Assembly: GCA_004376575.1 (NCBI GenBank)
Contig: SOJN01000049.1
Location: 1-52,312, forward strand
Direction: 5' to 3'
Length of the DNA: 52,312 bases
Origin: a candidate division TA06 bacterium
GTDB lineage: Bacteria > Hydrothermota > DG-26 > E44-bin18
The notes beneath the pieces were generated by a model that was not told the DNA's origin, ran no database searches, and saw nothing but the letters and a program-made list of their open reading frames with translations. The translations under genes and the position numbers were made by a program. Positions 1-52,312 of this stretch are shown here, piece by piece. The first letter of the stretch is position 1; each line of letters begins with the position of its first letter.

Positions 1-230
1 CGGCCTCCTTCGCACTCGGCTTCGCCAAGCATAAACTCCGCCGGAGGGAGCTTGCTCGGCGCTACAAGCAAGGATTCTCCGTACGTTCCCCAACTCCTCC
101 CTGTCATCAACTTTTTCGGAGAAGAGCCACATTTTACATTTCAGCTCGAAAGTCCATGCCTGCCTGCCCCGTTTCACGGGGTCTCCGGCCCTCTCTCACT
201 TAGCGCAGGATCGCGGAGCCCGGGCACCAC
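1..230. other. Intergenic stretch without a convincing gene
   Basis: No coding sequence is supported here. The sequence holds CTTCG-rich fragments (for example near 5-30) like those seen in other intergenic regions of this window. A 60-codon open frame at 52-234 has no ribosome binding site and low-complexity composition. Confidence 0.5.
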
Positions 231-259
231 TTGACAAGCGTTCCCTTTCCTCGTAGAGT
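231..259 (+). promoter_or_regulatory. Sigma70-type promoter for the 374-904 gene
   Basis: TTGACA at 231-236, a 17-bp spacer, and TAGAGT at 254-259. The same -35, spacer length and -10 recur exactly at 17943-17971 and 51343-51371. It lies about 110 bp upstream of the methyltransferase start. Confidence 0.7.
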
Positions 260-373
260 TCGAACTGGACAGTAATCTCAGAGAGAGTTGGTCGCATTCA
301 AGGTTTGAATAGGCAAATCCTGATCGGTCAAATGGAGTGATAATAGTCACCGTTCACCTCGGAGGTTACCACC

Positions 374-904
374 ATGGATAAGGCACAATCCGATTTTGAT
401 TTCAAGGTCATGTCTCTCACCTACAGATTCCGAGACCTTTTCTCGCCACCCAGGAATATTCTGGGGGAGGCTGGAATAGAACAGGGTTTTCACGTGCTTG
501 ATTATGGCTGCGGACCCGGAAGTTACACAACACCTCTTGAAGCACTGGTGGGAAAATCAGGGAAGATCTACGCTCTGGACATTCATCCACTTGCTATCAA
601 GAAGGTTCAACGTATTGTTTCAAAGAAGCATCTGACAAATGTGAAAACCATTCACTCCGACTGCAAAACTGGATTGCCAGATAATAGTGTAAACGTGGTC
701 CTACTATATGATATCCTCCACGATCTGAGTGACCCAAATGGAGTACTGGAGGAGTTACATCGAGTGTTGAAGCCAGGTGGAATCCTGTCCTTCACCGACC
801 ACCACTTGAAGGAGGACGAGATTCTATCCAAGGTAACGAATAAAGGATTATTCAGGCTGTCCAAAAAAGGCAAAAAAACATATACTTTCTCCAAAGAGGG
901 ATAG
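374..904 (+). CDS. Class I SAM-dependent methyltransferase (Methyltransf_11-like)
   Basis: A 176-residue cytosolic methyltransferase whose substrate cannot be read from the sequence. Motif I is visible at about residues 42-52 (VLDYGCGPGSY), followed by an acidic motif II (ALDIHP), a DNSVNVVLLYDILHDL stretch (motif IV) and LHRVLKPGGIL (post-motif), the usual order for the Methyltransf_11 fold. It is shorter than many family members because it has little beyond the Rossmann core. The start is supported by GGAGG about 9 bp upstream. The next gene begins 2 bp after the stop, so the two are probably co-transcribed from the promoter at 231-259. Confidence 0.85.
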   Translation: MDKAQSDFDFKVMSLTYRFRDLFSPPRNILGEAGIEQGFHVLDYGCGPGSYTTPLEALVGKSGKIYALDIHPLAIKKVQRIVSKKHLTNVKTIHSDCKTGLPDNSVNVVLLYDILHDLSDPNGVLEELHRVLKPGGILSFTDHHLKEDEILSKVTNKGLFRLSKKGKKTYTFSKEG

Positions 905-906
905 CA

Positions 907-2409
907 GTGCGCAACCACTACAAGAAGTATCCCTTGATAGGGGTGATCATATGCCTTTGGGCAGTTAATCTCTCTGCCCAGAGTCCTGATACCCTCTGGA
1001 CGAGGACTTATGGAGGGACAAACGCCGATGCAGGTCGTTCAGTTCAGCACACCTCTGACGGGGGATTTATTGCTACTGGAAATACTGCTTCCTTCGGTTT
1101 CGGTGCCTCTGATCTCTATCTGGTGAAAACAGACTCCGACGGTGATACCATCTGGACAAAAGCATATGGAGGTACAACCTGGGACATAGGCTGTTCAGTT
1201 CGACAGACTTTCGATGGAGGTTACATCGTTGCAGGACAGACATTCTCATTCGGTGCAGGCCTTTGGGATGCCTATCTCATCAAGACTGACGCCAACGGCC
1301 ATTTTCTGTGGGCAAAGACCTATGGGGGACCAGACTGGGATTATGCCTACTCGGTTGAACAGACCGCCGACAGTGGATACATAATCTGTGGAGAAACCTG
1401 GTCATTTGGCTCGGGGAACGCCGACATCTATCTCACGAAGACGGATGGGGATGGTAATGTTCTCTGGACAGAAGCATATGGAGACACACATAGAGACATA
1501 GGGAACTCAGTCCAGCAAACTAAAGATGGTGGATACATCATGACTGGAGAAACCATATCATATGGCGCCGGTAGGGGCGATCTCTTCCTGTTGAAGACGT
1601 ATGCCGACGGAGACACGATGTGGATGCGAACATACGGCGATACATTGCACGAGAAGGGTCAGTCAGTTCAACAAACGCCTGACGGTGGATATATTGCTGT
1701 TGGGGAAACGTGGTCGTTCAGTGCGGGAAAGAGCGACATCTACATAGTAAGAACGGACAGTCTGGGTAATCTTATCTGGTACAAGTCCTACGGAGATACT
1801 CACTACGACTATGCCTCGTCTATCAAGCCAACGGGTGATGGCGGCTATATCATCGGAGGAACTACATGGTCCTTTGGCGCGGGTCTGTATGATGTATATC
1901 TACTTAAGATAGACGCAATTGGTGATACCGCCTGGACGATGACATGTGGAGGGCCAGGCAACGACGCACGCTTCGAGGTTGACACCATATCTGACGGCGG
2001 ATACATCGCTGGAGGATGGACAGACTCTTACGGGGCAGGCGCGAATGATGTCTATCTCGTGAAGACGCAGCCAGAAGTTGGTGTCGAAGAGAACCATATT
2101 CCATGTCCCAATCCGCCATACAATATCTCAGACTTGAAGGTTTTCCCGAATCCGTTTAGTGGCATTGTAAACATCACATATTGGATAGAACAAAACGGAG
2201 AGAGTGCAGATCTGAAGATTTACGACGTGACCGGAAGAGTAGTGAAATCATTCTTGCCCCCTGCCTCCGACTTCTCAGTTCCCACTTCCATAACCTGGAA
2301 TGGCCGAGATGAAAAAGGCAAAAGGATGGCAAGTGGGGCATATTTCGTCATGCTACGAGCTGGCGAGTCCAGAGCTACAAGAAGAGTTACCCTGCTCAGC
2401 AGGCTATAG
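907..2409 (+). CDS. Secreted tandem-repeat protein with FlgD-like C-terminal Ig domain
   Basis: A 500-residue exported protein starting at GTG, preceded by an AGAGGGAT ribosome site inside the end of the previous gene. Residues 1-24 form a signal peptide ending LSAQ. Seven tandem repeats of about 52 residues follow, each with the pattern W-x2-x-YG(G/D)...DGGYI..G.T.SFGAG..D.YL.KTD..G. This resembles beta-propeller blades, and seven blades would close a ring. The last 90 residues, from LKVFPNPF through VYDVTGRVV-like and SGAYFV segments, match the FlgD-like Ig / type-A sorting domain found at the end of secreted proteins in FCB-related bacteria. It is probably surface-displayed. The ligand is unknown. 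Confidence 0.8.
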   Translation: MRNHYKKYPLIGVIICLWAVNLSAQSPDTLWTRTYGGTNADAGRSVQHTSDGGFIATGNTASFGFGASDLYLVKTDSDGDTIWTKAYGGTTWDIGCSVRQTFDGGYIVAGQTFSFGAGLWDAYLIKTDANGHFLWAKTYGGPDWDYAYSVEQTADSGYIICGETWSFGSGNADIYLTKTDGDGNVLWTEAYGDTHRDIGNSVQQTKDGGYIMTGETISYGAGRGDLFLLKTYADGDTMWMRTYGDTLHEKGQSVQQTPDGGYIAVGETWSFSAGKSDIYIVRTDSLGNLIWYKSYGDTHYDYASSIKPTGDGGYIIGGTTWSFGAGLYDVYLLKIDAIGDTAWTMTCGGPGNDARFEVDTISDGGYIAGGWTDSYGAGANDVYLVKTQPEVGVEENHIPCPNPPYNISDLKVFPNPFSGIVNITYWIEQNGESADLKIYDVTGRVVKSFLPPASDFSVPTSITWNGRDEKGKRMASGAYFVMLRAGESRATRRVTLLSRL

Positions 2410-2515
2410 ACCAGGTGGCGTAGTCCACGTCTGTCCTAATTTGGCTCCTTGGAACCGAGCCTCGGGTAAAGGGCTGTCAGATTCCGATCTCTGACGCTTA
2501 TTGCCAACCACAGAT

Positions 2516-3325
2516 ATGAGTGCATTGCGGACTTCCATACTGACCTGTTTTTTCATCTTGTTCGCTTGCTCTATGTCGAACATAGGTGCCAAGCCCTCTG
2601 CAGTTAAACGCGAGGGGGTAGAGATTATTCTCACAGGGAGAAAACAACGTTTTACCTTCAGCAGAATAGTCCGGATTGAGAGATGGGGAATTGTTGTAAT
2701 AGACAGAGATCTGGAAAGAACGGCACTCTACCAGGTAATCAATACAGCCACACTGTATGATTCCACTTATGTGAACGCAATCAGGCGGCACGTTTCAAAT
2801 CTCAAAGTCACTGTTGAAGGAGACGCTTTCATCCTTGATTTCAACGAGGCGATTCTACCAAGACTTGAGTATACTCATCCCAAAAAGGTAGTAGATTACA
2901 GATACTACACACTGAACTTATGTCTGGACAAAGTCGAGCACCTGGAAACAGGTTTTGTCTATTCCTTACGGCCATTTCAAAATCTACTTCATCGTATTAC
3001 TGTTTCATTTGGCTACCCATATTCCAAAAATCCTTCTTATTATGTTTGGGGTCTCAATTATGGAATCGGCCTGCCAATTGTTAAAAGTGAGCATTATGTA
3101 CTCGTGACATGGATAAATTACGCCAGAAAGTTCCTGGAAGTAGGTTCTGGTAGTGCGAGTGTTCATTCGCAAAAAGACACTTTTGCTCTCGGGGTAGGCA
3201 GTATCATGGGTAGCGACGAAAAAACATTCTATTCAGTGGATATCAAATATCATTTCAACAATGTGGAAATAGAAGGTACTGAGCAAAAACTGAGGCTTTT
3301 GCTCGGAATAAACAGAAAATTCTAG
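2516..3325 (+). CDS. Hypothetical envelope protein, possible lipoprotein/beta-barrel
   Basis: A 269-residue protein that I do not recognise. The N-terminus (MSALRTSILTCFFILFACS) is a hydrophobic export signal with a possible LFAC lipobox. A TTG 15 bp upstream extends the frame by five residues, but the ATG at 2516 directly begins the signal sequence, so I prefer it; neither has a clear ribosome site. The first half contains short beta-type segments (VEIILTGRKQRFTFSRI). The second half alternates aromatic and polar residues (YYVWGLNYGIGLPIV, TFYSVDIKYHFNN) and ends in F, as outer-membrane strands often do. The function is unknown; an envelope location is inferred. Confidence 0.6.
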   Translation: MSALRTSILTCFFILFACSMSNIGAKPSAVKREGVEIILTGRKQRFTFSRIVRIERWGIVVIDRDLERTALYQVINTATLYDSTYVNAIRRHVSNLKVTVEGDAFILDFNEAILPRLEYTHPKKVVDYRYYTLNLCLDKVEHLETGFVYSLRPFQNLLHRITVSFGYPYSKNPSYYVWGLNYGIGLPIVKSEHYVLVTWINYARKFLEVGSGSASVHSQKDTFALGVGSIMGSDEKTFYSVDIKYHFNNVEIEGTEQKLRLLLGINRKF

Positions 3326-3383
3326 CGTAACAGCGACCATACGGGGTCAGACTGTAAGAGTTGAATCCTGTCAGCACATCGCA

Positions 3384-5573
3384 TCAGAAGTACATCAGAT
3401 ACTTCGCCTTTATCGCACCGATACCGCTTACAAGTCGTAAATCCCCTGCTGCATCTATCTCCCTGGAGTCGTTAAAAGCGACATATAGCCAGCTCTTGGG
3501 CAAGAAATTCCAGGAGAAGAGCAGGCCAATCCGGTTATACAGCAGATCGGTGTTTCCAACGTCAGTTCCTGGGGTCCCCATCACGAATTCATTGAAGAGC
3601 CCAAGGCTCATATCGGCATTTATTCTGTAGTCAATTCTCGGAGTGGCAGATGTCGTGAGTGCGGCAACTGCACCGGTTGTATCCCACTCAGCCCAGATAC
3701 TTGATCTCAAAGACGCAGACACCTCTGGTACGATGCCGTACCCCACCCGGAACCAGGTCGAAGCCTGATGAGCAAGAAAGCCCCTCGCGTAATTGTACCC
3801 ATAGCTGTAGTTACCACCGAAATTAGTACTCTGGCCCGCAAGGTTCGCCCAGCCCGAGAGATCCACGCTACGGTTAAGATAGCTGGTGTCTGCCTCATGA
3901 GCGGGGCCACCGTGGAGCTCCAAGCTGAAGCCCCAGTCGTTGCGAAAGACCGGATTGAGTATGAAATAGCCAAGTGTTGACCATTCGTCCTGTCCCGGTT
4001 CCTGGATCCCAATAATGCCTGGAGCGAAGTAAAGATTCCTCAGAGCGCCCTTTTCATACGTCTTGAACGGGCCACTAATGAAAGTGAATTTCTTCCTCCC
4101 AGCCCATGGAACGTATCCGATGTCACTTACATCGAAGGAGTCACCCACAACTTCAACGGCGCCCATGGTAAGGAAATTTCCAAGAAAACCATGATAGCCG
4201 GATGAGACGGCCCAGCCCTTCTTACTACTCCTGTCGCTTACCGTGCCCTGAACAATGAACTGATTAACCCCCCTACGCATTACGCCATCAAGGCCAACTG
4301 CGTAATTGTAGTCGTCTCCATCAACCATGGTGCCACTGAAGAGCACCCCTATGTCTGAATTCCCAAACTGTCTGTGCTTCAACCTGCATACTGCAAAGCT
4401 CCTGTAGGGTTCGATTAAAGAATCGTTCTCTGAATACTCATCTGTGTAGGCTCCAAAAATCCCAGCGTTCCAATCTTCAGATTTGGTGGTCAACTTCAGC
4501 CCGCCGATTATGGGTATTACGTCTCCGTCGACCGACTTGCCGATGGTTCGAGAATAGAAGATGTTTAGTGGCCGGAAGAATCCCTTGTCGTCACCAAAGT
4601 GAGACATACGGAAGACCTCCATTCCCTCGATGAAAAATGGTCTCCGTTCGCCGTAGTAGGTGCGATAGCGGGAAAGGTTCAGCGTGAAGGGATCAGTTTC
4701 AATCTGCGCAAAGTCCGGGTAGGCAGTTGCGTTGAGCGTTGTCTGGGGAGTGAGGTCCCATTTGAAGTTCATGCTCACGCGGGGTTCCAATTTGCCTTTT
4801 TCTCCTTCGTAATCCTCGTACCTAACAAACGCTTCAGGATACAACTCAAAGTAGTAGCCCGTCACCTGAGGATTTATGCCATGAAGCGAACCATACTTTG
4901 AAACCATATCCGACTCTAACTGAGAAACTTCTGTCCAGTAATCGGTCTCCCGATTACTGGCGCTGTACCTGACGAACTGTATCCCCCATCGATCAAGTCC
5001 TTTCTTGTACCGGATTGATTTGAACGGTATTTTGATCTCTACCTGCCAGCGGTCATCAAGGACTTTCACACCCCGATACCAAACCCCTTCCCACGAATCA
5101 TCCCTTGCTCTCCCATCATCAAGCACCCAGCCGTCCTGACGTATCCCGCTTGCGTACACGATGAAATAGTAAGCAGTATTCTTACTACCAAAGGGGTCAA
5201 TACCTATGGCAATATAGTCCTCGTCGCTCGTCAGACAAGCGACCGGCTCATTTGTTTGCGCATGGAATCGCAAAGCGATGTAAAGGTTTTCCTTATCCTG
5301 CAAGATGTATACTACGGTCTTTTCGGTAGGAGGTTCTTTCTCGTGTGGCGCAAACTGTACGAAATCATACGCAGAGTCTGCCGCCTCCCAAGTTCTTTCT
5401 ATAACTCCATCAATCACTGGCGCTATTTCAGCAGTACGTACTTCTATCGTTTTGCTGTTTGATGGGGTGGTTTCGGCAGGTTGGGCAAACAGGTTGGCGG
5501 TCAACAAGACCGCCAGCAGACCTGGAATGAATGCCAGCGCGCTCTTACCACCCTTTGAAGCGACCATTCTCAT
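3384..5573 (-). CDS. DUF5916 family outer-membrane protein with CBM9-like N-terminal domain
   Basis: About 729 residues. After a signal peptide (ALAFIPGLLAVLLTANLFAQ) comes a carbohydrate-binding-module-9-like domain at about residues 35-215, recognisable from APVIDGVIERTWEAAD, DKENLYIALRF and the IKIPFKSIRYKK segment. The rest (about 230-729) is rich in aromatic beta strands and ends MYF, typical of the DUF5916 barrel-like region. The LSRYRTYYGERRPFFIEG motif is characteristic of DUF5916. Family members sit in the outer membrane, sometimes beside protease or polysaccharide genes, but their role is not established. The ATG at 5573 is chosen over GTG 5582 because GGAAG lies 8 bp upstream of it. 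The gene is monocistronic here. Confidence 0.8.
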   Translation of the reverse strand: MRMVASKGGKSALAFIPGLLAVLLTANLFAQPAETTPSNSKTIEVRTAEIAPVIDGVIERTWEAADSAYDFVQFAPHEKEPPTEKTVVYILQDKENLYIALRFHAQTNEPVACLTSDEDYIAIGIDPFGSKNTAYYFIVYASGIRQDGWVLDDGRARDDSWEGVWYRGVKVLDDRWQVEIKIPFKSIRYKKGLDRWGIQFVRYSASNRETDYWTEVSQLESDMVSKYGSLHGINPQVTGYYFELYPEAFVRYEDYEGEKGKLEPRVSMNFKWDLTPQTTLNATAYPDFAQIETDPFTLNLSRYRTYYGERRPFFIEGMEVFRMSHFGDDKGFFRPLNIFYSRTIGKSVDGDVIPIIGGLKLTTKSEDWNAGIFGAYTDEYSENDSLIEPYRSFAVCRLKHRQFGNSDIGVLFSGTMVDGDDYNYAVGLDGVMRRGVNQFIVQGTVSDRSSKKGWAVSSGYHGFLGNFLTMGAVEVVGDSFDVSDIGYVPWAGRKKFTFISGPFKTYEKGALRNLYFAPGIIGIQEPGQDEWSTLGYFILNPVFRNDWGFSLELHGGPAHEADTSYLNRSVDLSGWANLAGQSTNFGGNYSYGYNYARGFLAHQASTWFRVGYGIVPEVSASLRSSIWAEWDTTGAVAALTTSATPRIDYRINADMSLGLFNEFVMGTPGTDVGNTDLLYNRIGLLFSWNFLPKSWLYVAFNDSREIDAAGDLRLVSGIGAIKAKYLMYF

Positions 5574-5804
5574 ACCATGCACTTCCAGACTAACCTTCCT
5601 GAACCTAATGACTTATGGCCACCTTGGTCTTTCATTGGCGCCAGGTGAAGCATCGTCTACTAATACATACGTTCCAAGGGTAGTGATTGTTTCAACAAAC
5701 TGGTAGGCTTCCTCACATGGTCAAGCCACCGGTAGGCTGCCCGCTCAAGTTTCGCAGAAGGACCTCGACAAGGTTAATCATATCGAAGCCTTATACCTTC
5801 TTGC

Positions 5805-6317
5805 TCATTTCTCAAAATAAAGCTCTGCAACCGAGGGGAGCCCCAGCATTTTGCGAAGAAGGCTGATCTTGCCCACGTGATATGCTTCGTGGGGTAGGAA
5901 GTGATTGAAAGCAGACAGAATGTTGGGTATTCTCTCTTCGGGGAAATTCGCTGTCGGCGACTTCAATTCATCCGAGGAAAGCGACAAAATATAGTTCTTT
6001 GTTACCTTCTGCCTGTTTTCAAGAGCTTTTTTGATCTCATCGAAGGGAGGATATTCACTTATGGCCGCGACTACCTTACTCCCATATCCAAACTTATCTT
6101 CCCACTCTTTTGGCAGGCGTTCGCCCCCTGCACATCCCCAGGTCACCATATAGCTCTCGGTCCAGAGAATGTGCCCAAGTTCCCAGAGGATGTGGTTCTT
6201 TGCACCAGGCGGTATAGTAATCATTTGCTCTTCGTTGAGCCCCTCGCAGCACTTCAAGACCCATTCTCTTACGTATTCGAATTGCGAAGCCAAAAAGTCC
6301 TTCAATTCCTCGCTCAT
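5805..6317 (-). CDS. DinB-family (DUF664-like) four-helix protein
   Basis: A 170-residue DinB/YfiT-superfamily protein. Family features seen are the N-terminal histidine-containing helix (HILWELGHILWTESY, about residues 43-57), a long helical middle and the C-terminal HFLPHEAYHVGKI helix, whose histidines with the first one form the three-His metal site of the family. Members include thiol-dependent S-transferases and proteins of unknown role; the substrate cannot be assigned. An AAGGAGG ribosome site lies immediately upstream, and a promoter is visible at 6338-6367. Confidence 0.8.
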   Translation of the reverse strand: MSEELKDFLASQFEYVREWVLKCCEGLNEEQMITIPPGAKNHILWELGHILWTESYMVTWGCAGGERLPKEWEDKFGYGSKVVAAISEYPPFDEIKKALENRQKVTKNYILSLSSDELKSPTANFPEERIPNILSAFNHFLPHEAYHVGKISLLRKMLGLPSVAELYFEK

Positions 6318-6337
6318 GATTTCCTCCTTTTCAATTC

Positions 6338-6367
6338 ATAATAAACGCGACAAGATGGGCAAGTCAA
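6338..6367 (-). promoter_or_regulatory. Promoter for the DinB-family gene
   Basis: On the minus strand TTGACT (6367-6362), an 18-bp spacer and TATTAT (6343-6338). It sits about 20 bp upstream of the start codon at 6317. Confidence 0.5.
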
Positions 6368-6409
6368 GCACAACACAACCCCTGGCTTCTGGAAAACGGG
6401 GGATATATA

Positions 6410-6450
6410 GCAAAGGAAAGAGGGCTGCACCATCTGCGATGGCCCAGCCC
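6410..6450 (-). terminator. Rho-independent-like terminator after the ARPP-1 gene
   Basis: On the minus strand GGGCTG, G, GCCATC, loop GCA, GATGGT, G, CAGCCC form a 13-bp stem with one mismatch, followed by the pyrimidine run TCTTTCCTTT. It lies 29 bp beyond the stop codon of the 6479-7630 gene. Confidence 0.6.
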
Positions 6451-6478
6451 CTTTCCATGTTGTGTTTGTGGCCCCGAA

Positions 6479-7630
6479 TTACTGTTGCTTGTACAGGTTA
6501 AGGTGCTGTACCTTCCCTTTCTCGTCGCGGGATTCGTTTCCAATGATCTGGTCGGACTCCAACTCGAAATTGCAGTTCGCTTTGTACCTCTTAAGCTCCT
6601 TGGTTTTTGCGACCTTCAACTCCTTGAAGAAGTCCAGTATCTCTTTCTTTCCGGGAACCTTCCTGCTTGTATCTCTGGCACCTATGGCGTCAAGCACGTA
6701 TGCCTTAAGCAGTTTGTCTTTGACCTTGGCAAAGAACTTTGGATTGGCAAAGATGTCAACGCACACGACCTCACCATTGAGCGCCATGATCATCCCCACC
6801 ATATCGTCATCCCTGAGACCTTTTTCCATCGCATCCAGGAAGGGTTTGCTTCTCCTGTCAACGCCTTTGCTCGAAAGTATCGCACGATAAGTACCGCTTT
6901 CGGATACCGCATCATGCTCCCGGCAGGTCTTGCTCACTTCATTCCATACGTCTTGCTGGCCCTTGAACTGGAGAGCACTCCTGACTGCTCTGGCCCCTAG
7001 TCCGCCACCCGATTTGAATTTGACAGACCCACCCTGCCACCTTCCATGTTCGACGCATTTTACCGAGACCTCGACTTCCTTACCCGCAGGAATGAGGACA
7101 TCGTACGAAACCATTCTGTCCTGTTTCCCGCCAATAATGATCTCCCCTGCCATGATATAGATGGGCCTTCTGCCAGTATTCAGGATCACAACCATCGGGA
7201 CTGATGCGTTTGGCCCCTCGGTTATGATGATAATTCCGGCATTTTGCGCTTCATCCAGGGTCATGTAGTTTCCTACATCGATTGGAGTCTTCCTGAAAAC
7301 CGGGTATATGGCAAGATGGTTGTAGACAGTAGGCTTCCTGACAACAAAATCCGTCTCGACTTCAAAGGGGAAATCGTCCGTCCCCCTTGTCATCATGTAC
7401 TCCAGAAGGTCATCGCTCGCACCGGCTTTCTTGAGCCTGATGATATCCTTGGTTGACAGATCAAAGGTCATCGCTTTTTCGGCAATATGCGCCTTGATAA
7501 CCGCTTCTCCAACATTCGCGTTGAGCAGTTTTATGACCTCATTCACATTTGCGTTGCCGGAACCCAGCCAGCCTATGAGGCAAAACCCTATTATTACAAT
7601 CCCAAGCACAGTTATAGCCTTTCGAATCAT
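6479..7630 (-). CDS. ARPP-1 domain protein with N-terminal signal sequence
   Basis: About 383 residues. The ATG at 7630 has a GGGGGTG ribosome site; an upstream TTG would add nine residues. Residues 1-25 (AITVLGIVIIGFCLIGWLG) are a signal or membrane anchor. A small helical segment follows (about 28-75, ending DDLLEYMM), similar to helices that precede lipoprotein domains. From about residue 85 the ARPP-1 domain appears, recognised by VVILNTGRRPIYIMAGEIIIGGKQDR, GKEVEVSVKCVEHGRW, and a later ALQFKGQQDVWNEV segment (each motif is abridged from a longer match). The family is named for association with ARG/rhodanese-phosphatase proteins; the biochemical role is unproven. Confidence 0.7.
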   Translation of the reverse strand: MIRKAITVLGIVIIGFCLIGWLGSGNANVNEVIKLLNANVGEAVIKAHIAEKAMTFDLSTKDIIRLKKAGASDDLLEYMMTRGTDDFPFEVETDFVVRKPTVYNHLAIYPVFRKTPIDVGNYMTLDEAQNAGIIIITEGPNASVPMVVILNTGRRPIYIMAGEIIIGGKQDRMVSYDVLIPAGKEVEVSVKCVEHGRWQGGSVKFKSGGGLGARAVRSALQFKGQQDVWNEVSKTCREHDAVSESGTYRAILSSKGVDRRSKPFLDAMEKGLRDDDMVGMIMALNGEVVCVDIFANPKFFAKVKDKLLKAYVLDAIGARDTSRKVPGKKEILDFFKELKVAKTKELKRYKANCNFELESDQIIGNESRDEKGKVQHLNLYKQQ

Positions 7631-8003
7631 GCTTTTCACCCCCTTTCGAAATATCAATCATGATTTGAGAACAAGTGACATCTTCCCCGCAGCCCTACCT
7701 ACTTAAACGAAAAAAAGACGATAATGTTCCTACCATACCTATCCCAGATGCCACGCAGCCTTTGTTTTGCTGCCTTTTCCCATTCTTCTACCTGTGTTAC
7801 CCTCCTCCCCCACAAATATTCCACAATTCTTTCCTCGTGCGGGAATTACAAATTGCGATGTACCAATTACAAAAAACCCAACTTCTCACCGGGCAACTCT
7901 CCCCACCTCAGGACTGACACCTTTGGCAATCGCACAGTGTATGGCGTACAGCTTAACTAAGCCCACAACTTGAGTTTCAGGACTTGGATCTGGGGGAGTC
8001 TGA
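7631..8003. other. Intergenic region, no gene seen
   Basis: About 370 bp between the divergent 6479-7630 and 8108-9508 genes. It contains pyrimidine-rich stretches and fragments such as ATTACAAATTGCGATGTACCAATT. Several short open frames on the plus strand lack ribosome sites and family features, and I regard them as chance. Confidence 0.5.
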
Positions 8004-8032
8004 TTGACTTCTGCCTGATGGTCGCATACAAT
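8004..8032 (+). promoter_or_regulatory. Promoter for the 8108-10366 gene pair
   Basis: TTGACT (8004-8009), a 17-bp spacer and TACAAT (8027-8032). The lipoprotein hydrolase start is 75 bp downstream. Confidence 0.65.
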
Positions 8033-8107
8033 CACACAACACCTTCGAGAACGAAATGTCAAGAAGTGAGGCACCGTTCTCAGGCTTAACCAGATCGGAG
8101 AGACAAT

Positions 8108-9508
8108 ATGAAGCATTCGAGGCTCTTCGCACTTCTGATTCTGATAGCCCTTGTCCTGATGAGTTGCACTCCAAAGTCCAGGGACGAGGGCGTCGAAGGA
8201 TTCTGGGAAAGCACCCTGAAGTACCCAGGTGTTGAAGAGAGGATCGTGTTCAAGTTCTTCAGGATGCCTGACGGCACGTTGAAAGCCGCAATGCTCAGAC
8301 CAGACGTGACAGACGGTGAGATCCCTGTGAGCAAGCTCGCCTTAGAGGATGGACACCTGCATCTGGAAATAACATCCTTGAATGTTTCCTTTGATGGCCA
8401 GATCAGACCTCAAGGATCAGTCATCGAGGGCCAGTGGAAGCACCGGACATTCTCCCAACCACTGTCCCTGAGAAGAGTGACAGAGGTTTCCAAACGCCGC
8501 CGGCCGCAAGAGCCGGTTCCTCCCTATCCATATGACAAAGAAGACGTGGTCTATACAGATACCGATGCACGGTGTCAGCTCGCGGGCACTTTAACCTTGC
8601 CTCGGCGGCCACGCCCGTGCCCTGCCGTGCTGCTTATCTCAGGGGGCGGAGCCCAGAATCGCGACGGAATGATTCTGGGGCATCGTCCATTCTTGGTGCT
8701 GGCCGACTACCTGAGCCGCCGCGGGATAGCCGTTCTCCGCGTTGACGACCGGGGAGTGGGCGCCTCGACCGGTGACCGGTCACAGGCGACCAGCGAGGAC
8801 TACGCCAAGGACGCACTGGCCGGAATCGACTTCCTCAAGGAACGCCGTGAGATCAATCCCCACCTCATTGGGCTCATGGGCCACAGTGAAGGAGGTATCA
8901 TCGCTGCGCTGGCCGCGGCACAATCCCGGGACGTCGCCTTTGTCGTGATGATGGCAAGTCCGGGCCTGCCTGGCCGGGAATACCTCCTCCAATATGAGGA
9001 ATCGACCCAGAGAGCGTTGGGGTCAAGCGAGGAGACTGTGGCTGCGAACCGGGTACTACAGGATCGCATTCTCGCCACGTTAGAGAAGGAAGAGAATCAG
9101 GCACTCACCAGGACCAAGCTTCGCCAGATTCTAGAAGAGCTTGATCCCCCCGTGCCCGAGCACAGGTTAGAAGCGGCTCTGAAGAGATTTCTCTCACCAT
9201 GGTACCGTTTCCTCGTAAGACACGATAATGGAGCTACGGTCAGAAAGGTGAAGTGTCCCGTGCTCGCGATCTTTGGCGAAAAAGATATTCAGGTCCCACC
9301 CAATGGAAACCTGGAAGCTGTCGAACACGCGCTCAAGAGAGGAGGTAACAAGAACTACAGAGTGGTGGAACTACCGAGTCTCAACCATCTGTTTCAGACC
9401 GCCGAAACCGGGGCTCCCTCTGAGTACGCAGAGATTGAAGAGACCCTCTCGCCAGTGGCATTGGAATTGATTGCCGGGTGGATCCGAGAGCACACAGGAG
9501 TTGATTGA
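8108..9508 (+). CDS. Alpha/beta hydrolase lipoprotein
   Basis: A 466-residue exported hydrolase. The signal peptide ends in the lipobox LMSC (Cys20), so the protein is probably lipid-anchored. Residues about 28-125 form a beta-rich N-terminal domain (FWESTLKYPG, EGQWKH) often found fused to these hydrolases. The alpha/beta-hydrolase fold follows: oxyanion region ISGGGAQNRDG, LRVDDRGVGAS, the nucleophile elbow GHSEGG (Ser about 260), FGEKDIQVP (acid) and LNHLFQ (His). This arrangement matches the YqiA/Hydrolase_4 lipase-esterase type; the substrate is not determinable. GGAGAG precedes the ATG. The next gene starts 12 bp after the stop. Confidence 0.85.
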   Translation: MKHSRLFALLILIALVLMSCTPKSRDEGVEGFWESTLKYPGVEERIVFKFFRMPDGTLKAAMLRPDVTDGEIPVSKLALEDGHLHLEITSLNVSFDGQIRPQGSVIEGQWKHRTFSQPLSLRRVTEVSKRRRPQEPVPPYPYDKEDVVYTDTDARCQLAGTLTLPRRPRPCPAVLLISGGGAQNRDGMILGHRPFLVLADYLSRRGIAVLRVDDRGVGASTGDRSQATSEDYAKDALAGIDFLKERREINPHLIGLMGHSEGGIIAALAAAQSRDVAFVVMMASPGLPGREYLLQYEESTQRALGSSEETVAANRVLQDRILATLEKEENQALTRTKLRQILEELDPPVPEHRLEAALKRFLSPWYRFLVRHDNGATVRKVKCPVLAIFGEKDIQVPPNGNLEAVEHALKRGGNKNYRVVELPSLNHLFQTAETGAPSEYAEIEETLSPVALELIAGWIREHTGVD

Positions 9509-9520
9509 TGAGGCTTTGAG

Positions 9521-10366
9521 ATGGGAGACAACAAAAGAAACGTGGAAAGCGACCCGGCCGGCAGTGACACCATCGCACACAAGATATACTTGGGGGATCT
9601 TCTAAGGCAGCAAATCACTCCCTCGGCGTTAGATGCCCTCACGCTTCCCACAGGAAGCCAAGGGCTTGACGCTGGATGTGGTATCGGCAGTCATCTCCTT
9701 CCTCTTGCAGAGGCGGTCGGATCTGAGGGACGTGTCACCGGCCTCGATATATCCCCAGAATTCCTCGCTCGCGCAAGAGAGACTGTAGAAAACTCGAATT
9801 TGTTAGATCGAATCTCCCTTCAAGAAGGGAATGTGAATAATCTCCCGTTCAATGACAACACCTTTGACTGGGCATGGAGTTCCGACTGCGTCGGATACCC
9901 CGTTGGTGCTCCTCAGTCATCGCTGAAGGAGCTCACGCGGGTTGTCAAACCCGGCGGCACCGTGGCCATTCTCGGCTGGTCATCGCAACAGGTGCTTCCT
10001 GGATATCCAGTGCTTGAGGCAAGGTTGAATGCCCGTGCTTCATGTGTCATACCCTACGTCAAGGGGGAGAGGGCCGAGTACAACTTCCTGCGTGCGCTAG
10101 GTTGGTTTCGCGACGCAGGCTTTGAGGAAACCACAGTCGAGACCTTTGTGGGCGACGTTCAAGCACCACTCAGCGATGAGTTACGCAGTGCCCTACTCAT
10201 GGTCTTTGATATGCTCTGGGGTGAACTCCAGACAGAGCTGACCCCGGAAGACCGAAAGGAATACCAGCGTCTATGTCTGGCTGAGTCGCCAGACCTCATC
10301 TTGAATCTTCCGGATTACTACGCCTTTCTTACCTACACCATGTTCCACGGCAAGGTCCCCGGATAA
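9521..10366 (+). CDS. Class I SAM-dependent methyltransferase
   Basis: A 281-residue methyltransferase. Motif I is GLDAGCGIGSHLLPLA at about residues 47-62, motif II GLDISPEFL, and the LPFNDNTFDWAWSSD segment and LTRVVKPGGTV complete a Methyltransf_11/25 core. The C-terminal half is an extra helical cap (about 160-281) that probably shapes the substrate site; the substrate is unknown. It follows the lipoprotein hydrolase by 12 bp and is likely on the same transcript. It is clearly different from the shorter methyltransferase at 374-904. Confidence 0.85.
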   Translation: MGDNKRNVESDPAGSDTIAHKIYLGDLLRQQITPSALDALTLPTGSQGLDAGCGIGSHLLPLAEAVGSEGRVTGLDISPEFLARARETVENSNLLDRISLQEGNVNNLPFNDNTFDWAWSSDCVGYPVGAPQSSLKELTRVVKPGGTVAILGWSSQQVLPGYPVLEARLNARASCVIPYVKGERAEYNFLRALGWFRDAGFEETTVETFVGDVQAPLSDELRSALLMVFDMLWGELQTELTPEDRKEYQRLCLAESPDLILNLPDYYAFLTYTMFHGKVPG

Positions 10367-10694
10367 ACCCCTGGAGATAACACCAAGATGTAAGACGGCT
10401 GAACGCTATACGATAGCTATCAGCTCTCAGCTTCTGGCACCCAAAACCTTGCAACCACGGATTATCACACCCTCCTTCGCTTCCTCCTTCGCCATATTCG
10501 GCTTCGGAGGACTGACGCTTTCGAGCTACGAAGGACAGGGATTATTACAAGATTATTTTTCTGGTTCAGTCATGAGAATATGGTTTGAATCTGTGTTAAT
10601 CTCGTGTAATCTCGTGGTTCTAGGGGTTATTCTCGATTTTCGATCTTCGATTTTCGATTCTCTCGTGTTCTTGGTTCTGGCCTGCCGAGTTTGC
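10367..10694. other. Intergenic region built of degenerate repeat fragments
   Basis: No gene. It contains a CGCTATACGATAGCTATCAG fragment (near 10404), a CTCCTTCGCTTCCTCCTTCG segment (near 10470), one copy of the inverted-repeat element described at 10541-10628, and ATTTTCGATTCTCTCGTGTT-like text also found near 20585, 24870 and 44665. Confidence 0.5.
10541..10628. repeat. MITE-like inverted-repeat element, copy 1 (left end decayed)
   Basis: Shares with 20161-20272 and 20408-20510 the core ATGAGAATA-GGTTTGAATC and the right end AATCTCGTGTAATCTCGTGG. The left terminal repeat is mostly lost in this copy. Confidence 0.7.
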
Positions 10695-10723
10695 TTGACA
10701 TCCTCACTATCTTATCGTACTAT
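10695..10723 (+). promoter_or_regulatory. Promoter for the radical SAM gene at 10840
   Basis: TTGACA (10695-10700), 17-bp spacer, TACTAT (10718-10723). The start codon is 117 bp further on. Confidence 0.65.
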
Positions 10724-10839
10724 TCATACATAGAGTCCCTAGTAGCCAAATCCTATCAATGCGGGACTGTCCGAGCAATAGTTGAGCAAACATCCAAGTA
10801 CAGAGAAGCCCCAGGGGGGGTAACGCTTTTCAAACATAA

Positions 10840-12147
10840 ATGCGTGTACATCTGATTTCGCCTAGACCACCATTTGTTGGTGCTACCAAGAGAGACAAAG
10901 CCATCCAATTCTCCCGTCTGAGTTTGGTGACTGTTGCGGCGCTATTCCCCGAAGATGCAGAGGTTCAAATAATCAATGACAGTATAGACACAATAGACTT
11001 CGACCAAAAGGTGGATCTAGTAGGCATAACTTCAATGACCTCCACCGCACCTCGCGCATACGAAATCGCTGACAGGTTTCGAGAAAAGGGCGTGCCTGTC
11101 ATCCTTGGCGGTTTTCACGTAACAGCGTTGCCGCAAGAGGCCTCCTTGCATGCTGATGCAGTCATTATGGGCGAGGCGGAAGGTGTAATGCATGACGTGA
11201 TAAATGACCTCCAGATCGGAAAGCTAAAAAAGTTCTATCAGGCTACCGAGATGCCGAGCCTTGTTGGTCTCCCTTTGCCAAGATGGGACCTCTTGAATGG
11301 GAGCAAATACTATAGTGAAGTGAACATGGTTCAAACCACGAGAGGGTGTCCTTTCAACTGCGCCTTTTGCAGCGTCTCTGACTTCTACGGACGAACGTAT
11401 CGCACAAGACCAATTCCAGATGTAATCAGGGAGATCAAAGAATTGAGCAATCGAACCGTAATATTCTTTGTCGACGATAATATCGCCGGACGTCCGTCCT
11501 ATGCCAAAAAACTGTTCAAAGCCTTGATTCCTTTGAACATCAAGTGGTTCGGACAGGGCTCTGTAATGATCGCCAGAGACAGAGAATTGCTCGAACTTGC
11601 CGCCAGGAGCGGATGTTTGGGTCTATTCATGGGTTTTGAATCATTGTCCAACAGCAACTTAAGGCAAGTGGGCAAGGCAACGAACAATGTCCGGAACTAC
11701 AGCACGGTCATCAAGAAGATACACGGTAGTGGCATTGGAATAGTCGGCGCCTTTATTTTTGGCCTCGATTCGGACGATGATGGAGTTTTCGAGGAAACGG
11801 TCCGTTTCATCGAAAATAATCAACTTGAGCTAGCAAGCTTCGCCATTCTCACACCCCTACCTGGAACACGGCTGCTTAAATCCATGAAAGAACAAGGAAG
11901 AATAATCGAACTTGATTGGGCCAAATATACTTTGGGAGAGGTCGTTTTTCGTCCCAAACTACTTACTGTCGACCAGCTTAAGGATGGCTACAACTGGACA
12001 AGAAAGCATATGTCCTCATATAGCTCGATATTTCGGAGGACACTCCATTTCAGAAAAACAGCGCTCTTATCGCTTCCGCTGAATCTGCTGATGAGAAAGT
12101 CAAGCCGCAAATTTCTGAAGAACGCCAGGGCTTCTCGGAGAGCATGA
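10840..12147 (+). CDS. B12-binding-domain radical SAM protein
   Basis: A 435-residue enzyme with an N-terminal cobalamin-binding Rossmann-type domain (about residues 1-130; GITSMTSTAPRAYEIADRF, VILGGFHVTALP) and a central radical SAM domain. The [4Fe-4S] ligands are Cys170, Cys174 and Cys177 (RGCPFNCAFC). Later motifs are FFVDDNIAG, LFMGFES and LTPLPGT, the usual order. A C-terminal helical/basic region follows. Members of this class include hopanoid C-methylases and other lipid or cofactor methylases; the substrate here is unknown. It is paralogous to the 18024-19448 protein, and both flank the lipid/glycan genes at 12.4-17.8 kb. The ATG has only a poor ribosome site. Confidence 0.85.
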   Translation: MRVHLISPRPPFVGATKRDKAIQFSRLSLVTVAALFPEDAEVQIINDSIDTIDFDQKVDLVGITSMTSTAPRAYEIADRFREKGVPVILGGFHVTALPQEASLHADAVIMGEAEGVMHDVINDLQIGKLKKFYQATEMPSLVGLPLPRWDLLNGSKYYSEVNMVQTTRGCPFNCAFCSVSDFYGRTYRTRPIPDVIREIKELSNRTVIFFVDDNIAGRPSYAKKLFKALIPLNIKWFGQGSVMIARDRELLELAARSGCLGLFMGFESLSNSNLRQVGKATNNVRNYSTVIKKIHGSGIGIVGAFIFGLDSDDDGVFEETVRFIENNQLELASFAILTPLPGTRLLKSMKEQGRIIELDWAKYTLGEVVFRPKLLTVDQLKDGYNWTRKHMSSYSSIFRRTLHFRKTALLSLPLNLLMRKSSRKFLKNARASRRA

Positions 12148-12266
12148 AATCAGTGGTGCTCCCCTTCCTTCTTTCCTATCGGGATAGCTTCCCGACGATG
12201 CCAAGAACCTGAGAATACGTCGACTTTGAGACATTCCTGGCTTGAGCCAACACCCGAAAAAAGGGT

Positions 12267-12296
12267 TTGACTGGGTGGCCCAAGATGTGGTACGAT
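12267..12296 (+). promoter_or_regulatory. Promoter for the 12416-14321 pair
   Basis: TTGACT (12267-12272), 18-bp spacer, TACGAT (12291-12296), 120 bp before the start codon at 12416. Confidence 0.5.
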
Positions 12297-12415
12297 ACTT
12301 TGTCAACTCACAGGGCGCACAGCCGGCCGAGCAAGACTCCTACGGATGGCCCTGAGAGGAGGCGCCTGCTGACAACGGGCAAACCTACACCATTCAACAT
12401 TCGGAAAGACCTACT

Positions 12416-13735
12416 ATGAAGTGTCTGATAATCGCCAGTGGGAGGGGATCGAGGCTGAGGTCTAAGGGCAATTCAAAACCTCTCGTTCGCCTTTTGGGAC
12501 TGCCTCTTCTTGAGCGAGTCATCCTTACGGCAAGAAAAAGTGGTTTGACGGACTTCTACGTGGTTACCGGCTACCGAGGTAACGAGATTGCAGAGCACCT
12601 GAAGCACCTCAGTGAGGCCAGGGGAATCAGCATTACTAACATACACAACGACCAGTGGGAAAAAGAAAACGGCTTGTCTGTTCTGAAAGCGAAAGACTTC
12701 ATTACAGAAGACTTTGTCCTGCTGATGAGTGACCATATCTTTGATGAGTCGATACTGGCCAGACTTCTGAGGCAGACGATAAATGACGGTGAAGTCATGC
12801 TGGCTGTAGACCACAACACCAAGAATGGTAAACATCATGATGATGATTTCACCAAAGTCCTGACCCAGGACAATAGAATCCTGGACATAGGAAAGGATAT
12901 CAAGGAGTACAACGCCTATGATACGGGAATCTTCTTGTGCTCCCCGGCAGTTTTCGCCGCTTTAGAAGAGAGCGGAAACAGTGGAGACGGCTCACTTTCG
13001 GGTGGTATCAGGGTACTGGCCCGCAGGGCAAGAGCCAGAACTTTGGATATTGACGGTGGCCACTGGATCGATGTGGATGATGAGCGGAATTTCCACCAGG
13101 CTGAACAGAAGCTGTTGTCTTCTCTGGATAAGCCCTCTGATGGACCCATCTCAAGATACCTGAATAGGCCTATATCGACCAGGATTTCAAGAGCTCTTGT
13201 CAAAACCAGGATTAGTCCAAACACTTTGTCGTTCCTCTCATTCCTGCTCTGCTGCACGGGTGCATTCTTGTTCTTCTTAGGGAAATACCCCTATCTACTC
13301 ATTGGAGGATTACTGGCTCAGATATCTTCCATCACTGACGGTGTCGATGGTGAAATTGCAAGATTGAAGTTTCAACAGACAGAGTTTGGTGGGTGGTTCG
13401 ACGCTGTTTTGGATCGGTATGCAGATGCTTTTCTTCTTTTTGGCCTGACCTACTATGCGTACACTGTAACCGGGACCCTTGTCACCCTTGTTATCGGTTT
13501 TATGGCCATCATCGGTTCATTCGTAAATAGTTACACCGCAGACAAATATGATGGTTACATGATGAAAAGACTCGGGCTCAAGGGCCGCCACTTAAGAATC
13601 GGCCGGGACGTCAGATTGTTTATCGTGTTCTTATTCGCTGTGATGAACCTGCCCTTCGTCGCAATTCTATTGCTTGCTCTACTCATGAACATGGAGAACA
13701 TAAGAAGAATAGCAATTCTATACAGAAATGGATAG
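12416..13735 (+). CDS. Bifunctional nucleotidyltransferase / CDP-alcohol phosphotransferase (IPCT/DIPP-synthase-like)
   Basis: A 439-residue fusion. Residues 1-235 are a sugar-phosphate-type nucleotidyltransferase: LIIASGRGSRLR (1-15), KPLVRLLG, the metal-binding LLMSDHIFD around Asp106, and GGHWIDVDD. Residues 248-439 are a membrane CDP-alcohol phosphatidyltransferase with the full signature D311-G-x2-A-R, eight residues, G325-x3-D329-x3-D333, and several membrane helices (LSFLSFLLCCTGAFLFFLG; FLLFGLTYYAYTVTG). Size and domain order match the fused inositol-1-phosphate cytidylyltransferase / di-myo-inositol-phosphate-phosphate synthase described from thermophiles such as Archaeoglobus. Here it could equally make an inositol phospholipid. 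The next gene overlaps it by 8 bp. Confidence 0.8.
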   Translation: MKCLIIASGRGSRLRSKGNSKPLVRLLGLPLLERVILTARKSGLTDFYVVTGYRGNEIAEHLKHLSEARGISITNIHNDQWEKENGLSVLKAKDFITEDFVLLMSDHIFDESILARLLRQTINDGEVMLAVDHNTKNGKHHDDDFTKVLTQDNRILDIGKDIKEYNAYDTGIFLCSPAVFAALEESGNSGDGSLSGGIRVLARRARARTLDIDGGHWIDVDDERNFHQAEQKLLSSLDKPSDGPISRYLNRPISTRISRALVKTRISPNTLSFLSFLLCCTGAFLFFLGKYPYLLIGGLLAQISSITDGVDGEIARLKFQQTEFGGWFDAVLDRYADAFLLFGLTYYAYTVTGTLVTLVIGFMAIIGSFVNSYTADKYDGYMMKRLGLKGRHLRIGRDVRLFIVFLFAVMNLPFVAILLLALLMNMENIRRIAILYRNG

Positions 13736-14321
13736 TATGGATGGCATAGAAAATCATATCGTCTCGATCATAGGAAGGTCTCTTCTGCCTGAAGACCCTA
13801 TCCATGCCAGAAATACACTGGAATGGCTGCTCAGACTCAGGCCTGATGCTGATAAGGCTTTAAGGATAGCGGCTCTGGGTCACGATATTGAGAGAGCTAT
13901 TGAAGAGCGAAAAGTGAGGCGCAAGAACTACGGGAGCTACGAGGAGTTCAAAGATGCCCATGCTCTAAACAGTGCCAGAATCCTGGCAGAAATAATGAGA
14001 GAGCATGATATGGGTAGAGAACTGATAGACGATGTCTTCTACCTGGTTCGACATCATGAGGAAGGTGGAGAAGAAAGGACCAATGTCTTATGCCATGCCG
14101 ACAGCATCTCGTTCTTTAATGTAAACCTGCCCTACTATTTCTCCCGCAATAGTCTGGAGGAAACAAGAGACAGGTGTCTGTGGGGACTCAGAAGGCTTTC
14201 TGGAAGCCTGCGGGAGATTGTCGTCAGTTTTAGATACAAGAATAAGGAACTTCAGCCATTGCTGATGACCTGGATTAGTGATTTCTCACGGGTTCTCACC
14301 CCCGAAGTCCCTGCACCCTAA
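13728..14321 (+). CDS. HD-domain protein, DUF4202-like
   Basis: A 197-residue predicted metal-dependent hydrolase. Conserved HD-type residues are His26 (DPIHARNT), His52-Asp53 (ALGHDIERA), His109/His110 (YLVRHHEEGG) and Asp125 (CHADSISFF). The spacing fits a DUF4202-like HD fold. It overlaps the nucleotidyltransferase fusion by 8 bp, which suggests translational coupling and a shared pathway, perhaps removing a phosphate from the product or an intermediate. That role is inference only. No membrane segment is visible. Confidence 0.65.
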   Translation: MDSMDGIENHIVSIIGRSLLPEDPIHARNTLEWLLRLRPDADKALRIAALGHDIERAIEERKVRRKNYGSYEEFKDAHALNSARILAEIMREHDMGRELIDDVFYLVRHHEEGGEERTNVLCHADSISFFNVNLPYYFSRNSLEETRDRCLWGLRRLSGSLREIVVSFRYKNKELQPLLMTWISDFSRVLTPEVPAP

Positions 14322-14412
14322 AAAGCTGTAGAGTTCTGCCCGTCTTAGTAGAGTCCGCCATAGCCCGTCCTGGCTTCGCATTTTGGTTAACCCCGTAGCG
14401 CGATATTCACAA

Positions 14413-15612
14413 TCAACGGCAGTTCAACCTGCAGTACTCCCACAAATAGTCGATCAACCCACCAAGATTGCAACTCAAAAGGGTGATATACTTGTCCCCG
14501 GCACCAGCATAGAGAAGAAGTTTACCCTTTCGAACCAGCGCTCCCACCGGAAAAACGACTGCAGGCACATCCACTGGATATTCATCGTCGCCACATAACT
14601 CATAGGGGGCCACGGGAATGTAGATCGGGTCCCGGGTCCGGCAAAGGACATTTCTGGGATCACGCAGGTCCAGAAGGGCAGCACATACAGAATATCCTCT
14701 TTCTATCTTCTCCTTCAGTCCATAGGCCTTGCAGATACTGTCCTCTATCTCACCGACAGCGTGATAGATAACCAACCAACCCTTGTCAGTCTTTATAACC
14801 TGGGGGCCCGGGCCTATTTTTTCTTTTTCATGGAGGTAGTGTCCGGCTTCAAGAAGAAGATTCTTGTTCTTTCTCTTGTGTATCTCTTCCCACTCATTTG
14901 CATGACGGGGAGGGTCAAGCAGTTGGTCCATGCCGGCTTCAAGAATGTCGAGATGGATGTTAGGGTGAAACCGGAGCAGTATGTAATGCCGGTCGTCTGT
15001 CGGATCAGAGAAGGGGACAGCGTTGCGTGAGTCGAAGGATCTAACCATGCCATGATAGGTGATGTTCACAAAATCATCCGTGGAGTAGATGGTGATCCGG
15101 TCTGAGTCCCCACCTTTGAATGGCGGCTTGGTCTTGCCGCACCCGACCAGCACGTATCTGCCACCGTATTTGACAATACGGATGTCCTCAATCCCATAAG
15201 TAAAGTCCTGGTGCGCGGTTCCATCGCCGCTGATTACCACATTCTTGAATCTGGCGAAATGAAGCCCATCTTCGCTCACCAGAGGCCAAACCTCAGAGAT
15301 ATAATTTTCCAGGCAGTGGCGCTTCATTCCCAGAGCTTCATCAAAAAAGGTACCTTTCTTGTACCCCTGATGACATCTAGGCGCCAGGATGACTTTCTCC
15401 TCAAATAGCTCAACCCCAGCGTTGAACACCGCCCCGATTCTGGTCTTGCCCGCTTCCTTCCAGGTTAGACCGATGTCTTGGGGTTTTACCACGGGATTCT
15501 TTTCACAGGAGGCTAGCCTGAAGATGGTCTTGCTTGACCCAGTAGCAATGACTTCCCCGTCTCCCAGTGTTTCGAGAGTGCGATCAAAAGAAGTGATCAT
15601 CCCGTCTCCCAT
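14413..15612 (-). CDS. GH130 family glycoside phosphorylase
   Basis: About 399 residues of the GH130 five-bladed propeller (formerly DUF377). Characteristic segments are NAGVELFEEKVILAPRCHQG, the general-acid motif GIEDIRIV, RNAVPFSD, the KIGPGPQVIKTDKGWLVIYH region and CAALLDLRDP (each quoted in part). Family enzymes phosphorolyse beta-mannosides to mannose-1-phosphate, or run in reverse to build beta-1,2- or beta-1,4-mannosyl linkages. The start overlaps the upstream glycosyltransferase stop (TGATG); GTG at 15615 is an alternative. It is the last gene of a three-gene minus-strand operon with two GT4 enzymes, which points to synthesis or turnover of a mannose-containing glycan. Confidence 0.8.
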   Translation of the reverse strand: MGDGMITSFDRTLETLGDGEVIATGSSKTIFRLASCEKNPVVKPQDIGLTWKEAGKTRIGAVFNAGVELFEEKVILAPRCHQGYKKGTFFDEALGMKRHCLENYISEVWPLVSEDGLHFARFKNVVISGDGTAHQDFTYGIEDIRIVKYGGRYVLVGCGKTKPPFKGGDSDRITIYSTDDFVNITYHGMVRSFDSRNAVPFSDPTDDRHYILLRFHPNIHLDILEAGMDQLLDPPRHANEWEEIHKRKNKNLLLEAGHYLHEKEKIGPGPQVIKTDKGWLVIYHAVGEIEDSICKAYGLKEKIERGYSVCAALLDLRDPRNVLCRTRDPIYIPVAPYELCGDDEYPVDVPAVVFPVGALVRKGKLLLYAGAGDKYITLLSCNLGGLIDYLWEYCRLNCR

Positions 15613-16667
15613 CACAAGAACTTCTCGAATAACTCCATAAATCCCCTTGCGATTCTTTCTGGGGAGAATTTAGTCGCATACTCCTCGGCTCTCTTCAAGG
15701 TTGTGTTGACGATTTCCCCTCCCTCAACCACATCAATCAATAGATTGCAGAGTTCGTTGTCGCTTGAGTACTTCATCACTTCCTCATTCAAGAACCAGGC
15801 AAATTCTGTATTTGACGTGATTATGGGAGTAGAGACTCCCAAACACATCAAAATCGCGCTCGGCACGACCGCCTCGCCCTTCTGCACCTCCTCCTTCTCC
15901 TTGTGGATGAGGTATGCGTCTGAAGCATGGAGATAGGTGTAGAGTCGTTCTATCGGTGCAAGCTCATGCCTCAACTGTATGAATTCATAATCTTTTAGTG
16001 GTCCGATGTCTGCTGCAATGTACTTTGGGTCAGCCAGAACAAGATACAGAAATGGATGATTTTCACTTAGCCTTTGGAGTGCAGGAAGTATGGGGAAGAT
16101 ATGCAATTCTGGCGCCCAGCCATAGCTGAATACTATCTTTCTATCCAAGGGCAAATCGAGCTCTCGCCTGGCTTTCTGTTTATCTCCCTTGGATATGTAA
16201 CCTGCAGGGTAAGGAATCAAGTGGATCTTGTCTTCGCCAAACCGTTTTGTCCACTGCTGCCTGTAACGTTCATCAAAACAGACTAAAGCATCCCAGTCGA
16301 ACTCATAAAATAATGGATTCGTAGGTAGCTTCCTTTCATGCACCACGTAGACCGTCTTTGCCTTTTTCTTAATCTCAGGAAAGCATTCCTTCAGCGGCTC
16401 AAGGGGAACCCACTCCACCCTCTCCACGACGAGGAATTCGTAATCTATATCCAGGAAGGGCTCTGGATCGAAATAAGTCTCTGTATGGTCGCCCTCGTCA
16501 CTGAAACATCTGATCACGTAGCCTTCATCCTCACCCACAGATCTTATGTTGTTGGGCGCAAAGACGGTCAAGCTATGACCATTCTTCACCCATTCTCTCC
16601 CTATGAGTTCAGCGTGCAGCGACACTCCACAAGCGGTGTTCCATCTGGATAGTATCGCTATCTTCAT
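15612..16667 (-). CDS. GT4-type glycosyltransferase
   Basis: A 351-residue GT-B glycosyltransferase. The N-terminus MKIAILSRWNTACGVSLHAE contains the acceptor-side CG(V/I) motif also present in the upstream enzyme. A donor-domain strand, KIVFSYGWAPELHIFPILPA, and the EKEEVQKGEAVVPSAILMCL segment near the C-terminus correspond to the GT4 nucleotide-sugar site, although the acidic pair is less canonical than in the 16664-17794 protein. No signal or membrane helix is present. The ATGA overlap with the upstream gene shows translational coupling. Donor and acceptor cannot be assigned. Confidence 0.75.
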   Translation of the reverse strand: MKIAILSRWNTACGVSLHAELIGREWVKNGHSLTVFAPNNIRSVGEDEGYVIRCFSDEGDHTETYFDPEPFLDIDYEFLVVERVEWVPLEPLKECFPEIKKKAKTVYVVHERKLPTNPLFYEFDWDALVCFDERYRQQWTKRFGEDKIHLIPYPAGYISKGDKQKARRELDLPLDRKIVFSYGWAPELHIFPILPALQRLSENHPFLYLVLADPKYIAADIGPLKDYEFIQLRHELAPIERLYTYLHASDAYLIHKEKEEVQKGEAVVPSAILMCLGVSTPIITSNTEFAWFLNEEVMKYSSDNELCNLLIDVVEGGEIVNTTLKRAEEYATKFSPERIARGFMELFEKFL

Positions 16668-17794
16668 CCTGGTACCCTATTGTACAACCGTAGATGTTGA
16701 CCTGCTACTGCCTGCCACGAGGTGAGATTTCTGTATTCTTCGGTACGATCAGTCACATACCTGTGAAACTCGTCATCTTGGCGAAGCCGGAGGACCATTT
16801 TCGCTATCCCCGAAGAGTTGAATGGGAGAACGAGTAGCTCATCGCATATTTCTCCTAATTCTTCAAACTTGGGTATCCTTGAGGCCACGACAGGCTTTTT
16901 TGCCCCTATTGCCAGATGGAATGAACCAGATGCAGATCTATCCTCTTCGTAATAAGGGAACAGAACAACATCGCAAGCACCAAATAGATAAGGTACGTCA
17001 CTATTAGGGAAAAACCTGTTGGGGAAAATAACGTTACTCTGAAGGCCAAGGTCTTCTATCTTGCTGGTGAGTTCTTCAACATAGTCCTTTTCTTTATTCT
17101 TAGCGGTAGGAGCAAGACCTCCGGCAACGAACAGATACACATCTTCAACTTCCTTCAGTATCTCGCTAAGCGCCTCTACCACTATGTGCAGACACTTGTG
17201 TGGTTTGACGAACCCAAACATCAGCATTATCTTCCCCTCTTCAGGCAACTCAAGCCTCTTTCTGGATGCTCTTGAGTCTTCATCACTCAGCTCCGTCCCA
17301 TGAGGAATAACGTGAATCTTGTCTGATGGTACTCCCAGCCGAGTCAGTATGGCCCTCTGCGATGGAAGATGAACGATAACCTCATCTGAAAGAGCAGCGA
17401 TTCTTGCGGCAAACTTCTCATCAACTGCGCCTCTTTCAGAGAATTGAGCTGGTCTCACACAATGAATGGTTATTACCTTCTTGATGTCTCTATCCAACCC
17501 TTCAAGTACTGAGGGTAACCTATCGTCAAAGCTGTATATGCTATATTCATGTTGAATGTGAACGACATCAGCACCTTTTGTATGTGAGAGAATGGGCTCC
17601 GCATAATCTTCGTTTCTATCCCAACATGGATTTACCTCGAAGTTCCTGTCCACGATTGGGGACGCTCCACGTTCAGCAACAACCGTCATCTGTGATGCAG
17701 GGTCCACCTTTCTTATCCCGTGGATGAGGTAATCTGTGTAGGTAGCTATACCACACTGCTTGGGAAGATATGTTGATACGTAGGCGATCTTCAC
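16664..17794 (-). CDS. GT4-type glycosyltransferase, first gene of the glycan operon
   Basis: A 376-residue GT-B enzyme starting at GTG behind a GGGGGG ribosome site. Recognisable parts are MKIAYVSTYLPKQCGIATYT at the N-terminus, GADVVHIQHEYSIY, VIPHGTE at the domain hinge, EGKIMLMFGFVKPHK opening the donor domain, and FPYYEEDRSASGSFHLAIGA with KPVVASRIPKFEEL, the GT4 nucleotide-sugar motif region. It is the clearest GT4 of the pair. Genes of this type often neighbour GH130 phosphorylases, as here. A promoter is visible at 17880-17908, diverging from that of the radical SAM gene. Confidence 0.8.
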   Translation of the reverse strand: MKIAYVSTYLPKQCGIATYTDYLIHGIRKVDPASQMTVVAERGASPIVDRNFEVNPCWDRNEDYAEPILSHTKGADVVHIQHEYSIYSFDDRLPSVLEGLDRDIKKVITIHCVRPAQFSERGAVDEKFAARIAALSDEVIVHLPSQRAILTRLGVPSDKIHVIPHGTELSDEDSRASRKRLELPEEGKIMLMFGFVKPHKCLHIVVEALSEILKEVEDVYLFVAGGLAPTAKNKEKDYVEELTSKIEDLGLQSNVIFPNRFFPNSDVPYLFGACDVVLFPYYEEDRSASGSFHLAIGAKKPVVASRIPKFEELGEICDELLVLPFNSSGIAKMVLRLRQDDEFHRYVTDRTEEYRNLTSWQAVAGQHLRLYNRVPG

Positions 17795-17879
17795 TGCTCA
17801 GACCCCCCAGTCGTGTAGTTAACTTTCAGATCTCCTTCTCATGCCCTCGTCTGAGTATCTTGACCCAACTCGCCAGAGT

Positions 17880-17908
17880 AGTATAGGGCATTGCACCTTT
17901 CTTGCCAA
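17880..17908 (-). promoter_or_regulatory. Promoter of the GT4-GT4-GH130 operon
   Basis: Minus strand TTGGCA (17908-17903), 17-bp spacer, TATACT (17885-17880), about 85 bp before the GTG at 17794. It diverges from the promoter at 17943-17971 with 34 bp between the -35 boxes, so one regulator could act on both. Confidence 0.6.
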
Positions 17909-17942
17909 GCATTTTCCAGAGTGGCAGGGCAGCACAGATTGC

Positions 17943-17971
17943 TTGACATTTCGACCCTTTTCTCATAGAGT
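17943..17971 (+). promoter_or_regulatory. Promoter of the radical SAM gene at 18024
   Basis: TTGACA (17943-17948), 17-bp spacer, TAGAGT (17966-17971). Identical in -35, spacing and -10 to the promoters at 231 and 51343. It makes the start at 18024 more likely than the upstream in-frame ATG at 17841, which lies before the promoter. Confidence 0.75.
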
Positions 17972-18023
17972 TGACCAACAGTATCAGAATCCCCCGGACT
18001 GGGGCTTTTTCGGAGAAATGTTT

Positions 18024-19448
18024 ATGGAGCAAAGGAAGACGAAGGAGATAAAGAGAATCGTCGGAATCGAACCCGGATCTCCCGGACTCCATATTTTCAG
18101 CAAGTTTCGTCTGCCTCGTCTGGGCCTGCCTTTACTTGGTAAGATTCTCACTCTTGAAGGCTATGAGGTCAGGATCTATTGCCAGGACGTGAGCAGAATC
18201 GACTGGGATGATGTCTGGCGTGCTGATCTGGTCCTCATCTCGAGCATCACCAGTACTGCTCCAGAGGCGTACAAAATTGCTGAAGACCTAAGGAATCGGG
18301 ATATCCCAGTGGTACTCGGTGGCTCCCATGTCACTTTCAAGCCTGAAGAGGCGCTGGAGTTTGCTGACTATGTCGTTCGAGGAGAAGGAGAACAGACAAT
18401 TGTTGAGCTTGTAAGATGGCTGAGAGACGGTGACCACAGCAACCTTTCTGACATTAAGGGGCTGTCCTTTCGGATGGACGGCAAATTCCATCACAATCTT
18501 TCTCGTCCACTCTTACAGGATCTCGATTCACTTCCTTATCCCGATCTATCTCTGATTCAAGGATTTGACAAGACCGGGGTCGTACCGATGATCACCTCCA
18601 GAGGCTGCCCCTTCGACTGCACTTTCTGCTCGGTCACAAAGATGTTTGGCAGGCGATTCAGGTTCTGCAGTGGCACGAAAGTGATTGATGAGATCGAGAA
18701 CCTCCGTCAGGAGTTCCCCGGTAAGCCCTTCTTCTTCTACGATGACAATTTCACGGCAAGCCCTCATAGGACCAGGCTACTGCTCAGAGAGATCCTGAGA
18801 AGGCGGATACCCCTTCAATGGGCAGCTCAGACGAGGGCGGATGTGGCCAAGGACGAAGGACTCATAGCTCTTATGAAACAGGCAGGCTGTCATCGTCTCT
18901 TCATCGGACTTGAGTCAACCAATCCTGAGACCCTCAAGGCTTACAAGAAGAACCAGACAGTTGAAGAGATTGAAGAGTGTCTTGAGGTTCTCCATAAACA
19001 TGACATCAGTGTGCACGGGATGTTCGTTCTAGGAGGGGATGACGACGACCTCGCTACTATTAGCAGTACAGTGAGATTTGCTTTAAGGAAGAAGATTGGC
19101 ACCGTTCAATTCATCATCCTCACGCCTCTTCCTGGTACAGACTTCTATCGAGAGATGGTTTCACAAGGAAGACTTATTAATGAAGAATGGAGCGAATATG
19201 ACGGACATCATGTGAAATTTATACCTCGGAAGATTTCCGCGTGGAGATTGCAGGCCGCGACAATGCCAGGCGCCATGGTCAGATTCTACTCCCTCTGGCA
19301 ATGCCTTAGGCTCTTGCTGAAAGGCGAGAGGAGCTTTCTGGCAAGGATTTATGGCCGCTGGTACCTCTGGATATGGAGACGACACAATCACCGCTTTCTG
19401 GGCAGTTTGAGAAGATCTTCCCGTTCTAAAACATCCAGGACGCTCTGA
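18024..19448 (+). CDS. B12-binding-domain radical SAM protein
   Basis: A 474-residue enzyme. The cobalamin-binding domain covers about residues 10-150 (LISSITSTAPEAYKIAEDL, VVLGGSHVTFKPEEA). Radical SAM ligands are Cys195, Cys199 and Cys202 (RGCPFDCTFC), followed by FFYDDNFTAS, LFIGLES, MFVLGGDDDD and LTPLPGTDFY. The basic C-terminus (KTSRTL, with RRSSRSK) may lie at the membrane. The ATG at 18024 has GGAG 8 bp upstream; the frame is open back to 17841 but that part overlaps the promoter. It is paralogous to the 10840-12147 enzyme. Likely a methylase or other C-C bond enzyme; the substrate is unknown. Confidence 0.85.
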   Translation: MEQRKTKEIKRIVGIEPGSPGLHIFSKFRLPRLGLPLLGKILTLEGYEVRIYCQDVSRIDWDDVWRADLVLISSITSTAPEAYKIAEDLRNRDIPVVLGGSHVTFKPEEALEFADYVVRGEGEQTIVELVRWLRDGDHSNLSDIKGLSFRMDGKFHHNLSRPLLQDLDSLPYPDLSLIQGFDKTGVVPMITSRGCPFDCTFCSVTKMFGRRFRFCSGTKVIDEIENLRQEFPGKPFFFYDDNFTASPHRTRLLLREILRRRIPLQWAAQTRADVAKDEGLIALMKQAGCHRLFIGLESTNPETLKAYKKNQTVEEIEECLEVLHKHDISVHGMFVLGGDDDDLATISSTVRFALRKKIGTVQFIILTPLPGTDFYREMVSQGRLINEEWSEYDGHHVKFIPRKISAWRLQAATMPGAMVRFYSLWQCLRLLLKGERSFLARIYGRWYLWIWRRHNHRFLGSLRRSSRSKTSRTL

Positions 19449-19580
19449 CTTGGATGCTGTGTACAGATTTATCTTGACTCACTGTCAATGAGAAAAAAAT
19501 GTGAACGCAACAGGTTGGATCCATTCTTACGGTAGGGCTGCCCTCGTAGGATCACCGATTGGGAGAGGAGAGCTGACAGA

Positions 19581-19889
19581 ATGTCAGACAGAGCTAAGAT
19601 GGAACTATTTGTTGGGATCAAGGTCACTGCTGCCCTAGAACGGCACCTCGACGAACTGAACAGCAGCTACGCCTACCTTGTTGCCGGAAAGGACGAACAA
19701 AGCTTGCGGAGAATCACGATCAATGACGCTGAGATATTGGGCAGATCTGTGGAACAAGCGACCACGGTCGGATCTCTGAGCGACATAGTGAAAAATCTGA
19801 AGAGTATATTGTCAAAATTTGTCCCCCAATATCCCCTTAAGGATTCTGAAATCAGAATCTATGCCAGAGGTCCGAAAGAATCCTTCTGA
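19581..19889 (+). CDS. Small hypothetical protein
   Basis: A 102-residue protein that I do not recognise. It has a good GGAGAGGAGAG ribosome site and normal codon use, so it is probably real. It lacks a signal peptide, membrane helix or cysteine. Predicted composition is alpha-helical (AALERHLDELNSSYAYL, VGSLSDIVKNLKSILSKFV), ending in a short basic beta-like segment (SEIRIYARG). It stands alone between the radical SAM gene and a repeat-rich spacer. No function is proposed. Confidence 0.6.
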   Translation: MSDRAKMELFVGIKVTAALERHLDELNSSYAYLVAGKDEQSLRRITINDAEILGRSVEQATTVGSLSDIVKNLKSILSKFVPQYPLKDSEIRIYARGPKESF

Positions 19890-20160
19890 AACATTCCTGG
19901 AATGTATTTGGATTCAAACCCCTGTAACCACAGATCATCACTGGAACTGGCTGTACGCTATACGCAAAGAAAGCTGGAGATAACGAAATTCCTTCCCCTG
20001 CATCACCCGACACCCGAAACTGCGAAATTCCCATCACCCATACCCTGCCCCTTCGAAATTCGTAGTCTCCATCTTCGAAGGTTGCGAGACGGGTTGAGTG
20101 GAATTTCCTAATCTGGTGTTCTTCGTTTCGATTTTCGGCTCTGGGATTTCGCAATTTCGG

Positions 20161-20272
20161 AACCACAGATTTCACAGATTAACACAAGATTATCTTTCTG
20201 GTTTGGGTTTAGCCATGAGAATACGGTTTGAATCCGTGTCAATCTCGTGTAATCTCGTGGTTAGGGGTTTTA
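20161..20272. repeat. MITE-like inverted-repeat element, copy 2
   Basis: A roughly 112-bp element. Its left end (AACCACAGATTTCACAGATT, continuing to about 20191) and right end (AATCTCGTGTAATCTCGTGG and the following TT) are inverted copies of each other over about 31 bp with a few mismatches. Transcribed, it would fold into one long hairpin. A close copy lies 240 bp away at 20408-20510. Confidence 0.8.
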
Positions 20273-20304
20273 TTTTCCCAATTTCGCAATACAGAAAGAG
20301 AAAT

Positions 20305-20356
20305 GTCATTGCGAGACTCGCGGAGCGAGTCGAAGCAATCTGACTCAAGCAGATCC
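20305..20356. repeat. ATTGCGAG-type dispersed repeat, copy 1
   Basis: GTCATTGCGAG, then a perfect 7-bp hairpin GACTCGC-GGA-GCGAGTC, then GAAGCAATCT and CAAGCAGATCC. The second copy is at 24760-24809. Repeats of this form are common in many bacterial genomes. Confidence 0.8.
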
Positions 20357-20407
20357 TTCGACTCCCAGAATCCTGTGGCTTCAGGGGTTTCAATTTCGCA
20401 ATTTCGG

Positions 20408-20510
20408 AACCACAGATTTCACAGATTAACACAAGATTATTTTTCTGGTTTGGGTTAGCCATGAGAATACGGTTTGAATCCGTGTCAATCTCGTGTAATC
20501 TCGTGGTTTC
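20408..20510. repeat. MITE-like inverted-repeat element, copy 3
   Basis: Nearly identical to 20161-20272 (AACCACAGATTTCACAGATT on the left, AATCTCGTGTAATCTCGTGG on the right), with small differences in the middle. Confidence 0.8.
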
Positions 20511-20605
20511 AGGTCTCAATTTCGTAATTTCGGCGGGGGTGTGACGGCTGGGGCCGGGAATTTCGCATTTTCGTGTTTTGTGTCTGCATTTTCGTGTTCT
20601 TGGTT

Positions 20606-21493
20606 CTATTTCCTGGCGAGATTTTTCCTGCGCTGGTATGCGAAACTCTCGTCGCGAGTGAATTTCCCGTGACTTAGGTCTCTTTTTAGAACTGTTCCAA
20701 GTGTCGATAGGACCACTTCGTGAAACTCTTCGTGCGTTACGGTCTTCCCAGTCTCCTCTTTGATTGACGTGATAGGCTCAATGATCCTATCCCTTATCTC
20801 GGCTGGTACCCAGATAACTTCCAAAAAATCATCTATGTCCAGTCTATCAATGAACAAATTGAGCGTAACAACGTAATCGTTTTCAGTCTCCTGAACCACA
20901 ATTCCACCGAGTCGCTTGCCATCAACTCTTACGCTGCCACGATGCTTGTACCAGGCGTTCGCAACCCCAAGTTCTCTCACAATCTGCATTAATATGTGGC
21001 CCATTTTCTGATAGATTTCGTCTGCATCTTCGAAATTACACTTGTCGAGCACCAAATGCACAAGCTTGCAGCAGGGATCAGCGAACACCAAATCGTGCTC
21101 ACCTACTGATATGATGTGTTTCAAATTTGTCTCGTGCAGGATTTCTTGAATAGCAGGAACATAATTGCTCAGCGTGACAACAGTCTCAGCGCCAGAATCG
21201 CGCAGAACATGTAGGATTTCACCAGCTTTGTAAAGAGTATTTATTGGCACGGCTATTGCACCGAGTTTCTGTATTGCAAAAAACGCATACACAAATTCGG
21301 GGATATTAGGTAACATAATCCCAACTTTTGCACCTTGCGTTATCCCAAGTGACTTGAGCCCATTCGCCAGTCGATTTGATTCCTTATCGAGTTTCCTGTA
21401 AGTTATCTCCTTTTCGTCAAAAATCAACGCAACTCGCTTTCCAAATCTCTTGATCGTGTTTTCAAGAATACTCTGGAGGATCCCTTCAGACAC
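20606..21493 (-). CDS. Chimeric ORF: acyl-CoA synthetase N-terminal part joined to lipoate-protein ligase C-terminal part
   Basis: About 295 residues from a GTG at 21493 that has AAGGAG 9 bp upstream; a TTG at 21514 would add seven residues. The first about 133 residues are the N-terminal part of an AMP-dependent acyl-CoA synthetase (ITYRKLDKESNRLANGLKSL, KVGIMLPNIPEFVYAFFAIQ, AIAVPINTLY). At about nucleotide 21094 the sequence becomes the C-terminal two thirds of a lipoate-protein ligase A type enzyme (DLVFADPCCKLVH, VDGKRLGGIVVQ with the lysine expected at the lipoyl-AMP site, then a helical tail). The complementary halves are in the upstream ORF 21486-22883, whose stop this start overlaps by 8 bp. 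Each half alone would be non-functional; they may assemble or be dead. Confidence 0.7.
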   Translation of the reverse strand: MSEGILQSILENTIKRFGKRVALIFDEKEITYRKLDKESNRLANGLKSLGITQGAKVGIMLPNIPEFVYAFFAIQKLGAIAVPINTLYKAGEILHVLRDSGAETVVTLSNYVPAIQEILHETNLKHIISVGEHDLVFADPCCKLVHLVLDKCNFEDADEIYQKMGHILMQIVRELGVANAWYKHRGSVRVDGKRLGGIVVQETENDYVVTLNLFIDRLDIDDFLEVIWVPAEIRDRIIEPITSIKEETGKTVTHEEFHEVVLSTLGTVLKRDLSHGKFTRDESFAYQRRKNLARK

Positions 21494-22883
21494 TTTCGTA
21501 TGGCTCCTTTTCAATTACTCTTTCGTCCCGGTAACTCGGGTGCAACTCCTTTTTTGACACTTTACCGGTTAAACTTTTTGGCAATCTCTCTCGAAACTCG
21601 ATCGACTTGGGGACTTTGAACGGTGCAAGTCGTTCTCGACAGAAGCCTAGCAATTCTTTTTCGGTAACATCGTTGCCGACTACAAATGCTTTGATCAGTT
21701 CGCGTTCGTCTTTCTGGATCCCAATGACCGCAGCTTCCTCGACCTTGGGGTGTTCGCTCAGAGTCTCCTCTATTTCCCTTGGTGAAATGTTCTCGCCACC
21801 AAGGATGATGATGTCCTTCTTTCTTTCGGTGATATAGAAATAACCTTCCTCATCCTTGTATCCCAGGTCGCCCGTATAGAAGAAGCCTCCTTTAATTGCA
21901 TTCTGGGTCTCCTCTTCCAGATTGTGATAACCTTTTGTCACAGTTGGACTCTTTATTATGATCTCACCGATTTCACCAGGTGGTAACTGATTGCCCTTCT
22001 CGTCGATAACTCTCATCTCCACCTGAGAAAGCGGCGTACCAACTGATCCCGGTTTCGGTTTTTGCCCCGGATTGAGTGCGACTGCCGAAGCAGTTTCAGT
22101 AAGCCCATAGCCTTCGATCAACTTCGTGCCGAGTGTGGTTTCAAACTGCCTTATTAGTTGCTTTGGAAACGGTGCACCTCCTGAAACACAATACCGCAGT
22201 GTTCTCGGCAATTGCACTTTCACAAGCTCACAGAATTTCAAAAGATGCACAAACATAGTAGGTATGGCGAGTAAAATGGTTGCCTTGATCCGCTTTATCG
22301 CGTTATAAAGATTTTTTGGAGTGTAACGGGACATAAGGATCACAGTGGCACCTCGTTCGACACCTGTTATGAGAACATTTGTTAGTCCAAATACATGGAA
22401 AAAGGGCAAAACACCAACGATAACATCGGTTTCGTTCACGTCTATGCGTGCCTTTGTAAGACTTGACCCGCTCACAAAGTTTTGATGAGTGAGTAATACT
22501 CCCTTAGGGCGAGCGGTTGTACCAGAGGTGTAAAGTATACATGCGGTATCGTCAGAATTGCTCCGGTGCGAACGAAACTTCTCACTGGACCTTGACACCA
22601 ATTCCTTATAAGGGATGGTATCTATCAAACTAGCACCACCTCTGCCTGCACGTGGCTTTATCGCCACATTCATGTTTTCTTCTCTTGCCTTATCAAGATC
22701 TATCTTCACATCCGCACCAGCAAGGATACCCTTGCGGGTGATACTTTGTATTATGACCGTATCCTCAACCCCAGTAGTCATAAGAAACGGACTTACAATC
22801 CTCGATTCAGCAACTGCGCTCGGCAGCGCAAACAAGTCACCTACATCAGTCTCTGGTGCATCAATAACACGTAACTTTTTCAT
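21486..22883 (-). CDS. Chimeric ORF: lipoate-protein ligase N-terminal part joined to acyl-CoA synthetase C-terminal part
   Basis: A 465-residue protein. Residues 1-88 match the start of a biotin/lipoate A/B ligase (LRVIDAPETDVGDLFALPSA, VAIKPRAGRGGASLID, equivalent to the RRxxGGGAVxHD signature). From residue 89 it is the rest of an AMP-forming acyl-CoA synthetase: P-loop YTSGTTARPKGV, GYGLTETASA, YTGDLGYKDEEGYFYITERK, KDIIILGGENISPREIE and LPKSLTGKVSKKEL with the catalytic lysine. Combined lengths (88+162 and 133+377) equal one complete LplA (about 250) and one complete synthetase (about 510). It follows the symporter by 6 bp. Confidence 0.75.
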   Translation of the reverse strand: MKKLRVIDAPETDVGDLFALPSAVAESRIVSPFLMTTGVEDTVIIQSITRKGILAGADVKIDLDKAREENMNVAIKPRAGRGGASLIDTIPYKELVSRSSEKFRSHRSNSDDTACILYTSGTTARPKGVLLTHQNFVSGSSLTKARIDVNETDVIVGVLPFFHVFGLTNVLITGVERGATVILMSRYTPKNLYNAIKRIKATILLAIPTMFVHLLKFCELVKVQLPRTLRYCVSGGAPFPKQLIRQFETTLGTKLIEGYGLTETASAVALNPGQKPKPGSVGTPLSQVEMRVIDEKGNQLPPGEIGEIIIKSPTVTKGYHNLEEETQNAIKGGFFYTGDLGYKDEEGYFYITERKKDIIILGGENISPREIEETLSEHPKVEEAAVIGIQKDERELIKAFVVGNDVTEKELLGFCRERLAPFKVPKSIEFRERLPKSLTGKVSKKELHPSYRDERVIEKEPYESV

Positions 22884-22889
22884 GGAATG

Positions 22890-24404
22890 TCACGCCTGTT
22901 CAAGGTATTCGTCTACCTCATCGTAGAATCTGCGGATGGTTTCACTGTCTGGTCGCGGCGTCAACAGACTCACCACTACGAAGAGTATTATGTTTAGAGC
23001 CAAAGCTGGTATTAGTGGATTTTCAAGATGAAATACGATTGGGGGATAAAAATAGCCCGCGACAAGATAAGCAGTGCCACCGATTATACCGCACAGTGCA
23101 CCCTGTCTTGTGCTTCTTCGCCAAAGTATAGAACCGACAAGTAGGGTGGCCCATTGTGCAAACCCTGGCACCGCTATCTTTGTAAGGTAGAGTGCAAGCG
23201 CCATACGATAGTGAAGTGCGACGACAAGCGCAAGAAGGATTAATCCAATAACAGCAAGCTTGGTTACAAACACCATCTGCTCTGGCCGCATCTTCTTCCC
23301 TAGCCCCCCGTAAATTATGTCGCGCGAAACGAATATGGCAGATGTCATAACCTGCATAGCAGCGGTGGAGACAGCAGCGGCGATCACACCAATTAATACG
23401 AATCCTGCAAACCAGCCCGGCAAATACTGTGTTATGATGGTCTGCACGACGTTGTCTGCTTCAAGACCCAGCATGGGCGGGACGAGTGTCCCCTCCATGT
23501 GCGATATAGCAGGGGCGACAATCCCACCCCATAAAAACGGAATCGTGTAAAAACCCACCCCGCCAACGACAAGTGCAAGAAGAGGCACCCATTTGAATAC
23601 TGATTTGTCCTGCGCAGTCAGAGTGGCCATAACCACATGCGGCCACGCAAACCCCATAAGTCCAACGATAAATGCCCCGCCTATAATGAAAGGCCGAAAA
23701 TAGCCCTGGGGACCAGGTGCGACATATAATGCAGGAAAATTGGATTCGACAACATTCACCGCCTCTCGCAACCCCCCGGGAAAAACTCTATTTATCACCC
23801 ACACCAGAGACCCGAGGAAAGCAACCGTGTAGATCGTACCAAGCAGAACATTCACCCACGCCGTTGTGCGCATGCCGCCAAGGAATACTATTATAATCAA
23901 AAGCACCGTGGTATAGACTATGCCAAAAATGGGGCTTATTCCGGTGAGTGCTTTGAAACCAAGTCCTACTCCAAGTGGCTGGATGCCGATGTAAGGTATG
24001 ATAAACGCAAGCATGATCAAAGAAATGATAATCCGCAACGCGCGAGAATTGTAACGCTCAGCTACTATTTCAATTGGTGAAAGGAAATTGTTCAGCCGCG
24101 CCACTGCCCACAACCTTGGACCCAGGAACATATACAGGCAAGCAAAGCTGACTACGGCGCCCCAGATGAAATACACATAAAATACACCGTGTTGATACAG
24201 AAAGCCCGGATAGCCGTAAAAGGTCCACGCGCTTGAGATGGCAAACAATACAAAGAAAAACATGACCGTTACGCCAATCCCACGTGACGCAAGCATATAA
24301 TCCTCGGGCGTCTTGGCCGAAACCTTGTAGCCAAATATCGAAAGAAGCAGGATCAGCAGACCGAAAATCGATATGATGATTACTGTGATCATCTGTAAGG
24401 CCAA
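22890..24404 (-). CDS. Sodium:solute symporter (SSS family)
   Basis: A 504-residue integral membrane protein with about 13 hydrophobic helices, beginning MALQMITVIIISIFGLLILL. Family features are the early DYMLASRGIGV segment, FLSPIEIVAERYNSRALRII, a GMRTTAWVNVLLG loop and AAAVSTAAMQVMTSAIFVSR (helix bearing the sodium-site serines). The substrate is unknown; linkage to an acyl-CoA synthetase and lipoate ligase suggests a carboxylate, which is inference. It overlaps the small membrane protein upstream by 16 bp, as is usual for symporters with a small accessory subunit. Confidence 0.85.
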   Translation of the reverse strand: MALQMITVIIISIFGLLILLLSIFGYKVSAKTPEDYMLASRGIGVTVMFFFVLFAISSAWTFYGYPGFLYQHGVFYVYFIWGAVVSFACLYMFLGPRLWAVARLNNFLSPIEIVAERYNSRALRIIISLIMLAFIIPYIGIQPLGVGLGFKALTGISPIFGIVYTTVLLIIIVFLGGMRTTAWVNVLLGTIYTVAFLGSLVWVINRVFPGGLREAVNVVESNFPALYVAPGPQGYFRPFIIGGAFIVGLMGFAWPHVVMATLTAQDKSVFKWVPLLALVVGGVGFYTIPFLWGGIVAPAISHMEGTLVPPMLGLEADNVVQTIITQYLPGWFAGFVLIGVIAAAVSTAAMQVMTSAIFVSRDIIYGGLGKKMRPEQMVFVTKLAVIGLILLALVVALHYRMALALYLTKIAVPGFAQWATLLVGSILWRRSTRQGALCGIIGGTAYLVAGYFYPPIVFHLENPLIPALALNIILFVVVSLLTPRPDSETIRRFYDEVDEYLEQA

Positions 24405-24601
24405 TATTTAAAGGCGTATATTAGGTGTGCAACAGCCAAGATGGTAAGAAGGCAAATCCCGGCAAAGAAGGGTAAAGGCAATATCCCAAACACCAGTATC
24501 TTCCGATCAAAGTAGCGAACAATGTATAACATACCAATGATGCCCAGAAGGAGCACAAGAAGATATGCCTTGCCCGGTTTATGCTTAATTATCTCACGCA
24601 T
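24389..24601 (-). CDS. Small membrane protein associated with the symporter
   Basis: A 70-residue protein with two hydrophobic helices (AYLLVLLLGIIGMLYIV and FGILPLPFFAGICLLTILAV). Such small two-helix proteins, in the DUF3311/DUF997-like group, commonly precede SSS transporters and are thought to be accessory subunits. It overlaps the symporter gene by 16 bp and begins the operon. No strong ribosome site is visible. A promoter is at 24633-24661. Confidence 0.65.
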   Translation of the reverse strand: MREIIKHKPGKAYLLVLLLGIIGMLYIVRYFDRKILVFGILPLPFFAGICLLTILAVAHLIYAFKYWPYR

Positions 24602-24632
24602 GACTTTATTCGATCAAACAAACCTCAATCTT

Positions 24633-24661
24633 ATTGTAATTGATTTCCCCATCGTATTCAA
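24633..24661 (-). promoter_or_regulatory. Promoter of the symporter / chimeric-ligase operon
   Basis: Minus strand TTGAAT (24661-24656), 17-bp spacer, TACAAT (24638-24633), about 32 bp before the first start codon. Confidence 0.6.
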
Positions 24662-25046
24662 GCTTATTCAGGAACCCCCACTTCACTTTGGATCAGTTCT
24701 GCGCTGGCAGTGCCGAAGCACACTCCTCCTGGCCATCCACCAAATGAAAGAGAAAAAGTGTCATTGCGGGCGAACGAAGTGAGCGAAGCAATCTGGCACA
24801 AGCAGATCCGGAGTTCATCCTGCCTATCGACAGACTGGGTCTTTTTCAGCTGGCCCTATTTCGTTTTCTATTTTCGTGTTCATGGATCTGTGTGGGGCAG
24901 AGCCGATTGCGAACTACAAACTCCGAATTACGAAGGACGAGTTGGCGCGTAAGTCTTTGTGTCAAAAGCAGTAACGCATAGAGGGGAAGTTCTGTGCCTT
25001 GCCCAAAAGAATCAGAAAAAAAATGATAGTTGTTTCTATTTTACTC
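24662..25046. other. Intergenic region
   Basis: No gene. It contains the ATTGCGAG-type repeat at 24760-24809, a CTATTTTCGTGTTCATGG fragment near 24860, and a CGAATTACGAAGGACGAG fragment near 24923. The base composition shifts to AT-rich after about 25010, before the promoter of the Fur-family gene. Confidence 0.5.
24760..24809. repeat. ATTGCGAG-type dispersed repeat, copy 2
   Basis: GTCATTGCGGG, a variable middle (CGAACGAAGTGAGC), then GAAGCAATCT and CAAGCAGATCC, colinear with 20305-20356. Confidence 0.75.
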
Positions 25047-25075
25047 TTGACAAATTATGGTTATAATATTATAAT
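25047..25075 (+). promoter_or_regulatory. Consensus promoter with an overlapping PerR-box-like palindrome
   Basis: TTGACA (25047-25052), 17-bp spacer, TATAAT (25070-25075): a perfect consensus promoter. The perfect palindrome TTATAAT-ATTATAA at 25061-25074 covers the spacer end and the -10 box, and resembles the PerR box (TTATAAT-N-ATTATAA) without the central base. A bound repressor would block polymerase. The first gene downstream is a PerR-like regulator, so autoregulation is likely. Confidence 0.75.
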
Positions 25076-25113
25076 AATACTAGAATAAGAATGCTTACAG
25101 GAATGGAGCTCTA

Positions 25114-25557
25114 ATGAAAGACATAATTGAGCGGTTGAGGGAGAAAGGCGTGACGCTGACGCCTCAAAGACTGGCAGTAGTAGAATTCCTTACAAAGAAC
25201 GCTTCTCACCCAACAGTGGACGACATTCACAAAGCAATCCAGAGAAAGTATCCCACCATGTCGATGGCGACAGTATATTCCACGCTGGAACTGCTGAAGG
25301 AACATGGAGAAATACAGGAGCTTTCCATAAGGAAAAGGGGCAAAGCTTGTTTCGATCCCAGTCCAAAGCTTCACCATCATCTGCTTTGCCAGAAGTGTGA
25401 CAAGGTTGTGGACATTGAGTTTGAATGTCCGGATGATTGTCCAATTATCGAGGAGAAAGAGATAGGCGGATGCAGGGTCGAGGAAGTGCAAGCATATCTT
25501 TATGGATTGTGTCCCGATTGTTCAAAGATGGAGGATAATGTAAATGACAAGCCTTAA
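25114..25557 (+). CDS. perR: Fur-family regulator, PerR-like
   Basis: A 147-residue metal-dependent repressor. The N-terminal winged helix contains [13 protein letters not shown] and the recognition helix [12 protein letters not shown]. His39 (DDIHK), Asp81 (CFDPSP) and His87-89 (LHHHLLC) are candidates for the regulatory metal site, and two cysteine pairs (Cys92/95 in CQKC; Cys133/136 in CPDC) form the structural zinc site. Asp81 is the residue type that favours peroxide sensing (PerR) over iron sensing. The target set inferred from position is the Fe-S/sulfur-transfer/superoxide reductase genes that follow. A GGAG ribosome site precedes the ATG. Confidence 0.8.
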
Positions 25558-25681
25558 GGGAGAGACACAAGTACAAGCGACCAAGATACGGAGGAATATC
25601 GTCCATATTGACGAGGAAAAATGTGATGGATGTGGTCTGTTGCGTGCAGTTATACTTGGGATCAAGGGAAATAAGAAATGA
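25544..25681 (+). pseudogene. Frameshifted ferredoxin N-terminal remnant
   Basis: An open frame of 45 codons starting inside the end of the Fur-family gene reads [16 protein letters not shown], the opening of a bacterial-type 4Fe-4S ferredoxin domain, and then loses the family. Shifting one base after the GGTCTG codons gives CVQLYLGS, restoring the third cysteine, but then no further cysteines follow. The rest of the domain is absent before the NifU-like gene at 25716. It appears to be the remains of a deleted, frameshifted gene. Confidence 0.55.
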
Positions 25682-25715
25682 GCCGCAAGAGCTCACAATC
25701 AGAAGGAGGGTCAAG

Positions 25716-25937
25716 ATGAAGGAGAGAGTTGAAGCTGCCCTGAACAAGATCAGACCATCGTTACAAGCAGACGGTGGCAATGTGGAGTTGGTGGAGGTCA
25801 CTTCTGATGGCGTGGTGAAGGTGAGGTTAACAGGAGCTTGTGGAGGATGTCCCATGAGTCAGATGACATTAAAGACGGGCATAGAAAGACTGTTGAAAGA
25901 AGAAGTGCCAGAGGTGGTAGAAGTCATTGCCGTATGA
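25716..25937 (+). CDS. nfuA: NifU C-terminal-domain (Nfu-like) Fe-S scaffold
   Basis: A 73-residue Nfu domain that binds or transfers an Fe-S cluster at its CxxC pair, Cys42 and Cys45 ([14 protein letters not shown]). The sequence from [18 protein letters not shown] to the end matches the NifU_C family almost without gaps. The ATG at 25716 has an AGGAGGG ribosome site; the open frame continues upstream to 25608 only through the decayed ferredoxin. It heads a series of sulfur-transfer and Fe-S assembly genes. Confidence 0.85.
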
Positions 25938-25976
25938 ACATACCACGGAGTAAGACAAGTAACGGGAGCATTGACT

Positions 25977-26219
25977 ATGAAGTCAGAGATCGTACCGGAT
26001 GCAGAGCTAGATTGTGTCGGTCTCTACTGCCCGATGCCAATCGCTATGACGAAAGAAGAGATAGAGAAGATTGAGGTGGGTCAAATACTCAAAGTGGAAG
26101 CTGACGACCCTGCAGCAGAAGAAGACATTAAACGATGGGCAAAGAGAACCGGGCACGAGATCTTGAAATCTGAGAAACATGGTACGATATTGACCTTCTT
26201 CATAAGAAGAATCAAATGA
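25977..26219 (+). CDS. tusA: TusA/SirA-family sulfur carrier
   Basis: An 80-residue TusA-type protein. Cys18 lies in the invariant CPMP motif (GLYCPMPIAMTKEEI) and carries a persulfide in characterised members; an extra Cys13 is present (LDCVGLYC). The ILKVEADDPAAEEDIKRWAK segment is typical. The ATG at 25977 has GGGAG at 8 bp, so the TTG at 25971 is not needed. It lies between the Nfu gene and a DsrE-family gene, the classic partner in sulfur-relay pathways. Here the partner acceptor may be the IscU at 27774. Confidence 0.85.
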   Translation: MKSEIVPDAELDCVGLYCPMPIAMTKEEIEKIEVGQILKVEADDPAAEEDIKRWAKRTGHEILKSEKHGTILTFFIRRIK

Positions 26220-26229
26220 GGAGGAGCAG

Positions 26230-26589
26230 ATGAACAAGATACTCTATGTGCAAAGCAGTGGCCTGGACACACCAGAACGGTTGTATGCGCCGTTCATGCT
26301 CGCGACGGCAGCGGCCGCTATGAACATAGATGCGGCCATCTATTTCTTGATAAAGGGCGTGACGGTCGTCAAAAAGGGTGAGGCAGAAAAGATCAAGATC
26401 GGCGACTTTCCGAACCTCAAGGAGGTCATGGAGCAGGCCACATCCGCGGGTGTGAAGTTGTATGTATGTGAACAGACCACACAGCTCCTTGGGATCTCGA
26501 GGGGTGATTTCATTCCCGAGGCAAAGATCGTTGGGGCCGCGACGCTGAACGACCTGGCGCTCGATGCCGGTGCCGTTCTCAACTTCTAG
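26230..26589 (+). CDS. DsrE-family sulfur-transfer protein
   Basis: A 119-residue DsrE/DsrF-like protein. Features are ILYVQSSGLDTPERLYAPF (first strand and loop), the AAAMNIDAAIYFLIKGV middle, and a conserved cysteine in KLYVCEQTTQLLGIS that would carry the persulfide. It ends with ATLNDLALDAGAVLNF. The family forms oligomers that exchange sulfur with TusA, whose gene is 10 bp upstream. A GAGGAGGAG ribosome site precedes the ATG. Confidence 0.8.
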   Translation: MNKILYVQSSGLDTPERLYAPFMLATAAAAMNIDAAIYFLIKGVTVVKKGEAEKIKIGDFPNLKEVMEQATSAGVKLYVCEQTTQLLGISRGDFIPEAKIVGAATLNDLALDAGAVLNF

Positions 26590-26600
26590 AGGTGGAATCT

Positions 26601-27755
26601 GTGAAGAGGATATTTTTGGACCACGCATCGGCGATGCCAGTTGATCCCAGGGTATCTGAGTTTGCTGAACGGTATCTTAGAGCTAACTTCGGAAATCCTT
26701 CATCCCTCCATTCAGTAGGATTAGAGGCAAAAACGGCTATCGAAGACGCAAGGAAGAAAATCGCAGAGCTAATAAACGCAGGGAATGAGAACTGTATTGT
26801 CTTTACCAGCGGCGCAACTGAATCAAACAACCTGGCTATCAAGGGAACAGCGCTCAGGAATATATCAAAAGGTAAGGAGATTGCGGCAAGCGCTATAGAA
26901 CATATGTCAGTCCTCAATCCTATGAAAGAGCTTCAGAAAAACGGGTTCAAACTGACCATCATACCGGTTGACTCAACTGGTATCATCGACACAGAGGAAC
27001 TTGGCCGCATTTTGACCAAAAATACCACCGTTACTTCCATAATGTATGCGAACAACGAAATAGGAACAATCGAACCTGTCAAGGAGATAAGTGAGGTAGT
27101 CCATGAGAAGGGGTTGTATCTGCATGTGGATGCAACAGCCGCGGCAGGCCGCATAGCCATAGATGTGCAGAGCGATGGGATAGACCTGTTAACACTGTCC
27201 TCCAACGATATGGGTGGGCCCCAAGGCGCTGGTGTCTTGTATATGAAACCCGGTGTAAGGCTCCAGCCAATCCTACCGGGAGGCGGACAGGAGCGGGGAC
27301 TCAGGTCTGGGACAGAGAACTTATTCACCATTGCTGGAATGGGAGAAGCGGCAAGGATAGCAAAAGACCAAATGGACGAGGAAAGCAAGAGGCTCAAGGA
27401 GATAAGGGATGAACTGATCGACGAGATATTCAATATTGACGAATCTTATCTCACGGGTCATAATACTCAGAGGCTTCCCCACCATGCCAGTTTCCGGTTT
27501 AGCCGTATTGAAGGTGAGAGTATCGTGTTGAATATGGATACGATGTACAACATACAAGTTTCCACCGGTTCAGCCTGCTCTTCGAAAACCCTGGAACCAT
27601 CACATGTTCTGCTGGCAATAGGTCTGAAGCACGAAGAAGCACATGGGTCAATGGTCCTGACCCTGGGGCCGTCAAATAAAGCTGAAGAAACACCAGTGAT
27701 AGCAAAGGCTGTCAAAGAGACTGTTGAGAGGTTGAGAAAACTTTCACCACTGTGA
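26601..27755 (+). CDS. iscS: IscS/NifS-like protein lacking the PLP-binding lysine
   Basis: About 384 residues of the class V aminotransferase (cysteine desulfurase) fold. I take GTG 26601; GTG 26592 adds three residues, and numbering below counts from it. The family's TSGATESNNLAI, His104 (EHMSVLNP), MYANNEIGTIEP and VDATAAAG segments are present, and the catalytic cysteine is Cys329 in STGSACSSK. Where active enzymes have SxHK, this one reads SSNDMGGPQG: Asp206 replaces the lysine that forms the Schiff base with PLP. The same change was reported for Archaeoglobus fulgidus IscS, which works with IscU but lacks desulfurase activity. The IscU gene follows by 18 bp. Confidence 0.8.
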   Translation: MKRIFLDHASAMPVDPRVSEFAERYLRANFGNPSSLHSVGLEAKTAIEDARKKIAELINAGNENCIVFTSGATESNNLAIKGTALRNISKGKEIAASAIEHMSVLNPMKELQKNGFKLTIIPVDSTGIIDTEELGRILTKNTTVTSIMYANNEIGTIEPVKEISEVVHEKGLYLHVDATAAAGRIAIDVQSDGIDLLTLSSNDMGGPQGAGVLYMKPGVRLQPILPGGGQERGLRSGTENLFTIAGMGEAARIAKDQMDEESKRLKEIRDELIDEIFNIDESYLTGHNTQRLPHHASFRFSRIEGESIVLNMDTMYNIQVSTGSACSSKTLEPSHVLLAIGLKHEEAHGSMVLTLGPSNKAEETPVIAKAVKETVERLRKLSPL

Positions 27756-27773
27756 AAAACGGGGGTAACCCAC

Positions 27774-28163
27774 ATGGCAAACGTAGGCTACAGTGAGAAA
27801 GTGATGGAACATTTCATGAGCCCAAAAAATGTGGGTACCCTAGAAAATCCTGACGGCTACGGGAAAGTGGGCAATCCTGTGTGCGGGGACCTGATGGAGA
27901 TGTTCATCAGAGTAGAGGACGATATTATCACCGACATAAAGTTCAGAACGTTCGGCTGCGGTTCAGCTATCGCAACGAGCAGCATGGTTACAGAAATGGC
28001 AAAAGGGATGCATGTCGATAAGGCTTTGAAAATAACACGTAACGATGTGGCTTGCGAGCTCGATGGTCTCCCTCCGCAGAAGATGCATTGTTCCAACCTG
28101 GCCGCCGACGCTCTTCACGAGGCAATCAGGGATTATCAGCGAAAGAAAGCAGGCCCGAAATGA
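27774..28163 (+). CDS. iscU: IscU-type Fe-S cluster scaffold
   Basis: A 129-residue IscU/NifU N-domain scaffold. The three cluster cysteines are Cys37 (GNPVCGD), Cys62 (FGCGSAIA) and Cys106 (KMHCSNLA), with Asp39 at the position that controls cluster release. It lies directly after the lysine-less IscS and overlaps the superoxide reductase gene by 4 bp (ATGA). In this neighbourhood TusA and DsrE could supply sulfur. Confidence 0.9.
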
Positions 28164-28540
28164 CTGAGCGATTGCAGGTCTACAAGTGCAATGTCTGTGG
28201 CAATATTGTGGAGGTGTTGCACACGGGGGTTGGAGAACTGGTCTGCTGTGGACAGCCAATGGAACTCCATCAAGAAAAGGCAGACGATGTCGGAGAGGAA
28301 AAGCACGTTCCAGTGGCCGAGACGACAGAAGGTGTCGTAAGGGTCAAAGTTGGCACTATTCCTCATCCAATGGAGGAAGAGCACTACATTGAGTGGATTG
28401 AACTGATAGCGGACGGGAAAGTCTATCGTCACTTTTTGAAGCTGGGATCTGCGGCCGAAGCAGTATTTGCAATACACACGGACAGCACTACGGCAAGGGA
28501 GTATCGCAGTGTCCACGGTTTGTGGAAGTCAACGAGTTGA
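28160..28540 (+). CDS. dfx: Desulfoferrodoxin with the active-site cysteine replaced by arginine
   Basis: A 126-residue desulfoferrodoxin-type superoxide reductase. The desulforedoxin domain cysteines Cys10, Cys13, Cys29 and Cys30 (CNVC ... VCC) are intact. Center II ligands His49 (EKHVP, with Glu47 and Lys48), His69, His75 and His119 are present, but the cysteine ligand position 116 reads Arg ([11 protein letters not shown]). The homologue at 40400-40774 has CNLHGLW there. Without the axial thiolate the enzyme should lose normal SOR catalysis. It overlaps iscU by ATGA and is followed by a broken rubrerythrin. Confidence 0.85.
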
Positions 28541-28548
28541 AAGGAAGC

Positions 28549-29086
28549 TAGACCCAAAACAATCTCCTGGCCGCCTTCGCAGGAGAATCGCAGGCTCGCA
28601 ACAGGTATAGCTACTTTCCCAGCCAGGCAAGAAAAGAAGGATACGAGCAGATAGCTGCCATATTTCAGGAGACGGCTGACAACGAGAAGGAGCACGCTAA
28701 GCGGGAATTCAAGTTTCTACAGGGGGGAGGTAGCGATATCTGCCTCATTCCCAGCAGGTGTGATTGGTGACACAAAAGCCAATCTCAAGGCGGCGGCTGC
28801 TGGTGAGAACTATGAATGGACCGAAATGTACCCTACATTCGCTAAGGTTGCCCGTGAAGAGGGGTTTATTTTCGTATCCATAGCGAAGGCTGAGGAAGCA
28901 CACGAAACACGATACTTGACACTCCCTAAGAATATCCAGGGAAGCAGGGTGTTTAAGCGAGACGAGGTCGTGAAGTGGAAATGTCCAAATTCCGGCTACA
29001 TCCACGAGGGATCCGAACCGCCCAGGGAATGTCCAGCTTGTGCTCACCCTCAATCCTATTTTGAGCTCTGGTGTGCAAATTACTGA
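28549..29086 (+). pseudogene. rbr: Rubrerythrin pseudogene
   Basis: Translation matches the intact rubrerythrin at 41447-42019 piecewise: [16 protein letters not shown] and NEKEHAKREFKFLQGG in one frame, then a frameshift near 28725-28755, then AAAAGENYEWTEMYPTFAKV in another. There is no start codon for the first part. About five residues are missing after AREEGF relative to the intact copy. The first rubredoxin cysteine pair reads CPNS instead of CxxC, while CPACAHP remains. It is clearly inactivated; only the second ORF (28760-29086) remains open. Confidence 0.8.
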
Positions 29087-29255
29087 CTCGACATCCCCAG
29101 ACGAAGACCATGAACATAGGCAGATTGTAGCAATTTGGGCTGGCCTTCAAGGTTAGCATAAGGTACTATCTGAGAACTATAAAAGGGTGGTGTGAAGAAG
29201 GGGCGTCTGTTCAAAGATACCTAGGAACTAAGGGAGAAAACAGAGACAGCGAAAC

Positions 29256-30290
29256 ATGAGAGTTCTCTGGATGAAGAAGGAACACCTGAGAGTGTTCCTC
29301 AAAGCCTCAAAACAATTCGGTGAGCTGTGGGGTCCAGTCCAAAAAGGTAAAGTACATGTTTACGACAAGATAGATGACTTCTCTGAGTTGATTCTCGAGC
29401 CCACAAAAACTGTTCTATCTATCAAGAAGCTTGTCCATCCTCCAGAATTCAACATGTTCAGATATGACGGAGAGAGTTACGAGGCCGAGCTTGAGAATAT
29501 GCCCAGGAAGGTTGTATACGGCGTTCCCCCGTGTGACATCCACGGACTGCTCATCCTGGATGACTTGTTCACCAGATACTATCCAGACCCGTACTACATC
29601 AAGAGAAGAGAGCGGACTGCTATCCTGGGTGTTTCGTTCTGTACCCCCACCGAAGGGTGCCTGTGCAAGTCCATGGGCACAGATGTTGTAGAAGAAGGAT
29701 TTGACCTGTTCTTCAGCGACCTTAAAGATTTCTACCTCGTCTGGGTGGGCTCAAGCCTGGGCGATGACATGGTTAGAGCCGAACCCGACCTGTTTAACGA
29801 TAATATCACCCGCAAACACACGGATAAATTTATAGAATGCAAGACTGAACGCGACGAGAAATTCACCAGAGGCATCGACATGACAGTGATACCGGACCTC
29901 ATGGAGTTGAGTTACGACATCCCGTTGTGGAATGAACTGGGGGAAAGGTGTCTTGAATGTGGTGCCTGCACAGTGGTCTGTCCAACCTGTAATTGCTACA
30001 ACATTGTTGACGAACCCTCTATTTCTGGATCCAAAGGTGACAGGAGAAGGTACTGGGACTGCTGTATTTACACAGAGTACTCACTCGTTGCTGGGGGCCA
30101 TAACTTCAGAAGAACGCGGGGGGAGAGGCTCAGGCTATGGTATAGTCATAAACTCAAGTCGTTTGGCTACTCTGAAAAGCCAGCCTGTGTTGGATGTGGC
30201 AGGTGTATTGATACCTGTCCTGTGGACATCAATGTGCTCGTGGTAGCCAGAGCTTTACTGGGTAAAAAGGAGCACAAAGGAAAATCATGA
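29256..30290 (+). CDS. hydB: Group 3b [NiFe] hydrogenase (sulfhydrogenase) subunit beta
   Basis: A 344-residue iron-sulfur electron-transfer subunit. The C-terminal third has two ferredoxin-type [4Fe-4S] motifs, CLECGACTVVCPTCNC and CVGCGRCIDTCPVD. The N-terminal domain contains VVYGVPPCDIHGLLILDD and GVSFCTPTEGCLCKSMG, with cysteines likely to bind a further cluster. This matches the HydB/AsrA family (subunit beta of Pyrococcus sulfhydrogenase). It passes electrons between the HydD clusters and the flavin subunit HydG. It is the first gene of the hydBGDA operon and overlaps hydG by ATGA. Confidence 0.85.
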   Translation: MRVLWMKKEHLRVFLKASKQFGELWGPVQKGKVHVYDKIDDFSELILEPTKTVLSIKKLVHPPEFNMFRYDGESYEAELENMPRKVVYGVPPCDIHGLLILDDLFTRYYPDPYYIKRRERTAILGVSFCTPTEGCLCKSMGTDVVEEGFDLFFSDLKDFYLVWVGSSLGDDMVRAEPDLFNDNITRKHTDKFIECKTERDEKFTRGIDMTVIPDLMELSYDIPLWNELGERCLECGACTVVCPTCNCYNIVDEPSISGSKGDRRRYWDCCIYTEYSLVAGGHNFRRTRGERLRLWYSHKLKSFGYSEKPACVGCGRCIDTCPVDINVLVVARALLGKKEHKGKS

Positions 30291-31138
30291 ATCAGGAGTC
30301 TCGCCAGGAAAATCCTTTCACGCTGGAACCTGCGAGGATAGTGAGAAAGCATAACCTATCTCGTGACGTCAGGTTCTTTCAGATAAGGTTTGCGGACATG
30401 GAAAAGGCACTCTCAACGAAATACCTTCCCGGGCAATTTATGATGCTCTCCATTGCGGGAACTGGAGAGGCCCCCTTCTCCATATCTTCCACGCCTTCAA
30501 GGCCGGGTCTGCTCGAGTTTTGTATCAGAGAAGTAGGAGAAGTCACCAGGGCGCTATTTCGATTGAAAGAGAATTCCCTGGTAGGAATAAGAGGACCTTA
30601 TGGAAACGGTTTTCCACTCGATGAGATCAAAGGACAGAACCTCATAATTGCTGTAGGAGGTCTTGGAGTTGCTCCGCTGCGCTCTCTTTTGCTCTATGCT
30701 TTAGACAACAGGGATGATTTCGGCGATGTGTATCTTCTCCACGGTGCCAGGACCCCGTCAGATATGCTCTTCAGAGACGAGTTTCTTGAGCTGAGAGAAC
30801 GGGAAGACCTTCACTGTCTCCTGGCAGTTGATGATGACCCCACTGGTGATTGGCCCTGTCATGTTGCAAAGCTCACTCAACTCTTCAAGTATGTCAAGAA
30901 TATTGATGTTGCCAATGCCTATGCAGCAGTGTGTGGACCTCCTGTAATGTACAAATCTGTGATCGAGAAACTCGTGCGCCTTGGTATTCAAAAGCCTCAG
31001 ATTCTCATAACCCTCGAGCGCCGCATGAGATGTGGTATCGGTAAGTGCGGACACTGTGTTGTGGGTAATACCTATACCTGCATAGACGGTCCGGTCTTCA
31101 CATACTGGGATGTGATAAATATGAGAGGATTGGTTTGA
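30287..31138 (+). CDS. hydG: Group 3b [NiFe] hydrogenase subunit gamma (FAD/NAD(P)-binding)
   Basis: A 283-residue ferredoxin-NADP reductase-type protein. The FAD motif is PFSISSTPSRPG with YLPGQFMML before it; the NAD(P) domain starts at IIAVGGLGVAPLRSLLL. The C-terminal [2Fe-2S] motif is CGIGKCGHCVVGNTYTC. It exchanges electrons between NAD(P)H and HydB. The order and spacing (4-bp overlap with hydB, 5-bp gap to hydD) fit a single operon. Confidence 0.9.
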   Translation: MNQESRQENPFTLEPARIVRKHNLSRDVRFFQIRFADMEKALSTKYLPGQFMMLSIAGTGEAPFSISSTPSRPGLLEFCIREVGEVTRALFRLKENSLVGIRGPYGNGFPLDEIKGQNLIIAVGGLGVAPLRSLLLYALDNRDDFGDVYLLHGARTPSDMLFRDEFLELREREDLHCLLAVDDDPTGDWPCHVAKLTQLFKYVKNIDVANAYAAVCGPPVMYKSVIEKLVRLGIQKPQILITLERRMRCGIGKCGHCVVGNTYTCIDGPVFTYWDVINMRGLV

Positions 31139-31143
31139 GATAG

Positions 31144-31926
31144 ATGGAAAAGAAGAAAATAGGGATATACAGTTATACAGGCTGCTCAGGAGAACAGTTT
31201 GTCATCCTGGAATGCGGCGCCGAACTATTCGAGCTTTGTGATCGGGCGGAAATCAAATCATTCCCCATGGCCCAGAGCAATAACGAATATACCACACTGG
31301 ATATAGCCTTCTTGGAAGGTTCAATCACAACTAAGAAGCAAAAAAAGGAATTAGCGCAGGTAAGATCACGTTCAAAGCTCCTGGTTGCCATGGGTACCTG
31401 CGCCTGCTTCGGGGGAATTCAGTCGATGAGACTGGGTGAGGGGGAATGGAAAAAGCGGTTCCAGAAGGTATACGGCGATGATGGCAAGTCGTTCAGGACT
31501 ATGGAGCCCTTTGAATCAAAACCGTGCGACGCTTTTGTAAAGATAGACTACTACATTCCAGGTTGTCCTATGGACAAAAAACAATTCCTTCATAGCGTGG
31601 CCCGTATGCTCAACGGCAACTCCCCGTATCTTTACCAGTTTCCCGTCTGCGCGGAGTGCAAGTGGAAAGAAAACGACTGCCTTCTCCTCAGGGGCTTACC
31701 CTGTCTTGGGCCGCTCACCAGGGGAGGTTGCGGCGCTGCTTGCCCATCTTACAATCTCCCATGCGTCGGATGCTGGGGACCTGCAGAAGTACCGAATGTC
31801 CCTTCTCAATATGAATTGCTGGTAGAAAAGGGATATGGCCCTCAAGAGATTCAGCAAAAATTCAGGAAATTCGGCGGTGCTCCTATGGTGGAGCGTCTCA
31901 AGAAAATAATGGAACACATGGAATGA
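31144..31926 (+). CDS. hydD: Group 3b [NiFe] hydrogenase small subunit (delta)
   Basis: A 260-residue small subunit of the cytosolic [NiFe] hydrogenase. The proximal cluster ligands are seen in YTGCSGEQ, MGTCACFGG and YYIPGCPMD; further cysteines (PVCAECKWKENDC, LPCLGP, GGCGAACPSYNLPCVGCWG) supply the medial and distal clusters. There is no Tat signal, consistent with group 3 enzymes in the cytoplasm. It overlaps hydA by ATGA. Confidence 0.9.
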   Translation: MEKKKIGIYSYTGCSGEQFVILECGAELFELCDRAEIKSFPMAQSNNEYTTLDIAFLEGSITTKKQKKELAQVRSRSKLLVAMGTCACFGGIQSMRLGEGEWKKRFQKVYGDDGKSFRTMEPFESKPCDAFVKIDYYIPGCPMDKKQFLHSVARMLNGNSPYLYQFPVCAECKWKENDCLLLRGLPCLGPLTRGGCGAACPSYNLPCVGCWGPAEVPNVPSQYELLVEKGYGPQEIQQKFRKFGGAPMVERLKKIMEHME

Positions 31927-33200
31927 AACGCATATCCATCAAATCACTGGCAAGGGTAGAGGGTCACGGGGGGATTACCGTCAGGACAGAGGGCAAAAAA
32001 GTCAAGGATGTGAAAGTCCAAATCTACGAGGGTCCGAGGCTGATAGAAGAACTGGTAGTGGGTAAATCTCCCGAGGATGTTCTCAATGTCGTACCAAGAA
32101 TCTGTGGCATATGCAGTCTTTCTCATAGGTACGCTGCTCTCAGAGGATTGGAAAGAGCCTTGAGTATTGAAGTGCCCCTCAGAACGAAACTCACAAGAGA
32201 GTTCATGCTTCTTGCGGAGATTATTCAAAGCCATTCATTGCATATTTTCTTTCTGTCTCTCCCTGATTTTCTTGGGCGTGCATCAGTTATGGATATGGTG
32301 GATAACTATGGTGAGGAGATCAAGTCTGCCCTTGCCATAAAGGGTTTCGGGTACTGGGTTATGGAGACCGTGAGCGCTCGAATGATTCACGGCGAGAATC
32401 CCATACTGGGGGGGTTCGGTGCTCATCCATCTAAAAAGGCTCTTATTGGAATAAAGAAGAAGGCGGAAAAGCTGATCTCAGATGCAGAAAGGGCCGTGGA
32501 GTTGTTTGCATCCTTCAAGTATCCTTCTTACGTGGAGCGTGATACAACTCTTATGGCGCTCAATCCCCCCGATGGAAAATACGGCTTTGTAGGTGATTCG
32601 CTTCTCATTTCCACAGGCGAAGAAAGAAGTGTGGAAGAATATAAGGAAGTGATTCAGGAACGGGTAGTTCCATACTCCTTTGCCAAGAGGTCAAGGCATA
32701 ATGAGAAACCTTTCACTGTTGGGGCGATTGCAAGGATGAATCTTTTGGGCAAAAGATTGACAGGAGAGGCAGCAAAGCATTTCGAAAAGCTATACAGCAA
32801 GCGATGGATGAAAAACCCCTTTTTCAACAATTTAGCGCAGGCCATAGAGATTTTGCACTGTATCGAAGCCATCCCTGAACTGGTCGATAGGATAATGAAA
32901 CTCGAAGAGCCAGTCGTGAAGAAACCATCCAAGAATAGCGGAACAGGAACTGGAGCCATAGAAGCGCCCAGAGGCACGCTATACCATTCCTATTCCATAA
33001 ATGGTGGATCGATAACCAGTTGTGACATAGTCACTCCAACTGGCCAAAATCTGGACGATATTGAGGAATATTTGAAAACAGCAACTGAGAATCTGTTGTC
33101 CAAAGGAACGGAGGATGATCTGGAACTCAAGTTGGAGATGGTTGTAAGGGCTTTTGATCCCTGCATCAGCTGTTCTGCACATCTAGTAAGCGTGATATGA
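31923..33200 (+). CDS. hydA: Group 3b [NiFe] hydrogenase large subunit (alpha)
   Basis: A 425-residue catalytic subunit. The L1 motif RICGICSLSHRYAA gives Ni ligands Cys61 and Cys64; the L2 motif DPCISCSAH gives Cys414 and Cys417, with His420. Only five residues (LVSVI) follow the L2 histidine, the short C-terminal peptide that a maturation protease removes after nickel insertion. The protease gene overlaps the stop by 4 bp. The family oxidises or evolves H2 with NAD(P)(H), and can also reduce sulfur. Confidence 0.9.
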   Translation: MKRISIKSLARVEGHGGITVRTEGKKVKDVKVQIYEGPRLIEELVVGKSPEDVLNVVPRICGICSLSHRYAALRGLERALSIEVPLRTKLTREFMLLAEIIQSHSLHIFFLSLPDFLGRASVMDMVDNYGEEIKSALAIKGFGYWVMETVSARMIHGENPILGGFGAHPSKKALIGIKKKAEKLISDAERAVELFASFKYPSYVERDTTLMALNPPDGKYGFVGDSLLISTGEERSVEEYKEVIQERVVPYSFAKRSRHNEKPFTVGAIARMNLLGKRLTGEAAKHFEKLYSKRWMKNPFFNNLAQAIEILHCIEAIPELVDRIMKLEEPVVKKPSKNSGTGTGAIEAPRGTLYHSYSINGGSITSCDIVTPTGQNLDDIEEYLKTATENLLSKGTEDDLELKLEMVVRAFDPCISCSAHLVSVI

Positions 33201-33712
33201 CGAATATCGAGAAGAGACTAAGAGAGTTGATTCACTCCAGGGCGGTTGTGGTCATAGGTCTGGGAAATCCTGACCGAGCTGATGACGGGGTAGGTATTGA
33301 GGTTGCCCGACAGCTAAGGGGGTTAGCCCCAGAGAGAATCTTTTCAGAAACAGAGGGCCTCGAAGCGATTGTTCTACGCATTCTAGACAGAAAAGACGCT
33401 GAGGTAGGCATCTTTGTTGACGCAGTAGATTTCGGAGGGAGGCCAGGTGAGGTTCGGATCTTTTCTGATGCGAGCTTCCCTCCTTGCACCATTTCAACAC
33501 ATAAGGTACCCCTCGGGTTGCTCTCAGCCCTTCTTAGAAAGGAAGGGAAGGCAAGCTATCTCCTGGGAATTCAACCAGGTACTCTAGATTTCGATTCTGA
33601 GATTTCGGATGAAGTACATCGAAGTCTAGGGAAAATAGTAGCGATTCTCAGTCCATTCTTTGACCCACCGAGGGAAGTATGTAGTCAGCCTCAGGCGGCG
33701 GCGAAAGAATAG
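33197..33712 (+). CDS. Hydrogenase maturation endopeptidase (HycI/HyaD-like)
   Basis: A 171-residue metal-dependent peptidase. It has the N-terminal signature IGLGNPDRADDGVGIEVA, an FVDAVDFGG segment and STHKVPLGLLSALL whose histidine, with Asp and Glu residues, binds the nickel of the substrate. It removes the C-terminal LVSVI peptide from HydA, whose gene it overlaps by ATGA. The last residues (PQAAAKE) are a low-complexity tail. Confidence 0.85.
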   Translation: MTNIEKRLRELIHSRAVVVIGLGNPDRADDGVGIEVARQLRGLAPERIFSETEGLEAIVLRILDRKDAEVGIFVDAVDFGGRPGEVRIFSDASFPPCTISTHKVPLGLLSALLRKEGKASYLLGIQPGTLDFDSEISDEVHRSLGKIVAILSPFFDPPREVCSQPQAAAKE

Positions 33713-33749
33713 CCAGGAAACGAAAATCAATAAATGAGGAGGAGATATT

Positions 33750-34970
33750 ATGAGTAAGGTATTTGGCGGTAAAGAGGACAAGAAGCAGATGATAAAGGAT
33801 TTGATTAAGGAGTTACATGCGGGAGCAAAACCCGGTGATGTAAAAGAGAAATTTAAAGAGATTTTGAAAGAGGTGGGTCCAACGGATATAGCCCAGATAG
33901 AAGAAGAGCTAGTAAAAGAGGGTATGCCAAGCGAAGAAATTCATAGACTCTGCGATGTGCACCTTGCTGTCTTCAAGGAGTCTCTGGAAAAAGAGAAGAC
34001 TCTAGCACCGCCTGGCCATCCAGTTCATACTCTTATGGAAGAACACAAAATCATACTACGGTTCGCCGATGAACTGAAAAGTGTCACGCAGGAGATTAAC
34101 CGAGCGGAGAATTTTGACTCGGCAGGTGAGGGAATAAGACAATTAGAAGGAGTTTCAAAGCACCTCGACGATGCGGAAAGTCACTATGTGCGAGAGGAGA
34201 ATGTCCTGTTTCCCTATCTTGAAAAACACGGAATTACCCAGCCACCTTCAATTATGTGGTCAGAGCATAACGAGATAAGAGAGAAGAAGAAAAAGGTCCA
34301 TGAACTCGTAAACATCCATAAGAGTAATAACTTTCAGGATTTTGTTGGGAAACTCACTGACGTGGCAACATCTTTGGGTGATATGCTCCAAAGCCACTTT
34401 TACAAAGAGAATAACGTACTCTTCCCCACAGCATTAAAGGTAATCACGGAAGACGAGTGGATAGAGATTAAGAACCAGTTTGATGAAATCGGGTATTGCA
34501 GCTTCACACCAGAATGTACGACAGTTGCTGTTGAGAAAGAGAGAACAAGCGAACCCGATGCCGCGTCCAAAGGACAAATTGCATTTGAAACAGGAAGCTT
34601 TTCCAAGGAAGAGCTTGAAGTACTCCTCAACACTCTACCTGTAGATATCACCTTTGTTGATAGAGAAGATACAGTCCGATACTTCAGCCAATCGAAAGAA
34701 CGAATCTTCCCGAGGACAAAGGCGGTCATTGGCCGTAAGGTTCAGCAGTGCCATCCTCAAGAAAGCATCCATGTTGTTAGCAAGATACTTGAGGACTTCA
34801 GAAATGGTCGTAGCGATGTAGCAGAGTTCTGGATTCAGCTAAAGGAACGACTCATCTACATCCGCTACTTTCCAGTCCGTGACAAGAACGGCGAGTATCT
34901 CGGCACTTTAGAAGTAACCCAGGACATTACAGATATAAAGAAAATAGAAGGAGAGAAAAGACTCCTATAA
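33750..34970 (+). CDS. DUF438 - hemerythrin - PAS domain protein
   Basis: A 406-residue cytosolic sensor-like protein. Residues about 14-85 are DUF438 (KDLIKELHAGAKPGDVKEKF). About 90-235 form two HHE hemerythrin-like halves with the expected His/Glu residues (MEEHKIILRF, SHYVREENVLFPYLEKHG, WSEHNEIREKK, SHFYKENNVLFPTA), a likely di-iron O2- or NO-binding site. About 285-400 is a PAS domain (LPVDITFVDREDTVRYFSQS, REKDGEYLGTLEVTQDI-like end). The role may be oxygen or NO sensing or storage. It follows the hydrogenase operon by 37 bp and has a strong GAGGAGG ribosome site. Confidence 0.8.
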   Translation: MSKVFGGKEDKKQMIKDLIKELHAGAKPGDVKEKFKEILKEVGPTDIAQIEEELVKEGMPSEEIHRLCDVHLAVFKESLEKEKTLAPPGHPVHTLMEEHKIILRFADELKSVTQEINRAENFDSAGEGIRQLEGVSKHLDDAESHYVREENVLFPYLEKHGITQPPSIMWSEHNEIREKKKKVHELVNIHKSNNFQDFVGKLTDVATSLGDMLQSHFYKENNVLFPTALKVITEDEWIEIKNQFDEIGYCSFTPECTTVAVEKERTSEPDAASKGQIAFETGSFSKEELEVLLNTLPVDITFVDREDTVRYFSQSKERIFPRTKAVIGRKVQQCHPQESIHVVSKILEDFRNGRSDVAEFWIQLKERLIYIRYFPVRDKNGEYLGTLEVTQDITDIKKIEGEKRLL

Positions 34971-35054
34971 AGAGTTGCAGAAAGAAGAGCAGTACAGGCC
35001 CGACAGGTAGGCGTTAATTATTCAACTCATTCTGGACTGCAATTCGGAGCAATG

Positions 35055-35567
35055 CTACATAAACCTTTCGAATCTCTCCTTTTTTGCTTTGCACACCGGG
35101 CAAACCTCAGGAGGCTCTTCTCTTGCGCACAGATAGCCGCAGACCTTGCACCTCCATACAGGCAGAGGCAACGATGATACACTCTTGCGTGGGTGCTCAG
35201 ACTTTGCCTTTTTCCTCTCCTTTGCTGGCCGCCGCCTTTCAGGTATCGACCCTGTCAGTTCCTTTTCACCTTTCTCCACGGCTTCCGACACATAAAGCGC
35301 GCAGTAGCACATGCCATGTTCGCTTAAGTCCGTATCCCTGTAATCACAGGGACATATGATATCCAGATCCTCTTCTTTGCGACCACAGGCAAGCCTGCAC
35401 GGGCATCCCCAGTACCCATATCTTTTTTCATTAGTCAGGATTCCTCGAATCAGATCCTTGGCGAACTCAACATCAGGATTCAAGTGATATCCGCCTTCTT
35501 CTGCTTCCTTGTTCAGACGCTCATACAGTCGATCAACTTCCTCAGCGCTGATATCGGTGCTACTCAT
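35055..35567 (-). CDS. Ferredoxin:thioredoxin reductase catalytic subunit fused to rubredoxin
   Basis: A 170-residue fusion. Residues 1-95 are an FTR catalytic domain with cysteine motifs C55-P-C57, C72-P-C74 and C87-Y-C89, which bind the [4Fe-4S] cluster and the redox disulfide. The last motif is CYC, where plant-type FTR has CHC. After a basic linker (about 108-132) comes a rubredoxin-like domain with [10 protein letters not shown] and [14 protein letters not shown] rubredoxin attached to FTR could feed electrons directly to a disulfide. The ATG at 35567 overlaps the glutaredoxin gene stop by 8 bp; the glutaredoxin is the probable partner. Confidence 0.75.
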
Positions 35568-35814
35568 AGCCCACCGCCTTCTTGATCTTCTCTTCATTGA
35601 ACCCCACTATGCACTTTTCGTTATTGACCACCACCGTGGGAAATGAGCATTTTGGATTCCATCGCTCGATCTCCTTCATGACCTCATCCTCTTCTTTGTC
35701 CTCTAGAAGATCTACATCCACATAGCTATACTCTATGCCCATCTTGTCGAGTAGCCGTTTGGTCTTCCTGCACCACCCACACGTACTCAGAGCGTAAAGA
35801 ACGACTTTGCCCAT
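35560..35814 (-). CDS. Glutaredoxin-like protein
   Basis: An 84-residue thioredoxin-fold protein with the active site CGWC ([17 protein letters not shown]) and the cis-proline region [20 protein letters not shown]. The ATG at 35814 begins at [10 protein letters not shown]; an ATG at 35844 would add ten residues and cannot be excluded. The gene overlaps the FTR-rubredoxin gene by 8 bp. It is probably the dithiol protein reduced by that FTR. Confidence 0.8.
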
Positions 35815-35847
35815 CTTATTGCCCTTGGCATGTGTCATCCGCATGTC

Positions 35848-36408
35848 TTATTCCTCCTTGTACATGTTTATGAAGGCGAATTTCTCAAACGGCAACCGCT
35901 CCGGCCTCTTCCCTTCAGCTTCAACCTGCTTTTCTGACAGCACATCACGAATTTCATCTGAGCGCTTACCTACTATGAGAAGAGCAATAAGCCTCATGTC
36001 TTCCGGGATCCGCAGAATCTCCTTAGCCTTCTTTTGACTGTACCCTGCAATTGGATGGGCGACAAGACCAAGTTCTGTGGCTCTTAATATGACGAAGGCC
36101 GTCGCCATGCCTGTGTCAAAAAGGTAATAATGCCTATCCTTTATGTTGCAGTCAAGATCTTCTCTGCTGAACACAGCGATGATCATGGACCCATAATGCG
36201 CCCATTCATTCCCCTTTGATAAGGCCTCTCGCATCTTTTTCAACATCTCTTTGTCATAAACAAAAATGAGCCGCCACGGCTGGTTGTTGAAGCATGACGC
36301 GGACAGGCTGGCACACTCAGCCAGGTCTCTCACAAGTTCCTCAGTTATTTTCGTCTCTTCAAGAGATCGATATGCTCTTCTTTTGCTTATTGCCTCTTTC
36401 ACGTCCAT
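35848..36408 (-). CDS. Nitroreductase-family flavoprotein
   Basis: A 186-residue FMN-dependent oxidoreductase. Family features are AISKRRAYRSLEETKI near the N-terminus, the FNNQPWRLIFV FMN-contact segment, DTGMATAFVILRATELGLVA, and PIAGYSQKKAKEILRIPEDM. These enzymes reduce nitro groups, quinones or flavins at the expense of NAD(P)H. The ATG at 36408 is preferred over GTG 36417. It lies 3 bp upstream of the glutaredoxin frame in the minus-strand series. Confidence 0.8.
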   Translation of the reverse strand: MDVKEAISKRRAYRSLEETKITEELVRDLAECASLSASCFNNQPWRLIFVYDKEMLKKMREALSKGNEWAHYGSMIIAVFSREDLDCNIKDRHYYLFDTGMATAFVILRATELGLVAHPIAGYSQKKAKEILRIPEDMRLIALLIVGKRSDEIRDVLSEKQVEAEGKRPERLPFEKFAFINMYKEE

Positions 36409-36439
36409 GGTCACCACCTTCTTTTTGGTTTACCTTACA

Positions 36440-36757
36440 TCACGTCCTGTTCATGCTCTTCAGGAAGTCGACTATTTCATGTATGTCGGGCAGGACCCTT
36501 ATCTCATAGACCTTGAAGAATACAACTTTCTGGGTCTCGTCAATTATTATGTTCGCTCTCTCAGAAAAGCCCTCTTTTTCTCTGAATATGCTGTATAGTC
36601 CTGCGACCTCCCCGTGCGGCCAGAAATCACAGAGAAGACGCGTGTTCTTTATGCCAAGGGTTTCGGCCCATGCTCGCAAAAAAACGGGCTGCGACCGATC
36701 CCGTCTTCTTAATACCTTCACCCGCCCTGCCTCCCACCAGAAATGTGAATACATCAT
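36440..36757 (-). pseudogene. Peroxiredoxin (AhpC/TSA) C-terminal remnant
   Basis: The open frame of 105 codons matches only the second half of a peroxiredoxin: VFLRAWAETLGIKNTRLLCD, the VAGLYSIFREKEGFSERANI segment and KVYEIRVLPDIHEIVDFLK. The N-terminal half with the peroxidatic cysteine (PxxxTxxC) is missing, and the residues before VFLRAW are unrelated. No N-terminal piece is seen in the other frames up to 36780. It is probably inactive. Confidence 0.65.
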
Positions 36758-36780
36758 TTGCCAGGCAGGGACCTCCCCGG

Positions 36781-37167
36781 TTACAGCCTGTTAACTATCA
36801 CCTTCAGTTTTTCCCTTACCTCCCTCGCCACCTCGCGCAGCTTCTGGTTGTCAACAGCTTGCATGGATGCGACAGGATCCACTGCCGATACTTCCACAGC
36901 TCCCTCACCCCTCTCTTGCACGATAACATTGCAGGGCAGCATCAGACCTATCTTGTCCTCTAGTTGCAGAGCCTTGTAGGCAAAGGGAGGATTACATGCT
37001 CCCAGAATGATGTACTTCCTAAAATCCGCGTTCAGCTTTTTCTTGAGCGTTTCTTTCACGTCTATTTGGGTCAGAATGCCGAACCCTTCTTTCTTCAGCT
37101 CCTCGGTCACCCGGGCAACAACTTCCTCAAAAGAGAGGTTCAGCTTCTTACTGAAGTGGTAACTCAT
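36781..37167 (-). CDS. DUF302 family protein
   Basis: A 128-residue protein of the DUF302 family: SFEEVVARVTEELKKEGFGI, the TQIDVKETLKKKLNADFRKY segment, YIILGACNPPFAYKALQLED, and GLMLPCNVIVQERGEGAVEV. The cysteines in GAC and LPCN are typical. The function of the family is not firmly established; it often lies beside redox and sulfur genes. A ribosome site AGGAGG precedes the ATG and a weak promoter is at 37236-37263. Confidence 0.8.
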   Translation of the reverse strand: MSYHFSKKLNLSFEEVVARVTEELKKEGFGILTQIDVKETLKKKLNADFRKYIILGACNPPFAYKALQLEDKIGLMLPCNVIVQERGEGAVEVSAVDPVASMQAVDNQKLREVAREVREKLKVIVNRL

Positions 37168-37235
37168 GGAGGCCTCCTTCTTATCGGATTTGCTGCTTGG
37201 GTGGCTAGACGAATAGTGACCACCGCATACCTCTC

Positions 37236-37263
37236 AGTATACTGATTTCTCCAATTGTAGCAA
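37236..37263 (-). promoter_or_regulatory. Possible promoter for the DUF302 gene
   Basis: Minus strand TTGCTA (37263-37258), 16-bp spacer, TATACT (37241-37236), about 70 bp before the start. The -35 is weak. Confidence 0.4.
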
Positions 37264-37439
37264 CGGGAAAGGCCGAATATTTCTGGACTAGGTGCCAATC
37301 TAAGGTTACCGGTGTCCACGGCGAGCTCACTCTGCCACATGACGCTACGATGTAAGGCCCGAACCGAATTTGCTGGGAAGAATGGACGCACAGAATCAGC
37401 AGGTCGAATCGCCGCTTCTGAGCCGTTCTCATGCGAATT

Positions 37440-38159
37440 CTAATCCTGCGGCGAGAACTGGCCCTTTCCGGCCCCGCAGACCGGACAGACCCAATCGTCC
37501 GGGAGATCTTCAAACGCTGTGCCCGCAGCCACTCCGTGTTCAGGGTCTCCCTGAGCCGGGTCGTAAACATAGCCACACACATCACAGACAAACTTCTTCA
37601 TACCTGTACCCGCTCCTTCAGGTTTCTCTTCCTTTTCCTCAACCCCGCCTCTGTATGTGGGTGCATTCTTAGGAGCCTTGCCCTTCTTTATTTGGTGATA
37701 GTCGGCATAGGTGAGTGGAGTACCCCCTTGCAGTACTCGAGCGCTCACCACTTCCCCTAGGAATATCGTGTGCGAGCCTGCATCAAGCTGACCAATCATC
37801 CTCGCTTCTATCATAGAAAGCGCATTGTCCATGACACAGGGACACCCTGTGGTCCCCTTTTCGTATCCAACCTGGGAGAGCTTGTCAACATCCCTGCCTG
37901 ATCTGAAACCAAAGAGTCCGATGAATTCCATTGGTGTTGACACGTCGAGCACGGAAATGCTGAAGACACCACTATTTGAAATGTATTCGTGCGTGAGGTT
38001 GTTTTTGGAGATGCTGACTGCTAGTCGTGGAGGCTCTGCAGTGACCTGAAACACAGCGTTGGCGATTTGACCATTCAGCTTTTCATCCGAGTGGGAGCAG
38101 ACCACATAAAGGCCGTAGCTCAGGTCGAACAACGCCTTGAGATCTATTTCACTATTCAC
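37440..38159 (-). CDS. hrb: High-molecular-weight rubredoxin (flavin reductase - rubredoxin fusion)
   Basis: About 239 residues. The N-terminal 165 residues form a flavin reductase FMN-binding domain ([52 protein letters not shown]). A linker of charged residues precedes a typical rubredoxin ([35 protein letters not shown]). This matches Moorella Hrb, an NADH-dependent reductase that supplies electrons to the flavodiiron protein encoded just upstream. The GTG at 38159 overlaps the FprA stop by 8 bp; the frame continues upstream to 38240 inside fprA. Confidence 0.8.
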
Positions 38160-39363
38160 TGCCAGCCAATCTCCTGAGCTTCTCTGCGACTTGTAGTCCG
38201 AACGAATAGCAGTCTGCGAGGGCGTGGCCATCAGGCACATATTTCACTTTGAGACCATCACCTATCAGTTCCACTTTCATTGCAGTGAGGATCTCCTTCA
38301 CCTGTGCAACAGCTTCTCCACTCCAGCCGTATGAACCGAAGGCAGACCCTATCATGTTCTTCGGCTTCAAACCCCTTAAGTATGCCAGCAGGTCTGCAAC
38401 TGTCGGGAACATGTTGTTGTTTATGGTTGGCGATCCCACAAGGAGCGCCCCGGCATCCAGTATCTCGGTGGCAATGTCACTCCGGTGACATTGCCTCAGG
38501 GGCATCAGCTTGGTAACTGCTCCCCCTGCTGAGAGACCTTCACCAATTGCCCTTGCCATCATGGCTGTACTCTGCCACATCGTATCATAGGCCACTACAG
38601 CCTTATTCTTCCGCTTCTGGGCCGCCCACACCGAGTAGAGTTCAACTATTCCATCAACGTCTTTCCTCCAGATCGGTCCATGGTCGGGCGCTATTGTATT
38701 TATGGTGATGCCAAGGCCACCTACTCTTTCAAGAAGCTTGCTTATGAGCGGAGAAAATGGAAGAAGGATGTTCGCATAGTACTTGGCTGCCTCGTAGTCA
38801 AGAACTGTCTGGTCAATCTCATCAGAGAATCTCTGGCTGGAGGCCAGATGCATACCAAAACCATCCTGGGAGAAAAGAAGGTTGTCCTCTGCTAGATACG
38901 TGAACATACTGTCAGGCCAATGCACCATACGAGTTTCCACAAAGGACAGGTTCAGGTTCCCCAGACTGAGACTGTCGCCGTCTTTCAGAGCAAGAATTTC
39001 TCTCTCCATCTGGAAATGCTCGGACAGAGCCTTCACCCCCATTGGCGATGCGAAAACCTTCTCAGGTTTGACCGTCTCTATCACTGGGGGCAGACACCCG
39101 GAATGGTCCATCTCTGAATGGTTGGAGATGATGTAGTCAATCTTACCAGGGTCAATGACCGAGGAGATGCGCGACATCAACTCACTATGGAAAGGAGCCT
39201 TCACCGTGTCTATGAGCGTGATCTTGTCTGCGAGAATCAGGTAGGCATTATAGGTTGTGCCCCGGCTGGTCAGATAGCCGTGGAAGTCCCGGACAGCCCA
39301 GTCAATCGCACCAACCCAATAGACGTGCTCGCTAATCTTCAGAGCCTTGAAAGACTCATCCAT
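38152..39363 (-). CDS. fprA: Flavodiiron protein (FprA-type O2/NO reductase)
   Basis: A 403-residue A-type flavoprotein. The metallo-beta-lactamase-like domain (about 1-250) binds the di-iron site through His82, Glu84, Asp86, His87 (NHSEMDHSG), His148, Asp167 and His228 (APDHGP). A flavodoxin domain follows (about 255-403; [30 protein letters not shown]). The enzyme reduces O2 to water, or NO to N2O, with electrons from rubredoxin, here probably the adjacent Hrb. It follows the ferritin-like gene by 10 bp in the minus-strand defence operon. Confidence 0.9.
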
Positions 39364-39373
39364 AGAGGACTCT

Positions 39374-39874
39374 TCACTTCTGTTCTTTCAGAGAAGACAA
39401 GTACTTGCTCAGGTCGGTGACGTGCTTCATCTCTTCCTTGATGACACCGTCAATCCTGGGCTTACCAAGTTTCTCTGGAACCATATCTTTCATTCCCAAA
39501 TAGAAGACGATTGAATCCTTCTCCATCCCGATGGCCTTGCGCAGAATGTGCTCCATCGATTCTTCCCCTGTCAGATCCCTGGACGGATCCGATTTAACAT
39601 CAAAGACCTGTCCATCAGCCATTGCCCGTAGATACAGGGCTGCTTCGTCGTGCGGATCAAAGACAGTCGTACCGCTTTCCTGCTTCGACAGTTCCTCTCT
39701 CATAGAGGCGAAGACCCTTTCGTGCTCAACTTCCATGCTAGCGAGGTCGAGGAGCAATTGGTGAGCATGTGTATTCTCTCGTCCTTCCGCTGCTTTCCTG
39801 TAGAATTTGGCACCATTCCTTTCAATCTGCTCAGCCATCTCGAAAATCTCGTCAGCGTTAAAGTCCAAACTCAT
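39374..39874 (-). CDS. Ferritin-like di-iron protein (rubrerythrin-like, without rubredoxin)
   Basis: A 166-residue four-helix protein of the ferritin-like superfamily. Glu in [17 protein letters not shown], the [10 protein letters not shown] pair, IVFYLGMKD and the EEMKHVTDL helix supply the expected di-iron ligands. It differs from classic rubrerythrin in lacking the rubredoxin domain. The start overlaps the ferritin stop by 4 bp and has a GGGGGGAG ribosome site. Confidence 0.8.
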
Positions 39875-40395
39875 TTTTCTCCCCCCTTGCCTGTTGCCGG
39901 CGGCGTGAATACGCGCTGTGCCAGCTCACGGTCAGTCATTAGCAGTCCATCCCCGCTTTTGCCAACGAGCTTCACCTTTTCAAGAACATCGTTCGCGGAG
40001 GATTCCTCTTCCACCTGCTCGGACACGAACCACTGGAGGAAGCTGTTCGTAGCGTGGTCCTTTTCCGCAATGGCAAGATTGACCAGGTCGTTGATGAGAC
40101 CGGTAACCTTCTGCTCATGCTTATATACATGGTCAAAAACGGCCACAGGAGAGTCCCAATCCGTGGGTGGACCGTCTATTTTCTCTAGAATTACTCTCCC
40201 GCCCCGCTCGTTGATGAAATCATAGAACTTCATGGCATGCGTCAATTCTTCCTGTGTCTGCACCCGCATCCAGTTGGCAAAGCCCGGCAGATTTCTCGCT
40301 TCGAAGTAAGCGGACATAGAGAGGTAGAGATATGAAGAATACAGCTCTGCGTTGAGCTGCTTACTCAAAGCCTCCTGTATCTTTTTCGCGAGCAT
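39871..40395 (-). CDS. ftnA: Ferritin (FtnA-type)
   Basis: A 174-residue non-heme ferritin. Ferroxidase-site residues Glu17 (LNAELYS), Glu50 and His53 ([10 protein letters not shown]) occupy the same numbers as in E. coli FtnA, and the later [12 protein letters not shown] helix supplies further acidic ligands. It stores iron in the mineral core. The ATG at 40395 follows GGAG; a longer frame starts at 40419. It lies directly after the superoxide reductase gene. Confidence 0.9.
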
Positions 40396-40399
40396 GTTT

Positions 40400-40774
40400 C
40401 TAACTCCTCCACAGTCCATGCAGATTGCAGTATTCCCGGGCAGTCACCTTGTCTGCCTTGATGTTGAAAACTGCTTCAGGGGCGTCGCCCGGCTTCAGGA
40501 AGTGCCGATACGCATCTCCATCAGCGATCACTTCTATCCACTCGATATAGTGCTTATCCTCCATTGGATGAGGTACGCTGCCCACCTTCACCTTGAACCC
40601 ACCATCAACCTTCTCCACCACAGGAACATGCTTTTCCTTCGCAGCATCAACTGCGTTCTCTTCATAAAGCTTCATTGGCTGGTTGCAGCAAACTAGCTCA
40701 CCCACACCTTCGTGCAAGACTTCCACGATGTTCCCGCAGATCTCACACTTGTAGATTTCCAGCCTCTTTGCCAT
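40400..40774 (-). CDS. dfx: Desulfoferrodoxin (superoxide reductase), intact copy
   Basis: A 124-residue desulfoferrodoxin. Center I cysteines are Cys10, Cys13, Cys29, Cys30; center II ligands are His49, His69, His75, Cys116 ([11 protein letters not shown]) and His119, with Glu47 and Lys48 conserved. It reduces superoxide to H2O2 with electrons from rubredoxin-type donors. The ribosome site is AAAGGAG. It is the intact homologue of the altered copy at 28160-28540. An inverted repeat lies 19 bp upstream. Confidence 0.9.
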
Positions 40775-40792
40775 CTTTCACTCCTTTTCTTT

Positions 40793-40813
40793 GAGGTTAA
40801 TACAATCAACCTC
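40793..40813. promoter_or_regulatory. Operator-like inverted repeat upstream of dfx
   Basis: GAGGTTAAT-ACA-ATCAACCTC: arms of 9 bp with one mismatch and a 3-bp centre. It lies in the 156-bp gap between the ferritin-like gene and dfx, the largest gap in this otherwise tight series, so an internal regulated promoter is possible. Confidence 0.45.
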
Positions 40814-40930
40814 ACTCAGTGAAACTCATTATCGTCTGGGTTCACATTCATTACAACCCAAATCTTTCTCGCGCCTCCTGGTCCGCGTTTCATTCTTGGT
40901 ACTCTGCAAGTTGTCCTTCGTACATTGCCT

Positions 40931-41425
40931 TCAGGGTCCCACGTGAAACAACGGCCATTCGACATCGTAATCCTCAAACCTCTCGGCATTCTCTCTTTCG
41001 ACTTCAAGAAGCTTGTAGTGCCCCATCTCCATAGTCGCAATATAGAGAATAGACTTCTTAAGCTGATCATTGCCTGACAGTCTCTCCGCCAATCCGGTGT
41101 AGAACTCGTGCGCAGCCTTTTCTGCCTGCATGGCACTCCAGAAGACTTCACTAATGGCCACACTTTCGTCAGGGATTTTCAACTCAGGCAACGGTACTGG
41201 ACTCTTTTTGGGTAGAACGAGCTTCTTTCCTGGAAACTTGTCCCTGAACGTGTTCTCAAAGAAGGTCCTGTGTTTCTCTTCTTCTTTGGATAAGAATTCC
41301 AACCTGTCCTTCAGAAGGAAGTTCTTCACTCTGCTGGCAAGCTTGGCATAGAAGTCCTTGCTTTCGATCTCACTTCTCATGGCAGTGAGAAGCAGTTCTT
41401 CCTCACTGAATCTGCTTAGGTCCAT
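40931..41425 (-). CDS. Ferritin-like di-iron protein
   Basis: A 164-residue member of the ferritin-like superfamily (rubrerythrin-like). Ligand-bearing helices include SEIESKDFYAKLASRV, KEEEKHRTFFENTF, QAEKAAHEFYTGLAERL and TMEMGHYKLLEVE. There is no rubredoxin domain. It is distinct from the 39374-39874 protein. A GAGGAG ribosome site precedes the ATG, 21 bp after the rubrerythrin stop. Confidence 0.8.
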   Translation of the reverse strand: MDLSRFSEEELLLTAMRSEIESKDFYAKLASRVKNFLLKDRLEFLSKEEEKHRTFFENTFRDKFPGKKLVLPKKSPVPLPELKIPDESVAISEVFWSAMQAEKAAHEFYTGLAERLSGNDQLKKSILYIATMEMGHYKLLEVERENAERFEDYDVEWPLFHVGP

Positions 41426-41446
41426 ATCTTATCGGCTCCTCTTCGG

Positions 41447-42019
41447 TTACCAGTTCTCACACAGCAGTTCAAAGTACGCTCGAGGATGCGCACAGGCAGG
41501 ACACTCCTCAGGCGGCTCCGTCCCTTCGTGAATATATCCACAGTTCAAGCACCGCCACACGACCGACTGGTCCTTCTTGAACACCTTGTTTGCCTTTACA
41601 TTCGCAAGAAGTCCAAGATACCTTTTTTCATGCTGCTTTTCGGCTACAGCAATCGATCGAAAGATCTTCGCGATATCCGCGAGGCCTTCTTGCTCAGCGA
41701 TTTTCGCAAACCCCGGATACATGTCAGTCCACTCATAGTTTTCACCACCGGCGGCAGCTTCAAGGTTTTCTGCTGTCGTTCCAATGACCCCGGCAGGAAA
41801 CGCAGCCCCGATCTCAACCATCCCTCCCTCAAGCAGCTTGAAAAGCCTCTCCGCATGCTCCTTCTCCTGACTGGCCGTTTCTTCAAAGATGGCTCTGATC
41901 TGCTCAAACCCGTCCTTCTTCGCCTTGCTGGCAAAGTAGGTGTAACGGTTTCTCGCCTGTGATTCTCCGGCAAACGCCGTGAGAATGTTCTTTTCAGTCT
42001 TCGATCCTTTCAGTTCCAC
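41447..42019 (-). CDS. rbr: Rubrerythrin
   Basis: A 190-residue rubrerythrin that reduces H2O2. The di-iron domain contains [29 protein letters not shown] and [13 protein letters not shown]. The C-terminal rubredoxin domain has [12 protein letters not shown] and [13 protein letters not shown] with all four cysteines. The start is GTG behind AAAGGAGGAG, and the gene overlaps the end of the Fur-family gene by 26 bp. It is the intact counterpart of the pseudogene at 28549-29086. Confidence 0.9.
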
Positions 42020-42440
42020 TGCTCTCCTCCTTTCCTGACTCTAATGGCTTCTTCCTCTGAGAGGATCCTCTCCTCTTCCTACATTCTGGACATATGCCAA
42101 TGTATTCCAGTCGGTACGCGACAATCTCGTAGTCGCTCATCCCTTGGATCGTACTCTCAACTGGAGGCAACTCGTTGACCGACACATCCTCGACACGGCC
42201 ACAGGAGACCCAGCGCACATGATAGTGATTTTCAGTTGTCCCGTCAAACCGTTTTTCAATGCCCGCCAGTTCCAGTTTCTGTATCAGGCCCGCCTTGGAT
42301 AGTACGTCCAGATTACGGTAGATAGTCCCCAGGCTTATCCGGGGAATTCGCTCACGGACAGACCTGTAGACCTGAGCAGCGGTCGGGTGGCAGGCACTCC
42401 TCTGAAGCTCAGCCAGAATCACCCTGCGCTGGCGCGTCAT
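41994..42440 (-). CDS. Fur/PerR-family regulator with one zinc-site cysteine replaced by tryptophan
   Basis: 148 residues from the ATG at 42440, the first in the family-like region. Upstream codons to 42479 (GTG) or an ATT at 42470, placed 8 bp after GGAGG, could be the true start. The winged helix is [14 protein letters not shown] and the recognition helix [11 protein letters not shown]. Metal-site residues Asp66 ([12 protein letters not shown]) and histidines are present. In the zinc motif, where CxxC is expected, the first position is Trp77 ([10 protein letters not shown]) and only Cys80 remains; the second pair is Cys117/Cys120 (CPEC). It heads the oxygen-defence operon and probably represses it. 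Confidence 0.8.
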
Positions 42441-42494
42441 CCGTAAGCCCTTGTCGTACTTGTGGTTAATCCTTCTCACCTCCTTCCTGCGAAT

Positions 42495-42516
42495 AGTAAT
42501 TATTACTGGTAACCAG
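42495..42516. promoter_or_regulatory. Paired palindromes between promoter and regulator gene
   Basis: AGTAAT-T-ATTACT (42495-42507) and CTGGT-A-ACCAG (42506-42516), both perfect, overlapping by two bases. They lie directly downstream of the -10 box, where a repressor would block transcription of the defence operon. Confidence 0.55.
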
Positions 42517-42517
42517 C

Positions 42518-42545
42518 AATATACTTGAGAACTCTTCTCTGTCAA
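42518..42545 (-). promoter_or_regulatory. Promoter of the oxygen-defence operon
   Basis: Minus strand TTGACA (42545-42540), 16-bp spacer, TATATT (42523-42518). It makes a start codon at 42545 impossible and supports a start near 42440-42479. Confidence 0.65.
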
Positions 42546-42585
42546 CCCTTTTTCTCAGGAAAATGTGCTCAAAACATGGAAAGAC

Positions 42586-42741
42586 TCACAGAGTCTCAAG
42601 GTATTCCAGCAGATGTTCTATCTCCTGCTCAGAGAGGGTGGATTTGAATGAGGGCATGTCCTCGAACGGGTCGATAAGCTGTTTTCTGACGTTTACTGGA
42701 GTAGTGGATCTCTCAGTGACGTATGGGACCGGGGTCAGACC
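42586..42741 (-). pseudogene. C-terminal remnant of a cytochrome c-like gene
   Basis: Minus-strand translation ending at 42586 reads TPVNVRKQLIDPFEDMPSFK and then STLSEQEIEHLLEYLETL. This is the end of a class I cytochrome c: the methionine heme ligand in MPxF, and the LSEQEIEHLLEYL terminal helix. The CxxCH heme-attachment half is absent, because the open frame ends at the boundary of a small inverted-repeat element at 42731-42831. Confidence 0.6.
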
Positions 42742-42831
42742 TCATATTTTGCGTTTTCACTCATCTGGACAATGGCTTCCTGTTTTCATGATCTCCCGGT
42801 TTCGGCACTGCATCATTTCAGGTTTGACCCC
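42731..42831. mobile_element. Small element with GGGGTCAGACCT inverted ends
   Basis: 101 bp bounded by GGGGTCAGACCT (42731-42742) and AGGTTTGACCCC (42820-42831), inverted repeats matching at 11 of 12 bases. No ORF inside. GGGGTCAGAC also occurs alone at 3343-3352. Such ends recall the small non-autonomous elements moved by Y1-type transposases, but no transposase is present. Confidence 0.5.
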
Positions 42832-43142
42832 AAATCCTACCTCGTAGCTGCAGATTAACACACATTATCACGTGGACCAGATGTTAGATGCAAGATATGA
42901 GACATACGACAGCTATCAGCTGTTACGTTCCAAATCCGTTTCAAGGTGTTATTTTCTATCTTCTATTTTCGGCTTTTGGAATCTTGTGTGATCTCTGGTT
43001 TCAATAGTTGGACCAATTTCGTAATTCGTGTTATGTGTGTGCAATTTCGTAATTTCGCCGGGGACTGGCAGGGGGATGGGAATTTCGTATTTTCGGGTAG
43101 GCGTGCGGTGTGGTGGCAGGGATTTTCGTCTTCATAGTCCTG
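42832..43142. other. Intergenic region, repeat debris
   Basis: No gene. Contains AGATTAACACA, CAGCTATCAGCTG, TTCTATTTTCGGC and AATTTCGTAATTTCG fragments like those at 10.4-10.7 and 19.9-20.6 kb, in a more degenerate form. Confidence 0.5.
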
Positions 43143-43171
43143 TTGACACCAATAGCTGATGTGAGTAGGAT
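43143..43171 (+). promoter_or_regulatory. Promoter of the GMP-synthase-like gene
   Basis: TTGACA (43143-43148), 17-bp spacer, TAGGAT (43166-43171), about 40 bp before the ATG at 43212. Confidence 0.65.
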
Positions 43172-43211
43172 TAGATGTGTCGAGCACTATCACATGAAAG
43201 GGGGTTCTCAC

Positions 43212-44174
43212 ATGACTAAGGAAATAACAGCTCAGGACCTCAATCCCGAGCGGTTCATCGATGAAAAGGTCAGAGACATCAAGGCCGCTGTTGGGAAAGG
43301 AATGGCCGTCAACGCGCTCTCAGGAGGCGTCGATTCATCCTCAGTTACGATGCTGGGACATCGTGCCCTGGGGAAGCGCCTTAAGACCGTCTTCATCGAA
43401 AATGGACTTATGCGCGAGGGAGAGCCCGAAAAGGTTGTCCGCATTTTTGAGAAACTGGGGGTACCGGTTGAGATAGTCGATGCACGACAGGAGTTCTTTA
43501 CGGCCCTTAAAGGAATCACGGACCCGGAAGAGAAGCGCGAGGCTGTTACCCAGACCTTCTATAAGGATGTATTCGGACGCATCGTCAAGGAAAGCAAGGC
43601 AATGTTCCTTCTCCAGGGGACTATCCTGACCGACGTCGATGAGACTGTTGCAGGCGTCAAGCGGCAGCACAACGTCTTCGCCCAGCTCGGGATTGACCCC
43701 CAGGACGCCTTTGGCTACAACATAATCGAGCCACTCATTCAGCTTCGTAAGGACGGCGTCAGGAAGGTCGGCAGCGCCCTGGGCCTTTCAGATGATGTGT
43801 CCCAGCGCATTCCGTTCCCGGGGCCGGCACTCGCGGCACGCGTGATCGGAGAAGTTACACCCGAGCGCATAGAAACTGTCCGAAAAGCAACCGCAATCGT
43901 GGAGGATTTGCTCAAGGGAACTGACGCGTTCCAGTACATGGCAATTCTTCACCAAGACCGGGTAACCGGGATGCGGGAGGGTAAGCGTGATTTTGGTCAG
44001 CAGATTGAGGTGCGCTGCTGGGATAGCGTCGATGCGCGGACTGCTACGCCAACCCATCTCTCATTTGAAACCCTTGAGAAACTCGCTCAGGAGATCATAC
44101 GCGACGTGCCAGGTGTCGTCAGCGTCACATACAACATCGCGCCAAAGCCGCCTTCAACGATCGAAGCGGTCTGA
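43212..44174 (+). CDS. guaA: GMP synthase ATP-pyrophosphatase subunit (GuaA C-terminal part only)
   Basis: A 320-residue protein with the ATP-PPase domain (ALSGGVDSSSVTMLGHRAL P-loop; FIENGLMREGEPEKV) and the C-terminal dimerisation domain (FPGPALAARVIGEVTPERI, SVTYNIAPKPPSTIEAV). It converts XMP to GMP when ammonia or a glutaminase supplies nitrogen. No glutamine amidotransferase domain is fused or adjacent, as in archaeal two-subunit enzymes. The ATG at 43212 is preferred; the frame is open upstream to 43110 through the promoter. Sequence divergence from standard GuaA means a related ATP-PPase activity cannot be excluded. Confidence 0.75.
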   Translation: MTKEITAQDLNPERFIDEKVRDIKAAVGKGMAVNALSGGVDSSSVTMLGHRALGKRLKTVFIENGLMREGEPEKVVRIFEKLGVPVEIVDARQEFFTALKGITDPEEKREAVTQTFYKDVFGRIVKESKAMFLLQGTILTDVDETVAGVKRQHNVFAQLGIDPQDAFGYNIIEPLIQLRKDGVRKVGSALGLSDDVSQRIPFPGPALAARVIGEVTPERIETVRKATAIVEDLLKGTDAFQYMAILHQDRVTGMREGKRDFGQQIEVRCWDSVDARTATPTHLSFETLEKLAQEIIRDVPGVVSVTYNIAPKPPSTIEAV

Positions 44175-44321
44175 TTCCGTGCACTAACCAGAGTCAATTG
44201 CACCGGGGACCCCGTGGAACGGGGCAGACAGGTGTGCAAATTTGCCGGTTTGACGCCTCAATACATCCGTATGGTTTTTTCGCCAACGGATTTCTTGCGT
44301 CAGACTCTTGTCAGGACGTTA

Positions 44322-44507
44322 TCATCCTTCCTTTATTGCCGCTTTGACTTTTTTCATCATTTCCGGATCGTTCAGTTGTTCATCGGTGTAACCGTGGGCT
44401 TCCTTGGCGTGTGTTGAAATATGTACCATCAGATCTTCCTCAGTCTCGGCATGTGCAACGTAGGGGCAGTCAACTCCCACATCTTTACAAGCGAAAGTCT
44501 TTGCCAT
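44322..44507 (-). CDS. DUF1059 family small protein
   Basis: A 61-residue protein of the DUF1059 family: MAKTFACKDVGVDCPYVAHA, then EEDLMVHISTHAKEAHG and a helical end. Two cysteines and several histidines suggest metal binding, but the function is unknown. AAAGGAGGTGAG is an excellent ribosome site for the ATG at 44507. A promoter is at 44543-44570. Confidence 0.8.
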   Translation of the reverse strand: MAKTFACKDVGVDCPYVAHAETEEDLMVHISTHAKEAHGYTDEQLNDPEMMKKVKAAIKEG

Positions 44508-44542
44508 ATGTCTCACCTCCTTTCACCGCATTTCGTGCCAAT

Positions 44543-44570
44543 AATATACGAATTCAAATAGTATTGTCAA
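44543..44570 (-). promoter_or_regulatory. Promoter of the DUF1059 gene
   Basis: Minus strand TTGACA (44570-44565), 16-bp spacer, TATATT (44548-44543), about 36 bp before the start codon. Confidence 0.65.
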
Positions 44571-44739
44571 GGCCCGGGGACAGCCCCCCAATTTTCAGTA
44601 TAGATGAGTAGGGAGATCCCTATGCCGCTGTTTTGTCCTATATTTTCTATCTTCTATATTCCATTTTCGTGTTCATAGGTATTTGTTCGGCACAGTGCCT
44701 TCAGGCATCGGAAATGTCTGAATGTTGAAAATCCTTCGA
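44571..44739. other. Intergenic region
   Basis: No gene. Contains GGGGACAGCCCCCC and CCATTTTCGTGTTCATAGG fragments related to other spacers in the window. Confidence 0.4.
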
Positions 44740-44901
44740 GTATTCGGAGGGTTGAAAATCCCAGGCTGTGTCGAGGGGTCGTAGATCCTGAGAGAAGTGC
44801 ATCGCCTTAGAAAGGGGTTGAGACCCGGTAGCGTCGAACGTGTTTTCTCAATCTTAAATCATAAATCGAAAATCTTAAATATGTAGGGCACCGCCCCCAG
44901 G
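44740..44901. repeat. Family B intergenic repeat, copy 1
   Basis: About 160 bp, almost identical to 46098-46255 over a core of about 100 bp (GATCCTGAGAGAAGTGCATC to AAATCGAAAATCTTAAAT). Both end in GGGCACCG(C/T)CCCC. A TTGAGA/TCTCAA inverted pair lies in the core. It ends 10 bp from the end of the toxin gene. Confidence 0.85.
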
Positions 44902-44910
44902 TTTCATCCC

Positions 44911-45255
44911 TTACACAGAAAGGACCAGACGAAGGCCGTCGTCGAGCGCTTGCATCTGGCTCGCACGCAGTCTACCCACTCTCTCGGTGAGATACGACCG
45001 GTCAAGAGTAATCAACTGTGACACGTTGATGACCGAGTCCTTGGGAAGTCCGCTCTGACGCCGCGTCAAAGCAACGTTGCCGGGAGCGCGAGCCAGCCGC
45101 ACATTGGAGGTAATGACTGCCACGATAACCGTCTGAATGCGACTCCTGCTGAACGCATCTGACTGCACTACAGCAACAGGTCGCCTGTAGCCTGGGCCAG
45201 AACCTCGCGGAGAAGCCAACGACGCCCACCAGATCTCTCCCTTTTGCACTACCAC
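44911..45255 (-). CDS. mazF: MazF/PemK-family toxin
   Basis: A 114-residue endoribonuclease-type toxin. Features: KGEIWWASLASPRGSGPGYR, RPVAVVQSDAFS, TVIVAVITSN, and the VINVSQLITLDRSYLTERVG segment of the family (quoted to twenty residues). It cleaves RNA when its antitoxin is degraded. The start overlaps the antitoxin stop by 7 bp, the standard arrangement for co-translation. Confidence 0.85.
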   Translation of the reverse strand: MVVQKGEIWWASLASPRGSGPGYRRPVAVVQSDAFSRSRIQTVIVAVITSNVRLARAPGNVALTRRQSGLPKDSVINVSQLITLDRSYLTERVGRLRASQMQALDDGLRLVLSV

Positions 45256-45491
45256 TCTTCCTCGGGAATGGAGGCGACCTGCAGGCGCTCGAGAAGCTGA
45301 TCAAGTCTAGCCTTCTCATGGTCCGGGCCATAGACCTCATTCAGAGCTTCTGTCACGCCCTTGTCCTCGTGGTTTCCCAAAAACTCCCTGACCGCCCGCT
45401 GGAAGAGCTCGCTGCGCGAGATGCCAAACCTCTTAGCCAGTCGCTCAACAGCGTTGAAGAGTGGGTCTGGAATTGATATCGCGGTTTTCAT
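45249..45491 (-). CDS. Ribbon-helix-helix antitoxin
   Basis: An 80-residue antitoxin. The N-terminal ribbon-helix-helix is MKTAISIPDPLFNAVERLAK followed by RFGISRSELFQRAVREFL; the C-terminal half (DQLLERLQVASIPEEEW) would bind the toxin. The ATG at 45491 is chosen from the family N-terminus. The frame runs upstream to 45614 but crosses the promoter. The promoter and operator at 45499-45526 suggest autoregulation. Confidence 0.85.
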   Translation of the reverse strand: MKTAISIPDPLFNAVERLAKRFGISRSELFQRAVREFLGNHEDKGVTEALNEVYGPDHEKARLDQLLERLQVASIPEEEW

Positions 45492-45498
45492 ACTTCTC

Positions 45499-45526
45499 AG
45501 TATAACGGAAGTTATACCTACGTCAA
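45499..45526 (-). promoter_or_regulatory. Toxin-antitoxin promoter with palindromic operator
   Basis: Minus strand TTGACG (45526-45521), 16-bp spacer, TATACT (45504-45499). The perfect inverted repeat GTATAAC-TTCC-GTTATAC (45517-45500) covers the -10 and spacer, an operator for the antitoxin. The -10 ends only 7 bp before the ATG at 45491, so the transcript is probably leaderless. Confidence 0.75.
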
Positions 45527-45834
45527 GGACATTTTTTTCGACAACCTTCTTGCCGGCATTCCGATACACAGGAATGACGTGCCTACCCAAGCTCATGCAC
45601 AGACATACTGTCAAACTGGCAAGTCATGGATCCGGAGCCTGTCCTGAGGGAATCCGAAGGGAGTATTCGTAGCTCGTCAGAAGCCTGTCCTCCGTAACCT
45701 CGGTGAAGGAGGACGAAGGAGGCACCGAGCACAAATGCCCTTACGTCCATATGTGCGCATATGCGCACGTGCGCACATGTACACATGTGAACTTGTGCAC
45801 ATACGAACATGTGGCGATGAACATGCCAAGGAGG

Positions 45835-45863
45835 TTGACTTATGGGGTTTGGTGGGATAGAAT
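45835..45863 (+). promoter_or_regulatory. Conserved promoter inside family C repeat, copy 1
   Basis: TTGACT (45835-45840), 17-bp spacer, TAGAAT (45858-45863); the boxes and spacing are identical in copy 2 although the spacer differs at two positions. Confidence 0.6.
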
Positions 45864-45869
45864 CATTCA

Positions 45870-46048
45870 TAGAAAGTAACCAGAGTATCGTCTTTGAGGG
45901 CAAAATGCGAAGCCAGTCGCGAAGTCCCACGGAGCCACGAAGGACGAAGTAGGGTAGCTACCTGAGCGTAGACTGGCGAAGCCCGACGCGAAGTCCCACG
46001 GAGCCCTGCAGGCAGAGTGGGGAGTCAGCGTAGACGTAGTCGGGTCAA
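45870..46048 (+). ncRNA. Candidate structured RNA, copy 1
   Basis: Downstream of the promoter, two stems occur in series: GCCAGTC (45912-45918) with GACTGGC (45971-45977), and CCCGAC (45982-45987) with GTCGGG (46039-46044); CCCAC/GTGGG (45995-45999, 46017-46021) nests in the second. In copy 2 the same stems enclose loops of 17 and 18 rather than 52 and 51 bases. No terminator T-run is visible, so the 3' end is a guess. Confidence 0.35.
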
Positions 46049-46097
46049 AAAGTCAAGTCATGGATCCGGAGCCTGTCCTGAGGGAATCCGAAGGGAG

Positions 46098-46255
46098 CAT
46101 TCGGAGGGTGAAATCCGGAGCCAGGTCGAGGGGGCGTAGATCCTGAGAGAAGTGCATCGCCTTAGAAAGGAGTTGAGACCCGGTAGCGTCGAACGTGTTT
46201 TCTCAATCTCAAATCATAAATCGAAAATCTTAAATGTATAGGGCACCGTCCCCAA
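46098..46255. repeat. Family B intergenic repeat, copy 2
   Basis: Copy of 44740-44901, ending GCACCGTCCCC (46243-46253). Located directly before the hypothetical gene at 46296. Confidence 0.85.
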
Positions 46256-46295
46256 GGATGTGGAATACCGTTGAGAGAATGAGAGGAGGCAAAGC

Positions 46296-46838
46296 ATGAA
46301 AAAACTATCCGTCCTGCTTATGGCCTTTGCTCTGTTGTTCGCCCTCAGCGTGAATCACTTGGCTGAGGCGCAGACTGAAAAAGGAGCGGAAGATCCGCCT
46401 GATATGGGCCCAAGGGATTTGAGAAGAGATCGGTATTTTGAGATGGGAGCAAACCTGGGGTGGCCGGCTGTTATCAATGGTGTTGTGGGGTATTGGTTTG
46501 GTCCTGTCGGATTGCGCCTTTCAGGAATGTACTGGGACGGCGAGGACCAGGACGGAATTAACGCCGTCCAGTGTGATATTGGATACAAGTTATCAGATAA
46601 TGTTAACACGCTCCACAGCGTTGCAGTCGCAGGTGGGACGAGTAGGGAGTCGCTTCGCGGGGAGTGGTCATATTTGGGGGCGGCTTACTGTCTGAATCAT
46701 AGGTGGTTCTTCTTGGAAATAGGATTGGGAAAGATTGTAGGAATCAGAAGAGAAGTATATCCTATTGGTTCTTTTCAGGCTATTTTTCAAATAGGTTATA
46801 TGCACCGTTTTCTTCCGAAATCAGAACAGAACTTATGA
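46296..46838 (+). CDS. Small predicted outer-membrane or periplasmic protein
   Basis: A 180-residue protein that I cannot assign. Residues 1-25 (MKKLSVLLMAFALLFALSVN to AEAQ) are a signal peptide. The rest has alternating hydrophobic and polar residues with glycines and aromatics (GYWFGPVGLRLSGMYWDG, AAYCLNHRWFFLEIGLG, FQAIFQIGYMHRF), suggesting an eight-strand beta-barrel. GAGAGGAGG is a good ribosome site. It lies after family B and C repeats. Confidence 0.65.
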   Translation: MKKLSVLLMAFALLFALSVNHLAEAQTEKGAEDPPDMGPRDLRRDRYFEMGANLGWPAVINGVVGYWFGPVGLRLSGMYWDGEDQDGINAVQCDIGYKLSDNVNTLHSVAVAGGTSRESLRGEWSYLGAAYCLNHRWFFLEIGLGKIVGIRREVYPIGSFQAIFQIGYMHRFLPKSEQNL

Positions 46839-47056
46839 GAAGGATTGCGCAATCGGCTTCCAATGGGCTTTGCGAGAAACTAATCGTGGCGAAAATGCCG
46901 GAAGTGTCCCTGGTTTTTCGCAAGATACCAGAGCAACATTGGGGACGGTGCCTCTCGCCTTGGCTCGGGATCTACCACTTGACCTTTTGACGATTGGAGG
47001 GATAACGTCTGGCACCGCAACTGCCCCCCTAAAATGATTCTTTCACATTCGCCGAC
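46839..47056. other. Intergenic region
   Basis: No gene. Contains GGGGACGGTGC (46941-46951), the reverse complement of the GCACCGTCCCC tag found at the ends of several repeats. Confidence 0.5.
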
Positions 47057-47088
47057 GGTTGTCAAATTCTTTCGCAACAGTGATCGAG
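47057..47088. repeat. 32-bp repeat, family D, copy 1
   Basis: Identical in 32 bases to 47731-47762 and 51249-51280 (begins GGTTGTCAAATTCTTTCGCA, ends GTGATCGAG). Similarity extends to the left (TTC-CACATT). Confidence 0.9.
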
Positions 47089-47109
47089 TACAATGATTCG
47101 CGCCTGTCG

Positions 47110-47649
47110 CTAGTGTCTCCCCTTTACCTCTTGCCACCATGTCATTGCCTTCTCTTCTATTGCCCTGATGAATTCCGTTTTTGCCTCAGCGTAGTCGTTG
47201 ACATCCTCCCATTCTTTCGAGGCTAGCTCCCGTTTGACCCGCTCATAAGCTTCGCGGGCCTCAGCATGCGATCGCAGGTAATCGCGAAAGGCAAGATGCC
47301 GCAGCCACCATTCGCTACCGATTTCAACAAGGTGAATTTGATGTGTACGAACTCCGTTCGAGTTGTTCTTGCGAAAATAGCGCCTGAAGGGTGTGTCTTT
47401 CTCGAAAGCACTGACGTACTCGTAACCTAGTTGGATGATCGCGTCGATGCAAACGGCATCTGCTTCGCTCAGTGGATGCACACCGACCATCACATCGATT
47501 ACTGGCTTTCCAGCTAAGCCCGGCACAGCAGTACTTCCAATATGCTGGATCTCTGCCACATAGCTACCGATGGCAGCCAACAGCTTCTCCTTTTCTAACC
47601 TGAATTGCTCAGGCCACGCAGGATCGTAATCAACGATGGCTACTCTCAT
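47110..47649 (-). CDS. GrpB/UPF0157 family nucleotidyltransferase-like protein
   Basis: A 179-residue GrpB-family protein. Characteristic segments are VAIVDYDPAWPEQFRLEKEK, EIQHIGSTAVPGLAGKPVID and the D-x-D-like VIDVMVG of the nucleotidyltransferase fold, then HQIHLVEIGSEWWLRHLAFR and DYLRSHAEAREAYERVKREL. The biochemical role is not established. The start is ATG at 47649 and a repeat-borne promoter may drive it (47711-47739). Confidence 0.85.
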   Translation of the reverse strand: MRVAIVDYDPAWPEQFRLEKEKLLAAIGSYVAEIQHIGSTAVPGLAGKPVIDVMVGVHPLSEADAVCIDAIIQLGYEYVSAFEKDTPFRRYFRKNNSNGVRTHQIHLVEIGSEWWLRHLAFRDYLRSHAEAREAYERVKRELASKEWEDVNDYAEAKTEFIRAIEEKAMTWWQEVKGRH

Positions 47650-47710
47650 AGTAGAGGACCAGACTTCTTCTTATTTCTCGACTCCTTGCCTTGTCGCTTT
47701 TCTCAAAGGA

Positions 47711-47739
47711 ATCTTTCCACATTCCCGTACGGTTGTCAA
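47711..47739 (-). promoter_or_regulatory. Possible repeat-borne promoter for the GrpB gene
   Basis: Reading the minus strand of family D copy 2: TTGACA (47739-47734), 17-bp spacer, AAAGAT (47716-47711), about 60 bp before the GrpB start. The -10 is weak and differs between copies. Confidence 0.4.
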
Positions 47740-47762
47740 ATTCTTTCGCAACAGTGATCGAG
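47731..47762. repeat. 32-bp repeat, family D, copy 2
   Basis: Same 32-bp core as 47057-47088. With copy 3 it also shares flanks (TCAAAGGAA on the left; AGGC-TCT-GGTGA and GCACAA on the right). Confidence 0.9.
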
Positions 47763-47924
47763 GCATCTGTTGGTGAGAAATTGGCACAAATCCGGCACAA
47801 CTAATCTAAGATCTGTGACCTAAGATCGCAGATCTTGCATATGTGCGCATATGCGCACGTGCGCATGTGTACACATGTGAACTTGTGCATAGACGAACAT
47901 GTGGCGATGAAGATACCGAGGAGG

Positions 47925-47953
47925 TTGACTTGTGGGGTTAGGTGGGATAGAAT
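47925..47953 (+). promoter_or_regulatory. Conserved promoter inside family C repeat, copy 2
   Basis: TTGACT (47925-47930), 17-bp spacer, TAGAAT (47948-47953). Confidence 0.6.
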
Positions 47954-47959
47954 CATCCA

Positions 47960-48068
47960 AAGGAAGTAACCAGAGTATCGTCTTTGAGGGTAAAATGCGA
48001 AGCCAGTCGTAGCTACCTGAGCGTAGACTGGCGAAGCCCGACGGAGTCGAGGAACACGTAGTCGGGTC
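47960..48068 (+). ncRNA. Candidate structured RNA, copy 2
   Basis: Stems GCCAGTC (48002-48008)/GACTGGC (48026-48032) and CCCGAC (48037-48042)/GTCGGG (48061-48066), with 17- and 18-base loops. Preceded by ACCAGAGTATCGTCTTTGAG, conserved with copy 1. It runs head-on into the 48108-50846 gene, whose 3' end is 40 bp away. Confidence 0.35.
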
Positions 48069-48107
48069 AGAATGTCATGCACCGTCCCCAGATCTCCTTC
48101 CTCAGAC

Positions 48108-50846
48108 CTACCTGACTAGTATCATCTTGCGGGTGGCGGTGGCATCACCGGCTTGGAGTCTGCAGAAGTAAATGCCTGAAGGCAGTTGTTCCCCTGCCGA
48201 GTCTCTCCCATCCCACCTGACTGAGTGCGTTCCTGCCGCCTTTTTCTCATCAACAAGGACACCCACCACACGGCCAGAGGTGTCGTAGACCTTGAGAGAG
48301 ACCTGAGTTGTGACCGCCACTTGGTACCGGATCGCCGTTCGAGATCGGAAGGGGTTCGGCACATTTTGGCGTAGTTCTAACCCCGAAGATCGCATCCTTG
48401 GCTTTGAACGTGTTTCATCAACTCCCACAGTTGGGTAGAGCGCACCGAATACTCGCCAGCTGTTATGGGTCTGCGCCGAGAAGCCCTCGTAGACAATGAT
48501 GCATTGATCATCCGGGCCGTTTGTGATGGTCGGTATCCGCCGGTTGTGAGGTCGACTCACCAACACGATCCCAGACGGGTCAAGAACGGTCCCCGATGTA
48601 TCCACTCTTGCGCCGTAGATACCCCACTTGTTACCGCCTCTGTGGTCACCCCATACCACTATGTAGTTACTTCCGTCAAACGCTGCAGATGTAAACCACA
48701 CAGCACTGTCAGTTGTGCATATGGGGAAGCCCAAGGTGTCGAGCACCTCTCCAGACTGATTAACTCTGGCGCCCCGTATGTTGTCCTCCATGGGCCAAGG
48801 GGGTTCGTCCTCCCATATGACAAGATAGTTATTGCCATCAAACGCCGCCGAGGGCCATGTCTGGTCCCTTTCGGCGGTACAGATTGGCACCGCCGTAGTG
48901 TCAAGTACGACACCAGAAGTATCCACCCTGGCACCATAAATATCCAATCCGCTACCGCCACCGTCCTCGGACCACACTACAAAGTAGTGAGTGTCACTAA
49001 ACACCACGAAAGGAGACCACTTGTCTCCGTTGCCGACAGAGATGGGTATCCCGGCTGGGTCCAGGACAGTGCCCGAAGTGCCGACTCTTGAACCATAGAT
49101 ATCATAACTGGAGATATTCCGGGAGTCTACCCACACAACCAAGTAGTTAGCTCCGCCGAAAGCTGCTGCAGGATACCTTTCTCTGTGCCCGCCCACAGAA
49201 ATGGGTATACTGGCAGGGTCGAGTACAACTCCGGACTGATCCACCCGGGCACCGTAGACGTCACCACTGCTACCGTCGCGGAAGTCATACCACACGGCAA
49301 GGTAGTTCATACCATCGAAGGCTACTGAGCTGCCCTTCTGATCTCCAATCATGGTTGATATGGCTATCGCCGAGGAGTCGAGCACGACGCCTGACGGGCT
49401 CACTCTCATACCGAAAATATCTAGGTCGTCGCCGGTTCGGTAGTCTTCCCAAACTACGAAGTAGTTTGTGCCATCAAACGAAGCGGCCACCTGCATCTGA
49501 TAGTTTGCTGCTGTCGAGAAGAGGATGCCCAAGGTGTCGAGCAGTATCCCAGACGTGTCTATCCTCGCACCACGAACGTTCCAGTCATTGTGCGTGCGGT
49601 TATCCCCCCATGCAATAAGACAGTGAACTCCGGAACAGACAACTGAGGGGCCTGTCTGGGAACCGGCAGCGCCAGATACGGTTGTCCCTAACGTATCTGC
49701 CACTATCCCTGATGTGTCGACCTTGGTTGCGAAGATGTCCGGAAGCCCTGGACGGCCATCCTGCCAAACGACAATGTAGTCTGTTCCATCAAAAGCAACA
49801 CAAGGGGAGGATTGATCATCACTGGCAGAACAGATGGCTATCCCAAAGGAGTCGAGCACTATCCCAGCTGTGTCCAACCTGGCACCACGGATATCTCGGA
49901 GGCCTGATAGGCCGTCCTGCCAGACTACAAGATGCCTATTGATGCCATCAGAGGCGACGGAAGGATATCCCTGATTCCCACTCCCGGTCGATATGGCGAT
50001 ACCCATGGTATCGAGCACACTACCGGACGGCGCCACTCGGGCCCCATATATGTCGGAATCGGTTCCATTCCGCCAATCTTCCCACACCACAAGAGCGGCA
50101 TCAGCGGCAAAGGCAATCGATGGACTCTGTTGGTCGTCGACTGCACTGGAGACTACCACGCCAGACGTATCGAGCACGTTCCCCGAGGTATCGACTCTTG
50201 TCCCGTATATGTCCATGTCCGTGCCGCTCCGGCCGTCTGTCCAGACTACCACGTAGTTTGCCCCATGAAAAGCCGCCGAAGGTCGTGTCTGGTGATCAGG
50301 TGCAGTTGAGACCGCCACTCCCGCGGTATCAAGTAGGATCCCCGATTGACCTATCCTCGCACCATAGATGTCACGTCCGTCCCCGTTGCGGCTATCTCCC
50401 CATACGACAAGATAGTTAGCGCCATCGGATGTCACGGACGGAGACGTCTGCCACCCTGGGGCAGTGGAAATGGGTATGCCAATTGAGTCAAGCAGGACGC
50501 CAGATGCATCAACTCTGGCTCCATATATGTCGGAGGGCCAAACCCGACTGTCCTGCCATACGACAAGGTAGTTTATGCCATTGAACCCAACAGAAGGGAA
50601 CCACTGAAACTCAGGAGCCCCGACATAGAAGGGCACAGTGTCGATCATTAACTCTTCAAGCAAGACGGTAGATGGGTTCTCCCAGGGACCGAGAATTGGC
50701 CGTGCCCGACCCGAGAGCTCTCCCCCGCCAGTGACCTGAGACACGACCTCATCTGGGGAGAATGGAAGCGCTTTGGCCGCTGGTTCTCGAGAAAGAGGCC
50801 CCGGTGCGAGCAGTAAAGCGCAGACTATGATGGTTTGAGGAAACAT
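48108..50846 (-). CDS. Large secreted tandem-repeat protein with FlgD-like C-terminal domain
   Basis: A 912-residue exported protein. Residues 1-25 form a signal peptide (IIVCALLLAPGPLS). From about residue 80 there are 13 complete repeats of about 53 residues and a partial fourteenth, with the pattern P-S-x-A-F-D-G-x-N-Y-L-V-V-W-x-D-x-R, then DIYGARVD, SG.VLD, GI.IS. The spacing and W-D-x-R core suggest beta-propeller-like blades, enough for two seven-bladed rings. The end (LRQNVPNPFRSRTAIRYQV, VYDTSGRVVGVLVDE, SGIYFCRLQAGD) is the FlgD-like Ig/sorting domain also present at 907-2409. Probably surface-exposed; the ligand is unknown. Confidence 0.8.
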   Translation of the reverse strand: MFPQTIIVCALLLAPGPLSREPAAKALPFSPDEVVSQVTGGGELSGRARPILGPWENPSTVLLEELMIDTVPFYVGAPEFQWFPSVGFNGINYLVVWQDSRVWPSDIYGARVDASGVLLDSIGIPISTAPGWQTSPSVTSDGANYLVVWGDSRNGDGRDIYGARIGQSGILLDTAGVAVSTAPDHQTRPSAAFHGANYVVVWTDGRSGTDMDIYGTRVDTSGNVLDTSGVVVSSAVDDQQSPSIAFAADAALVVWEDWRNGTDSDIYGARVAPSGSVLDTMGIAISTGSGNQGYPSVASDGINRHLVVWQDGLSGLRDIRGARLDTAGIVLDSFGIAICSASDDQSSPCVAFDGTDYIVVWQDGRPGLPDIFATKVDTSGIVADTLGTTVSGAAGSQTGPSVVCSGVHCLIAWGDNRTHNDWNVRGARIDTSGILLDTLGILFSTAANYQMQVAASFDGTNYFVVWEDYRTGDDLDIFGMRVSPSGVVLDSSAIAISTMIGDQKGSSVAFDGMNYLAVWYDFRDGSSGDVYGARVDQSGVVLDPASIPISVGGHRERYPAAAFGGANYLVVWVDSRNISSYDIYGSRVGTSGTVLDPAGIPISVGNGDKWSPFVVFSDTHYFVVWSEDGGGSGLDIYGARVDTSGVVLDTTAVPICTAERDQTWPSAAFDGNNYLVIWEDEPPWPMEDNIRGARVNQSGEVLDTLGFPICTTDSAVWFTSAAFDGSNYIVVWGDHRGGNKWGIYGARVDTSGTVLDPSGIVLVSRPHNRRIPTITNGPDDQCIIVYEGFSAQTHNSWRVFGALYPTVGVDETRSKPRMRSSGLELRQNVPNPFRSRTAIRYQVAVTTQVSLKVYDTSGRVVGVLVDEKKAAGTHSVRWDGRDSAGEQLPSGIYFCRLQAGDATATRKMILVR

Positions 50847-50885
50847 ACTGACCCTTGCCTCCGAACTCAGTCCCCCCGTCCAGCT

Positions 50886-50914
50886 ATTTTAGGCCTAAGG
50901 GTGGGCACTATCAA
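50886..50914 (-). promoter_or_regulatory. Promoter of the large repeat-protein gene
   Basis: Minus strand TTGATA (50914-50909), 17-bp spacer, TAAAAT (50891-50886), 40 bp before the start codon. Confidence 0.6.
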
Positions 50915-51342
50915 GGAAAAAAGCAAGTGATGGCACGCGGTGGGTGTCCTTCGCCGCGAACATGGGGACAGGTCCTTCGACGATGCTCAGGATGTACATG
51001 GACTTTTGACTTTTGCGATCACTGGCGACAAACTCGCCGATACATGGAATCCTCTAGGGTAGGGTCAAGGGATGGCGCTTGAGACCTAGGCTAGGCCTAT
51101 CTGTTTCTCCCCGTTTCCTCTGAGAGTGCCTCAATATCCCATCCATATCCTGTTTCCATCCCCTGTCACATCAAACGGTACGTGCCCCTTTCGGGAATAC
51201 CGCTTTCCTGTTAGCTCCAGTCAAAGGAAACCTTCCACATTGGCGGATGGTTGTCAAATTCTTTCGCAACAGTGATCGAGGCGTCTATCGGTGATGATCC
51301 AGCCCAAATCCTGCACAAGGTTCAGAGGGTGTTACAGGGTGC
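50915..51342. other. Intergenic region with family D repeat
   Basis: No gene. Includes family D copy 3 (51249-51280 with flanks). Short open frames near 50855-51082 have no support. Confidence 0.5.
51249..51280. repeat. 32-bp repeat, family D, copy 3
   Basis: Same 32-bp core as 47057-47088 and 47731-47762. Confidence 0.9.
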
Positions 51343-51371
51343 TTGACATCGGCGTTGATTTTGGGTAGAGT
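51343..51371 (+). promoter_or_regulatory. Promoter of the terminal hydrolase gene
   Basis: TTGACA (51343-51348), 17-bp spacer, TAGAGT (51366-51371), identical in type to 231-259 and 17943-17971. A GCACCGTCCCT tag lies between it and the gene (51450-51460). Confidence 0.65.
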
Positions 51372-51503
51372 TCAGTCACGGCAAGGAAGGGCAAGTTAGA
51401 ATCTCAGACGGTATCTGTTTTTTGCAGACGGATTTTGTCAGAAATTCATGCACCGTCCCTAAGTCTCTTTTTAAATCATTAATCAAAAAGTATGGAGGTG
51501 TAA

Positions 51504-52312
51504 GATGAAGCAGAAGATTCTGTTTTTGAGTTGCTGTATTATTTCATTAATCCTAATTATCTATGGCTGCACAAATGGACCTGATAATGTTGCTATCTCA
51601 TCAGATGGTGTGAAAATCAGTTTTGATATACAGGGAGAGGGTGAGCCGGCACTCGTTTTTGTTCATGGCTGGAGCAATAACAGGACTATCTGGGATGCAC
51701 AGGTTTCTCATTTTTCAAAAACATATAAAGTAATAACTGTAGACCTACCCGGTTTTGGAGAATCCGGCAATAACCGTCAAACGTGGACTATAGCATCATT
51801 TGGTGAAGATGTAGCAACTGTTATTAATAAACTTGATCTTGATCAGGTTGTGCTTGTCGGTTTTTCTATGGGCGGACCTGTTGTTATTGAAACCGCAAAG
51901 AGCGTGCCCGATCATGTTGCCGGACTTGTGCTAGTGGATGAATTACATAATGTTGAAATGCAGTATCCTCCAGAAGTTATTAGTTATATGGATAGTGTTT
52001 ATATGGATGTGGTAACAGCTCCGACAATGGAAAAAATGAAACCTTTCTTTAAAAGGAACACTGAGGCATCGTTTGAGCGAATTCTCTCCGTGCTGAATGG
52101 TGTCCCCAAAAAAGGTTGGAGAGAATCGCTGAATGACATGTTCCGATGGGCAAATGAAGATTGTATTGAGTCGCTTAAAAAGACACGGGCTCCTATTATT
52201 TCAATTAATTCGGATCAAACTCCGACAAATGTGGAAGCTTTCATGAAGTATGTTCCATCATTCAAGGTCAAGATCATCCCGGATGTAGGGCATCTTGTAA
52301 TGTGGGATGCCC
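51504..52312 (+). CDS. Alpha/beta hydrolase lipoprotein, incomplete at the window end
   Basis: At least 269 residues; the gene runs past the window edge. The ATG at 51504 has GGAGG 8 bp upstream. The signal peptide ends in a lipobox YGC (LIIYGCTNG). The alpha/beta-hydrolase fold is clear: VFVHGWSNNRTIWD (oxyanion), TVDLPGFGESG, nucleophile GFSMGGP, and the histidine of IPDVGHLVMWDA near the window end. It is more AT-rich than all its neighbours. It differs from the 8108-9508 hydrolase in lacking the N-terminal beta domain. The substrate is unknown. Confidence 0.8.

Follow-up and report, generated by a model that had tools for sequence, protein, structure and literature searches.

Two hybrid reading frames in a symporter operon

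The window analysed here is a stretch of 52,312 nt, contig SOJN01000049.1 of the draft genome GCA_004376575.1 of a candidate division TA06 bacterium. On its minus strand lie two overlapping open reading frames, each of which joins part of an LplA-family protein to part of an acyl-CoA synthetase (ACS). ORF1 (21486–22883, 465 aa) consists of an LplA-like N-terminal part and an ACS C-terminal part; ORF2 (20606–21493, 295 aa, GTG start) consists of an ACS N-terminal part and an LplA-like C-terminal part, both assignments being drawn from Pfam, profile comparison and the alignment of homologous pairs. A frame check found both frames open at these coordinates, which agree with those of an earlier note on this DNA. 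The LplA-like segment of ORF1 comprises 84 codons (22632–22883) and ends in a modified glycine-rich loop, R-A-G-R-G-G-A. It is followed by 381 ACS codons (21489–22631) with the P-loop YTSGTTARPKGV at 22532–22497 and a C-terminal catalytic-lysine motif, GKV. ORF2 begins with 134 ACS codons (21092–21493) and ends with 161 LplA-like codons (20609–21091), in which an arginine (codon 20914–20912) stands at the position of the LplA catalytic lysine. The earlier note had put the joints at 22620 and 21094, with pieces of 88 + 377 and 133 + 162 residues; its claim that both joints are in frame holds, and their positions are revised to about 22631 in ORF1 and 21091 in ORF2, giving 84 + 381 and 134 + 161. 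The 8 bp overlap between the ORF2 start and the ORF1 stop (21486–21493) was confirmed, with GTG as the ORF2 start. An AAAGGAG lies 10 nt upstream of this GTG, and an alternative in-frame TTG start is present at 21514.

Adjoining the pair on the same strand is a gene for a sodium:solute symporter of the SSS family (22890–24404), recognized by PF00474 at 93.3 bits (cut-off 22.8) and scoring under every NCBIfam equivalog cut-off. Its start is overlapped by a gene for a small membrane protein of 70 aa (24389–24601), which has homologues in relatives and no Pfam match. A symporter homologue directly precedes ORF1 in nearly all loci that include this region, and in 14 of 14 such loci a homologue of the 70-aa protein, whose ...WPYR end is conserved, lies upstream of the symporter, so that the operon order small protein, symporter, ORF1, ORF2 is conserved. 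The small protein is probably a subunit of the symporter. In one locus (L223) the usual symporter is replaced by an ActP-like symporter with DUF485, and in this locus and in L224 an aldehyde ferredoxin oxidoreductase gene lies downstream of the pair. The symporter and oxidoreductase neighbours suggest that a carboxylate is taken up and activated. The operon contains no gene for an acceptor protein.

Just downstream of ORF2, at 20146–20532, are two repeat copies about 247 bp apart (64 nt at 98% and 84 nt at 88%), perhaps a dispersed intergenic repeat.

The four segments are complementary halves of two unrelated enzymes

The Pfam AMP-binding domain is divided between the two frames, with profile positions 2–117 in ORF2 and positions 151–384, together with the C-terminal domain (AMP-binding_C), in ORF1. 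Compared by profile with intact synthetases, the two ACS halves cover columns 26–154 and 169–534, and a variable loop alone falls in between. For the LplA-like part, the second part of ORF2 matches positions 68–198 of the LplA-B_cat profile, whereas the 84-residue start of ORF1 by itself has no Pfam match. In profile-profile comparison, a profile built from ten such N-terminal segments aligned to columns 6–84 of a canonical LplA reference alignment of 13 proteins with 93% probability, and the end of ORF2 aligned to columns 88–242 with 97.5%. Joined in silico (the 84 codons of the ORF1 start plus the 161 of the ORF2 end), the two halves matched canonical LplA continuously over columns 7–242 (98.9%, E = 3e-17), covering the whole LplA/LipB catalytic domain, and raised the Pfam LplA-B_cat score from 33.8 bits for the ORF2 half alone to 44.6 bits over continuous positions 45–198.

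By profile the halves are complementary; each enzyme thus occurs as a single copy with a single cut and hardly any loss. An acyl-CoA synthetase and an LplA-family gene, two unrelated enzymes, have reciprocally exchanged halves. The earlier note had described such a half-swap with in-frame joints, a description that these comparisons bear out for both enzymes, including the question whether both LplA parts are LplA-like. Its label "lipoate-protein ligase" is right as to the LplA family and too specific as to function: the joined LplA shows no PF10437 (LplB accessory domain) match at E ≤ 1 in Pfam, and its glycine-rich loop is changed.

Distribution and joint inheritance of the swapped pair

A search of 60 relatives found a swapped pair in another WOR-3 family (genome G031; locus L007/L031), whose ORF1 and ORF2 are 54% and 49% identical to those of the window over their full lengths. 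In all, 17 complete swapped pairs were collected: 2 in WOR-3, 8 in a Spirochaetota group (one of them, the Spirochaetota MAG locus L032, added by a scan of species genomes) and 7 in the phylum of a Syntrophobacterales MAG. In every one of them the halves are exchanged reciprocally, their order and joints being identical throughout, and some of the pairs lie on long contigs (2.07, 3.29 and 3.78 Mb). Counted by genome, carriers amount to 2 of 147 in the window's own phylum, 11 of 393 in the Spirochaetota and 9 of 395 in the phylum of the Syntrophobacterales MAG. No chimera was found at E ≤ 1e-38 in about 280 genomes each from the phyla of a Saprospiraceae MAG and a Dehalococcoidia MAG, nor in the plasmids searched. 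Such scattered occurrence in three phylum-level groups suggests that the operon was transferred as a whole.

The earlier note had asked whether the swap recurs in related genomes; it is conserved, joints included. ORF1 and ORF2 are always adjacent and always encode two polypeptides, fused in none of the pairs. Spacing varies among relatives: some pairs overlap, by a 4 bp ATGA or by as much as some tens of bases according to which start is taken, and others are separated by as much as 160 bp. Whether built from ORF1, from ORF2, or from the LplA or the ACS sequence after re-joining, trees show the same major groups (window + L031; L216 + L218–L221; L032 + L130 + L131; L134 + L136; L223 + L224), and the pair is inherited as a unit.

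Two other copies have lost parts. A spirochaete copy (L138, G511 contig 29) is decayed, with ORF1 mostly deleted and ORF2 truncated, and its remnants keep the swapped order. In L217 (G807 contig 12) the LplA N-terminal segment is lost and the symporter is fused in frame to the ACS C-terminal part as a 900-aa ORF, next to an intact ORF2.

Motifs, selection and the copy in the window

The synthetase motifs are well kept among the 17 pairs. The P-loop, [YF]TSGTTGxPKG, is canonical in 16 of them, and YGLTE (259–263), TGD (337–339), the hinge RKK (354–356) and the C-terminal GK (440–441, all in ORF1 numbering) are near-invariant. In no pair is the ACS a single polypeptide with N before C; its N-terminal part is on ORF2 and its C-terminal part on ORF1 in 17 of 17. 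On the LplA-like side, the active-site lysine ([KR]K[ILV]xG motif) is kept in all pairs except that of the window, and YKHxG is conserved family-wide. The canonical RRxSGGG loop is absent: the family has R-x-G-R-x-G or similar, and all 17 pairs share the loop arginine. The customary Asn-Asp motif is altered throughout. Given these family-wide changes to the loop (G-R-x-G) and the Asn-Asp motif, lipoate is uncertain as the substrate.

Mean pairwise identity is 0.51 and 0.49 for the two LplA segments and 0.54 and 0.61 for the two ACS segments. All four are under purifying selection: in close pairs with unsaturated silent sites, dN/dS was mostly 0.03–0.34, with a maximum of 0.50, well below 1 in each half for which the earlier note had proposed this check.

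The copy in the window is the most divergent member and accounts for 16 of the 65 single-outlier changes seen at sites that are otherwise invariant. Two of these are unique among the 17 pairs and affect active-site residues, the P-loop Gly124 to Ala (YTSGTTARPKG; 22514–22512) and the LplA Lys to Arg (KRLGG; 20914–20912). The LplA reaction of this copy may have been lost or altered, although the family looks active.

Canonical LplA-family proteins also occur in each of the ten carriers tested, as do lipoyl or biotinyl domains and lipA, so that the chimera is not the sole lipoylation enzyme. The presence of lipA was considered as a pointer to lipoate and dropped, as non-carriers have it too. The canonical LplA of the window's genome (contig 55 of G000, L146/L006), in which PF10437 is weakly seen, is fused at its C-terminal end to a DUF116 domain, 545 aa in total.

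Predicted structures

For structure prediction the two frames were linked through a four-letter reading at the overlap, which is a modelling device and not a claim about the organism. AlphaFold2 modelled this fused chain with a mean pLDDT of 78 and a pTM of 0.68. Relative to ORF2 modelled alone, pLDDT was higher in the fused chain for both the ACS N-terminal segment (88 versus 82) and the LplA C-terminal segment (80 versus 72), in a comparison where the ACS alignments differed in depth; confidence stayed low for the LplA N-terminal segment, at a mean pLDDT of about 63. The ACS N-terminal segment of the ORF2 model superposes on intact acyl-CoA and aryl-CoA ligase structures at 1.4–1.9 Å over about 127 residues. 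Foldseek searches with the fused model, which cannot follow a permuted order, returned synthetases and, weakly, viral LplA proteins, and an assembled LplA was not seen in them. With these models the interlocked fold stays a prediction.

Relation to known systems

In known lipoate ligases, an LplB-type accessory domain is needed for lipoyl-AMP formation, and LplA relatives that have no LplB are transferases, which depend on an external activator or donor (PMC7253636, PMC10332631). It thus makes chemical sense for a transferase of this LplB-less kind to be bound to an adenylating partner. The bipartite LplA-LplB and the circularly permuted Lpl(BA) (PMC10332631) are alike in that an LplA-family catalytic domain depends on a second polypeptide or domain for acyl activation. 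However, their catalytic domain is intact and only the accessory domain is separate, whereas in the chimera the cut runs through the catalytic domain, directly behind the glycine-rich loop, the halves of this domain are carried by two proteins, and an unrelated acyl-CoA synthetase is the partner. The LIPT1/LipB/LipM "half ligases" offer another likeness, an LplB-less transferase working with a separate adenylating enzyme. The lipoate-activating enzyme belongs to the ACSM group of acyl-CoA synthetases, and mammals also import lipoate through the SSS-family vitamin transporter SMVT. The bovine lipoate-activating enzyme is cited in PMC7253636, and SMVT and lipoic acid are covered in PMC10859498. 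The mammalian transferase and activator are separate, intact proteins, unlike the chimeric enzymes, which share their chains reciprocally and whose substrate is only predicted.

The synthetase part resembles the AMP-forming acyl-CoA synthetases of the ANL superfamily in all core motifs from the P-loop to the C-terminal lysine; the nearest NCBIfam model is PRK06187, under its cut-off. Known ANL members are single-chain, but here the N-terminal 134 or so residues are on the other protein and the order is permuted to C then N. A symporter with a synthetase is a common pairing for carboxylate uptake (compare ActP/Acs). Domain insertion with circular permutation is likewise similar, one domain sitting inside another with both folds kept; in the chimera, however, the break lies at the original termini of the inserted enzyme, which results in two chains, each with half of both enzymes. 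The parts are of known kinds and the arrangement is new. We know of no conserved natural case of such a reciprocal half exchange, and a limited literature search found none.

Genes are well known to fuse, to split and to take up inserted domains, but a reciprocal trade of halves kept across distant groups would be a new route to obligate complexes. The pair offers a testable natural system for how an enzyme survives a mid-domain cut, and it points to a novel acyl-activation and transfer operon. Automatic annotation would be misled, since it is mainly the acyl-CoA ligase that scores in each ORF.

Origin of the rearrangement

The order LplA-N, ACS-C, ACS-N, LplA-C would be reached most simply by the insertion of a circularised synthetase gene into lplA, as the earlier note proposed. 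A search of 393 genomes with the joined profile did not find an unswapped sister. Its best intact LplA, in G312 (39 bits), has the canonical RRISGGG and is not such a sister; LplA-like side matches in the Spirochaetota genomes G212 and G147 are BirA-like biotin ligases beside carboxylase subunits. A TTTG common to both window joints was considered as crossover microhomology and dismissed, the event being too old for it to be meaningful.

A probable interlocked heterodimer

We consider it probable, with room left for other readings, that ORF1 and ORF2 form an interlocked heterodimer that rebuilds an adenylating synthetase and an LplA-type acyl transferase acting on an imported carboxylate. By this account, an ancient rearrangement would have set the ACS halves, in reversed order (C then N), inside an LplA-family gene, yielding two hybrid ORFs that have been inherited together since. 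The ACS halves would rebuild an adenylate-forming synthetase and the LplA halves an LplA-type acyl transferase. The symporter with its putative small subunit would import a carboxylate, from which the rebuilt synthetase would make an acyl-AMP or acyl-CoA; the LplA-like domain, having no accessory activation domain of its own, would use the activated acyl group, probably on a carrier-protein lysine. A synthetase that misses its first 130 residues misses part of the large domain, so ORF1 alone cannot be a normal synthetase, and ORF2 has the missing part. That the halves re-assemble is strongly implied; their physical assembly, the substrate, the coupling of the reactions and the target we infer. 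This reading is supported by the 17 pairs with shared joints in three phylum-level groups, the complementary halves, the kept motifs, the low dN/dS, the agreement of the trees, the conserved operon order, the higher pLDDT in the fused chain and the missing PF10437. Against it count the low-confidence model of the LplA N-terminal segment, the structure searches that showed no assembled LplA, the unequal alignment depth behind the pLDDT comparison, the altered loop and Asn-Asp motif, and an operon that lacks an acceptor gene. Among the options of the earlier note, that of two working enzymes is the favoured, still putative one. More tentatively, the pair may be an obligate two-enzyme machine in which the adenylate passes directly from the synthetase to the LplA-type transferase, a previously undescribed route of protein acylation with its own sodium symporter as supplier. 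If so, it would also exemplify in nature how two unrelated enzymes are stabilized by exchanging halves.

A different possibility, to which we give a minor share, is that only the synthetase re-assembles as an enzyme and that the LplA-like halves, devoid of catalysis, act as a clamp or regulator forcing the chains to pair. The family-wide G-R-x-G in place of S/T-G-G-G, the arginine that replaces the LplA lysine in the window and the lower conservation of the LplA segments relative to the ACS segments would all fit a catalytically idle domain. That the lysine persists in 16 of 17 pairs across phyla, together with YKHxG and the loop arginine, speaks against this.

It is improbable that the two hybrid ORFs are new stand-alone proteins, each serving a separate function, whose halves never re-associate. 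The constant separation into two polypeptides and the gaps of up to 160 bp between them would agree with independent roles, but ORF1 keeps every ATP motif of a synthetase whose N-terminal fold part sits in ORF2, the two are always adjacent and co-inherited, and the exact complementarity of the four segments would be left unexplained.

Still less credible is a locus in decay with open frames that are mere remnants, a reading that concerns the window's genome only. The window does have the most unique changes at near-invariant sites, the P-loop glycine and LplA lysine among them, and L138 is truncated and L217 without its LplA N-terminal segment; yet the window's operon is intact and so are both its ORFs, which align with those of L031 from end to end, and in the close pairs the frames are full-length and each of the four segments has a dN/dS well below 1. 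The decay in progress raised by the earlier note therefore does not apply to the family, and what stands of it is the decayed L138 and the two active-site residues missing from the window's copy. An assembly or binning error in the window contig, conceivable for a 150-contig draft, is refuted, and chance is excluded, by the same joints in the 16 further complete pairs, which come from independent assemblies of other genera and phyla, some on the megabase-sized contigs given above.

Another gene in the window

Elsewhere in the window, on the plus strand at 43110–44174, lies a GMP synthase gene that seemingly encodes the ATP-pyrophosphatase part and the C-terminal domain without the glutaminase domain, and in this it resembles the two-subunit archaeal enzymes.
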